Part shown: positions 1 through 37,851 of the stretch, one piece after another
Position numbering within the stretch: position 1 is the stretch's first letter
Layout of the letters: each line of letters opens with the position of its first letter
From: a bacterium
Lineage (GTDB): Bacteria; RBG-13-66-14
Length of the DNA: 37,851 bases
Reading direction: 5' to 3'
NCBI GenBank assembly: GCA_035528375.1
Contig: DATKYS010000010.1
Location: 1-37,851, forward strand
The notes under the pieces: generated by a model
What the model saw: the letters and a program-made list of their open reading frames with translations, nothing else
Database searches by the model: none
What the model was told of the DNA's origin: nothing
Program-made: the position numbers and the translations under genes

Positions 1-231
1 CGCGGCGACGATGCACATACTCCAGTCGCTTCCGGTCAGGGCGGATATGAAGGTGGGCCATGTGCTGCCGTCGTAGTACGTGGCGGAGCAACTCGGCCAC
101 AGGCTGCTTATCGCGCTGGAGAGGTAGTTGCCGCCGTACGCCGAGTCGTACTTGACGATTATCGCCTCGGGATCCTGGGCAAATGTCACCGACACGGCCA
201 GGATAGCCAGCAACAGTACAAGCTTTTTCAT
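1..231 (-). CDS. Exported protein, N-terminal fragment (runs off left edge)
   Basis: Only the first 77 codons are inside the window. The ATG at 231 is preceded by AAAGGAG about eight bases upstream. Residues 1-18 (MKKLVLLLAILAVSVTFA) are a typical short signal peptide with Lys-Lys, a hydrophobic core and cleavage before Gln19, so the product is exported. The visible mature part is rich in Tyr, Ser, Trp and Gly (for example YYDGSTWPTFISAL) with no motif I can name. The alternation of short strands and helices could be the start of a Rossmann-like secreted domain, but that is weak inference. It is transcribed away from the gene at 527. A possible promoter lies at 271-299. Confidence 0.8.
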   Translation of the reverse strand, partial: MKKLVLLLAILAVSVTFAQDPEAIIVKYDSAYGGNYLSSAISSLWPSCSATYYDGSTWPTFISALTGSDWSMCIVAA

Positions 232-270
232 CTTAGAATCTCCTTTATGTTGGGAAGTAACTTCAGGTGG

Positions 271-299
271 AGGTTAGCACCAATCACAAAAACTCTCAA
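271..299 (-). promoter_or_regulatory. Putative sigma70-type promoter for the exported protein at 1-231
   Basis: On the minus strand, TTGAGA (294-299) is followed after 17 bases by TAACCT (271-276), with a TGC extension directly before the -10. The spacing is ideal and the -10 is weak. The leader would be about 35 bases and contains the AAAGGAG site. Confidence 0.4.
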
Positions 300-449
300 G
301 AAAAAAAATCAAACCGAGCCAAGGATTATTTCCATGCGCTCCAGAAGCACATAACGAGCGCTTTTCACCATTTAAACCCATCGAGGGGGACATCTCTATC
401 CGGCTGTATCCGAACCCCCGACCACCCCGCATTTTACCACAAAAAGGTG

Positions 450-455
450 TATAAT
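450..455 (+). promoter_or_regulatory. Putative -10 box (TATAAT) upstream of the gene at 527
   Basis: GGTGTATAATCGGGG contains a perfect TATAAT with TG immediately before it. No convincing -35 is present at 16-18 bases. The implied leader is about 65 bases. Confidence 0.4.
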
Positions 456-526
456 CGGGGCGGCTGGACACGGGGGTGGTAATCGGCTAAAATCACCACC
501 GTTAAACCCTTCACCCCGCCACAACC

Positions 527-994
527 ATGCGCAGACTCCCCGCCATCCTGATCGCCCTGACCCCCCTCGCCGCCGCGGCGCACATCAGCCTGGAGCCGAC
601 CTACGAGGATTCGGGGTTCGTCTTCTGGGCCACGTGCCTGGTCATCACCTTCTTCTACGTCTTCGGGCGCGTCTCCTCCTACTTCAGGCGTAAGAAGGGC
701 ACCATCACCAGCTTCGAGAGCTCTCTCAAGGATAAGTGTCAGAGCTCCAACCTGCCGGTGAAGGTCCGGCTCGACTCGGGGCGGGAGGTGCTGGCCGAGG
801 TCGCCGGCTGCACACTGTGCTACCACCGCTTCAAGGTGGGCAGCCGCGTGGCCCTGGACGAGGGGCCCAACGGACGGCTCGTCATCCAGCTCCCGGCGAA
901 GATGACGCTCAAGGAGCGCTTCGACCTCTCCATGGAGAGCTGCTCGGCCGGTTGCCTGCGGGACCGGGAAGCCAAGAAGAAGGCCGAGGTCTGA
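527..994 (+). CDS. Small single-pass membrane protein of unknown function, Cys-rich
   Basis: 155 residues, family not recognised. Residues 1-18 look like a signal peptide or first membrane segment (MRRLPAILIALTPLAAAA). A second hydrophobic stretch at about 31-47 (FVFWATCLVITFFYVFG) is followed by RRKK, so the remainder is probably cytoplasmic. The soluble part has scattered cysteines: one in DKC, a pair in GCTLCYH and a pair in SCSAGC near the C-terminus. This pattern could bind a metal or form disulfides. It ends in a basic tail (REAKKKAEV). A strong terminator follows, so it looks monocistronic. The start is the first ATG after the TATAAT box, with only a weak ribosome binding site. Confidence 0.6.
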   Translation: MRRLPAILIALTPLAAAAHISLEPTYEDSGFVFWATCLVITFFYVFGRVSSYFRRKKGTITSFESSLKDKCQSSNLPVKVRLDSGREVLAEVAGCTLCYHRFKVGSRVALDEGPNGRLVIQLPAKMTLKERFDLSMESCSAGCLRDREAKKKAEV

Positions 995-1013
995 CGCCCG
1001 TAGTCCGTGCCGC

Positions 1014-1038
1014 GCCCCCCGAATCGGGGGCTTTTTTT
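1014..1038 (+). terminator. Rho-independent terminator
   Basis: GCCCCC (1014-1019) pairs with GGGGGC (1026-1031) around a six-base loop and is followed by seven T. It ends the gene at 527-994. Confidence 0.85.
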
Positions 1039-1101
1039 ATAAGGCAGCCCCCACCCCTGGTCCCGCGCCTCGCAGGCCTCCCACGGGGAGAGGGAAATTC
1101 C

Positions 1102-1182
1102 GGGCCGACCTAAAGGTCGGCCCCTACGAGGATGACGCACGGTTCACACATTTCCCGTAGGGGCGGGTCTCCAGACCCGCCC
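1102..1182. repeat. Pair of short perfect palindromes in inverted orientation
   Basis: GGGCCGACCT-AA-AGGTCGGCCC (1102-1123) is followed by CCTACG. About 33 bases later, CGTA precedes GGGCGGGTCT-CC-AGACCCGCCC (1161-1182). Both are 10-2-10 palindromes, and the CCTACG/CGTAGG edges make the pair a larger inverted repeat. No gene lies between 994 and 1275. They look like REP-type or small non-autonomous elements. A related imperfect copy is at 27197-27218. Confidence 0.65.
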
Positions 1183-1241
1183 GTATCAACTCACCTCCCC
1201 CGCCCTTACCCAAAGGGTCGGGGGGAATGACATGCGGATTC

Positions 1242-1250
1242 TGGTACAAT
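1242..1250 (+). promoter_or_regulatory. Extended -10 promoter element for mltG
   Basis: TGGTACAAT, an extended -10 of the form TGnTAnnnT, lies 25 bases before the GTG start of mltG. No -35 is recognisable. The same TGGTAnnAT pattern recurs before several other genes here. Confidence 0.5.
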
Positions 1251-1274
1251 GAGCGCGAACGTAAAAGGACAGCC

Positions 1275-2291
1275 GTGAAGAAAAAGCTCGTCGTCACGCT
1301 CATCCTCGTCGGCGCGTTCGTCGTCGTCGCGGCGGGGCTCGTCATCTACTACTGCGCGCTGGCCTACGGCTCGGTGGAAGCCACCAAAAGCGTGGTCGTG
1401 GAGATACCCGAGGGCGTCGGAGCCGACCGGGTGGCGGAGCTCCTGGCCGGGGCCGGGGTGACCGAGCACCCCCGATTGTTCCGCCTCTACCTCTACCTCA
1501 CCGGTCGGGACTCCGAACTGAAGGCGGGGACGTACCGGCTCGACGCGCCGGCCTGCTTCTCCGACGCCGCCGAAACCCTCGTCGCCGGGAAGGTCCTTAT
1601 CGTCCGCTTCACCCTCCCCGAGGGGCTCGATGCCGAACAGATGGCCCTGCGGCTGGGGCGGGAGGGTATCTGTAATGCCGGGGACTTCCTCTCCGCCGCC
1701 GCCCGGCAGGCCTTCGAACGTTACAGCGTCAACTCACCCGAGGGCTACCTCTTCCCCGACACCTACGAGGTGCCGGCGGGCGTCACCGCCGAGGAGGTCG
1801 CCGGGCTCCTGTTGGACCGGGGCGACCGGGTGTGGGAGGCGGAGCTCGAAAAAAGCCGGCGGACGGGGGTTGACCGGTATGAGACGCTGACGCTGGCCAG
1901 CATCGTCCAGGCCGAGGGGGCGGATTTCTGGGAGTTCCCGCGCATCGCCGGCGTCTTCTCCAACCGCCTCGAGCGGGGCATGAACCTTGAGAGCTGCGCC
2001 ACGGTCCTCTACGCCCTGGGGGAGCACAAACAGGTGCTGGAGTACGCCGACCTCAAGGTGGAGAGCCCGTACAACACCTACCTCCACACCGGCCTGCCGC
2101 CGGGGCCGATAAACAACCCGGGCCGCGAGGCCATCGCCGCCGCCCTCGACCCCGAGAGGCACGACTACCTCTTCTTCGTCTCCAACGGCGACGGGACGCA
2201 CACCTTCAGCCGCACCCTCGCCGAGCACAACCAGGCCCGGGCGGAGACGGAGGAGGCCCGGAACGCCGCCCTCGCCCCCGACGCCCCATGA
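1275..2291 (+). CDS. mltG: Endolytic peptidoglycan transglycosylase MltG (YceG family)
   Basis: 338 residues. MltG cleaves nascent glycan strands at the inner membrane and sets glycan chain length. GTG 1275 is chosen because AAAAGGA lies five bases upstream and it places KKK directly before the N-terminal membrane anchor (about residues 5-30), as in the family; an upstream in-frame ATG at 1227 has no such support. The YceG domain fills the C-terminal two thirds. LASIVQAEG carries the probable catalytic glutamate (Glu214, matching Glu218 of E. coli MltG). Other family motifs are SNRLERGMNLESCATVLYAL, SPYNTYLHTGLPPGPINNPG and FSRTLAEHN near the end. The stop overlaps the next start (ATGA), so the two are translationally coupled. 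Confidence 0.95.
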   Translation: MKKKLVVTLILVGAFVVVAAGLVIYYCALAYGSVEATKSVVVEIPEGVGADRVAELLAGAGVTEHPRLFRLYLYLTGRDSELKAGTYRLDAPACFSDAAETLVAGKVLIVRFTLPEGLDAEQMALRLGREGICNAGDFLSAAARQAFERYSVNSPEGYLFPDTYEVPAGVTAEEVAGLLLDRGDRVWEAELEKSRRTGVDRYETLTLASIVQAEGADFWEFPRIAGVFSNRLERGMNLESCATVLYALGEHKQVLEYADLKVESPYNTYLHTGLPPGPINNPGREAIAAALDPERHDYLFFVSNGDGTHTFSRTLAEHNQARAETEEARNAALAPDAP

Positions 2292-3220
2292 CCCTCCCCG
2301 ACATACTGATGACCGTCGGCGCCGGCGCACTGGCGCTGACTCATCTGGCCTACCCTGTAATCTGCGCTTTTCTGTCCCTCTTCGCCAAAAAGGCGGACGT
2401 GCCGCGACGCCCCGCGCCGACACTCGGTATAAGCCGACTCCGGCACGAGGGGATTGAAACGGAAAGCCGGACCGAGGCGCCGATTCTCGTCTCCCCGGGT
2501 CTAGGGGGAAGGCTGACCGACGGCGGCGTCCGGCGGCTCGTCGCCCCGTTGGCCGACGAACGAACCGCCCTGGTGGTAGGGCGGCTGCTTGTACCGGAAT
2601 TGGAGGAGTCGGGCCGGATGGGGGGACGCGAGGCGGCGCTGGCCCAGGCGGAGCGCATCCACCGCGGATGGACCTGGCGGCTGGCCGCCTGGGAGGCGGG
2701 ATCGGGCGTTCCGACCGACCTGGACGGCCACCCCTACGCCGTACGGCGGGAGTTCGCCGACGAAGGTGGAGTGGACCTGGCCTCCCTGGCGAAGGCCCGG
2801 AAAAAAGTGGTCTTCCTGCCGGGAAAAAGGGGGCTGGTGGGGCGCCTGGTCCCGCCGGAAGGCATGGCGGAGCTCACCGCTCGGGTGACGGCTGGGAAGC
2901 GGCGCGGGATCCGCTCCATCCCCCGGCGGCCGTTCAGCCCGGGGGTGCTCGTCCGCCACCTCCTCGGCAACCTGACCGCCCTGTGGCTGGCGCTCCTGAC
3001 GGCCGGCTCCGTCCTGGGCGTGCTCTGGGAGGGCGGCTGGTTCTACCGGGTGCCGCTCGCGCTGACGGTGGTCTTCCTGCTCGGAGCGGTCATCGGGAGA
3101 ACCGTCTTCAACCTCGGCTTCCGTTCGAGGGTCTACTTTCCGCTCTGGTGGCTCTTCCAGGGCCTGCTCGCCGAGATGAAGGCCTGGCTGTCGTTGGGAC
3201 GGAAACCCACATCCGGCTGA
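2288..3220 (+). CDS. Degenerate glycosyltransferase-2-like membrane protein
   Basis: 310 residues, starting inside the mltG stop codon (ATGA overlap). Topology is one N-terminal membrane segment (about 5-33), a soluble middle and two C-terminal membrane segments (about 230-275). The middle resembles the second half of a family 2 glycosyltransferase: DERTALVVGRL corresponds to the usual 'D..vgaVsGrl' strand, GHPYAVRREF to the 'G..yavRRe' segment, and the basic stretch before the membrane pair also matches. The nucleotide-binding first half is too short, and I see neither a DxD nor a QxxRW motif. I infer an inactive or regulatory relative, perhaps paired with MltG. A generic membrane protein of unknown function is the alternative. 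Confidence 0.65.
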   Translation: MTLPDILMTVGAGALALTHLAYPVICAFLSLFAKKADVPRRPAPTLGISRLRHEGIETESRTEAPILVSPGLGGRLTDGGVRRLVAPLADERTALVVGRLLVPELEESGRMGGREAALAQAERIHRGWTWRLAAWEAGSGVPTDLDGHPYAVRREFADEGGVDLASLAKARKKVVFLPGKRGLVGRLVPPEGMAELTARVTAGKRRGIRSIPRRPFSPGVLVRHLLGNLTALWLALLTAGSVLGVLWEGGWFYRVPLALTVVFLLGAVIGRTVFNLGFRSRVYFPLWWLFQGLLAEMKAWLSLGRKPTSG

Positions 3221-3267
3221 TGGCCGACGTGACCCGCTTCTACCCGGTGGAACGGAATCCCCACGGA

Positions 3268-3276
3268 TGGTATGAT
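3268..3276 (+). promoter_or_regulatory. Extended -10 promoter element for the cyclophilin lipoprotein gene
   Basis: TGGTATGAT, 67 bases before the ATG at 3343, with no clear -35. It matches the TGGTAnnAT pattern seen elsewhere in the window. Confidence 0.4.
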
Positions 3277-3304
3277 GGGGTGTCGTTGACGAACCCCGTT
3301 TCGG

Positions 3305-3327
3305 ACAAGGGGTTTAAATCCCTTGCC
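3305..3327 (+). repeat. Palindromic leader element, shared with 31718-31740
   Basis: ACAAGGGGTTTAA, three variable bases, then CCTTGCC, sitting 15 bases before a start codon. CAAGGG and CCCTTG can pair. A 20/23 identical copy in the same orientation relative to the gene lies upstream of the amidase at 30533-31690. Confidence 0.6.
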
Positions 3328-3342
3328 AAGGAAAGGACCGAC

Positions 3343-3978
3343 ATGAAACGCATTTACCTGTTGTCAATCCTGCTCCTCGCCGCCGTCGCCTCCTGCGGCG
3401 GGGAAACCGGAGCCCTCGTACCGCTCCCCACCGACCAGACGCCCGTCGTCCTCATAGATACCGACATCGGCAACTTCTACATCCTCCTCCACGATTCGGT
3501 CAACCCGGCGACGGTGGCGAACTTCACGGACCTGGTGGAGCGGGGGAAGTACGACGGCATCGGTTTCCACCGCGTGGAGAAGGGGCACGTCATCCAGGCC
3601 GGCTGCCCGTACTGGAACGACCCCGCGCGGGCGGGGACCGGCAATCTGGCCGAGGGCTATCTTCCCTTCGAGAACGCCACGCTGCAGCACATCGAGGGGG
3701 CGGTGGGGATGGCCCGGAGCCGGGAGAAGGACTCGGCGGGCAGCCAGTTCTACGTCTGCCTCGCCCCGCGACCGCACCTGGACGGCGACTACGTGGTCTT
3801 CGGCCAGGTCATCGCCGGGATGGAGGTGGTCCACCGGGTAGAGGTGGGCACGATGATAGAGAAGGCCAGTGTCATGACCTACGGCGATTTCATCGAGAAG
3901 GCGCGGCGCGGCGAGCTGGGCATCCGCCCGGAGATTACCGAAATGCCGGCGTTCGAAATTTCCCCCTCGGGGGAGTGA
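3343..3978 (+). CDS. Cyclophilin-type peptidyl-prolyl isomerase, lipoprotein
   Basis: 211 residues. ATG 3343 follows AAGGAAAGGA and gives a classical lipoprotein signal peptide with lipobox VASC (Cys18); a much longer upstream open frame is a shadow of the previous gene. The isomerase domain spans about 35-195. Family motifs are TDIGNFYILL, NPATVANF, GIGFHRVEKGHVIQAGCP, SREKDSAGSQFYVCL and VFGQVIAGMEVV. The Arg of FHRV and the SAGSQFYV strand are the canonical active-site elements. It probably folds exported proteins while anchored to a membrane. Two terminator hairpins follow and the gene has its own promoter, so it is probably monocistronic. Confidence 0.93.
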   Translation: MKRIYLLSILLLAAVASCGGETGALVPLPTDQTPVVLIDTDIGNFYILLHDSVNPATVANFTDLVERGKYDGIGFHRVEKGHVIQAGCPYWNDPARAGTGNLAEGYLPFENATLQHIEGAVGMARSREKDSAGSQFYVCLAPRPHLDGDYVVFGQVIAGMEVVHRVEVGTMIEKASVMTYGDFIEKARRGELGIRPEITEMPAFEISPSGE

Positions 3979-3992
3979 ACTGCGTAAAAGGG

Positions 3993-4014
3993 AGGCCCCT
4001 CCGGGGGCCTTTTT
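3993..4014 (+). terminator. Rho-independent terminator after the cyclophilin gene
   Basis: AGGCCCC (3993-3999) pairs with GGGGCCT (4004-4010) around TCCG and is followed by a T run. Confidence 0.85.
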
Positions 4015-4068
4015 ATTACCCAACTGCTGAAGGACGCCCAAGACGACTTCGAGTCCCCGCAAAAGGGG

Positions 4069-4090
4069 AGGCCCCAACGGGGCCTTTATT
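4069..4090. terminator. Second, back-up hairpin terminator
   Basis: AGGCCCC-AAC-GGGGCCT (4069-4085) followed by TTTATT. The stem sequence is the same as in the hairpin 70 bases upstream, so it looks like a duplicated terminator. Read on the minus strand it precedes CCCCTTTT and may also stop the convergent gene that ends at 4165. Confidence 0.55.
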
Positions 4091-4164
4091 TCCTTTTGGT
4101 CGCAGAGCGCAAAGACCTCGGGGATTGGAAACCACCGCGCATCCGGCCCACCCGCCCGCCGGGA

Positions 4165-5322
4165 TTACGCCGCTCCCTCGGCCCGGACGGTCAGCCACAG
4201 CGGACACGGTTCGGTGAAGCCGCGCAGACGGAACTCGCCCACCGGCTCGAAAAGTTTCCGCTCCTCCTCCCCGAGCTGCTCCAGCACCTGTCGGGTGGCC
4301 AGGATGCGGCCCGAGACGGGCAGGTGGCGGTCCGGCGGGGCGGGGTCCACGCGGTCCTCCTCACGGACGCCGTCAATGCGGAAGGCGCGGTGGACCTCGA
4401 CTCCCAGGGGATCGCCGCCCAGGCCGGTGTTGACCGCCCCCCAGTGCAGGGCCACGCGGACCGAGCCCCGTTCCAGGAACTCCCGGGCCGCCGCGAGCGC
4501 CTGGGGCACGGTGCGGTAGATGCCCAGGAAACCGTCGCCCGTGTTTTTCAAAAAGAGCAGGTCGTCGGCGGAGGGGTGCTCCATGAACTCCCGGTGGAAC
4601 CGGTTCACCTGGTCTATGAAGAGCGTGTCGCCGAAATCCACCAACAGGCTGGTGGACTCCACCAGGTCCAGCACGAGGATGGCCGACTCCGGCGAGGTTT
4701 CCAGGGGCGTTACCAGTTGGTGCCGCTCCAGCTCGTCGCCCAGGAGCCTGACGACGGTGGCGAAGAAGTCGAGTTTCTCCCGGGGCCAGTTGGTGGATCG
4801 CCGGTCGTCGCGGCAGATGTCCAGGGACACGGCCGCGCATATTTCGCCCCCCAGCCGCACCGGACTGACCACGATGGCGGCGATGTTCTGCAGAATCTCC
4901 ATGACCGAGAGCACCGGTCCGGCGATGAACCGGAGCCCCTTCGGCAGGAGCTCCACCGCCGTCTGCCGGGTCCAGAGGTGGACATCGGAGTAGAGCAGCT
5001 TTTCGACGATCTCGACGGGCAGCTTCTGACCGACGGTGGGCTTGACCCCGCGGTCAACCCACTCGACGACGGTGACGTAGACGTTGGCGGTGAGCTCGTT
5101 GTAGCAGGCGCGGCTGACGTCGAAACCCGGCCCCAGGATGTTGACGAAGCGCCGGACGAGCTCGTCCTTGGAGAGGGAACGGTCCTTGAAGGCCCGACTG
5201 AGCTCGGAGAGGACCCACGCGTAGGGCGGCCGACCGTCCGCGAGGACCCCCGGCCCGACCCCCGGGTCCAGCCGGTTTGGTTTCCGGGGGGTCCGTTCAT
5301 GAACTGTGTCGCCGTCATCCAT
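4165..5322 (-). CDS. Class III nucleotide-cyclase-domain protein
   Basis: 385 residues. The start ATG 5322 is 14 bases after the helicase stop; a longer upstream open frame is a shadow of the helicase. Residues 1-130 are of unknown fold; about 130-200 resemble the end of a GAF-like sensor; about 212-380 form the cyclase homology domain. The two metal-binding aspartates are present (Asp219 in VLDLVES, Asp263 in KNTGDGF), as is Lys259 before the second, the position that reads adenine in class III cyclases. The transition-state segment reads VHRAFRI, so the Arg is kept but the usual Asn is His. Catalysis may therefore be altered or lost. It is last in the MglB-MglA-DUF4388-helicase cluster, suggesting cyclic-nucleotide or nucleotide-sensing output. 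Confidence 0.8.
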   Translation of the reverse strand: MDDGDTVHERTPRKPNRLDPGVGPGVLADGRPPYAWVLSELSRAFKDRSLSKDELVRRFVNILGPGFDVSRACYNELTANVYVTVVEWVDRGVKPTVGQKLPVEIVEKLLYSDVHLWTRQTAVELLPKGLRFIAGPVLSVMEILQNIAAIVVSPVRLGGEICAAVSLDICRDDRRSTNWPREKLDFFATVVRLLGDELERHQLVTPLETSPESAILVLDLVESTSLLVDFGDTLFIDQVNRFHREFMEHPSADDLLFLKNTGDGFLGIYRTVPQALAAAREFLERGSVRVALHWGAVNTGLGGDPLGVEVHRAFRIDGVREEDRVDPAPPDRHLPVSGRILATRQVLEQLGEEERKLFEPVGEFRLRGFTEPCPLWLTVRAEGAA

Positions 5323-5336
5323 GATTGGTGGAAGGC

Positions 5337-7520
5337 TCACATCTTCTGCAGATTGGCGAACTTGGCGACGAGCTTTTTGATGCCGTGCCGGGCGAACTTG
5401 ACGGTGAGCTTTAGGCTGTCGCCGTCTCCGGCCCGGGAGAGGATGATCCCCCGCCCCCACTTGTCGTGCCAGACCCGGTCCCCGATGGAGTACGCCGGCG
5501 CCGCTTTCTTGGCCTTCTCCCGCTCCTGTTCGTGCTCCACGGCCAGGAGGTCCTGGGAGGTCGCGAACATGGTCAGGGTGTGCACGGAGTGGTCCTCGAG
5601 GAGGCTGACGGGCAGCTCCTTTAAAAACGGGCTGGGCTTGGTCCACACCTTGCGACCCTCGAGGTTGCGCCGCAGCGCCCGCGTGAGGTATACCTTGTAC
5701 CGGGCCCGGGTCAGCCCCACGAAGAAGAGGCGGCGCTCCTCCTCGATGTCATCGTACCTGGAGGAACCCTTGTACTTCAGGGGCAAAAGCCCCTCCTCGA
5801 CGCCGGTGATGAAAACGATGGGGAACTCGAGCCCCTTGGAGGCGTGGAGGGTCAGAAGGGACACGGACCCCGCGGTCTCGTCGAAATCGTCTATGGGGGC
5901 GGCCAGGGAGACCTCCTCGAGGAACTCCTCCAGCATGCCGTCGGGATTCGACGAGATGAAATCGTGGGCCGTGTCCACGAACTCCTCCACGTTCTCCAGC
6001 CGGGAAACGGCGTCGCCCGCCTTCTGCAGCCAGCTCGTGTAATCCACGCGCTCCAGGAGCATCTCCAGCAGCTTGTCCACCGGCTCGCGAATGGTCGTCA
6101 GCTCGTCGAGGAGGTCCATCAGCCGGACGACGGCGCGCCGGGCCCGGGGGGGGATCAGCTCCTCGTCCACGCAGCGGCGGACGGTGTCGAAGAGTGCGGT
6201 GGGGTTCCGCTCTATCTCCTCCATCACGCGATCCACGGAAATCTTCCCCACCCCGCGGCTGGGGACGTTGATGATCCGGCGGAAGCTGAGGATGTCGTTG
6301 GGGTTGACGATGAGCCGCAGGTAGGCCAGGAGGTCCCGTATCTCTCGGCGGTCGTAGAACCGGGAGCCGGCGATGGTCGTGTACGGGATGGACCGCTTGC
6401 GCAGGGCGTCCTCCAGGACCCGGCTCTGGTCGTTGGTGCGGTAGAGGATGGCGTAGTCGGCGTAGTTCGACTTCTTCTCCGTGTTGACCGATCGGAAAAT
6501 TTCCGTGGCGATCCAGCCCGACTCGTCGTACTCGTCGGACCCGGCGTACACGCTTATCTTCTCGCCCTCCTCGCCCCGGGTCCACAGGTCCCTGTCGAGG
6601 CCGAGCGGTCGCGGGTTGTGGGAGATGAGGGAGTTGGCCGCCTTGAGGATGGTCTGGGTCGAGCGGTAGTTCTCCAGGAGGGTGATGATGCGGACGTTTT
6701 CGAAATCCTCGGTGACGCGCAGGATGTTCGTCGGATCGGCGCCGCGCCAGCGGTAGATGCTCTGGTCCGGGTCGCCGACGACGGCGAGCCCGTCGCTCCC
6801 CGAGGCCAGGGCCCGGATGAGCTCGTGCTGGGCCGCGTTGGTGTCCTGGTACTCGTCCACCAGGATGTGCTTGAACCGGCTCTGCCAGCGCCGGAGGACC
6901 TCCGGGAATTCCCGGAAGAGCTTCACCGTGACCAGGATCAGATCGGCGTAATCCAGGGCCCCCGAATCGAGGAGCTCCGTCTGGTAGCTTTCGTAGAAGG
7001 CCTTTATCCGCTTCTCGTGGGCCGTGTGTGCCGGGAATTCCTCGGGCTCCACCAGGTGGTGCTTGGCCCGCTCGATGACCGTCAGGACGTCGGTGGGTTT
7101 CAGCGCGCCGGGCCCCTCGCCCGGTCCGACCAGCCGCTTGAGGATGGCCAACTGGTCGGCCTGGGTGGCGATGACGAACTCGTTCTCCCGTCCGGGGATG
7201 TGGCCGATTTCTCGCCGCAGGAGGCGGGCGCAGAAGGCGTGGAAGGTGTGAACCCATACCCGGGCGGCAGTCGCGGAGCCGGCGCGCTCACCTATGAGCG
7301 AATCCACCCGGACCCGCATCTCGGTCGCCGCCTTGTTGGTAAACGTCACCGCCAGAATCTCGTCGGGCTTGGCGTCGCCCTGGTCAATGAGATGGGCCAC
7401 CCGGGTGGTAACCACCCTGGTCTTCCCGCTCCCCGCCCCGGCCAGCACCAGAAACGGCGACCCACGGTGAGTCACCGCCTGGAGCTGGATCGGGTTCAGG
7501 AAGATGAGCAGGTTGTCCAT
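5337..7520 (-). CDS. pcrA: ATP-dependent DNA helicase PcrA/UvrD, superfamily 1
   Basis: 727 residues from ATG 7520; a GTG immediately before it is an equal alternative. This 3'-to-5' DNA helicase acts in repair and in removing proteins from DNA. All SF1A motifs are present in order: the N-terminal LNPIQLQAV, Walker A GAGSGKT, DEYQDTN, GDPDQSIYRWRGA, LLENYRST, LLTLHASKGLEFPIVFI and ERRLFFVGLTRAR. The C-terminal IGDRVWHDKWGRGIIL is the Tudor-like domain that distinguishes PcrA/UvrD from Rep. The length matches the family. It sits between a DUF4388 gene and a cyclase-domain gene, an unusual place for a housekeeping helicase. Confidence 0.96.
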   Translation of the reverse strand: MDNLLIFLNPIQLQAVTHRGSPFLVLAGAGSGKTRVVTTRVAHLIDQGDAKPDEILAVTFTNKAATEMRVRVDSLIGERAGSATAARVWVHTFHAFCARLLRREIGHIPGRENEFVIATQADQLAILKRLVGPGEGPGALKPTDVLTVIERAKHHLVEPEEFPAHTAHEKRIKAFYESYQTELLDSGALDYADLILVTVKLFREFPEVLRRWQSRFKHILVDEYQDTNAAQHELIRALASGSDGLAVVGDPDQSIYRWRGADPTNILRVTEDFENVRIITLLENYRSTQTILKAANSLISHNPRPLGLDRDLWTRGEEGEKISVYAGSDEYDESGWIATEIFRSVNTEKKSNYADYAILYRTNDQSRVLEDALRKRSIPYTTIAGSRFYDRREIRDLLAYLRLIVNPNDILSFRRIINVPSRGVGKISVDRVMEEIERNPTALFDTVRRCVDEELIPPRARRAVVRLMDLLDELTTIREPVDKLLEMLLERVDYTSWLQKAGDAVSRLENVEEFVDTAHDFISSNPDGMLEEFLEEVSLAAPIDDFDETAGSVSLLTLHASKGLEFPIVFITGVEEGLLPLKYKGSSRYDDIEEERRLFFVGLTRARYKVYLTRALRRNLEGRKVWTKPSPFLKELPVSLLEDHSVHTLTMFATSQDLLAVEHEQEREKAKKAAPAYSIGDRVWHDKWGRGIILSRAGDGDSLKLTVKFARHGIKKLVAKFANLQKM

Positions 7521-7626
7521 CACTCGAGTCCCGGATTACGTGTAAACCCTCGTCCACGATCGGAAACGTCCGGCCCGCGACGAGCCGCCCCCCGTTTTTC
7601 GTAAACCCACACCGCGCTCGGGCGGG

Positions 7627-8229
7627 TCAGAGGGGCGGCTGCTCCCAGTCGGTGGACGTCGTGGGCGGCCCCTCCTCGCCCAGGGGGGGATCACCGCCGA
7701 GCCGCTGCAGCAGCCCGATGCCCAGGAGCTTCTCGATGATCTGGAGGGTGGAAACCTCGTCAATCTCGCTGTCGGCGCAGATTGCGGCGATGCTTCGCCG
7801 GCTGTCCACCAGGGAGAGGACCTTCCACTCGTCGGCGGAGAGGTGGATCTCGTCCACCTTTCCGGCTACGTTGGCGAAGTGGAGAACGGTGTCCGGTGGT
7901 GGAAGTTCCGTCTGCAGGTCCGCCAGCTCGTCGGACCGACGGGCGGCCTCCAGAATCAGGTTCGTCGTTGAAATTTCGATGGAGCGGCGGGTGGGGTAGA
8001 TGGTCGTGTCGAAGCGAAAGCGGCCGGTCTTCCAGTTTAAAAGGCTGTACGCCGCATCCTCGCCGGTCAGGTTCTTGTACGTGGCGTGGACCAGCTCTCC
8101 CTTGCGAAAGTAGAGTGTGCCTATCTCCTCACCGTGACGGATGGAGAGAGCGCCGGTCCGCTTACCCATCTGCAGCATCTGCAGGATGTCGGACAGCGAG
8201 AAGCTCTTCAGGTCACCGTCGAAGGCCAT
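7627..8229 (-). CDS. DUF4388 (PATAN-type) protein
   Basis: 200 residues. The N-terminal ~100 residues are a DUF4388 domain: GDLKSFSLSDILQMLQMGKRTGALSI is followed by a strand pattern GTLYFRKGELVHATY and an AAYSLLNWKTGRF helix. The rest (about 105-175) has a winged-helix look (EWKVLSLVDSRRSIAAI, TLQIIEKLLGIGLLQRL), then a disordered Pro/Gly tail. DUF4388 proteins are usually found with MglA-type GTPases, roadblock proteins and response regulators; the GTPase gene lies just upstream. The role is inferred to be in polarity or signalling. ATG 8229 has no strong ribosome binding site. Confidence 0.85.
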   Translation of the reverse strand: MAFDGDLKSFSLSDILQMLQMGKRTGALSIRHGEEIGTLYFRKGELVHATYKNLTGEDAAYSLLNWKTGRFRFDTTIYPTRRSIEISTTNLILEAARRSDELADLQTELPPPDTVLHFANVAGKVDEIHLSADEWKVLSLVDSRRSIAAICADSEIDEVSTLQIIEKLLGIGLLQRLGGDPPLGEEGPPTTSTDWEQPPL

Positions 8230-8330
8230 GAGCCGATTTTAGTTTATTACGCCCCCCCGGTCCGGAGGGGCACTGTGTTTTGACGACCGACGGGTGCGGC
8301 ACCCACACCGTTAAACGCGCCCGTAGGGAT

Positions 8331-8371
8331 ATAAAAGAGCCGGGGATCGAAAGCCCCCGCCCACGGGGCTC
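8331..8371 (-). terminator. Putative terminator downstream of mglA
   Basis: On the minus strand, GAGCC (8371-8367) pairs with GGCTC (8341-8337), with an inner GGGG/CCCC pairing, followed by TTTTATAT. It would separate mglA from the DUF4388 gene, at least partly. Confidence 0.5.
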
Positions 8372-8374
8372 CTC

Positions 8375-8968
8375 TCAAGCGTTCTGGTGCTGGCTAAGGG
8401 CGGCGAGAACCAGCTTTGAGATGGCCCGAAGGACGTCGAAAACGCCGACCCCCTCCGTGGCTATCGCCTCGAAGGCCGGATCGTCGCGGTGGTTGAGCTG
8501 GCGTTCCAGCTCGTCCACGGGAACGATGTTCGGCAGGTCCCGTTTGTTGTGCTGGAGTACCATGGGGAGGTCGTTGAAGTCGTAACCCTGGGAGCGGAGG
8601 TTCACCTTGAGGTTCTCCAGGCTGTCCAGATTGTCCTCCACGCGCTCGATCTGGGAATCCACCACGAAGACCAGCCCGTCCACCCCCTTGAGGATGAGCT
8701 TCCGGCTCGCGTCGTAGTGGACCTGTCCCGGCACGGTGTAGAGGTGGAAGCGGGTGGTGAAACCCTGGATGGTGCCGAGATCGAGGGGGAGGAAGTCGAA
8801 AAAGAGGGTGCGGTCGGTTTCGGTGGCAAGACTCACCAGCTTGCCCTTCGAGGCGGGGTCAATCTTCTTGTGGACGTAGAGAAGATTCGTGGTCTTACCG
8901 CACAGACCGCAACCATAATAGACGATTTTGCAGTTTATCTCTTTGCTGGCGTAGTTGATCAGTGACAT
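8375..8968 (-). CDS. mglA: MglA-type small GTPase
   Basis: 197 residues, close over its whole length to Myxococcus MglA, the Ras-like GTPase that sets cell polarity. The start MSLINYASKEINCKIVYYG is typical. The P-loop is GCGLCGKTT (residues 19-27; Myxococcus has GPGLCGKTT). Other hallmarks are TETDRTLFFDFLPL, the switch region YTVPGQVHYDASRKLILKGVDG, FVVDSQIERVEDN and the guanine-specifying NKRD, ending in ATEGVGVFDVL. AAGGACG precedes the ATG. The partner roadblock gene is 133 bases upstream. Confidence 0.95.
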   Translation of the reverse strand: MSLINYASKEINCKIVYYGCGLCGKTTNLLYVHKKIDPASKGKLVSLATETDRTLFFDFLPLDLGTIQGFTTRFHLYTVPGQVHYDASRKLILKGVDGLVFVVDSQIERVEDNLDSLENLKVNLRSQGYDFNDLPMVLQHNKRDLPNIVPVDELERQLNHRDDPAFEAIATEGVGVFDVLRAISKLVLAALSQHQNA

Positions 8969-9101
8969 CTAGGTCGTCCTTATCTCAAGGCTGGAAGCAC
9001 AGGCAGGGGGCGGCACTCCCGTCCGGCACCCCGCCTCCCGGTCCTGCGGTCATTTTGAGTCGGGCTCCCATCCATCACCTACACCCACCGGGAGGAGTGG
9101 A

Positions 9102-9593
9102 TCAATCCCGGAAGAGGTTGTCTATCTCACTCTCGGCGACGGAGGCGAAGGAGGAATCCAGGGTCCTCTGGTGTCCGGCGGCGCCGAGCTTGGTGAAGAT
9201 GTTCTCGAAGACGGTGGAGAGCTCCTCCAGCGCCTTCTTGACCCGCAGGCGCACCAACCCCAGGGAGGTGCGGTTGTCGAAGACGATGACCAGAATGACC
9301 CGGCTCTGCACGACGGAGATGTGGATGGACTCCTTCTCGCCCTGGTGGAATAGGACGCTGAACTCGTCCTGCCCGAGAATCTTCGCCAGGGCGCTGGTGG
9401 CGGCGAAGTTGCCCGCCGACAGGCTGGCGAAGGCCGTCGAGTCCATGTTCGAGGTGTCGCCGTGGGAGCTGATGAGCTGCCCCGAACGGTCCACGAGGAG
9501 CACGATACGGGCGTTGGACTCCGTCAACAGGCGCGACAGGGTCTGGTTGATTATCTGGTAGTCTTCTTCAAAAAGTTCAACGATTTGAGCCAT
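9102..9593 (-). CDS. mglB: Roadblock/LC7 protein, MglB-like
   Basis: 163 residues. The roadblock/LC7 fold covers about 10-140: INQTLSRLLTESNARIVLLVDRSGQLISSHG, then AALAAG-like SLSAGNFAATSALAKILG and HISVVQSRVILVIVFDN. MglB proteins are GTPase-activating partners of MglA and dimerise at the opposite cell pole; here the gene directly precedes mglA in the same direction. The symbol is assigned by fold and neighbour, since roadblock proteins are too divergent for certainty. ATG 9593 is preceded by CAGGAGGAC. It is the first gene after a good promoter at 9773-9803. Confidence 0.85.
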   Translation of the reverse strand: MAQIVELFEEDYQIINQTLSRLLTESNARIVLLVDRSGQLISSHGDTSNMDSTAFASLSAGNFAATSALAKILGQDEFSVLFHQGEKESIHISVVQSRVILVIVFDNRTSLGLVRLRVKKALEELSTVFENIFTKLGAAGHQRTLDSSFASVAESEIDNLFRD

Positions 9594-9912
9594 GAGGAAA
9601 GAGTCCTCCTGAAAAGGGTTGGCCCACTGTAAGTTGTCCCGAGGAGCCCAAATTCACCCGGCTTCCCTGGGACTAAAAACGCGCGGAGCCCCAGACCCGA
9701 CCCCCTCCTGTCCCGGGGGCCGTTCGATCCCGAGATACCCTCACCGATGAGAGGCCATTGATGGGGTAAGTAATTATAGCAAAAAGCGTTCCGTATGTAT
9801 CAACCCATTTTCCGGGGCCGCCCGCACCCTTGGGGCCCCATTTCCCCGTGGGCGTAAGGCTGAGCGGTATGCTCCATGCGAATGCCCCTAGCCCCCTCTT
9901 CCCCGGGGGTCC
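9594..9912. other. Intergenic region upstream of the mglB cluster
   Basis: 319 bases without a gene. It holds the mglB promoter (9773-9803) and a ~170-base leader with several GC-rich runs. I could not recognise a riboswitch or any RNA gene. The recR gene ends at its right edge without a clear terminator. Confidence 0.5.
9773..9803 (-). promoter_or_regulatory. Promoter of the mglB-mglA cluster
   Basis: On the minus strand, TTGATA (9798-9803), a 19-base spacer and TATAAT (9773-9778), the latter preceded by TGC, an extended -10. The long spacer is offset by the perfect extended -10. Confidence 0.65.
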
Positions 9913-10545
9913 CTATCTCCCGGTGGACCCGTACTCCCGCCGACCCTCCAGAGCCAGGCGTAGCGAGATCTCGTCGGCGTAATCCACGTCGGCCCCGGGC
10001 GCCAGGCCGACGGCGATCCGCGTCAACGTGACGCCGAAGGGCTTCAGCAGTTCGTGGAGGTAGCTGGCGGTGGCCTCACCGGCGGTGGTGGGGCTGGTGG
10101 CCAGAATCACCTCCCGGAACGACCCCCCGGAGACCCGCCGAGCCAGCGCGTCCAGACCCAGCTCCACGGCTCCCACCCCGGCCAGGGGGTCGAAGAGCCC
10201 GCCGAGCACGTGGTACAGACCGTCGTAAACCCCCGTCTTCTGAAAGGCCTCGACGTTGTAAGGCTCCTCGACGATCAAGAGGCGGCTGGAGTCCCGCCGG
10301 GGATCGGTGCAGACCGGGCACTCGAGCGGCGTATTCTCCGAGGCCCCCTCCACCCGCTCCGCCACGTTGCCGCAGACCGAGCACAGACCGACGCGGTCCT
10401 TGAGGGCGACGACGGCCCGCGCCAACTCCACGGCCTCTTCCCGGGTCGCGCGGAGGATATGGTACCCGATCCGCTGGGCCGATTTAGGTCCCACGCCGGG
10501 CAGACGACGCAACGCCGCGAGGAGTTTCTGTAAGCTCGGGACCAA
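9913..10545 (-). CDS. recR: Recombination mediator protein RecR
   Basis: 210 residues from TTG 10545. RecR works with RecF and RecO to load RecA at gaps. The helix-hairpin-helix LPGVGPKSAQRIGYHIL is at the N-terminus. The zinc finger has two CxxC pairs (CSVCGN and CPVC), and a Toprim domain follows (RLLIVEEPYNVEAF, then ILATSPTTAGEATASYLHELL). TTG 10545 puts the LPGVG motif at residue 14, close to E. coli and Bacillus RecR; a second in-frame TTG at 10578 would add 11 residues. Neither has a good ribosome binding site, so the start is uncertain. A promoter with a perfect TTGACA lies upstream. Confidence 0.95.
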   Translation of the reverse strand: MVPSLQKLLAALRRLPGVGPKSAQRIGYHILRATREEAVELARAVVALKDRVGLCSVCGNVAERVEGASENTPLECPVCTDPRRDSSRLLIVEEPYNVEAFQKTGVYDGLYHVLGGLFDPLAGVGAVELGLDALARRVSGGSFREVILATSPTTAGEATASYLHELLKPFGVTLTRIAVGLAPGADVDYADEISLRLALEGRREYGSTGR

Positions 10546-10597
10546 GATTACGGCTCGGACGAAAGATGCGGGGGACAAACCAACATTTTCAGGTAGG

Positions 10598-10627
10598 AAA
10601 CTACCAGACGACTCCGCATCCTGTCAA
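10598..10627 (-). promoter_or_regulatory. Putative recR promoter
   Basis: On the minus strand, TTGACA (10622-10627), an 18-base spacer and TAGTTT (10598-10603). The implied transcript start is near 10591, a short leader to either TTG start. Confidence 0.5.
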
Positions 10628-10642
10628 GAGAGGGGGCCCGGA

Positions 10643-10687
10643 CGGCCCGGTAGGGGAGTACCGACGGGACGCCCGGGCCGTTTTTTT
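10643..10687 (+). terminator. GC-rich hairpin with T run, orientation puzzling
   Basis: CGGCCCGG (10643-10650) pairs perfectly with CCGGGCCG (10673-10680) across a 22-base loop, followed by seven T on the plus strand. Both flanking genes are on the minus strand, so as a terminator it would stop antisense transcription. In the minus direction the hairpin is followed only by a CT-rich stretch. Confidence 0.4.
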
Positions 10688-10703
10688 CAGGGGAAAGCGC
10701 CCG

Positions 10704-11600
10704 TCACGAGGGATTCCCGACCGGATAGCCCCAGGCGCCTAGGGACCCGACGCACCGCGCGCCGGCGTCGGCCGCGGCTCGGCCCATCTCCCGGGGGGAC
10801 CGCCCCCGGGCGAGGTGAAAAAGAGCCGTTCCCAGCGCCGCGTCGCCCGCCCCGGTGGGGTCCACGCACTCCGCGGACGCAGCCGGTACGATTTCCGGTT
10901 CCCCGTCGGCGACGAGGACGAGGCCGTCCGCGCCCAGCGTGAGCATGACGAGGGGATGCCGGGACGCCCCGCGCAGGGAGACCTCGAGCGGGTCGCCGCC
11001 GCCCCAGAGCATCCGGCCCTCGTCCAGGTCCGCCTTGACGAAAGCGAGGCGCGGCGAGAGCTCCTCGTACACCGCCCGCGCCCCCTCGGGCGAGGCCAGG
11101 GCGGGGCGGTGGTTGACGTCGTAGGCGACGACGGCCCGGGGGGCGGCGAGGTCCAGAATGCGGCGCACCGTCGCCCGGGTGGTCGGGTTCAGGGAGGCGA
11201 AGACACCGGAAATCAACACCACGTCCGCCCCGGCAATCGGCTCCCCGTCCAGGTCGTCGGGCGCGAGCCCCCCGCCGGCGCTGCCCTCGCGCGCGTAGCC
11301 GAACCGGCCGTAGGGACAGTCGGCCCCGATGGTGTACGCCGCGTTGAACGGCCCTCCGAGGACGACGGCGGGGCTCCACAGGCCGACGCGCTCGAGCTCG
11401 CCGCGAAGGAGCGGCAGGTGCTCGTCCTCGGCCAGGCGGCAGGCGAAGGCCGCCCGTCCCCCGGCGCGGACGAAGGCCAGGGCCGCATTAGCCGCGGCAC
11501 CCCCCACACCCAAGTGGTCGGGGTGCCGGGCGTGGCGCTCCACCATCAGCTCCCCGGCGGTGAATAACAGAGGTGGTTGGGTACGATTACGCCCGCGCAT
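10704..11600 (-). CDS. kdgK: PfkB-family sugar kinase, probably 2-keto-3-deoxygluconate kinase
   Basis: 298 residues. It probably phosphorylates 2-keto-3-deoxygluconate (KDG) to KDPG. The first PfkB signature is GGAAANAALAFVRAGG (about 33-48). DVNHRPALA (161-169) matches the D-N-R-L segment typical of KDG kinases. The second signature is DPTGAGDAALG with catalytic base Asp253. ATG 11600 is chosen because GGAGG lies seven bases upstream; it overlaps the dehydratase stop by 14 bases, indicating coupling. With the upstream dehydratase and KDPG aldolase it completes a semi-phosphorylative Entner-Doudoroff route. Ribokinase- or fructokinase-type specificity is the alternative. Confidence 0.85.
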   Translation of the reverse strand: MRGRNRTQPPLLFTAGELMVERHARHPDHLGVGGAAANAALAFVRAGGRAAFACRLAEDEHLPLLRGELERVGLWSPAVVLGGPFNAAYTIGADCPYGRFGYAREGSAGGGLAPDDLDGEPIAGADVVLISGVFASLNPTTRATVRRILDLAAPRAVVAYDVNHRPALASPEGARAVYEELSPRLAFVKADLDEGRMLWGGGDPLEVSLRGASRHPLVMLTLGADGLVLVADGEPEIVPAASAECVDPTGAGDAALGTALFHLARGRSPREMGRAAADAGARCVGSLGAWGYPVGNPS

Positions 11601-13275
11601 CGAACCCTCCACCCTCGTCGGCCTGGAGGGCTGATTTTCGGTACAGCGCGAGCAGACCGGACCCCCCCGGGTGTGCCGGCGGGGTCCAGGCGGCGCGCCG
11701 CCGTTCGAGCTCGGATGCGTCCACCAGGAGCTCCAGCCGCCTCCCCTCCAGGTCCACCAGGACCGCGTCCCCCTCACGCACCAAGGCCAGGGGACCGCCC
11801 GCCGCCGCCTCGGGGCAGACGTGGCCCACGCACGGCCCCGCGGTGGCCCCGGAGAAGCGGCCGTCGGTGACCAGTGCCACCGCGCCGTTCAGCGTGGGGT
11901 GCTCGCGGATGGCGGCGGAGAGGTAGAAGAGCTCGGGCATCCCCGCCCCCCGGGGACCTTGACCGGCCAGGACGACCACGTCGCCGGGCCTCACCGCCCC
12001 GGTCGCCACCGCGTCGAGCGCGGCGCCCTCGGAGCCGAAAACGCGGGCCGGACCCTGGAAAAGCGTCCGCTCGACCCCGGCCGGCTTGACCACCGCCCCC
12101 CGCGGCGCCAGGTTGCCGAAGAGAACGCGGATACCACCCGGGGGGCCGAAGGGGGCGGTCACCACGAGACTCACGTAATCATCAGGCGACTCGCCGCCCT
12201 CGGCCAAAAGGGCGCTCCGATGTTGCGGGTCGTCCAGGCGGCGCCAACCTTCCAGGGCCTCGCCCCAATTCCCCGAGACCGTCCGGGCCTGTGAATCGAA
12301 GAGGCCGAGCCCGATCAGCAGCTCGACCACCGCCGGGACGCCGCCGGCCAGGTGGAAGCGGTCCGTCGGGTGCGCGCCCGCCGGACGCAGGTTGACCAGG
12401 CGGGGCACGCGCGCCGCGACGCGGTCCACCCCGCGCAGGTCGAAGGGGACGCCGAGCTCGCGGGCCAGGGCCGCCAGGTGCAAAAGGGCGTTGGTCGAAC
12501 CGCCCAGCGCCGCCAGCAGGGCCACGGCGTTTTCGAGTGAACGCGCGTCGAGGAGGTCCCGGGGCGCAACACCCGCCCCGACGAGGCGCATCAGCGTTTC
12601 CGCCGACCGCCGGCAGGCCGAGAGCTGCGCGGGACTAAAAGGCGGCAGCAGCTCAGAGCCGGGGAGCGCCAGACCGAGACCCACGGCCAGGCACTGCATG
12701 GTCCCCGCCGTGCCCATGAATGCGCAGGCGCCCGGACCGGGGCAGAGCCCGCGGCTCCTCTCCTCGAACTCAGCCCCGGTCATTTTACCCCGCCGACGGG
12801 CGGCCGCCAGCTCCCCCACGTCGGCCAGGGTTCCGCCGTCGGTGGAGCGGGGCATCACCCCGCCGGGCACCAGGACGGCCGGGAGGTTTTGGCGGACCGC
12901 GGCGATGAGGTGGGCCGGGATGGATTTATCGCAGGAGGAGAGGAGGAGGACGCCGTCGGCGTGACCGCCCCGGGCGTGCAGCTCGGCGGCGAGGGCGTAG
13001 AGCTCGCGGCCCGCGAGGGAGAGGCCCCCGGCAGGCGTCCCCTGGGCCACGCCGTCGCAGATGTCGGTGCAGAAACAGCGGTAGGGCGCGCCGCCGGCGC
13101 GGCGGACCTCGTCGGCGCAAAGCTCGCTGAGTCGCAGCAGATGGGAGGAGCCGGGGTGGGTCTCCCCGGCGGAGGACTCGATCAGAATCCAGGGACGGCC
13201 GGCCTCGTCGGGGTGCATCCCCGCGGCCAGACGCAGGGGCACCGCCTCGGGGGCCGATTCACGAAAGCCGGGCAA
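11587..13275 (-). CDS. IlvD/Edd-family dehydratase, probably sugar-acid dehydratase
   Basis: 562 residues, the family's usual size. The family removes water from 2,3-dihydroxy acids using an iron-sulfur cluster. Motifs are IESSAGETHPGSSHL, TDICDGVAQG, LSSCDKSIPAHL, CPGPGACAFMGTAGTMQC, LGGSTNALLHLAAL and the C-terminal LVTDGRFSGATAGPCVGHV. The first motif has P-G-S where classical dihydroxy-acid dehydratases have the cluster ligand in P-C-N, and CDGVAQG is closer to 6-phosphogluconate dehydratase. I therefore infer a sugar-acid substrate (gluconate, galactonate or similar), not valine/isoleucine synthesis. The neighbours are KDPG aldolase and a KDG-type kinase. Start TTG 13275 is supported by GGAGGA five bases upstream and overlaps the aldolase end by 17 bases. 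Confidence 0.88.
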   Translation of the reverse strand: MPGFRESAPEAVPLRLAAGMHPDEAGRPWILIESSAGETHPGSSHLLRLSELCADEVRRAGGAPYRCFCTDICDGVAQGTPAGGLSLAGRELYALAAELHARGGHADGVLLLSSCDKSIPAHLIAAVRQNLPAVLVPGGVMPRSTDGGTLADVGELAAARRRGKMTGAEFEERSRGLCPGPGACAFMGTAGTMQCLAVGLGLALPGSELLPPFSPAQLSACRRSAETLMRLVGAGVAPRDLLDARSLENAVALLAALGGSTNALLHLAALARELGVPFDLRGVDRVAARVPRLVNLRPAGAHPTDRFHLAGGVPAVVELLIGLGLFDSQARTVSGNWGEALEGWRRLDDPQHRSALLAEGGESPDDYVSLVVTAPFGPPGGIRVLFGNLAPRGAVVKPAGVERTLFQGPARVFGSEGAALDAVATGAVRPGDVVVLAGQGPRGAGMPELFYLSAAIREHPTLNGAVALVTDGRFSGATAGPCVGHVCPEAAAGGPLALVREGDAVLVDLEGRRLELLVDASELERRRAAWTPPAHPGGSGLLALYRKSALQADEGGGFDARA

Positions 13276-13879
13276 GAAGGTCCTCCATCGCCCCCTGGAG
13301 TTTATCCCAGGCGCCGTCGCGCAGCCACTCCCGCCGCACCAGCTCCGAACCCAGCGCCACGGCGAAGGCCCCCGCCGCGAGGTACTGGGCGACCTCGCCG
13401 GGGGAGACGCCGCCGGCGGGGATCAGCCGCAGCTCCGGCAGGGGGGCGAGGAGTGCCCGCAGGTAGACGGGTCCGCCGAGCTCCCGCGCCGGGAAGATTT
13501 TCACCAAGGCCGCTCCCGCCTTGACGGCCGCGACCGCCTCGGTGGGTGTGGCCGCGCCGGGGATGTGCAGCGTACCCAGCCTCCGCGCCCGCTCCAGCAG
13601 CGCGGGGTCCGAGTGGGGCGAAACGGTGAAAGCGGCCCCTCGCCGGACCGCCTCCTCCAATATTTCGACCGATGACACGCTGGCCGCGCCGACCGGAATC
13701 CGCCCCGCCAGGGCGGCGACGACCTCGAGGGCATCGGGGCATGTCAGCGCCACCTCCAGCACCGACGCTCCCCCGGCGATGAGCGCCTCGGCGGCCGGCA
13801 GGGCCAAACCGGGCTCGGTCGTGCGGATTACCGGCACCACCCGGGCCGCGCCTATGGCCTCCACCGTTCGGGCCGTCAC
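13259..13879 (-). CDS. eda: KDPG/KHG aldolase
   Basis: 206 residues (E. coli Eda has 213). It cleaves 2-keto-3-deoxy-6-phosphogluconate to pyruvate and glyceraldehyde-3-phosphate through a Schiff base. ARVVPVIRT opens the TIM barrel. LEVAL (Glu42) matches the catalytic Glu strand, VKIFPARE contains the Schiff-base lysine (Lys127), and IPAGGVSPGEVAQYLAAGAFAVALGSEL is the C-terminal phosphate-binding region. GTG 13879 overlaps the coaE stop (GTGA) and follows GAGGG. It is first of the three sugar-acid genes and coupled to the dehydratase. Confidence 0.93.
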   Translation of the reverse strand: MTARTVEAIGAARVVPVIRTTEPGLALPAAEALIAGGASVLEVALTCPDALEVVAALAGRIPVGAASVSSVEILEEAVRRGAAFTVSPHSDPALLERARRLGTLHIPGAATPTEAVAAVKAGAALVKIFPARELGGPVYLRALLAPLPELRLIPAGGVSPGEVAQYLAAGAFAVALGSELVRREWLRDGAWDKLQGAMEDLLARLS

Positions 13880-14493
13880 GTGGCCCTCGCCCTCTTTAGC
13901 GGGGCGAGCTGGTGCTCCCAGAGGAACCAGACGCGCCGCCCGAGCGCCTCCAGGTCGTTGTCGTTGATGATGACGAAATCGGCCCGCTGGACCTTGACTT
14001 CCTCGCGGAGCTGACTGTTGAGCCGCTGCCGGGCCTCGATTTCCGTCAGCCCCTCGCGCAGTAGCCGCCTGAGCGCCAGTCCCTGGGCGGCCCGGATCGC
14101 CACCACCGCGTCGAAGAGCTGGCCTATCCCCCACTCGAAGATGAGGGCCGCGTCAACCACGAAGGCCTCTGCGTCGTTCCGGTTCCGGGCCTCCTCGACG
14201 GCGGTGCGGATGCCCTCGACGAGAGGTGGGTGGATCAGGGTGTTGTAGCTGACGAGTAACTCCCTGTCCGCGAAGACCATCCTCCCCAGAAGGCCTCGGT
14301 CAATCTCGCCGCCACCGTCCAGGATGTCCCGGCCGCAGAGCTCCACCACCGCGTCCCGAATCCACGGTTCGCGGAGGAGCTTGTGCCCGAGCCGGTCCGC
14401 CTCGAAGACGTCCAGGCGGGCAATCTTGCCCAGGAGCTCGAGCGCCGTGGTCTTCCCCGAAGCCACGCCGCCTGTCCAACCAAGAGTCAGCAC
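13876..14493 (-). CDS. coaE: Dephospho-CoA kinase
   Basis: 205 residues, normal length. It phosphorylates dephospho-CoA in the last step of coenzyme A synthesis. P-loop GGVASGKT is at residues 8-15. FEADRLGHKLL corresponds to the family's DADxxxH motif, followed by GRMVFADRELLVSYNTLIHPPL and FVVDAALIFEWGIGQLFDAVVAI. RRLLREGLTEIEARQRLNSQL is the lid region. The start is GTG 14493 (VLTLGWTGG), with only a weak GGAT upstream. Its stop overlaps the aldolase start, so this housekeeping gene drives or co-expresses the sugar-acid genes. Confidence 0.95.
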   Translation of the reverse strand: MLTLGWTGGVASGKTTALELLGKIARLDVFEADRLGHKLLREPWIRDAVVELCGRDILDGGGEIDRGLLGRMVFADRELLVSYNTLIHPPLVEGIRTAVEEARNRNDAEAFVVDAALIFEWGIGQLFDAVVAIRAAQGLALRRLLREGLTEIEARQRLNSQLREEVKVQRADFVIINDNDLEALGRRVWFLWEHQLAPLKRARAT

Positions 14494-14569
14494 TCGGTAT
14501 CATCCAATGGAAGTGGGCCGACGGTGTATCCGGTTACGCGCCGGCCCGCGCCATTTCCGAATCAGGGAA

Positions 14570-16021
14570 TCAATAGGCCCGGGCGAAAATCGCCTCCCAG
14601 CGGGCATCTTTACCGCAGACCAGGCACGCGCCGCGCTCCTCGGGCTGATCGAAGGGCAGGAGCCGGATGGTCGCCTTGGTCTTGTCCTTGACCTCGTTCT
14701 CGCAGGCCGCGTCCCCGCACCAGGGGGCGTGGTAGAGGCCGCGCTTTTCCTCCAGGCCGGCGGAGAGCTCGGCCAGCGTGCCCACCCGGAAGGTGAGCCC
14801 CTCGCGGTACGCCAGGGCCTGACGGTAAAGCCCCTCCTGGATCTGGTCCAGGGTCTCCTTCGTCACCCGGGGCAGGTCCGAGACCAGCACCGGCCGCTTC
14901 TCACCCGTGTCCCGCCGGACCAGGGTCACCTGGTCCCCCTCCATGTCCCGGGGGCCCACCTCGAGACGGATCGGCACCCCGCGCAGCTCGTGCTCGGCGA
15001 ATTTCCACCCCGGGCTCTTGTCCGTTTCGTCCAGCTCCACCCGGAAATCGGAGAGTATTTCGGTGACGTAGGAGCAGTAGTGGAGGGTTTCGTCCCGGGT
15101 CTTGTCGAAGAGGATGGGGACCACGACCACCTGGACCGGGGCGATACGGGGCGGCAGGCGCAGGCCGCGCTCGTCGCCGTGGGTCATCACCACGGCGCCC
15201 ACCGAGCGGGTGCTCACCCCCCAGCTCGTCTGCCAGACGTGCTTCTGGGACTCGTCCTCGTCCAGAAAGGTGATGTCGAAAACCTTCGCGAAGTGCTGGC
15301 CCAGGTCGTGGGTCGTCCCGGCCTGCAGGGCGCGACCGTCCTTCATCAGCGCCTCGACGCAGAATGTGTCCCGCGCCCCGGCGAACTTCTCCGACTGCGA
15401 CTTGAGCCCCTTGAGCACCGGTATCGCCAGGTCTTCGGTGTAGAACCGCTCGTAGACCTCCAGCATCTTCAGCGCCTCGTTGATCGCCTCGGCCTCGGTG
15501 CGGTGGCAGGTGTGCCCCTCCTGCCAGAGGAACTCCGTGGTCCGCAGGAAGAGCCGAGTCACCTTTTCCCAGCGCACCACGTTGGCCCACTGGTTGATGA
15601 GAAGCGGCAGGTCGCGGTAGCTCTGGACCCACTTGGAGTAGATGGAGCAGATGATGGCCTCGGAGGTGGGGCGGATGGCGACTCTCTCCTCGAGCTCCTT
15701 GTCGCCGCCGTGGGTCACCCAGGCCACCTCGGGGGCGAAGCCCTCCACGTGCTCGGCCTCCTTCGCCAGGAGGCTCTCCGGGATGAACAGGGGGAAGTAG
15801 GCGTTGACGTGGCCCGTGGCCTTGATCCGGGCGTCCAGGTAGTCCCGCATGTTCTCCCACAGGGCGTACCCGTAGGGGCGGATGACCATGCAGCCCTTGA
15901 GGATGGTGTAGTCGGCCAGCTTGGCCTGACGGACCACGTCGGTGTACCAGGCCGAGAAGTCCTCGTGGATGTCGCTGATGGCCTCTAGGGAACGCTTTTT
16001 GTCATTACTAGCTTTCGACAT
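14570..16021 (-). CDS. proS: Prolyl-tRNA synthetase, archaeal/eukaryote-type
   Basis: 483 residues. It charges tRNA-Pro. The short form without the editing insertion, and the motifs DFSAWYTDVVRQAKLADYT, GCMVIRPYGYALWENM, RPTSEAIICSIYSKWV, INQWANVVRWE, RTTEFLWQEGHT and TSWGVSTRSVGAVVMTHGD, identify the archaeal/eukaryote-like type rather than the E. coli type. The C-terminal domain has candidate zinc cysteines (GDAACENE and CLVCGKDARWE) and ends in Ala-Tyr, as is usual for this type. A GGAG site precedes the ATG. An AT-rich foreign gene lies directly upstream and coaE 76 bases downstream. Confidence 0.96.
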   Translation of the reverse strand: MSKASNDKKRSLEAISDIHEDFSAWYTDVVRQAKLADYTILKGCMVIRPYGYALWENMRDYLDARIKATGHVNAYFPLFIPESLLAKEAEHVEGFAPEVAWVTHGGDKELEERVAIRPTSEAIICSIYSKWVQSYRDLPLLINQWANVVRWEKVTRLFLRTTEFLWQEGHTCHRTEAEAINEALKMLEVYERFYTEDLAIPVLKGLKSQSEKFAGARDTFCVEALMKDGRALQAGTTHDLGQHFAKVFDITFLDEDESQKHVWQTSWGVSTRSVGAVVMTHGDERGLRLPPRIAPVQVVVVPILFDKTRDETLHYCSYVTEILSDFRVELDETDKSPGWKFAEHELRGVPIRLEVGPRDMEGDQVTLVRRDTGEKRPVLVSDLPRVTKETLDQIQEGLYRQALAYREGLTFRVGTLAELSAGLEEKRGLYHAPWCGDAACENEVKDKTKATIRLLPFDQPEERGACLVCGKDARWEAIFARAY

Positions 16022-16040
16022 GCAACTCCAAAAATGGATA

Positions 16041-16934
16041 TTAGGCGTTGTTCAAACTATTTCGTAATTCATTTATCTTCTTCTTAACACCTATTTTGTT
16101 ATTTAACGAGACGGCTTTCTCGTAGTATTGTATTGCTTTTTCAGCATTTAGGTATTCGAAGCAATCACCTAATAATTTATAAAAAATCGCAGTTCCCTTT
16201 TCATCGACTTTAACATACTTAATATTTTGTAGTAATTTTTCTTCAAATATTCCAACTGATTCTAAAGTCGGTGTAACTTTCTCATTCTTAAAAAACTTCT
16301 TCAAAACCCAAGGATTATACAATACGGGGAAATCTAACTCCCATTTAAAAACATTAATAACTTCAATCTTATCAATGCACACAGTCACACTACCACGTCT
16401 ACTATATAACCTCACTTTGTCTTTACATAAATCATCTGCTATATAACTAATTGTTGGTTTCATCCACTCGACCTTCCTCATATCAACATTAAAAAGAATC
16501 GCTTTACTTGTATCATATGAATCACCACCCGCAGTTATACTAAGGGCATACTTACCATCACTTGATATGTAGCTTTCTAAGAGATTGCATGCAGTTTTAA
16601 ATTCAATTATTATATTACCACCTGAATCTAAAATATATACAACACCTTCCCTTTTAGTATAACCAAATAGCCAATCATGAACAATAACAATTCCATTATT
16701 CGAAACGTTAGCATCATTGGGTCTCTCAATTTCCTTAATGAATAGTATTTTACCATTATGCGCCAACAAAATTCTCCCATTTCCGAAATCACGTGCTCCT
16801 CCAATCGATATCTTATCAGAATTAAAACCGTCCATAGTTGCAACTAAATATTGTTTATCTACTGATACTTGATACCTGCCAATGAAATCAATTTCATCAA
16901 TTATTAGCATATCATCAATGAACTTAACTCCCAT
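16041..16934 (-). CDS. AT-rich orphan: beta-propeller-like protein with C-terminal TPR
   Basis: 297 residues with no signal peptide. Base composition drops to roughly one third GC, against about two thirds in every neighbour, and codons are A/T-ending (AAA, ATA, TTA), so it is almost certainly transferred. Residues ~10-190 contain strand-rich repeats of propeller style (NGRILLAHNGKILFIKE, GVVYILDSGGNIIIEF, SSDGKYALSITAGGDS, AILFNVD). Residues ~245-285 look like a TPR pair (FYKLLGDCFEYLNAEKAIQY then YEKAVSLNN). The ATG is two bases after the ftsB stop, with the site AAGGAGAA inside the ftsB end. I do not recognise a specific family; no transposase or terminal repeat is near. Confidence 0.8.
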   Translation of the reverse strand: MGVKFIDDMLIIDEIDFIGRYQVSVDKQYLVATMDGFNSDKISIGGARDFGNGRILLAHNGKILFIKEIERPNDANVSNNGIVIVHDWLFGYTKREGVVYILDSGGNIIIEFKTACNLLESYISSDGKYALSITAGGDSYDTSKAILFNVDMRKVEWMKPTISYIADDLCKDKVRLYSRRGSVTVCIDKIEVINVFKWELDFPVLYNPWVLKKFFKNEKVTPTLESVGIFEEKLLQNIKYVKVDEKGTAIFYKLLGDCFEYLNAEKAIQYYEKAVSLNNKIGVKKKINELRNSLNNA

Positions 16935-16936
16935 TT

Positions 16937-17278
16937 CTATTCTCCTTCGCCGGTCTTGTCTATTATGACGTAGACGCGCTCGCCCTCGGCGGCCAGCCCC
17001 AACCGCTCCCGTACGAGCTTCTCCAGGAACGCGTCGTCCGCCCCGAGCTTATCCAAGAGCTCCCGGTAGTGCCCAGCCGTCTCCAGGGCCTCGTTGTACC
17101 GCTGGTGAAGCTGTTCTTTCTCCTCCTCGAGCTCCCCCAGTCGGAAGAGGCTGGCATGGGAACCCAAGAGGAAATACGCCAGGAGCGCCGCGGCTATGAT
17201 GGCCAGCAGCCACCAGCGCCGCCGGAGCCAGGGCCGGCCGTCGGCGCGGCGATGGGTCTTTTCCAGCCGGGAAGTCAT
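16937..17278 (-). CDS. ftsB: FtsB/DivIC-type septum formation protein
   Basis: 113 residues from ATG 17278. FtsB/DivIC proteins are single-pass septal proteins that bridge FtsL and FtsQ in the divisome. The layout fits: a basic cytoplasmic tail (RRADGRPWLRRR), a membrane segment at about 23-42 (WWLLAIIAAALLAYFLLG), a coiled coil rich in Glu/Leu (LGELEEEKEQLHQRYNEALE) and the end motif FLEKLVRERLGLAAEGERVYVI, close to the 'EKLAREELGLVxPGExVYVF' consensus of DivIC. It has an extended -10 promoter just upstream, giving a very short leader. Confidence 0.87.
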   Translation of the reverse strand: MTSRLEKTHRRADGRPWLRRRWWLLAIIAAALLAYFLLGSHASLFRLGELEEEKEQLHQRYNEALETAGHYRELLDKLGADDAFLEKLVRERLGLAAEGERVYVIIDKTGEGE

Positions 17279-17295
17279 GGCGAGCGTCAACCCCC

Positions 17296-17304
17296 ATTAT
17301 ACCA
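17296..17304 (-). promoter_or_regulatory. Extended -10 promoter for ftsB
   Basis: TGGTATAAT on the minus strand (-10 at 17296-17301). The predicted transcript start is only about 11 bases before the ATG at 17278. It is back to back with the plus-strand element at 17331-17339. Confidence 0.55.
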
Positions 17305-17330
17305 CAATCCGGCGCGGGGGGCCCCACCTG

Positions 17331-17339
17331 TGGTAGACT
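17331..17339 (+). promoter_or_regulatory. Extended -10 promoter for the gene at 17368
   Basis: TGGTAGACT on the plus strand, 28 bases before the ATG, with no clear -35. It forms a divergent pair with the ftsB element. Confidence 0.45.
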
Positions 17340-17367
17340 GGTTTGCGCGCGAGTCAGGGGAGGCAGA

Positions 17368-18009
17368 ATGGAAACCGTTTTCGTCGCGGTGGACCCGGAG
17401 TTCGTCGGGCGCCAGTTGAAAATCGAGAACGACCCCCTGGGGCGGATCGCCCGCCGGCTGCCCGGGATAAAGCTCGCCTTCATCCGCAGCGCGGCCCTCG
17501 CCGAGCACCTGGCGACGCTGAACGAGCCCGCCGCCCTGGCGTACTACCGGAGCCGGACCGGGGAGGTCCGCCCGGCCCGGGTGAACCCCGACGACTTTCC
17601 GGACCGTCTCTCGGCGATGCTGGCCGGGACCGCCGCGGCCGCCGGAGCGCCCTTCGTCCTCACCGACAACCAGGAGCTGACCCACCTGCCGTACCACGGC
17701 GGGCGGTTCGTGGACGAGTGGGACCTCGCGGACGCCCTCGGCGCGGGCGAAGCCGTCGAGCCGCTCGTGGCGGGGCAGAAAACCGAGTCCGTGTACAAGT
17801 GCGCCGACGAGATCCAGTGTAACATGCTGGTCAGCCTCCTGGAGAGCGAGGCCATCCCCTGCCTGGTCAAGAGCCAGGAGGTGACGTCCCTGGACGGGCT
17901 GTTGGCCACGGGGGCCGGATTCTGGGCCGACCTCCACGTCTTCGCCGGGGACGCCGATCGGGCCAGGCGGCTCATCGGGGAGTTCCTCGCCGCCGGGACG
18001 GAGGAATGA
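17368..18009 (+). CDS. DUF2007-domain protein with PIN-like N-terminal region
   Basis: 213 residues. The C-terminal ~70 residues (from ESVYKCADEIQCNMLVSLLESEAIPCLV to FAGDADRARRLIGEFL) fit DUF2007, a small fold proposed to be a signal-transducing module. The N-terminal ~125 residues are a separate alpha/beta domain beginning METVFVAVDPEF and ending in FVLTDNQELTHL...FVDEWDLADAL. The early Asp, the late 'vlTdnqeL' strand and the closing strand-helix are PIN-like, but this is weak. GGGGAGGC precedes the ATG. A bidirectional terminator follows, so it is monocistronic. Confidence 0.7.
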   Translation: METVFVAVDPEFVGRQLKIENDPLGRIARRLPGIKLAFIRSAALAEHLATLNEPAALAYYRSRTGEVRPARVNPDDFPDRLSAMLAGTAAAAGAPFVLTDNQELTHLPYHGGRFVDEWDLADALGAGEAVEPLVAGQKTESVYKCADEIQCNMLVSLLESEAIPCLVKSQEVTSLDGLLATGAGFWADLHVFAGDADRARRLIGEFLAAGTEE

Positions 18010-18037
18010 GGGAACCGGGTCCTTTAAAAAATGCGAC

Positions 18038-18060
18038 ACCGTCCCCCGGGACGGTTTTTT
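18038..18060 (+). terminator. Terminator between convergent genes (probably bidirectional)
   Basis: ACCGTCCC (18038-18045) and GGGACGGT (18048-18055) form a perfect 8-base stem followed by T on the plus strand. On the minus strand the hairpin is followed a few bases later by GCATTTTTTAAA, so it could also end the convergent gene that stops at 18081. Confidence 0.85.
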
Positions 18061-18080
18061 CGAGGATGACCCGCGTCCGC

Positions 18081-19400
18081 CTACCGTCCGCCCTCCTCCG
18101 GGCTCTCGCCGGCGAGCCCCTGGAGGCCGGTGGTGAACTCGCTCGCGCCGGCGGAGAAGCTCCCCTCCCCCTCCTCGGGAGGGCCGAAATCCTTCAGGTA
18201 CGGAATGCGCCAGTTCTCGGTGTAGCAGCCGTTGGCGCGGAGCAGGTCCCCCAGGCTGCACACGAAGCTGCCGTTTATGGCCGCGTAGGCGCGGTAGGCG
18301 GGGTTGGCGAAGCCGTCGCCCTCGTAGGGGACTATCTGCACCGTCCGGGCCCGGCTCAGGCGCACCTTGCCCGTGCAGAAGTTGATCACCGAGTAGTAGT
18401 CTATGCCGGTGCCGCAGAAGCGGCTGAAGAGGTAGAGGTTGTAGCGCTCGCCCAAAACGCGGGCGCACTCCCGGGTCAACAGGCGCTTGCCCCAGTACGG
18501 GGCGCTCCCCTCGGCGTCGGCCACCGCCTGGTCCACGTCGGCGCAGACGGCGGAGTAGTTCACGAACCAGGCCACCACCTCGAGGTCGGCCTCGATCACC
18601 TCGTCCACGATTCGGCGCTGGAGCTCCGCGGCCCGGACGGGATCGAGCTCCCGCAACAGCGCCAGGTAGTAGGTGGCGTAGTAGAGGTCGAAGACGGCGC
18701 TGGAGCTGTACTCCTCCGCCTGCTCGTACCGGCTGGCGGCCCGCTCCTGCTCCTTCTTCCAGCGCTCGTAGCCCTTCTGGTACGCCTCCCGTTCCTCGGG
18801 GGTCAACCGGGCCAGCTCCGCCTCCGAGAGAACCCGGAACTCCTCCTCGGGGAGCCGCTCCACGTCGAGGCTGGCGACGTCGCCGGAGCGCACGGTGCGG
18901 CGCAGGTCGGGCACCTCGCGCAGGCTGTCGAAGTGGAAGGAATCGTGGGGGTGCTCCGGGGGCGGGGCGTCGGGGTCGTCGGAGGGCTCGGGCGCCTCCG
19001 GCGGCTCGAAGTACTCCAGGGCCCGCCTGTTGATGATCATCTCCTCCACCGCCCGGTAGACGGCCCCGGCCACCGCGGAGGGCTCCGACGCGTAACGCAG
19101 GGTGACGTCCTTTAAAATTTCATAGGCCTGCTTGTGCAGCCCGGAAAGGTACTTGGCCACCGCCAACCGGATGCGCACCAGGTCCTGATCCTCTCCGGAG
19201 TAGCGGCCCAGGAGCCCCTCGAAGGCCCCGGCCGCTTCGGCGTACCGGCCCGCCTCGAGCAGGTCCTCGGCGGAATCGAGCCCCGCCACGGTCGGAGCCC
19301 CCCCTCCACCGGGAGAGGTCCCCGCCGCGACCTCCTGGGCGCCGGCGGCATTGCCGACGGCGAAGGCGAGGACGGCCGCTGGAATCAGTTTGAACCACAT
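18081..19400 (-). CDS. Exported protein with TPR-like N-terminal part
   Basis: 439 residues from ATG 19400. The signal peptide (MWFKLIPAAVLAFAVGNAAGAQE) is cleaved near Ala21. After a Gly/Pro linker, residues ~40-110 have TPR-like helices (AEDLLEAGRYAEAAGAFEGL, AKYLSGLHKQAYEILKDV). A charged coiled-coil segment follows (EERE-AYQKGYERWKKEQERA), then a Tyr- and Cys-containing globular C-terminal half (LYLFSRFCGTGIDYYSVINF, AAINGSFVCSLGDLLRANGC) that I do not recognise. A start at GTG 19424 would overlap the -10 box and is unlikely. It is probably periplasmic; function unknown. Confidence 0.75.
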   Translation of the reverse strand: MWFKLIPAAVLAFAVGNAAGAQEVAAGTSPGGGGAPTVAGLDSAEDLLEAGRYAEAAGAFEGLLGRYSGEDQDLVRIRLAVAKYLSGLHKQAYEILKDVTLRYASEPSAVAGAVYRAVEEMIINRRALEYFEPPEAPEPSDDPDAPPPEHPHDSFHFDSLREVPDLRRTVRSGDVASLDVERLPEEEFRVLSEAELARLTPEEREAYQKGYERWKKEQERAASRYEQAEEYSSSAVFDLYYATYYLALLRELDPVRAAELQRRIVDEVIEADLEVVAWFVNYSAVCADVDQAVADAEGSAPYWGKRLLTRECARVLGERYNLYLFSRFCGTGIDYYSVINFCTGKVRLSRARTVQIVPYEGDGFANPAYRAYAAINGSFVCSLGDLLRANGCYTENWRIPYLKDFGPPEEGEGSFSAGASEFTTGLQGLAGESPEEGGR

Positions 19401-19410
19401 CGGTTCCCCA

Positions 19411-19438
19411 ATTATAGCCCACACGAGGGTGATGACAA
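19411..19438 (-). promoter_or_regulatory. Promoter of the exported TPR-like protein, almost leaderless
   Basis: On the minus strand, TTGTCA (19433-19438), a 16-base spacer and perfect TATAAT (19411-19416). The -10 ends 10 bases before the ATG, so the predicted leader is only a few bases. Confidence 0.65.
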
Positions 19439-19490
19439 GGGGCGGTTCGGACCGCCCCTCCGACTCCGGGAAGAGCCCCCGTCCCGTCGC

Positions 19491-19676
19491 TTAACGCCTG
19501 CCGGCGAGCAGGTTGCCGACTAAGTATCCCAGGGGAATGGTCGCGATGGAGAGGGAGGCCGCCGTGATGAGCCACTCCGCCCCGATGAAGATCGCCGCGA
19601 AAAAGAGGACGAACCAGACCGCCCCGAGGACGATCCCACCCAGGCAACCGGAATCCTTAAAGTCCCCCGACGCCAT
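19491..19676 (-). CDS. Small two-TM membrane peptide coupled to the MATE gene
   Basis: 61 residues. Two hydrophobic helices (about 13-31, LGGIVLGAVWFVLFFAAIF; about 36-57, LITAASLSIATIPLGYLVGN) end in a basic tail LAGRR. Its ATG is one base beyond the MATE stop (TAGGATG), so translation is probably coupled. There is no recognisable family. It could be an accessory subunit of the transporter or a generic small membrane protein. The close spacing and clean two-helix pattern favour a real gene. Confidence 0.55.
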   Translation of the reverse strand: MASGDFKDSGCLGGIVLGAVWFVLFFAAIFIGAEWLITAASLSIATIPLGYLVGNLLAGRR

Positions 19677-19677
19677 C

Positions 19678-21222
19678 CTACACCTTCTTGGTCATCCAGC
19701 GCCCGCGGCGGAACCAGAGCGCCACGAAGATCCCCTCGAATATCTGGCTCAGCATCACCGCCGCCCAGACGGCGAAGTCGTGGAAATGGAAGACATGAAT
19801 CATGAGGAGGGCGACGGGCACCTTGACCGCCCAGTTGGCCAGAATCGCGCCCCACATGGGCGGGGCGGTGTCCCCGGCCCCCCGGAACCCACCTCCGAAG
19901 GTCCAGGCCAGGGAACCGAAGATGCCGCCCAGGCCGATGAATATCAAATAGTGGTAGGCCATGTCCAGCACGCGCCGGTTGGCCAGCGCGTCCAGGACGG
20001 GTCGGGTCAGCTTGAAGCCGCCGGCCTTGAGGAGCCCGACCACCCGCCAGGGGAGGCCGGAGCCGTTCGCCCTGACGAATGCGACCAGCCGTTGCGCCGC
20101 CGCGGCCACCGGCACCGGCGTCGAGTCGCTCTGGAGGAACACCTGCGCCAGGTCCCGCCCGAAGACGATGTAAACCGTGGCCAGGAAGCAGCCGATCATC
20201 AAGCCGAAGATCGCCGCCTTCTGGGCCGCCTCCCTGGCCCTCAGCGGCTCGCCGCGACCGAGGAACTGGCCGACGAGCGGGGCCGGCGCCGCCATCAGCC
20301 CGTTGGACAAAAATTGCCCGAAGATGAGCGTGGACATCCCGATGGTGAAGGCGGTGGCCACCAGGTTCACCACCCGCCCGTCGGGGAGGTACGTCTTTAG
20401 GCTCGACGCCAGGGCGATCATGATGACGCCGGTGAGGGGCCGGGTGATGGCCTGGCCCATGGCGGGCAGGCCGATCTTGAAGAAACGCTTCTGCTCGCGC
20501 CAGGCCGGTGGGTGGCGGAAGAAACCCTTGAGCGAGACGTTGGACCAGTGGAAGCGGTAAGCGACCAGGATGATGCCCAGACCGACGAAGGAGGAGATGC
20601 TGGAGGCCAGGGCCGCGCCGTTCACGCCCAGCCGGGGGAAGCCCCAGTGGCCGAAGATCAACAGCCAGTTCAAAAAGACGTTGAGGACGTTCACCGCGGC
20701 GAAGGCGTACATACCGGTGCGCGTGTCCCCGGAGCCGACGAAGACCGAGTGGACGGTGAAGGCGCAGACCAGGGCGCCGAAGCCGGGGGCGAAGATGCGC
20801 AGGTAGTCCACCCCGACGGCGTACTGCTCCGGCGTGGGACCGTAGAGGCGCAGCAGGACGGGGGCCAGAATTTCCATCACCACCACGAGGAAGATAGCGA
20901 TACTGCAGCCGATCCAGAGACCACGGTGACCGGAAACATCGGCCTCCTCGAGCTCGCCGGCCCCCCAGTGGCGAGCCACGATGGCCACCACCCCCGCCGT
21001 CACCAGCTCCACCAGGGCGAAGCCGAGCCAGATGAGGCTCCCGGTGAAGCCCACGGCGGTCACCGGGTCGCGCCCCAGCATCCCGATGAACATCCGGTCC
21101 ACGATGTGGGCGAAGTTCATCAGGATGCTGGCCATCGCCGCCGGCCATGCCAGTTGCCAGATGTTGTGGTAAATGCCGCGGTTGTCCAGGTCGAGCTTGG
21201 ACAGGGGTCCCCCTTGGGACAA
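19678..21222 (-). CDS. MATE-family multidrug/cation efflux transporter
   Basis: 514 residues, about 12 membrane helices, inner membrane. MATE proteins export drugs or metabolites in exchange for Na+ or H+. The N-terminal half has WQLAWPAAMASILMNFAHIVDRMFIGMLG, GFTGSLIWLGFALVELVTAG and SGDTRTGMYAFAAVNVLNVFLNWLLIFGH; the repeat in the second half has FRGAGDTAPPMWGAILANWAVKVPVAL. It is ~50 residues longer than NorM because of an extra loop (about 365-410, RANGSGLPWRVVGLLKAGGF) in the second half. TTG 21222 is the only plausible start and has no good ribosome binding site; a -10 element about 10 bases upstream hints at a leaderless message. Confidence 0.9.
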   Translation of the reverse strand: MSQGGPLSKLDLDNRGIYHNIWQLAWPAAMASILMNFAHIVDRMFIGMLGRDPVTAVGFTGSLIWLGFALVELVTAGVVAIVARHWGAGELEEADVSGHRGLWIGCSIAIFLVVVMEILAPVLLRLYGPTPEQYAVGVDYLRIFAPGFGALVCAFTVHSVFVGSGDTRTGMYAFAAVNVLNVFLNWLLIFGHWGFPRLGVNGAALASSISSFVGLGIILVAYRFHWSNVSLKGFFRHPPAWREQKRFFKIGLPAMGQAITRPLTGVIMIALASSLKTYLPDGRVVNLVATAFTIGMSTLIFGQFLSNGLMAAPAPLVGQFLGRGEPLRAREAAQKAAIFGLMIGCFLATVYIVFGRDLAQVFLQSDSTPVPVAAAAQRLVAFVRANGSGLPWRVVGLLKAGGFKLTRPVLDALANRRVLDMAYHYLIFIGLGGIFGSLAWTFGGGFRGAGDTAPPMWGAILANWAVKVPVALLMIHVFHFHDFAVWAAVMLSQIFEGIFVALWFRRGRWMTKKV

Positions 21223-21231
21223 AGACGCACA

Positions 21232-21240
21232 ATGGTAACA
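21232..21240 (-). promoter_or_regulatory. Possible extended -10 for the MATE gene
   Basis: TGTTACCAT on the minus strand ends 10 bases before the TTG start. No -35 was recognised. If used, the transcript would begin within a few bases of the start codon. Confidence 0.35.
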
Positions 21241-21320
21241 TGCCGGGTAAGGCCTCGTCTCGGAGCCCGAGTTATGCCCCGCCGAACCGAGCGAAGCGGG
21301 TTATGCCCCGGCAAATCGTG

Positions 21321-21326
21321 TATACT
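21321..21326 (+). promoter_or_regulatory. Possible -10 box for the S9 peptidase gene
   Basis: TATACT preceded directly by GTG, 36 bases before the ATG at 21362. No -35 is evident. The 11-base string GTTATGCCCCG occurs twice just upstream (about 21271 and 21300). Confidence 0.35.
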
Positions 21327-21361
21327 AACGACCGTACACCGTTTTTTTGAAAGGAAGCGCG

Positions 21362-23269
21362 ATGAGGCGGAATCTCGTCCTTATTCTCATTTTGACCCTC
21401 GTCCTCGCCGCAGTCGGCCTGCCCCGCCTGATCCCCCGCGACGTCCTCTTCGGCAACCCGGAGAAGTTCTCGCCCAGGCTGTCGCCCGACGGGACTCAGA
21501 TGACCTACATCGCCCCCTACGAAGGTGTGCTGAACGTCTGGCTCAAAACCGTGGGCGCCGAAGACGACCGCCCCCTCACCCGGGACGCGGGACGGGGGAT
21601 TTCCAGCCACTACTGGGCCAAGAACGGCGAGTACGTCCTCTACCTCCAGGACGACGATGGCGACGAGAATTACCACGTGTACCGGGTCAGCGTCGCCACC
21701 GGGGAGGTGACGGACCTCACCCCCTTCGAGGGCGCGCGCTGCCAGATTTCGCAAATCACCTACGACCGCCCCGACGAGGTGGTCCTCTCCACGAATCGGC
21801 GCAACCCCGAGGTCTTCGACTACTACACCCTGAACGTGGTCACCGGGGAAATCACCCTCTTGCAGGAAAATCCCGGCGACGTGCTGTACTACGACCTGGA
21901 TTGGAACCTGCGGCCCCGGGCGTACTCCCAGCCGACCCCCGAGGGCGGCGAGGACTTCTACGTCCGCCGGACCGCGGATTCCGACTGGGAGCGCATCTTC
22001 ACCTGGGAATACGGGGACACGGATTCTTTCTCCATCTACTTCACCCCGGACAACCGGGGGCTCTACCTGGCCGACTCCCGGGACTCGAACACGCTGCGCC
22101 TCGTGGAGCTGGACCTCGCCACGGGCGCGACGAAGGTCCTCGCCGAGGACCCGGACTACGACATCCACCACGGCCACGGCGATTCGAGCTTCCTCTTCGA
22201 CCCCGTGACCCACGAGCTGCAGGCGGTGGCCTTCTACCGCGACAAGCTGGAGTGGGAGCCGCTGACGGAGGACGTCCGGGGGGACATCGAGTTTCTCAAC
22301 GGCGCCTTCGACGACGCCGATTACTACTTCTCCGACCGCTCCCGCGACGACCGGACGTGGCTCGTGACGGTCTACGACGATGACCGCTCCTCGGCGGCCT
22401 ACGTTTACCACCGCGACGGCCGGAGCCTGGAGAAGATGTTCGACATCCGGCCCGAGATCAACGACTACACCCTGGCCCCGATGATTCCCATCGCCTACAC
22501 GGCCCGCGACGGCCAGGTCATCCACGGGTACCTGACCCTACCGCCCGGGGTACTGCCCCGGGACCTGCCCCTGGTCCTCGACGTGCACGGCGGCCCCTGG
22601 GCCCGGGACATGTGGGGCTACCAGGGCGAGGTCCAATGGCTGGCCAATCGCGGCTACGCCGTGCTGCAGGTGAACTACCGCGGGAGCTCCGGCTTCGGCA
22701 AGGCGTTTTTGCACCTGGGCGACAAGGAGTGGGGCGGTAAAATGCAGGACGACCTCACCGACGCGGTGGAGTGGGCCGTGGGCTCACGGCTCGCCGACCC
22801 GGAACGGGTCGCCGTCTACGGCTGGAGCTACGGCGGCTACGCGGCCTTGGCCGGGGCGACCTTCACCCCGGACCTCTACGCCTGCGCCGTGTCGGGCATC
22901 GGTCCGGCGAACCTGGTGACGTTCATCGAGACTGTGCCGCCCTACTGGCGCGTGGGTCAGGAGAACTTCTTCCGGCGCGTGGGGAACCCGGAGACCGAGC
23001 GCGGGTTTCTCGAAAGCCGCAGCCCGATCAACTTCGTGGACCGGATAAAGATACCCATGTTTCTGATTTACGGCGCCCACGACCCGCGGGTGAAGCTCTC
23101 CGAGGGTGAGCAGATTTCGGCGGCCCTGGAGGCAGCGGGGATTTCCTTCGAGTACGTCGTCTACCCCGACGAGGGCCACGGCCTGGCCCGGCCGGAGAAC
23201 CGCCTGGACGCTTACCGGCGCGTCGAGCGCTTCCTCGCCGACAACCTGGGCGGCCGTTTCGAGGAATAA
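21362..23269 (+). CDS. S9-family prolyl oligopeptidase-type serine peptidase, exported
   Basis: 635 residues. ATG 21362 follows AAGGA. Residues 1-24 (RRNLVLILILTLVLAAVG) are a signal peptide or anchor. Residues ~35-370 form a beta-propeller of WD-like repeats (SPRLSPDGTQMTYIAPYEG, ISSHYWAKNGEYVLYLQDDDG, YFTPDNRGLYLADSRDSN). The alpha/beta hydrolase domain follows from ~390, with LVLDVHGGPWARDMWGY near the oxyanion hole, Ser489 in GWSYGGYAAL, Asp574 in YGAHDPRV and His606 in DEGHGLARPENR. The catalytic triad is complete. It probably degrades short peptides in the periplasm. The ArsR gene's promoter begins two bases after its stop. Confidence 0.95.
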   Translation: MRRNLVLILILTLVLAAVGLPRLIPRDVLFGNPEKFSPRLSPDGTQMTYIAPYEGVLNVWLKTVGAEDDRPLTRDAGRGISSHYWAKNGEYVLYLQDDDGDENYHVYRVSVATGEVTDLTPFEGARCQISQITYDRPDEVVLSTNRRNPEVFDYYTLNVVTGEITLLQENPGDVLYYDLDWNLRPRAYSQPTPEGGEDFYVRRTADSDWERIFTWEYGDTDSFSIYFTPDNRGLYLADSRDSNTLRLVELDLATGATKVLAEDPDYDIHHGHGDSSFLFDPVTHELQAVAFYRDKLEWEPLTEDVRGDIEFLNGAFDDADYYFSDRSRDDRTWLVTVYDDDRSSAAYVYHRDGRSLEKMFDIRPEINDYTLAPMIPIAYTARDGQVIHGYLTLPPGVLPRDLPLVLDVHGGPWARDMWGYQGEVQWLANRGYAVLQVNYRGSSGFGKAFLHLGDKEWGGKMQDDLTDAVEWAVGSRLADPERVAVYGWSYGGYAALAGATFTPDLYACAVSGIGPANLVTFIETVPPYWRVGQENFFRRVGNPETERGFLESRSPINFVDRIKIPMFLIYGAHDPRVKLSEGEQISAALEAAGISFEYVVYPDEGHGLARPENRLDAYRRVERFLADNLGGRFEE

Positions 23270-23270
23270 T

Positions 23271-23299
23271 TTGACAAAAAGGCAAAGCCCGGCTATTAT
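23271..23299 (+). promoter_or_regulatory. Strong sigma70-type promoter for the ArsR-family gene
   Basis: TTGACA (23271-23276), exactly 17 bases, TATTAT (23294-23299). The best promoter match in the window. The -10 overlaps the palindrome at 23298-23317, so a bound regulator would block initiation. Confidence 0.8.
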
Positions 23300-23317
23300 T
23301 TAAGCAGTTGCTTAAAT
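23298..23317 (+). promoter_or_regulatory. Operator: perfect 20-bp palindrome
   Basis: ATTTAAGCAGTTGCTTAAAT, a 9-2-9 perfect inverted repeat covering the promoter's -10 end and the transcription start. Its size and place fit an ArsR-family autoregulatory operator. A 14/20 match occurs at 23747-23766. Confidence 0.75.
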
Positions 23318-23328
23318 GCAGGGGAGAA

Positions 23329-23721
23329 ATGCCCCCCGAACCGAATCCCAGCGAGGTCTTCCGCATCCTCGGCGCCCGGCGCAGGCTGGCCATAATCCGC
23401 ATCCTCCGTCATCACGGGCCCGCCGGGGCCAACAAAATCGCGGAGATTCTGGGCATCACCCCCGCGGCGGCCTCGCAGCACCTCAAGGCCCTGCGGCACG
23501 CGGGGCTGGTCCTGGCCGAGCGCCACGGATACCACATCCCCTACAGCCTCAACGAGGAAACCCTGCACGAGTGCTGCAGCGAGGTCAACCGGGCCTGCGG
23601 GATGCACAACGGCATCCCCGAGGAGCCGGGGGACGACCTGGAGGCGCTCCTGCTCTACAAGGCGGGGCTGGAGAGGAAACTGCGGCTCATCATGGAGAGG
23701 ATCGAGGAGCTGCGGCGGTAG
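23329..23721 (+). CDS. ArsR-family transcriptional regulator
   Basis: 130 residues. ATG 23329 follows GGGGAGAA. The winged helix spans about 8-76: VFRILGARRRLAIIRILRHH, ANKIAEILGITPAAASQHLKALRHAGLVLAER and the wing HGYHIPYSLN. After the wing comes a Cys/His cluster (Cys82, Cys83, Cys90, His93, in HECCSEVNRACGMH), which could sense metal or redox state; this is inference, as the classical ArsR metal motif (ELCVCDL) is absent. A C-terminal helix (KAGLERKLRLIMERIEELRR) may dimerise. It is likely autoregulated through 23298-23317 and may control the small gene at 23809 through the related site. Confidence 0.88.
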   Translation: MPPEPNPSEVFRILGARRRLAIIRILRHHGPAGANKIAEILGITPAAASQHLKALRHAGLVLAERHGYHIPYSLNEETLHECCSEVNRACGMHNGIPEEPGDDLEALLLYKAGLERKLRLIMERIEELRR

Positions 23722-23746
23722 GGTTAGCGCGTTTTTTTCGCCTGGA

Positions 23747-23766
23747 ATTTAAGAATCCGCTTAATA
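23747..23766 (+). promoter_or_regulatory. Second, imperfect ArsR-type operator
   Basis: ATTTAAGAATCCGCTTAATA matches the upstream palindrome at 14 of 20 positions, keeping both TTTAAG and CTTAA half-sites at the same spacing. It lies 43 bases before the gene at 23809, in an AT-rich stretch. Confidence 0.55.
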
Positions 23767-23808
23767 ACTTAACTTTGGAAAAATCCACGGACCAACGAAG
23801 GAGAAACC

Positions 23809-23994
23809 ATGTTCGGACCACCTGGACACCACCGCCACCAAAACGCTTTTGGCGGCAAAGACTGCTGCGGCCCTGCGTTCTTCCGCCGCTTCCACTCGAA
23901 GAATGAGCGGCTCGAGATGCTCGAGCGGTACAAGAAAGAGCTGGAGGGCGAGCTGGAGGGGCTCAAGGAGGAAATCGAGCGGCTCGGCAAGTAG
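23809..23994 (+). CDS. Small His/Cys-headed coiled-coil protein
   Basis: 61 residues. AAGGAGAAACC precedes the ATG. The N-terminal 20 residues hold His7, His8, His10, Cys19 and Cys20 (MFGPPGHHRH and GGKDCCG), a likely metal-binding head. Residues 31-60 (NERLEMLERYKKELEGELEG then LKEEIERLG) form a heptad coiled coil. The layout resembles small DUF5320-type proteins that accompany regulators and metal-cluster proteins, but I cannot confirm the family. The ArsR-type operator upstream suggests it is the regulator's target. A terminator follows. Confidence 0.75.
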   Translation: MFGPPGHHRHQNAFGGKDCCGPAFFRRFHSKNERLEMLERYKKELEGELEGLKEEIERLGK

Positions 23995-24010
23995 TGGTTC
24001 GAAGAAAAGA

Positions 24011-24039
24011 GGGCCGTTCCCCGCGGGGCGGCCCTTTTT
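24011..24039 (+). terminator. Terminator after the small His/Cys protein gene
   Basis: GGGCCG (24011-24016) and CGGCCC (24029-24034) enclose an inner CCCC/GGGG stem, followed by TTTTT. Confidence 0.85.
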
Positions 24040-24149
24040 ATACCGATTGTTGAAACCGGGGCGGAGCCCTGCGTGTCTAAGGGGGTGTAGTTATGTTTTT
24101 TACCCTGGTCCGCGTGCAAACCTCTCCCCGGAGTGGCGACGGAACAGGC

Positions 24150-24411
24150 GAAGAAAGGCACCGCGCGCGGCGCTGCCCTCTCGAATGAAAATGAACTCTC
24201 GTCGCGGGGCAGTGTCCAGCTTCAAGCCGGCAGCAGGTTGGGTAATGAAAAGAGGCATCGCTCGCGGCGATACCCTCTCGAATGTCAACCGATACCACCC
24301 GCGGAACAGGCCGCGGGTCCTACCCGCTGGTGGTGCCGGAGGCCGGGAATGAAGAAAGGCACCGCGCGCGGCGCTGCCCTCTCGAATGAAAATGAACTCT
24401 CGTCGCGGGGC
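24150..24411 (-). repeat. Three tandem ~100-bp units with terminator-like hairpins, downstream of tRNA-Leu
   Basis: Units begin at 24150, 24247 and 24351. The first and third share 61 identical bases (24150-24210 and 24351-24411); the second is diverged. On the minus strand each has a GC hairpin (GGCAGCGC with GCGGTGCC, or GGTATCGC with GCGATGCC) followed by TTTCTT or TCTTTTC, i.e. a terminator for transcription leaving the tRNA. Paired changes in the diverged unit largely preserve the stem. A perfect inverted repeat ACCCGCGG/CCGCGGGT (24297-24318) lies between units 2 and 3. The open frames through this area are not believed. Confidence 0.75.
24326..24347 (-). pseudogene. Duplicated 3' end of tRNA-Leu
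   Basis: 22 bases identical to 24427-24448, which are the acceptor 3' strand, part of the T stem, CCA and the first trailer bases of the intact tRNA. Nothing tRNA-like extends beyond it, so it is a remnant of tandem duplication or an attachment-site-like scar. Confidence 0.65.
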
Positions 24412-24431
24412 TGGGTCCAGCATCATGCTGG

Positions 24432-24518
24432 TGGTGCCGGAGGCCGGGCTCGAACCGGCACGGACCGAGGTCCGGGGGATTTTGAGTCCCCTGCGTCTAC
24501 CAGTTTCACCACTCCGGC
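24432..24518 (-). tRNA. tRNA-Leu (anticodon CAA)
   Basis: 87 bases including an encoded CCA. The acceptor arms GCCGGAG (24518-24512) and CTCCGGC (24442-24436) pair fully, with discriminator A. The anticodon loop CTCAAAA on stem GGGGA/TCCCC gives anticodon CAA (24484-24482), reading UUG. The variable arm GGACCTCGGTCC is long, as expected for a class II tRNA, and the T arm contains GGTTCGAGCC. The D arm is TGGTGAAACTGGTAGACG. Tandem promoter-like units lie upstream and terminator-like units downstream. Confidence 0.97.
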
Positions 24519-24773
24519 AAGCCTTACGCTTGATCGTGTTCCGCGGGGGGAGTTGGATGTATTCGATGATTTATTTCCGCGAGCCCAGCCACGTAGACGG
24601 ACGACCACTTTACAAGCCTTACGCTTGATCGTGTTCCGCGGGGGGAGTCAGTTGCACTCGATATTTTACCCCCGCGAGCCCAACCCTTCAAACGGATTAA
24701 AGTTTGAAATAAGCGTTCCGCTTGATCGTGTTCCGCGGGGTAAGGGCGGGAAGAATATATAACCGCCCCCGCG
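24519..24773 (-). repeat. Three tandem ~96-bp promoter-like units upstream of tRNA-Leu
   Basis: Copies start at 24519, 24614 and 24711 (periods 95 and 97). All share, on the minus strand, CCGCGGAACACGATCAAGCG ending in a small hairpin around AAGC/GCTT. CGCGG-type arms flank an AT-rich centre with -10-like sequence. The unit nearest the tRNA is most degenerate in its -10 region. This fills most of the 337 bases between the tRNA and the gene at 24856. Confidence 0.75.
24663..24691 (-). promoter_or_regulatory. Second promoter for tRNA-Leu, in the middle repeat unit
   Basis: On the minus strand, TTGAAG (24686-24691), 17 bases, TAAAAT (24663-24668). Confidence 0.5.
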
Positions 24774-24782
24774 GAGTGTCAA
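24754..24782 (-). promoter_or_regulatory. Outermost promoter for tRNA-Leu
   Basis: On the minus strand, perfect TTGACA (24777-24782), 17 bases, TATATT (24754-24759). It reads through all three repeat units into the tRNA, a leader of about 230 bases. Confidence 0.7.
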
Positions 24783-24809
24783 CCAGTGACGACCCCAAAC
24801 CGTCCGACG

Positions 24810-24818
24810 TGGTACTAT
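24810..24818 (+). promoter_or_regulatory. Extended -10 promoter for the barrel protein gene
   Basis: TGGTACTAT, 37 bases before the ATG at 24856, without a clear -35. It is divergent from the tRNA promoter. Confidence 0.45.
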
Positions 24819-24855
24819 TCACGGTCACGAAAGACCTCTCTTCCGGAGTTGAACG

Positions 24856-27069
24856 ATGAGAACGTTAGTCATCATTGCAACGCTCCTGTCCGCCGCCGCC
24901 TCGGCCGTCCCCGAAATCGCCGCGGTGCGGGTGGAAGAGGGTCCGGAGCTCGACGGGCTTTTCGACGACCCATGCTGGAGCGCGGCCCGGTGGCACGAGG
25001 GCTTCGTCCAGCGCGACCCCGACCCCGGCGCGCCCTCCACGGAGATGACGCGCGTGGCCTTCGTATACGACTCGATGACCCTCTACGTCGCCTTCGACTG
25101 CCGCGACTCCGACCCTGCGGGATTGCAGAGCCACCTGGCGCGTCGAGACTCAGGGATAACCGCGGACGACAACGTGGACGTCTATTTCTCGCCCACCGGC
25201 GACGGGCGGCTCCTGTACTACTTCAGCACCAACCCCGCCGGCGTGAAGCTGGACCAGCTCTACACCAACCGCGCCCAGTGGGCCACGGGGCAGTGGGACG
25301 GACACTGGGACGTGGCCACGGCGCAGACCGCCTACGGCTGGAGCGCCGAGTTCGCCGTGCCCTTCGCCAACTTCCAGTTCGACGCGTCCGCGGGGAACGA
25401 CTGGATTTTCAACGCCGGCCGCGTCGTCCGCCGCAAGCACGAGGAGACCTACCTGGCCGAGGTGCCCTACACCGCCAACATGTTCTACACGGAGTACGGC
25501 GCCCGGCTGACCGGCATCGAGGGCGTGAGCCAGAGCCTGGGTCTGGAGCTCGTGCCCTATGTCAAGGGCGATTACCGCAACTACCCGGAGCTTACCGGTG
25601 AGGACCGCGACCAGCTCAAGCCACTGGCCGGCCTCGTGCTGGACTTCGACGTGAGCCGCAACCTGAACCTGGCGGCCACGGCCTTCCCCGACTTCGCCGA
25701 GATAGACCTGGACCCGGACCAGTACGTAGTCGGCCGGGATCAGGTGTACGTCGCCGAGACGCGCCCCTTCTTCCTGGAGAACTCCAACTTCTTCGCCGCC
25801 TCGTACTTCACCATGTTCTACTCCCGGCGCATCGGCAAACGGCTCTACGACTCCAACGGCCTGTACGAGGACTCGGACATCATAGGCGGCGGACGGCTGA
25901 CCGGCAAGGCGGACCGCTTAGGCTACGGCGCCTTCTACGCCCACACAGACGAGGCGGTCACCGACCTGGCCGCCGAACCGGCGAGCGACTGGGGCGTGGC
26001 CCGGCTGACCTACGACGTCACCCCGGGCGGCTACGTGGGACTGATCGGCTCCGGGCGCCTGGCCCAGGGCGTGGAAACGCCGGACGGGACGGCGCTGCCG
26101 GCCTACGACTACGCGGCCTACGCGGCGGACTTCGATCTCTACTTCGGCGAGACCGGGGAGTGGAACGTGAAGGGCATGGGGGTGGCGGACTACGACTCGC
26201 GCAACCCCGGGGGGACGATCGAGGACCAGCACGCCGCCGGTTTCGAGGTGGACTACACCGGCGAGGTCGTGGACACCAGCCTGGATTACGACCAGTTTAC
26301 GGAAAACTTCAACCTGGACGAGACCGGGTACATGTGGACCAGCGGGCTTTCGCTCCGCCACTTCAACTACCACCTGCGGTTCCGCTTCAACTTCGGCTCC
26401 GAGGCGGCGCTCCGCAGCTTCTGGGTCACCGGTTACGCCAACGTCCACCGCGACTGGGACTGGGAGCCGGCGATGGACCAGTTCGAGATCGAGCTCTCCA
26501 GCATGCTCCAGAGCGGCTGGCTCATGGGCCTGGGCGGGAGTTACGGCCACGACTGGCTCCTGGACCCTGAAAACCCCGTGGAGTACTACTACGGGTACTA
26601 CTGGGTCAACACCCCCTGGTCCGGGATGTTCACCGGCAACGCCTTCGCCGGCTACGGCAGCATGCCCGACTACACCACCGGCGCCGTGGGCGACCTGCTC
26701 ATGGGCAGCCTGGAGGGCTCCTTCCGCCCCGTCTCCGCCTTGCAACTGACTGGTAGTGTCGAGTACTACGACTGGACTTTCCCCGCCGACGCCACGGATT
26801 ACTGGGGGGGGCCGGTCGAGGACTACGACATCGTCATCTGGCTGGGGTCGCTGAACTACCTCTTCACCCGGGAGCTGTACCTGCGCCTGTTCGCCCAGGG
26901 CTCGACCCAGAACGACCTGTACGCCTTCCGCGGCCTCGTGGGCTGGGAGTACCTGCCCGACTCGAACATCTACCTGGCCTACGAGCAGTGGCGCGACGAC
27001 ACCGGGGGGGACTTCCGGATGGTCAACCAGGGGGTCTTCCTCAAGGCCGAGTATTACCTGCAGTTCTGA
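24856..27069 (+). CDS. CBM9-like plus DUF5916 outer-membrane barrel protein
   Basis: 737 residues. A signal peptide (MRTLVIIATLLSAAASAVPE) directs export. Residues ~25-200 resemble the carbohydrate-binding CBM9-like fold: LDGLFDDPCWSAA, then FVYDSMTLYVAFDCRDSDP, and DDNVDVYFSPTGDG. From ~215 on it matches DUF5916: NLAATAFPDFAEIDLDPDQY, then AETRPFFLENSNFF and YSRRIGKRL. The rest alternates aromatic beta strands, as in an outer-membrane barrel, and ends in YYLQF, a typical C-terminal aromatic insertion signal. It is probably an outer-membrane protein of unknown ligand. CGGAG lies nine bases before the ATG. Confidence 0.9.
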   Translation: MRTLVIIATLLSAAASAVPEIAAVRVEEGPELDGLFDDPCWSAARWHEGFVQRDPDPGAPSTEMTRVAFVYDSMTLYVAFDCRDSDPAGLQSHLARRDSGITADDNVDVYFSPTGDGRLLYYFSTNPAGVKLDQLYTNRAQWATGQWDGHWDVATAQTAYGWSAEFAVPFANFQFDASAGNDWIFNAGRVVRRKHEETYLAEVPYTANMFYTEYGARLTGIEGVSQSLGLELVPYVKGDYRNYPELTGEDRDQLKPLAGLVLDFDVSRNLNLAATAFPDFAEIDLDPDQYVVGRDQVYVAETRPFFLENSNFFAASYFTMFYSRRIGKRLYDSNGLYEDSDIIGGGRLTGKADRLGYGAFYAHTDEAVTDLAAEPASDWGVARLTYDVTPGGYVGLIGSGRLAQGVETPDGTALPAYDYAAYAADFDLYFGETGEWNVKGMGVADYDSRNPGGTIEDQHAAGFEVDYTGEVVDTSLDYDQFTENFNLDETGYMWTSGLSLRHFNYHLRFRFNFGSEAALRSFWVTGYANVHRDWDWEPAMDQFEIELSSMLQSGWLMGLGGSYGHDWLLDPENPVEYYYGYYWVNTPWSGMFTGNAFAGYGSMPDYTTGAVGDLLMGSLEGSFRPVSALQLTGSVEYYDWTFPADATDYWGGPVEDYDIVIWLGSLNYLFTRELYLRLFAQGSTQNDLYAFRGLVGWEYLPDSNIYLAYEQWRDDTGGDFRMVNQGVFLKAEYYLQF

Positions 27070-27114
27070 CGTGCCCCCGGCGTTTGCCGGTCGAGGTGGG
27101 GATTCATAACGTCG

Positions 27115-27141
27115 GGGCGGACCGCTTGGTCCGCCCTTTTT
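27115..27141 (+). terminator. Strong terminator after the barrel protein gene
   Basis: GGGCGGACC (27115-27123) and GGTCCGCCC (27128-27136) form a perfect 9-base stem with loop GCTT, then TTTTT. Confidence 0.9.
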
Positions 27142-27196
27142 ACCCCCTCACCCCGACCCTCACCCTGACCCGTTCCTTTCCGATTTCGATGGTATA

Positions 27197-27218
27197 GGGG
27201 TGGGTCTGGCAACCCGCC
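27197..27218. repeat. Imperfect copy of the short intergenic palindrome
   Basis: TAGGGG, then GGGTGGGT and ACCCGCCC around CTGGCA, resembling the right-hand palindrome at 1161-1182. No gene lies between 27069 and 27308. Confidence 0.45.
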
Positions 27219-27307
27219 CGCGGGAGGAATGAAGCTCCTCACTACGAGAGCAGGCGGACTTAATCAAAGGTCTCGGTAGATGAACCGGAAAGAGCGTCTA
27301 ATCGTTA

Positions 27308-28396
27308 TCAGGCCCCCGATTCCAGGGCGTGGTATCTGTTCTTGCCCGGGGAAACGGCGGCGTAGATATTCTCTATGCCCGTATCAGAGTCAACGTAGCG
27401 CCAGCGCAGCCAGCCGGAGTTACCTTCTTCGTCCTCAACGCGCCACCAGTCGCCCTGTCGCTCGAAGATTGTAAAGAACTCGCCCTCCTCAAGGAGGGGA
27501 TGGGCGGAGATTTTATCAGCCGTGGGATCGGGAAGGGTGCGGAAGTTGATCCCGCCGGAGGACAGCACAATCCCCCAGGGTTCGGCGTAGCCGGTCATCA
27601 TCACCCGCGCCCCGGCGCCCGGCCCAGGCTCCAGATTACTGAACTCCCAGAGGAGCTTGCCTTCTTCTCGATTATCTTCATCGCGTTCCTCACGGGCCGG
27701 GGGCAACCCGACGGATTGGAACTGCCAGCGTCCGTGCCAGTCGAAACCTTCCAAGGTGTCAACCTCGATGGTTCCGTGGCCGATCGGCCCCTTCCAGGAA
27801 CCGCCGGTGTAGACCGGATAGAACATCTCCCGCCAACTGGCGTGCTTGGGAGCGCCGTATTCCTGCCAATAGTAAACGTCGAGAATCAGGGTTTCCCCGG
27901 CGGCGAAGGACACCTCGTAGAGGGCGTAGGTGTTAGAGTGTTCTTGTGTATAATAAAAACCTGGTTCAGACTCTTCACTAACAAATTGTATGGTTTCTTC
28001 CCTGAGTATTTGTTCCCCCAGCTTTATCCCGTTGACGCTTACAGAGAAGCTGTAGTCGCTGGTAGTAATTTTCTCGACTGTCGTTACTTCCGGTTCTCCG
28101 CCATACTCATCCTCGTTTATCATACCCATCCCACTAGAGCTTTCCAGGGGGAAGTACATCTGCACGGTCTGGGCCGGCCCCTCGTTGCGGAAGGTGAAAT
28201 CCGCGTATACCCAGGCGCCGCCCTGACCGAGTGAGATGCGCACCTCCTCGTCGGCCATCACCACATCGGGGTGCTCCGTAACGTTTTCGAGGGGATTGAA
28301 CGGTTGGGGGCCGGGATATTCACTCCCGTACGAACCGGAGTCTGCCAGCGCAGGCAGACAGCCAAGCACCAACATCAATAACGTCAGCCGTTTCAT
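27308..28396 (-). CDS. Exported protein with C-terminal SH3-type domain
   Basis: 362 residues. Signal peptide MKRLTLLMLVLGCLPALA. The N-terminal two thirds form a beta-rich domain resembling DUF4424-type periplasmic proteins: PDVVMADEEVRISLGQGGAW, VYADFTFRNEGPAQTVQMYF, SVNGIKLGEQ and YALYEVSFAAGETLILDVYY. Residues ~280-345 are a bacterial SH3 domain (INFRTLPDPTADKISAHPLL then DWWRVEDEEGNSGWLRWRYV), usually used to bind cell wall. This fits its neighbours, a lipoprotein and two peptidoglycan amidases. The ATG has only a weak GAAAG site upstream. Function is unknown beyond probable envelope attachment. Confidence 0.8.
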   Translation of the reverse strand: MKRLTLLMLVLGCLPALADSGSYGSEYPGPQPFNPLENVTEHPDVVMADEEVRISLGQGGAWVYADFTFRNEGPAQTVQMYFPLESSSGMGMINEDEYGGEPEVTTVEKITTSDYSFSVSVNGIKLGEQILREETIQFVSEESEPGFYYTQEHSNTYALYEVSFAAGETLILDVYYWQEYGAPKHASWREMFYPVYTGGSWKGPIGHGTIEVDTLEGFDWHGRWQFQSVGLPPAREERDEDNREEGKLLWEFSNLEPGPGAGARVMMTGYAEPWGIVLSSGGINFRTLPDPTADKISAHPLLEEGEFFTIFERQGDWWRVEDEEGNSGWLRWRYVDSDTGIENIYAAVSPGKNRYHALESGA

Positions 28397-28580
28397 CGGT
28401 ACGTCTTTCGCTTGAGGGAGAAGGAACGCCGGTCCTCCTAGGGTTTAGGTCGCCCACCCAGGAAAGCCGGGCTGTAGACGCGATTGACCCCCGGCTCGTC
28501 CATCCTTACCCGATCGGGAAGTCGGCGGGCTGAGAACATGGGGCGGGTATGCCATACCTTCCGACGGCCAAGGTAGAACG

Positions 28581-28616
28581 AAAAACCCCCGACTATCATG
28601 GAACCGCCTCCGGGGG
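28581..28616 (-). terminator. Terminator overlapping the end of the lipoprotein gene
   Basis: On the minus strand, CCCCCG (28616-28611) and CGGGGG (28591-28586) are followed by TTTTT. The 5' arm lies in the last codons of the gene. The 184 bases from here to 28397 hold no gene, only a small palindrome GGTATG-C-CATACC at 28546-28558. Confidence 0.75.
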
Positions 28617-29399
28617 GACGGGGCCGCCCGACTCGTCGAGCCGCACGTAGTCGCCGCCGTAGTCCGCCGCCCCGCCGAAGCCGCCCCCCATCGCCGCCTG
28701 CTCCAGACGCTCCGGGGTGAAGTTCTGCCACACCTCGCGGGAGTAGCCCTCGCGCACCCGCACGAGCTGCATCCCCACCACGTCGAAGGAGAGGACTATC
28801 TTGGACTCGTTGGAAAGCCAGGACAGCTCGTAAACGCGCTTGTGGGGCTTCTCCTCGATCATCTTGACCATGTACTGGGCCTGGTCCTGGGAGCCGAACA
28901 TCCGGGAGCGGGGGCCGAGGTAAACGGCGTGGGTGCCGGAGCGGAAGGTGTCGTCCACCCGGTCCCGCTGACCGGCGACGAGGCGCTCGTCGTAGATGAC
29001 CACGTCGCGGTGGTCGGGCTGGGTGAAGCGGAAGGTGGCGAGGACCCGGTTGGTGTCGAAGTTGAGCCCCGCCGCCGAATCCCGGTCGTCGTACACGTCC
29101 ACCTGGATCAGCCGGCGGTCGGAGTACCAGACCTCCTCGAACCAGGTGAAGAGCTCCTCCAGCTCGTCGGCGTACACCCCGGGCTGGACGACGATGTCTA
29201 TGGAGACGCCGCGCTCGACGCCGGGCGTGGCCTTGGTCTCGGCCACCTCGTAGGGGATGGGCGGCTGGACCTGCCCCTCGCCGGGCGGCTGCTCGCCGAT
29301 GGCCTGCTCCACGGCCTCGGCGCCGGCCTCCATCTCATCGCCCTCGCCGCCGCAGGCCAGGAAAATCACCGGAAAGACGAGAAAAAGCGTGATACGCAT
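28596..29399 (-). CDS. Lipoprotein of unknown function
   Basis: 267 residues. Lipobox FLAC (Cys16) follows MRITLFLVFPVIF. The N-terminal linker is acidic, with Glu, Gln and Pro. The main domain (about 60-230) begins GVSIDIVVQPGVYADELEEL and includes FTWFEEVWYSDRRLIQVDVY, a DHRDVVIYDERL strand and YELSWLSNESKIVLSFDVVG. I do not recognise the fold. The start is two bases after the upstream amidase gene's stop, so it belongs to the amidase operon. It is probably anchored in the inner or outer membrane and may assist the amidases. Confidence 0.75.
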   Translation of the reverse strand: MRITLFLVFPVIFLACGGEGDEMEAGAEAVEQAIGEQPPGEGQVQPPIPYEVAETKATPGVERGVSIDIVVQPGVYADELEELFTWFEEVWYSDRRLIQVDVYDDRDSAAGLNFDTNRVLATFRFTQPDHRDVVIYDERLVAGQRDRVDDTFRSGTHAVYLGPRSRMFGSQDQAQYMVKMIEEKPHKRVYELSWLSNESKIVLSFDVVGMQLVRVREGYSREVWQNFTPERLEQAAMGGGFGGAADYGGDYVRLDESGGPVPPEAVP

Positions 29400-29401
29400 A
29401 C

Positions 29402-30526
29402 CTAATCCCCTTGCGCGAGGGAGTGCCGGGACTCCGGTACGAGATCATTTTCCCGCACCCAGGCGGCGGTCCCGTCCGCGATGGCCCGGGCCACACGCTG
29501 CCGGTAGGCGGGGTCCGAGAGGAGCGCCTCCTGCTCGGCGTTGGAGAGGTAGCACGACTCGACGAGCACCGCCGGCATCCGCGCCTCCACCAGGACGAAG
29601 AAGGACGCCGGCCAAGCGCCGCGGTCGGGCAGGCCGAGCAAGCCGACGTGGGCTTCCAGGAGGCTCCGGGCCACACCCGCCGAGGGCGCGGTCAGCTCCT
29701 CGAAGGTCAGCCGGGCGAGAAGCCGGGCCGCCTCCAACCGCGCCGGGAACGGCAGCTCCCCGGTGAGGGGCAGGGCGAACCTCGCGCCGCCCTCGGGCGA
29801 CCAGGGGGTGTCCGGGCGGTGGTGGTCGGCGTAGTACATCTCGGGCCCGCGCCGCTCCGATGGGCCGCCGTTCAAGTGGAGGGAGAGGAAGAGGTCGGCG
29901 CCCATCTCGTTGGCGGTGCGGACGCGCTCCCGAAGCCCCACGGGATAATCGCCCGTCCGTGTCAGCACGATCTCTACGTCCAGCTCCTCCTCCAGCATCG
30001 CCCGCACCCTGCCGGCGATGTCCAGCACCAGGTCCTTCTCGAAGACGCCGGTCCTGGGGCCGCCGGCCCCCGTCCACCGGGGACCGCCGTGGCCGGGGTC
30101 GAGGACGATCAGGCGGACACGCGCATCTTCGATGGAGGGTGCCGCCGGAACCGAATGGGGCGAGTCGAAACGCAGACCGAGGGCGGGGGGGTCGTCGGTC
30201 ACCAGGACACAGACGCCCCACCCCTCGCCGTCCAGCTCCGCGGTGAGTGTCGCGCCGTCCGGCCCGGGCTCGAGCGCGACGCCGAGCAGGGGCCAGCGTC
30301 GCCCCACCGAGAGGGTACGCTCCAGCGTCAGGCCGGGAATCTCCCAGCGCCAGGCCCCGTCGGTGAAAACCGGCACGGCAGCGGGGCCGCCGTCGGGAAG
30401 CGGCCCGTCCAGACCGAGGGACACCCAGGCCCCAGTCCCGGCGGGCGCGGCGTTCAGGGAGAGGACCTCCGCGGCCGGCGACGCCGAGATGACGAATAAA
30501 AGCAGGGCGAGGGCGAACCGTCTCAA
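29402..30526 (-). CDS. N-acetylmuramoyl-L-alanine amidase (Amidase_3), copy 1
   Basis: 374 residues, exported (signal MRRFALALLLFVISASPA). The family cuts the amide bond between muramic acid and the peptide stem, mostly at division. Residues ~20-125 are a beta-rich AMIN-like region; the catalytic domain spans ~138-365. Zinc ligands and catalytic residues are visible: His146 in VLDPGHGG, Glu163 in VFEKD, His in FLSLHLNG and Glu in VLVESCYLSN. Start TTG 30526 lies six bases after the previous gene, with GGAG a little far upstream. The domain order matches the next gene, so the two are a tandem duplication that has diverged. Confidence 0.93.
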   Translation of the reverse strand: MRRFALALLLFVISASPAAEVLSLNAAPAGTGAWVSLGLDGPLPDGGPAAVPVFTDGAWRWEIPGLTLERTLSVGRRWPLLGVALEPGPDGATLTAELDGEGWGVCVLVTDDPPALGLRFDSPHSVPAAPSIEDARVRLIVLDPGHGGPRWTGAGGPRTGVFEKDLVLDIAGRVRAMLEEELDVEIVLTRTGDYPVGLRERVRTANEMGADLFLSLHLNGGPSERRGPEMYYADHHRPDTPWSPEGGARFALPLTGELPFPARLEAARLLARLTFEELTAPSAGVARSLLEAHVGLLGLPDRGAWPASFFVLVEARMPAVLVESCYLSNAEQEALLSDPAYRQRVARAIADGTAAWVRENDLVPESRHSLAQGD

Positions 30527-30532
30527 ATCGGC

Positions 30533-31690
30533 CTACTCCATCCGCTCGTCGTAGTCCTCGACGTAGGCGGCAATCCCCCGGTAAATAGCCTCGGCCACCC
30601 GCCGGTAGCCCTCCGAATTTGTGTAGAGGTCCGCCTCGCGCTTCGCGGTCATGAAGTAGCTCTCGACGAGGATGGCCGGCATGTGCGTCCCGCGCAGAAC
30701 GGCGAAGTTGTCCTGCTTCACCCCGCGGTCCTTCAGGCCCAGCTCGCCGAGGAGCTCGGCGTGGACGCAGTTGGCCAGCCGGGCCGACTCCTCGAGGACG
30801 AGGGTCTGGTACGCGTCGGAGAGGATGAACTCCAGGGCGCTCTTGGTCACCCGGTCCAGGTCGGGGTCGGACTGGAAGTCGGCGTTCTCCAGCATGGCGG
30901 CCGCCCGGGTCGTGGTCGTCTGGCCGCTGATCAGATAGAAGGTCTCGGTCCCGCTGGCCGACGAGGACCCCCCGTTCAGGTGCAGGCTGACGAAAAGGTC
31001 GGCCCCGATCTCGTTGGCCATCAGGCAGCGCCCCTTGAGGCCCACCTCGTAGTCCCCGGTGCGGGTCAGGACCACCTCCACCCCCAGTTTGTCCTCCAGC
31101 AGCTTCTTTAAAATCTTGGCCTGCTCGTAGACGGCGTACTTCTCCGAAACGCGCTCGTCGTAGGTGGCGGTGCCGGTGTAGCGCGGGCCGCCGTGACCCG
31201 GGTCGAGCACTATCAGCTTTATCTCCCCCGGGGGTCGGGTGAAGTCGGCCGTGTCGGAGACGCCGCCCTTGGGGGTGACGTCCACGCAGACCTGGAAGGG
31301 GTTGCGCTTTGCGTAGGCGCGGTAGGTGTAGGAGCCGGAGACTAGCTGGAGGATTAAAAGGGCGTCTTTACCGTCGGCGACGACCTTGGCCTCGGTCACG
31401 GCGCCCCTGCCCGGACGGGTGAGCGTGGCGGACGGCGCGGCCCCCGTGATCCGCACCTTGAGGGTGTTTCCATCGGCGGTGAGGGAGAACTCGGCCTCCG
31501 ACTCCAGGCCCACCGAGACCCAGGTCCCCGCGTCGGTGGTGCCCAGGTTCAGGCTTTGGGCCCGGTTGGCCCACACCGGCGCCGCCGGAAGGAGGAGCAG
31601 GAGAAGTGTTACGGCACTGAGGGCATATCTGCGCCCGCAGGGTTTCTGCGCCCGAAGGGAAAATCTGTGACCGAAGGCGAACCCGCGCAA
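30533..31690 (-). CDS. N-acetylmuramoyl-L-alanine amidase (Amidase_3), copy 2
   Basis: 385 residues. Start TTG 31690 follows GGGAGAGGC; the long basic N-terminus precedes a hydrophobic export segment (VTLLLLLLPAAPVWA). An AMIN-like domain (about 42-140; SLNLGTTDAGTWVSVGLES, FQVCVDVTP) is followed by the zinc amidase: His156 in VLDPGHGG, Glu173 in VSEKY, His in FVSLHLNG and Glu in ILVESYFMT. All catalytic positions are present. Its leader contains the ACAAGGGGTTTAA palindrome shared with the cyclophilin gene. A possible -10 (TATACT, 31764-31769, minus) lies upstream. It heads the amidase 2 - amidase 1 - lipoprotein operon. Confidence 0.93.
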   Translation of the reverse strand: MRGFAFGHRFSLRAQKPCGRRYALSAVTLLLLLLPAAPVWANRAQSLNLGTTDAGTWVSVGLESEAEFSLTADGNTLKVRITGAAPSATLTRPGRGAVTEAKVVADGKDALLILQLVSGSYTYRAYAKRNPFQVCVDVTPKGGVSDTADFTRPPGEIKLIVLDPGHGGPRYTGTATYDERVSEKYAVYEQAKILKKLLEDKLGVEVVLTRTGDYEVGLKGRCLMANEIGADLFVSLHLNGGSSSASGTETFYLISGQTTTTRAAAMLENADFQSDPDLDRVTKSALEFILSDAYQTLVLEESARLANCVHAELLGELGLKDRGVKQDNFAVLRGTHMPAILVESYFMTAKREADLYTNSEGYRRVAEAIYRGIAAYVEDYDERME

Positions 31691-31717
31691 GCCTCTCCCT
31701 TCGATGCTTTATCTGGG

Positions 31718-31740
31718 GGCAAGGTGGTTAAACCCCTTGT
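31718..31740 (-). repeat. Palindromic leader element, copy of 3305-3327
   Basis: On the minus strand, ACAAGGGGTTTAA, three variable bases, CCTTGCC: 20 of 23 bases identical to the element before the cyclophilin gene. It sits 27 bases before the TTG start of the amidase. Confidence 0.6.
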
Positions 31741-31789
31741 CTCCTTCGCGACGTGTTTCAGAAAGTATAACCGGAATCCGGGCCAACCT

Positions 31790-32302
31790 CTAACGGTCGT
31801 CGCTCCCGTGGCGGTAAGACCGGGCCCTCTGCGCCGCCCGCTCGTCCTCGCGACGGCGGAGCTCCTGCCGCTTGTCGTATTGACGTTTGCCGCGCCCGAG
31901 GCCGATTCTGAGCTTGACCAGCTTCCCCCGGAGGTACAGCTCCAGGGGGATGATGGACATCCCCCGCCGCTCCACGCCGACGGCGAGCACCCGAATCTCG
32001 CGTTCGTGGAGGAGCAGCCGCCGCGAGCGGGTCTCGTCGGGCTGGAAGGCCCCCGCCGGCTTGTATCGGGCCACGTGCATCCCCACCACCCAGGCCCCGC
32101 CCTCGGAAATCCGGACGTAGGCCTCGGCGATGGACGCACGCCCCGCGCGGATGCTCTTCACCTCGGAGCCCTCGAGGACGATTCCCGCCTCGAAGTCCTC
32201 CTCGATGGAGTAGTCGTGCCGCGCCCGCCGGTTCCGGGCCAGAATTTTTACGTCGTCTTCCACGGCGCTTTCGTTTAGAACGGGCCTGCGTTCCGACCCC
32301 AT
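31790..32302 (-). CDS. smpB: SsrA-binding protein SmpB
   Basis: 170 residues from ATG 32302. SmpB binds tmRNA and brings it to stalled ribosomes. Motifs are NRRARHDYSIEEDFEAGIVL, GSEVKSIRAGRASIAEAYV, RSRRLLLHEREI, LYLRGKLVKLRIGLGRGKRQ and the C-terminal basic tail YDKRQELRRREDERAAQRAR. GTG 32263 would give 157 residues and align NRRARHDY better with E. coli and Bacillus SmpB; TAAAAT over the ATG could even be a -10 box, so the shorter form is a real possibility. No tmRNA gene was recognised in the window. Confidence 0.95.
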   Translation of the reverse strand: MGSERRPVLNESAVEDDVKILARNRRARHDYSIEEDFEAGIVLEGSEVKSIRAGRASIAEAYVRISEGGAWVVGMHVARYKPAGAFQPDETRSRRLLLHEREIRVLAVGVERRGMSIIPLELYLRGKLVKLRIGLGRGKRQYDKRQELRRREDERAAQRARSYRHGSDDR

Positions 32303-32338
32303 TTTACTACACCTCCGCCTTCACACGCCCGCCGTTCG

Positions 32339-32347
32339 TGGTATCAT
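32339..32347 (+). promoter_or_regulatory. Extended -10 promoter for the YTGPGGG repeat protein
   Basis: TGGTATCAT, 64 bases before the GTG at 32411, with no clear -35. Divergent from smpB. Confidence 0.4.
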
Positions 32348-32410
32348 TAACTGAGAGTCGTTGCCGCACTTATTCTATTCTTTAATAGTTCTTCGCAAAG
32401 GGGGTTGATC

Positions 32411-32833
32411 GTGTTTGTAGATACCTGGCCACGAGATCAGTACACCGGTCCAGGAGGCGGTTTGTATACAGGACCGGGAGGTGGCTTGTATACAGGACCA
32501 GGGGGCGGAGCTTACACCGGCCCAGGCGGTGGCATGTATACCGGTCCTGGTGGCGGCATGTATACCGGTCCCGGCGGAGGCTTCTACACCGGTCCGGGTG
32601 GCGGCCTGTACACGGGGTCAGGCGGCGGTCTTTACACGGGTCCCGGCGGAGGTTTGTACACTGGCCCAGGCGGCGGTCTCTACACTGGCCCAGGTGGCGG
32701 CATGTACACGGGAGCCTGCCAAAAACCGTATCGAAGTAACATCCCTCCATGGCATGTGCTCATCAAGTATCTTGACACCATCGGAATGCAGGGGGTGGCC
32801 CGATTCATTCGAGCCTGCCTAGGCATCCACTAG
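32411..32833 (+). CDS. YTGPGGG-repeat protein with conserved-looking C-terminal helix domain
   Basis: 140 residues. GTG 32411 has AAAGGGGG six bases upstream; TTG 32405 is in frame but too close to it. After a ten-residue head (VFVDTWPRDQ) come eleven consecutive 8-residue repeats YTGPGGGx (x is Leu, Met, Ala or Phe; one has Ser for Pro) and a final YTG. There is no signal peptide. The 37-residue C-terminal part (CQKPYRSNIPPWHVLIKYLD then TIGMQGVARFIRACL) is helical. I recall unannotated bacterial proteins with similar repeats and a PYRSN...PP tail, but cannot verify this. Codons vary among repeats while amino acids do not, suggesting selection on the protein. Function unknown. Confidence 0.8.
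   Translation: MFVDTWPRDQYTGPGGGLYTGPGGGLYTGPGGGAYTGPGGGMYTGPGGGMYTGPGGGFYTGPGGGLYTGSGGGLYTGPGGGLYTGPGGGLYTGPGGGMYTGACQKPYRSNIPPWHVLIKYLDTIGMQGVARFIRACLGIH
32441..32713 (+). repeat. 24-bp in-frame tandem repeat
   Basis: Eleven 24-bp units plus nine bases, encoding YTGPGGGx. Units share the tay acn ggn ccn ggn ggn ggn pattern with many synonymous differences. No spacers are present, so this is not a CRISPR array. Confidence 0.9.
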
Positions 32834-32974
32834 TCACTTGACTACACGTTTCGGCAAATGGAATCCCCCGTCTCCACCGATACACAGCCAGCTACCAGTG
32901 AAGTCATTTACTGATGCGAAGACTAAACAGTAGGATATGTCACTAATCGCGATAAACGGTTCACCGGAGGTTTC

Positions 32975-33793
32975 GTGAGCATCGAATACGTGGTGGCGCG
33001 CCCCTGCGCGGTCAAGGATTCCGTCGGCGGCGATGAAGCCTTCCTCCGCGCCTGCACCTGGCGCCTCATGGCCCGGACCGCCAAACGGGAGGCCCGGAAA
33101 AAGAACCTCCGCTTCGAGGAGGTGAAACTCACCCACCGCATCGTCACCCTGGACGGGGTGGACGAGGTGGTGGAGCCGCTGTCGAACCTCATCGAGGAGG
33201 CGGCCCGGTTCGAGGAGAAAACCGGCCCCTGCGCCGACTGCCCGGCCTGCGTCCTGGACGACACGGTGGGGTGCTTCGGCACTATAGGCTACCCCGTCAC
33301 CGCCGAGGCCGAGCAGTGGCTCTACGACAGGATTACCGGCGAAGTGGAGCCCTCGGTCGCCCGGGGCTGGCGGGACTTTTGGAAGAACGGCCGGGCGGAC
33401 CCGTCGCAAATCGCGCTCCTGCGCAGCAAGGGCGACGACTTCCTCGAGGGGACGAGCGCCTGGGGCCTCACCGCGGCCTCCGGCGGTCGCCCCCTCACCC
33501 TCAACGCCAACGAGATCCTCGCCGCCCTCTTCGCCGCCGGGAGCCTCGCTCCCGCCGACGGCCTGATGCTCCTGGGACTCCTGGGGGCCCTGGACCCCGA
33601 CGTGGACCCCGAGGACGAGGAACGGCCCGTGATCGGCGTGTCCGAGACGGACAACGGGGAAACCGAGGAGAAGCTGGCCTTCGACATCTACCCCGAGCCC
33701 TACGACGACCCGAGCACCTGCGACCTGAAGGCGTACCTCTTCGCGCTTTTCTTCTCTGCCGCCCTGGGGGTGGAGCTGCACGTGAGCCTGTAG
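32975..33793 (+). CDS. Cys-cluster protein of unknown function
   Basis: 272 residues, cytoplasmic (no signal). GTG 32975 follows GGAGG at four bases. Cys86, Cys89, Cys92 and Cys100 (CADCPACVLDDTVGC) form a compact cluster suited to zinc or iron-sulfur binding, followed by FGTIGYPVTAEAEQWLYDRI. The C-terminal third has a hydrophobic helix (ALFAAGSLAPADGLMLLGLL), an acidic linker and an Ala/Phe-rich end (YLFALFFSAALGVELHVSL). I do not recognise the family; it may be a conserved hypothetical. It lies between the repeat protein and the four-paralogue cluster on the same strand, 52 bases before the latter. Confidence 0.75.
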   Translation: MSIEYVVARPCAVKDSVGGDEAFLRACTWRLMARTAKREARKKNLRFEEVKLTHRIVTLDGVDEVVEPLSNLIEEAARFEEKTGPCADCPACVLDDTVGCFGTIGYPVTAEAEQWLYDRITGEVEPSVARGWRDFWKNGRADPSQIALLRSKGDDFLEGTSAWGLTAASGGRPLTLNANEILAALFAAGSLAPADGLMLLGLLGALDPDVDPEDEERPVIGVSETDNGETEEKLAFDIYPEPYDDPSTCDLKAYLFALFFSAALGVELHVSL

Positions 33794-33845
33794 AGCGGAT
33801 TTGCTCCTGGGTTGCCTGAACGCCGGTAGAGTACGAGGAGTTGAG

Positions 33846-34889
33846 ATGATAAGAATGAGCGTAATTCCGACTCTGACGCTACTCCTCCTCCTGCCGACCC
33901 TGCTTCCGCCCGCTACGGCGCAGGACGCGGAGGTAACCAGCGAGACCGTCGGGCGTGTGGTGTACGTTCACGGGGTTTTAGAAACTTCCGAGGGCCTTCC
34001 GGTAACCGGGGCAACCGTCGAATTCGTCGGCACGGAGAAATTTTTCGAGACCGATGTGAATGGCTCATTCGGCCGTGCCTCTCTGTATAAGGGCTCAGCG
34101 ACCATCCGCTGCACCATCGGCGAAGACACCGTCGAACTCGAAACCCCTCCCCTCATCCCGACAACCGACGAGCACGTAATCCGCTTCCACCTCGGGCGCG
34201 ACTACGCACTCCATCTTTACACCATCGGAGAGGATCCCTCCGCTGTAGGCAAGCCCAACGTCTACCTCTACCCCGAAGCCGAGGCCGACGTCAACGTCTG
34301 GCTCTCCTTCGTCGGCGGGGGCCGCATGACCGCCTCGGAGCCCGAATACATCGAGGGTTGGGACGTCACCGTCACCCCCGAGGGGAAAATAACGGCCTAC
34401 GAGCCCGTCTACTTCCTGGACCCGGAAACGGGGGAACACTGGCCCGTCCCGGCGCGGGGAGAGCCCGCGGGCTCCTACGACTACCTCTTCTACGAGGGGG
34501 AGGTCGCGGGGCCGGGGCAGCTCGACTACGGCTGGGTGGTGGGCCGGGAGGACGTGGAGAAATTCTTCCGGGAAAAGCTCGCGGCCTACGGCTTCGCCGG
34601 GAGGGAGATAGAGGATTTCGTGGATTACTGGGCGCCCCGGCTCACCGACTACCCACTCTTCGCCGTCTACCCCCAGGCGGGCGGGGAGTACGAGAAGCTC
34701 GTCTCCATGTCCGTCTTCCCCGCGCCGGACTCCGTCCTGCGGGTGGTGTTCACCGTCCGGGGGCTGTGGGAAAACGCGGAATTGACTCTGACAGAACCGG
34801 CGATTGCGCCCTTCGAACGCGGGGGCTTTACCGTCGTGGAATGGGGCGTCATCCTGAAGGAGAGCGACGCCCGGTTTTACCTGCACTAA
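33846..34889 (+). CDS. KPNVYLYPE-domain exported protein, paralogue 1
   Basis: 347 residues. ATG 33846 has GGAG six bases upstream. Signal peptide ~1-25 (PTLTLLLLLPTLLPPATA). Residues ~40-120 are a beta-sandwich of carboxypeptidase-regulatory type (GVLETSEGLPVTGATVEFVG, TDVNGSFGRASLYKGSATIR). The shared C-terminal domain spans 136-337: KPNVYLYPE, SEPEYIEGWDVTVTPEGKI, YLFYEGEV, YGWVVGREDVEKFFREKL, EIEDFVDYWAPRLTDYPLF and the end motif GGFTVVEWGVIL. It is first of four paralogues read in the same direction with 12-18-base gaps, so an operon. I recall similar unannotated domains in other bacteria; function unknown. Confidence 0.85.
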   Translation: MIRMSVIPTLTLLLLLPTLLPPATAQDAEVTSETVGRVVYVHGVLETSEGLPVTGATVEFVGTEKFFETDVNGSFGRASLYKGSATIRCTIGEDTVELETPPLIPTTDEHVIRFHLGRDYALHLYTIGEDPSAVGKPNVYLYPEAEADVNVWLSFVGGGRMTASEPEYIEGWDVTVTPEGKITAYEPVYFLDPETGEHWPVPARGEPAGSYDYLFYEGEVAGPGQLDYGWVVGREDVEKFFREKLAAYGFAGREIEDFVDYWAPRLTDYPLFAVYPQAGGEYEKLVSMSVFPAPDSVLRVVFTVRGLWENAELTLTEPAIAPFERGGFTVVEWGVILKESDARFYLH

Positions 34890-34907
34890 TCAACCAATGG
34901 AGGGGAG

Positions 34908-36065
34908 ATGCAAACCGTAAAAACCCCGTGTGCCGTATTTATCCTCCTGGCGCTCACCGCGACCGTCCTGGCCCAGGAGGAGGAGGATTACGAGTTCAGC
35001 GACCCCCTGTCCAGGATGACCGTGATCGTGGACACCCTGCGCATCCGTGACCTGCCGGCCACCGAGGGCTCGGAGGTCGTCGGGATGCTCCACCTGGGCG
35101 ACACGGTGCCGTACGCGGAGATGAATGACGACTGGGCCCGGATCAAGGCCCCCGACGGCACCGTGGGTTGGGCCTGCATCGTCCTGGGTGGGGAGACCTT
35201 CATGGTCCAGGACATCTACATCTTCTTCACCGGGACCCTGACCGACGCCGCGGGCGACCCGGTGGCAGGCGCGGTGATCGAGCTGGTGGGTACCGGCACG
35301 AACTACGTAACGGACGAGGAGGGCCGGTTCGACGATTACGAGGTCCCGAGGGGGACCTGGGGCCTGCGGGTGACCGTGGGCGAACGTTCCGCGCTGCTGG
35401 AAAACACCATCACCCTCGAGGACGAGTATTACGAAAAAACCCTCACCGTTAATCTGGACACCGAGTACCGGCTGACCATCACCCTCGAGGAGGCTGAAGG
35501 CATCGCCAAGCCCAACATCTACATCTACCCAATCGAGGAGACCGAGGTGCGGGTGAGGCTCGGCTTTCCGGCGGGCGGCGGTATAACCGTCTCCGACCCG
35601 CCCTACGGCGAAGGCTGGACGGTCACCGTCACCCCCGAGGGAATCATTGACGGCGAACGCACGTTTCTATTCTACGAGGCCCGGAGCGGAGGGAGCGTCC
35701 AGCGCGAGGAGGGTTGGGTGGTGCCCCGGGAGGACCTGGAGGCCTTTTTCCGGGAAAATTTAAGAGCCACGGGTTTCTACGAGCCTGAGATCGAGGATTT
35801 CGCGGAGTTCTGGGTGCCGCGGCTGGACGACCACCCCTACTTCGCCCTCTACCCCCAGTACGACCCCATCTACGACGGAATGGTCGGCCTCGATGTGGAT
35901 CCGGACCCCTGGACCGTCATCCGGCTGGCCTACGTCGTCGTCGGGCTGGAGGAGTATTTCGACCTGATGCCGGCGGCGATCCCGGCCTACGAAATCGGCG
36001 GCTTCACCGTCCACGAGTGGGGGGTCATCCTCAGCCCCGGTGACATGGACGCCTACCTCTACTAG
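34908..36065 (+). CDS. KPNVYLYPE-domain exported protein with SH3 domain, paralogue 2
   Basis: 385 residues. GGAGGGGAG precedes the ATG. Signal peptide ~1-22 (FILLALTATVLAQ). An SH3-like domain (about 38-93; VDTLRIRDLPATEGSEVVGM, DDWARIKAPDGTVGWACIV) probably binds the wall. A carboxypeptidase-regulatory-type sandwich follows (about 105-198; GTLTDAAGDPVAGAVIELVG, TDEEGRFDDYEVPRGTW). The shared domain spans ~201-376: KPNIYIYP, YGEGWTVTVTPEGII, FLFYEARSG, EGWVVPREDLEAFFRENLRA, IEDFAEFWVPRLDDHPYF and GGFTVHEWGVIL. It differs from its neighbours mainly in the added SH3 module. Confidence 0.85.
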   Translation: MQTVKTPCAVFILLALTATVLAQEEEDYEFSDPLSRMTVIVDTLRIRDLPATEGSEVVGMLHLGDTVPYAEMNDDWARIKAPDGTVGWACIVLGGETFMVQDIYIFFTGTLTDAAGDPVAGAVIELVGTGTNYVTDEEGRFDDYEVPRGTWGLRVTVGERSALLENTITLEDEYYEKTLTVNLDTEYRLTITLEEAEGIAKPNIYIYPIEETEVRVRLGFPAGGGITVSDPPYGEGWTVTVTPEGIIDGERTFLFYEARSGGSVQREEGWVVPREDLEAFFRENLRATGFYEPEIEDFAEFWVPRLDDHPYFALYPQYDPIYDGMVGLDVDPDPWTVIRLAYVVVGLEEYFDLMPAAIPAYEIGGFTVHEWGVILSPGDMDAYLY

Positions 36066-36077
36066 AAGGGGGAGCGA

Positions 36078-37043
36078 ATGCGAACGACCACCCTGATTTG
36101 CCTGGGCATAACCGCGTTTCCGGCCGTCCCAACACTCTGCGCGGCGGCCTCCGATACGGCGACCATGACCGGTATCGTCCAGAACCTCGACGGCGACACC
36201 ATCCCGGACGCTTCGGTCGAGCTCTTCCAGGCGAGGGAAACGGAGGAGGAGGAACGAAGCATAGAACCGAGACCGGAGGACCGTCCCTGGCTCTTCACGG
36301 ACGAGCCGCTCTACCGGGCGACGACCGACGAGGAGGGCCGGTACTCGATCGAGGACATCCTGCCTGGCACCTACGACGTCGTCTGCGAGAACGACTACTA
36401 CGAGCCGACTTACGTCCTGGGCATCGCCGTCACCGCCGGGGAGAAGCTGACCTACGATTTCATCCTGGAGTACATGATGGAAGTGGAGAAGCCCAACCTC
36501 TACCTCTATCCCGAGGAGGCCACCGAGGTCACGGTGCGGTTGGGATTCCCCGCGGGCGGTGGTGTCACGATTTCGGAACCGACTTACGGCGACGGCTGGA
36601 CGGTGGGCGTCGCGCCCGACGGGAAAATCAACGGCGAGTACGGTCACCTGTTCTACGAGGCCCAGGTGCCGCCGGACTGGCAATTCGACCGGGGCTGGGT
36701 CGTCCAACAGCGGCAGTTGGAGGAGTTTTTTAACGAAAACCTCGCCGCGGGCGGCTTCAACGAGCGCGAGACCGCCGACTTCATCGAGTACTGGGTCCCC
36801 CGCCTGGACGATAAGGCCTTCTACGTCATCTACCCCCAGTACGCGCGGGACATCGAGCCCCTGATAACACTTACCGTCGAGCCGGAGCCGGCCGAAATCC
36901 TCCGCCTGTACTACGTCATCTCCGGCGTGGACTCTGTGGACCGCTACGTCCCCGAGCCGGATATCCCGAGCTTCCATCGCCACGGCTTCACGGTCTGCGA
37001 GTGGGGTGTCGTCCTGATGGACGACGAGGAAATCGTCCATTAG
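36078..37043 (+). CDS. KPNVYLYPE-domain exported protein, paralogue 3
   Basis: 321 residues. AAGGGGGAG precedes the ATG. Signal peptide ~1-22 (LICLGITAFPAVPTLCAA). The regulatory-type sandwich spans ~28-128, with GIVQNLDGDTIPDASVELFQ, an inserted acidic loop (ETEEEERSIEPRPED) and TTDEEGRYSIEDILPGTYDV. The shared domain spans 138-314: KPNLYLYPEEATEVTVRLGF, PTYGDGWTVGVAPDGKI, RGWVVQQRQLEEFFNENLAA, ETADFIEYWVPRLDDKAFYV and HGFTVCEWGVVL. Gaps of 12 and 17 bases to its neighbours indicate one transcript. Confidence 0.85.
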   Translation: MRTTTLICLGITAFPAVPTLCAAASDTATMTGIVQNLDGDTIPDASVELFQARETEEEERSIEPRPEDRPWLFTDEPLYRATTDEEGRYSIEDILPGTYDVVCENDYYEPTYVLGIAVTAGEKLTYDFILEYMMEVEKPNLYLYPEEATEVTVRLGFPAGGGVTISEPTYGDGWTVGVAPDGKINGEYGHLFYEAQVPPDWQFDRGWVVQQRQLEEFFNENLAAGGFNERETADFIEYWVPRLDDKAFYVIYPQYARDIEPLITLTVEPEPAEILRLYYVISGVDSVDRYVPEPDIPSFHRHGFTVCEWGVVLMDDEEIVH

Positions 37044-37060
37044 CCGAAGGGAGGGCTCCC

Positions 37061-37851
37061 ATGCGAACCGAGCTACGTCTCCGGCAAATCGCGGCTTTCG
37101 TCCTTCTCCCCCTGGTCCTTCTCGCCGGGTGCAAGGAGGAGACCGGTACCCTGATCGGGGTCGTCACCGACGACTACGGCGCGCCGGTCGCCGGAGCGGA
37201 GATCGTCCTGGACGGCACGGACTACGAGGCGAAGACGGACTCCGACGGCCGCTACGCCATCCCCGACATCGAGCCGGGCTCTTACACCGTGACCGGCAAC
37301 GCGCCGGATTACGATTTCGACCTCCTGCACGACGTGGAGATAGGCAAAGGGGAGACCGTGGAGCTCGACCTGGCCGCCTATTCCAAGGACTACCTGGAAC
37401 CGGTGCGCAAGCCCAACGTCTACCTCTACCCGCCACAGACCACCGACGCGACGGTCCGGCTGAGCTTCCCGAAAGGCGGCGGGGTGACCGTCTCCGAGCC
37501 TCTCTACCTGGACGGCTGGAAGGTGGAGGCCACGCCCGAGGGCTTTTTGACCAACTACGAGTATCTGACCCGCGACGTGCCGGACGACCCCGATGCCACC
37601 ATGTACACCGTGGAGCCCGTCCCTGTGGGCGGTTACCCATACCTCTTCTACGAGGCCGACGTCCCCGTGGAGTGGCAGCACGAATGGGGTTGGCTCATAG
37701 AGGGCGCCGACCTGCGCGACTTTTTCACTAAAAACCTCCACGACTACGGCTTCACCGACCGCGAGATCAAAGATTTCCTGGACTATTGGGAGCCGCGGCT
37801 CACCGCCGCCCAGTATGCCGTCTTCCCCCAACTGGCGGCCGACATCGAGCC
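37061..37851 (+). CDS. KPNVYLYPE-domain lipoprotein, paralogue 4 (cut by right edge)
   Basis: 263 codons are inside the window; the end is missing. AAGGGAGGG precedes the ATG. Lipobox LAGC (Cys24) follows IAAFVLLPLVLL, so unlike its three neighbours it is lipid-anchored. A compact regulatory-type sandwich spans ~28-108 (GTLIGVVTDDYGAPVAGAEI, TDSDGRYAIPDIEPGSYTVT). The shared domain starts at 117 (KPNVYLYPPQTTDATVRLSF) and continues through YLDGWKVEATPEGFL, YLFYEADVPVEWQ, WGWLIEGADLRDFFTKNL and DREIKDFLDYWEPRL before the edge. The cluster may continue beyond the window. Confidence 0.85.
   Translation, partial: MRTELRLRQIAAFVLLPLVLLAGCKEETGTLIGVVTDDYGAPVAGAEIVLDGTDYEAKTDSDGRYAIPDIEPGSYTVTGNAPDYDFDLLHDVEIGKGETVELDLAAYSKDYLEPVRKPNVYLYPPQTTDATVRLSFPKGGGVTVSEPLYLDGWKVEATPEGFLTNYEYLTRDVPDDPDATMYTVEPVPVGGYPYLFYEADVPVEWQHEWGWLIEGADLRDFFTKNLHDYGFTDREIKDFLDYWEPRLTAAQYAVFPQLAADIE

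Follow-up and report, generated by a model that had tools for sequence, protein, structure and literature searches.

A tandem array of exported proteins sharing a C-terminal domain without a curated family in a Coatesbacteria genome

The end of a contig in a 2.63-Mb Coatesbacteria genome encodes a tandem array of proteins, continued by a fifth copy on a second contig, which begin with a signal-peptide-like sequence or a lipobox and end in a common domain. The CarboxypepD_reg and SH3_3 modules of these proteins are already known; new is the shared C-terminal domain, for which neither a curated family nor a PDB fold could be found. From its sequence context the domain would be a hitherto undescribed module for binding or catalysis outside the cytoplasm, presented on variable N-terminal adaptors. 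The window, that is the whole stretch of DNA analysed here, is the entire contig C10 (37,851 bases), and among named relatives Candidatus Coatesbacteria bacterium RBG_13_66_14 comes closest (83% identity). The following features were identified; positions are those of the window unless contig C140 of the same genome is named.

33846..34889, + strand: copy 1, 347 aa, with signal-peptide-like start, weak CarboxypepD_reg-like module (residues 41-90, below the cut-off) and shared C-terminal domain
34239..34886, + strand: shared C-terminal domain of copy 1, by alignment and profile match
34908..36065, + strand: copy 2, 385 aa, with signal-peptide-like start, SH3_3 (43-89), CarboxypepD_reg (108-172) and shared C-terminal domain
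35496..36062, + strand: shared C-terminal domain of copy 2, modelled with AlphaFold
36078..37043, + strand: copy 3, 321 aa, with signal-peptide-like start, CarboxypepD_reg (29-130) and shared C-terminal domain
36477..37040, + strand: shared C-terminal domain of copy 3, by alignment and profile match
37061..37851, + strand: copy 4, truncated where the contig stops, with lipobox LLAGC, CarboxypepD_reg and the first part of the shared domain
37397..37849, + strand: shared C-terminal domain of copy 4, part within the window, by profile match
37711..37851, no strand: overlap with the end of contig C140, 141 identical bases (assembly overlap)
C140:50640-51599, - strand: copy 5, 319 aa, on contig C140

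The four genes of the window are separated by 18, 12 and 17 nt (copies 1-2, 2-3 and 3-4, from the translation of the window), and a purine-rich ribosome-binding site lies 5' of each of them. An earlier note, made from the letters of the DNA, had described four consecutive genes 12-18 bases apart with good ribosome binding sites, and its frames, starts and gaps are confirmed. The same holds for the C-terminal domain which it had seen in all four products. This domain comprises 180-225 residues, the domains of copies 2-4 can be aligned with that of copy 1 end to end from KPNxYxYP to EWGV with 43-51% identity, and a profile built from the four domains scores each copy with E values of 4e-61 to 3e-100, which excludes chance as the reason for the likeness. 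Some of the sequence landmarks, so far described as fixed, are looser than that: copy 2 reads KPNIYIYP, copy 1 LFYEG and copy 4 FPQ. Copy 5 reads FFAHTL at the landmark FF-(E/K)(N/K)L.

That the N-terminal modules vary was also correctly recognised. The Pfam family CarboxypepD_reg (PF13620, cut-off 32.3 bits) has members in copies 2, 3 and 4 (33.1, 46.8 and 59.5 bits), while copy 1 falls well short of the cut-off with 18.9 bits (E 0.002). A bacterial SH3 domain (SH3_3, PF08239, cut-off 27 bits) is found at residues 43-89 of copy 2 with 29.8 bits, and in none of the other window copies. The lipobox LLAGC is present in copy 4, the remaining copies have signal-peptide-like starts. However, PF13620 covers the N-terminal module only and leaves the shared C-terminal domain outside, and the SH3 domain is unrelated to the latter.

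Upstream of the array lies a gene for a 272-aa protein (32975-33793, +) without Pfam or NCBIfam match, which adjoins copy 1 in the genome G010 too. The window further encodes a protein of 737 aa that matches DUF5916 in part (24856-27069, +) and an N-acetylmuramoyl-L-alanine amidase (Amidase_3; 30533-31690, -).

The last 141 bases of the window are an exact repeat, in reverse, of the end of contig C140. An exact overlap of that length is typically left behind where a k-mer assembler could not resolve a fork, and judged from the sequences the join of C10 and C140 is very likely real. Read through the overlap, copy 4 has its complete length of 316 aa, copy 5 starts 14 nt past the stop codon of copy 4, and guaA begins about 100 nt after copy 5. 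The cluster does therefore run past position 37851, as the earlier note had asked, and its count of four copies has to be corrected to five, the fifth lying across the contig overlap.

The shared domain is present in all seven genomes of the family that were examined, with two to six matches each; seven genomes that belong to different families of the same phylum have none. The tree of the domains indicates that the individual copies group with their counterparts in related genomes: copy 1 with G009 and G010, copies 2 and 3 each with G009, G010 and G011. Copy 4 has its counterpart in G009, copy 5 in G010, and the second unit of G008 joins copy 2 at a greater distance. Since individual copies have orthologues in congeners, the duplications are older than these species and were kept. 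The dN/dS values of the orthologue pairs range from 0.27 to 0.60 in a simple Nei-Gojobori count, in which the upstream neighbour gene gives 0.33. In most of these pairs the protein changes more slowly in the domain than in the N-terminal part, as in copy 2 compared with G009, where dN is 0.09 in the domain and 0.55 in the N-terminal part. As read from these counts, the orthologues of individual copies are maintained under purifying selection. In G008, which belongs to another genus, the domain units are fused in one open frame of at least 836 aa (L009/L098, G008:C227). The gene at the fourth position of the G010 array (L096, reverse-strand frame 5110-6090) is highly divergent, with RPNLYLYP and LYYE, and none of the five copies of the window genome is clearly orthologous to it.

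The earlier note knew of no assigned function for the domain and had proposed to search a profile of the four domains in protein and domain databases. That search assigned it to no characterised family (Pfam, NCBIfam, PHROGs, PADLOC, PDB). Within the shared domain of the window copies there is no significant match to Pfam or NCBIfam, and 60 homologues scanned singly against these two collections have no family in common for the domain. A sequence-profile search against the PDB chains gave implausible partial matches, the best with E 0.026 for a profile of 4 rows and 0.22 for one of 69 rows. PHROGs and PADLOC contain no match for the window domains; a phage or anti-phage defence protein was rejected as a candidate on that ground.

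Structure prediction, likewise proposed before, was carried out with AlphaFold for the domain of copy 2 (pLDDT 95.7, pTM 0.90) and for a divergent member from Flavonifractor (pLDDT 94.2, pTM 0.89), the latter with a different, partly overlapping alignment. Both models have the same order of strands and helices, and according to them the two divergent members share one fold. With a threshold of E 0.001 or a TM-score above 0.5, Foldseek found no match to the two models in the PDB; the best E values were 0.053 and 0.33, and all PDB TM-scores listed are 0.20 or below by query length. The fold as modelled is beta-rich with two central helices, has no PDB match and is in that sense novel relative to solved structures. 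The viral structure library gave one convincing match, the protein A0A3G4ZNZ8 of the giant virus Terrestrivirus (E 3.5e-11, probability 1.00), with a TM-score of 0.72 by query length and 18% identity. This is the only structural relative found in the PDB and viral libraries, but it is itself a viral, uncharacterised protein of 406 aa. A literature search on the motif strings and on the giant-virus protein revealed nothing relevant.

The 79 loci obtained from a scan of one genome per species are spread over many phyla, including Planctomycetota, Bacteroidota, Cloacimonadota, Marinimicrobia, Spirochaetes, Deltaproteobacteria and Clostridia, and one of them lies in a Micrarchaeota MAG. The seed of 69 sequences was gathered by KPN-type patterns, the later profile surveys made no use of such patterns. 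In these surveys, each of which includes the genome at its centre and among whose matches a few are fragments, the domain is found in 52 of 295 genomes from the order of Flavonifractor (18%, the highest value), 23 of 196 from the order of Clostridium thailandense, 16 of 193 from the class of a deltaproteobacterial MAG, 13 of 295 from the order of Mariniphaga and 2 of 294 from a planctomycete phylum. Similar proteins of the KPVIYLYP type may also occur in fungi and protists. Viral contigs scanned with the KPN pattern gave no confirmed match. An unannotated record of a human faecal phage (MT835506.1:4419-4952, -) contains a relative of the domain with 41% identity to the Flavonifractor lipoprotein L064.

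At one locus of another class (L243, G233:C19:25000-36000) four genes with the domain lie close together, so that tandem clustering is not unique to Coatesbacteria. At four loci in clostridial genomes (L144-L147) short pieces of the domain are interrupted by stop codons; these are probably decayed copies. A named protein that ends in the shared domain is the BspA family leucine-rich repeat surface protein WP_013483720.1, encoded on plasmid pRUMAL02 of Ruminococcus albus 7, whose C-terminus is 31% identical to copy 2 and 52% to L064; however, its public name covers the leucine-rich repeats and not the shared domain.

The domain ends the protein in all 211 homologues whose 3' end is visible, with at most 21 residues (median 3) beyond it. 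A signal-like hydrophobic start is present in 177 of the 192 homologues with a visible 5' end, and 87 of these 177 also have a lipobox, both counted by a simple hydrophobicity rule and not by a trained predictor. The N-terminal parts reach from nearly nothing up to long regions with varied modules (CarboxypepD_reg, PKD, SH3, LRR, ankyrin, GLUG). By their family assignment the partner modules CarboxypepD_reg, PKD, SH3, LRR, ankyrin and collagen are of binding or scaffold type, but generic, and name no ligand. A spirochaete protein of 1120 aa (L060:5308-8670) combines ankyrin-like repeats with three domain units. Stand-alone versions in Bacteroidetes and Clostridia have little beyond signal and domain, as L064, in which the domain starts at residue 24 of 205 aa; the domain would therefore carry its function alone. 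The earlier picture of one exported core domain on different adaptors is thus borne out by 237 sequences; a joint working of the five proteins as one system is conjectural.

The neighbours of the homologues, which had also been proposed as a check, were informative in one clostridial group only. There the domain protein is encoded by the third gene of a conserved operon, often with overlaps of 4 nt (L058, L059, L061, L062, L065, L066, L069, L073, L076, L079, L080, L082, L084, L085; an example is L082:979-6534). The first gene codes for a multi-helix membrane protein (820-965 aa) that contains TPR repeats and in some cases an N-terminal zinc ribbon, the second for a small TPR protein with two helices and about 270 aa in length. 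This operon was not found beside the Coatesbacteria array, and among 64 genes outside the Clostridia no neighbour family occurs with more than two.

Within the 237 sequences two broad types can be distinguished, KPN...LFYE...EWGV, to which the window copies belong, and KPV...LFWE...EWGG, which is seen in many Clostridia and Bacteroidales. In the numbering of the copy 2 domain, E98, W106 and R143 are invariant in all 237, and E174 and W175 are present in every sequence that covers these positions. Y9 and Y11 are nearly invariant, position E61 has Glu in 228 sequences and Asp in another 6, and K5 is replaced by Ala in 16. The invariant Trp, Tyr and acidic residues noticed at the outset do therefore exist; they may form one binding or catalytic site, or may instead be buried structural residues. 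A mean-field coevolution analysis (218 rows, effective number 167) for placing the invariant residues was abandoned, as it was too shallow and its signals were mixed with differences between clades.

We consider it an even call that the array consists of five diverged, maintained exported proteins, in which the terminal domain is the part that recognises or acts on a ligand and the N-terminal modules diversify the targeting. A signal peptide would export each protein, or a lipoprotein anchor would hold it, and the small beta modules (carboxypeptidase-regulatory type, SH3) would space or aim the terminal domain, which would be the working part outside the cytoplasmic membrane. The putative site would involve E61, E98, R143, E174, W41, W106, W175, Y9 and Y11. 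Its ligand would most likely be a polymer of the envelope or the environment, for example a glycan or peptide; of the two modes, binding is slightly more probable than catalysis. As genes were duplicated and their N-terminal parts altered, the places and targets of the common core would have been diversified. With less confidence, and only tentatively, we suggest that the domain is an undescribed fold with a new active or ligand site (E61, E98, R143, E174 and conserved Trp and Tyr), which is common to bacteria, a giant virus and at least one archaeal MAG, and which none of the curated family libraries searched contains.

A specifically catalytic version, in which the domain is a new hydrolase or lyase that acts on polymers of the cell envelope and the invariant Glu and Arg are its active-site groups, is rather doubtful. 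Three nearly or fully invariant carboxylates, together with several Trp and one Arg that never varies, would suit such an enzyme, as would the extracytoplasmic location of the proteins. But neither model resembles any enzyme fold in the PDB by Foldseek, 9 of 237 sequences have Asp, Ser, Thr or Asn in place of E61, and invariance alone cannot separate catalysis from folding. If folding were the reason, the invariant residues would be the structural core of a beta-rich domain in passive structural or adhesive surface proteins. The adhesive or structural partner modules (PKD, LRR, collagen, CarboxypepD_reg) and the fast evolution of the N-terminal parts are consistent with such proteins. This explanation is nevertheless unlikely, as the invariance of charged residues across many phyla exceeds the need of a hydrophobic core and stand-alone lipoproteins are unlike structural fibres.

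Most improbable of the explanations considered is a C-terminal sorting or anchoring device, which would direct or fix passengers to the surface and have no ligand. The type IX secretion C-terminal sorting domains resemble the domain in its C-terminal position and in the variable N-terminal cargo. However, no NCBIfam sorting-signal model matches the domain, and its distribution covers Clostridia and phyla of Gram-negative type alike. Many members have no passenger, just a signal peptide or lipobox and the domain, and many are already anchored as lipoproteins, while some polypeptides contain two or three copies, of which the inner ones are not terminal. The sorting device is weakened because such stand-alone lipoproteins and internal copies exist.

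The Coatesbacteria array is an example of a core domain that was multiplied and re-fitted with different N-terminal modules. A widespread domain without curated family, found in up to about one sixth of the sampled genomes in a gut-associated order, is a clear gap in the protein catalogue, to which the confident model without match to a solved fold adds. The small stand-alone lipoproteins of cultured Clostridia and Bacteroidetes make the domain accessible to tests by structure determination and mutation.
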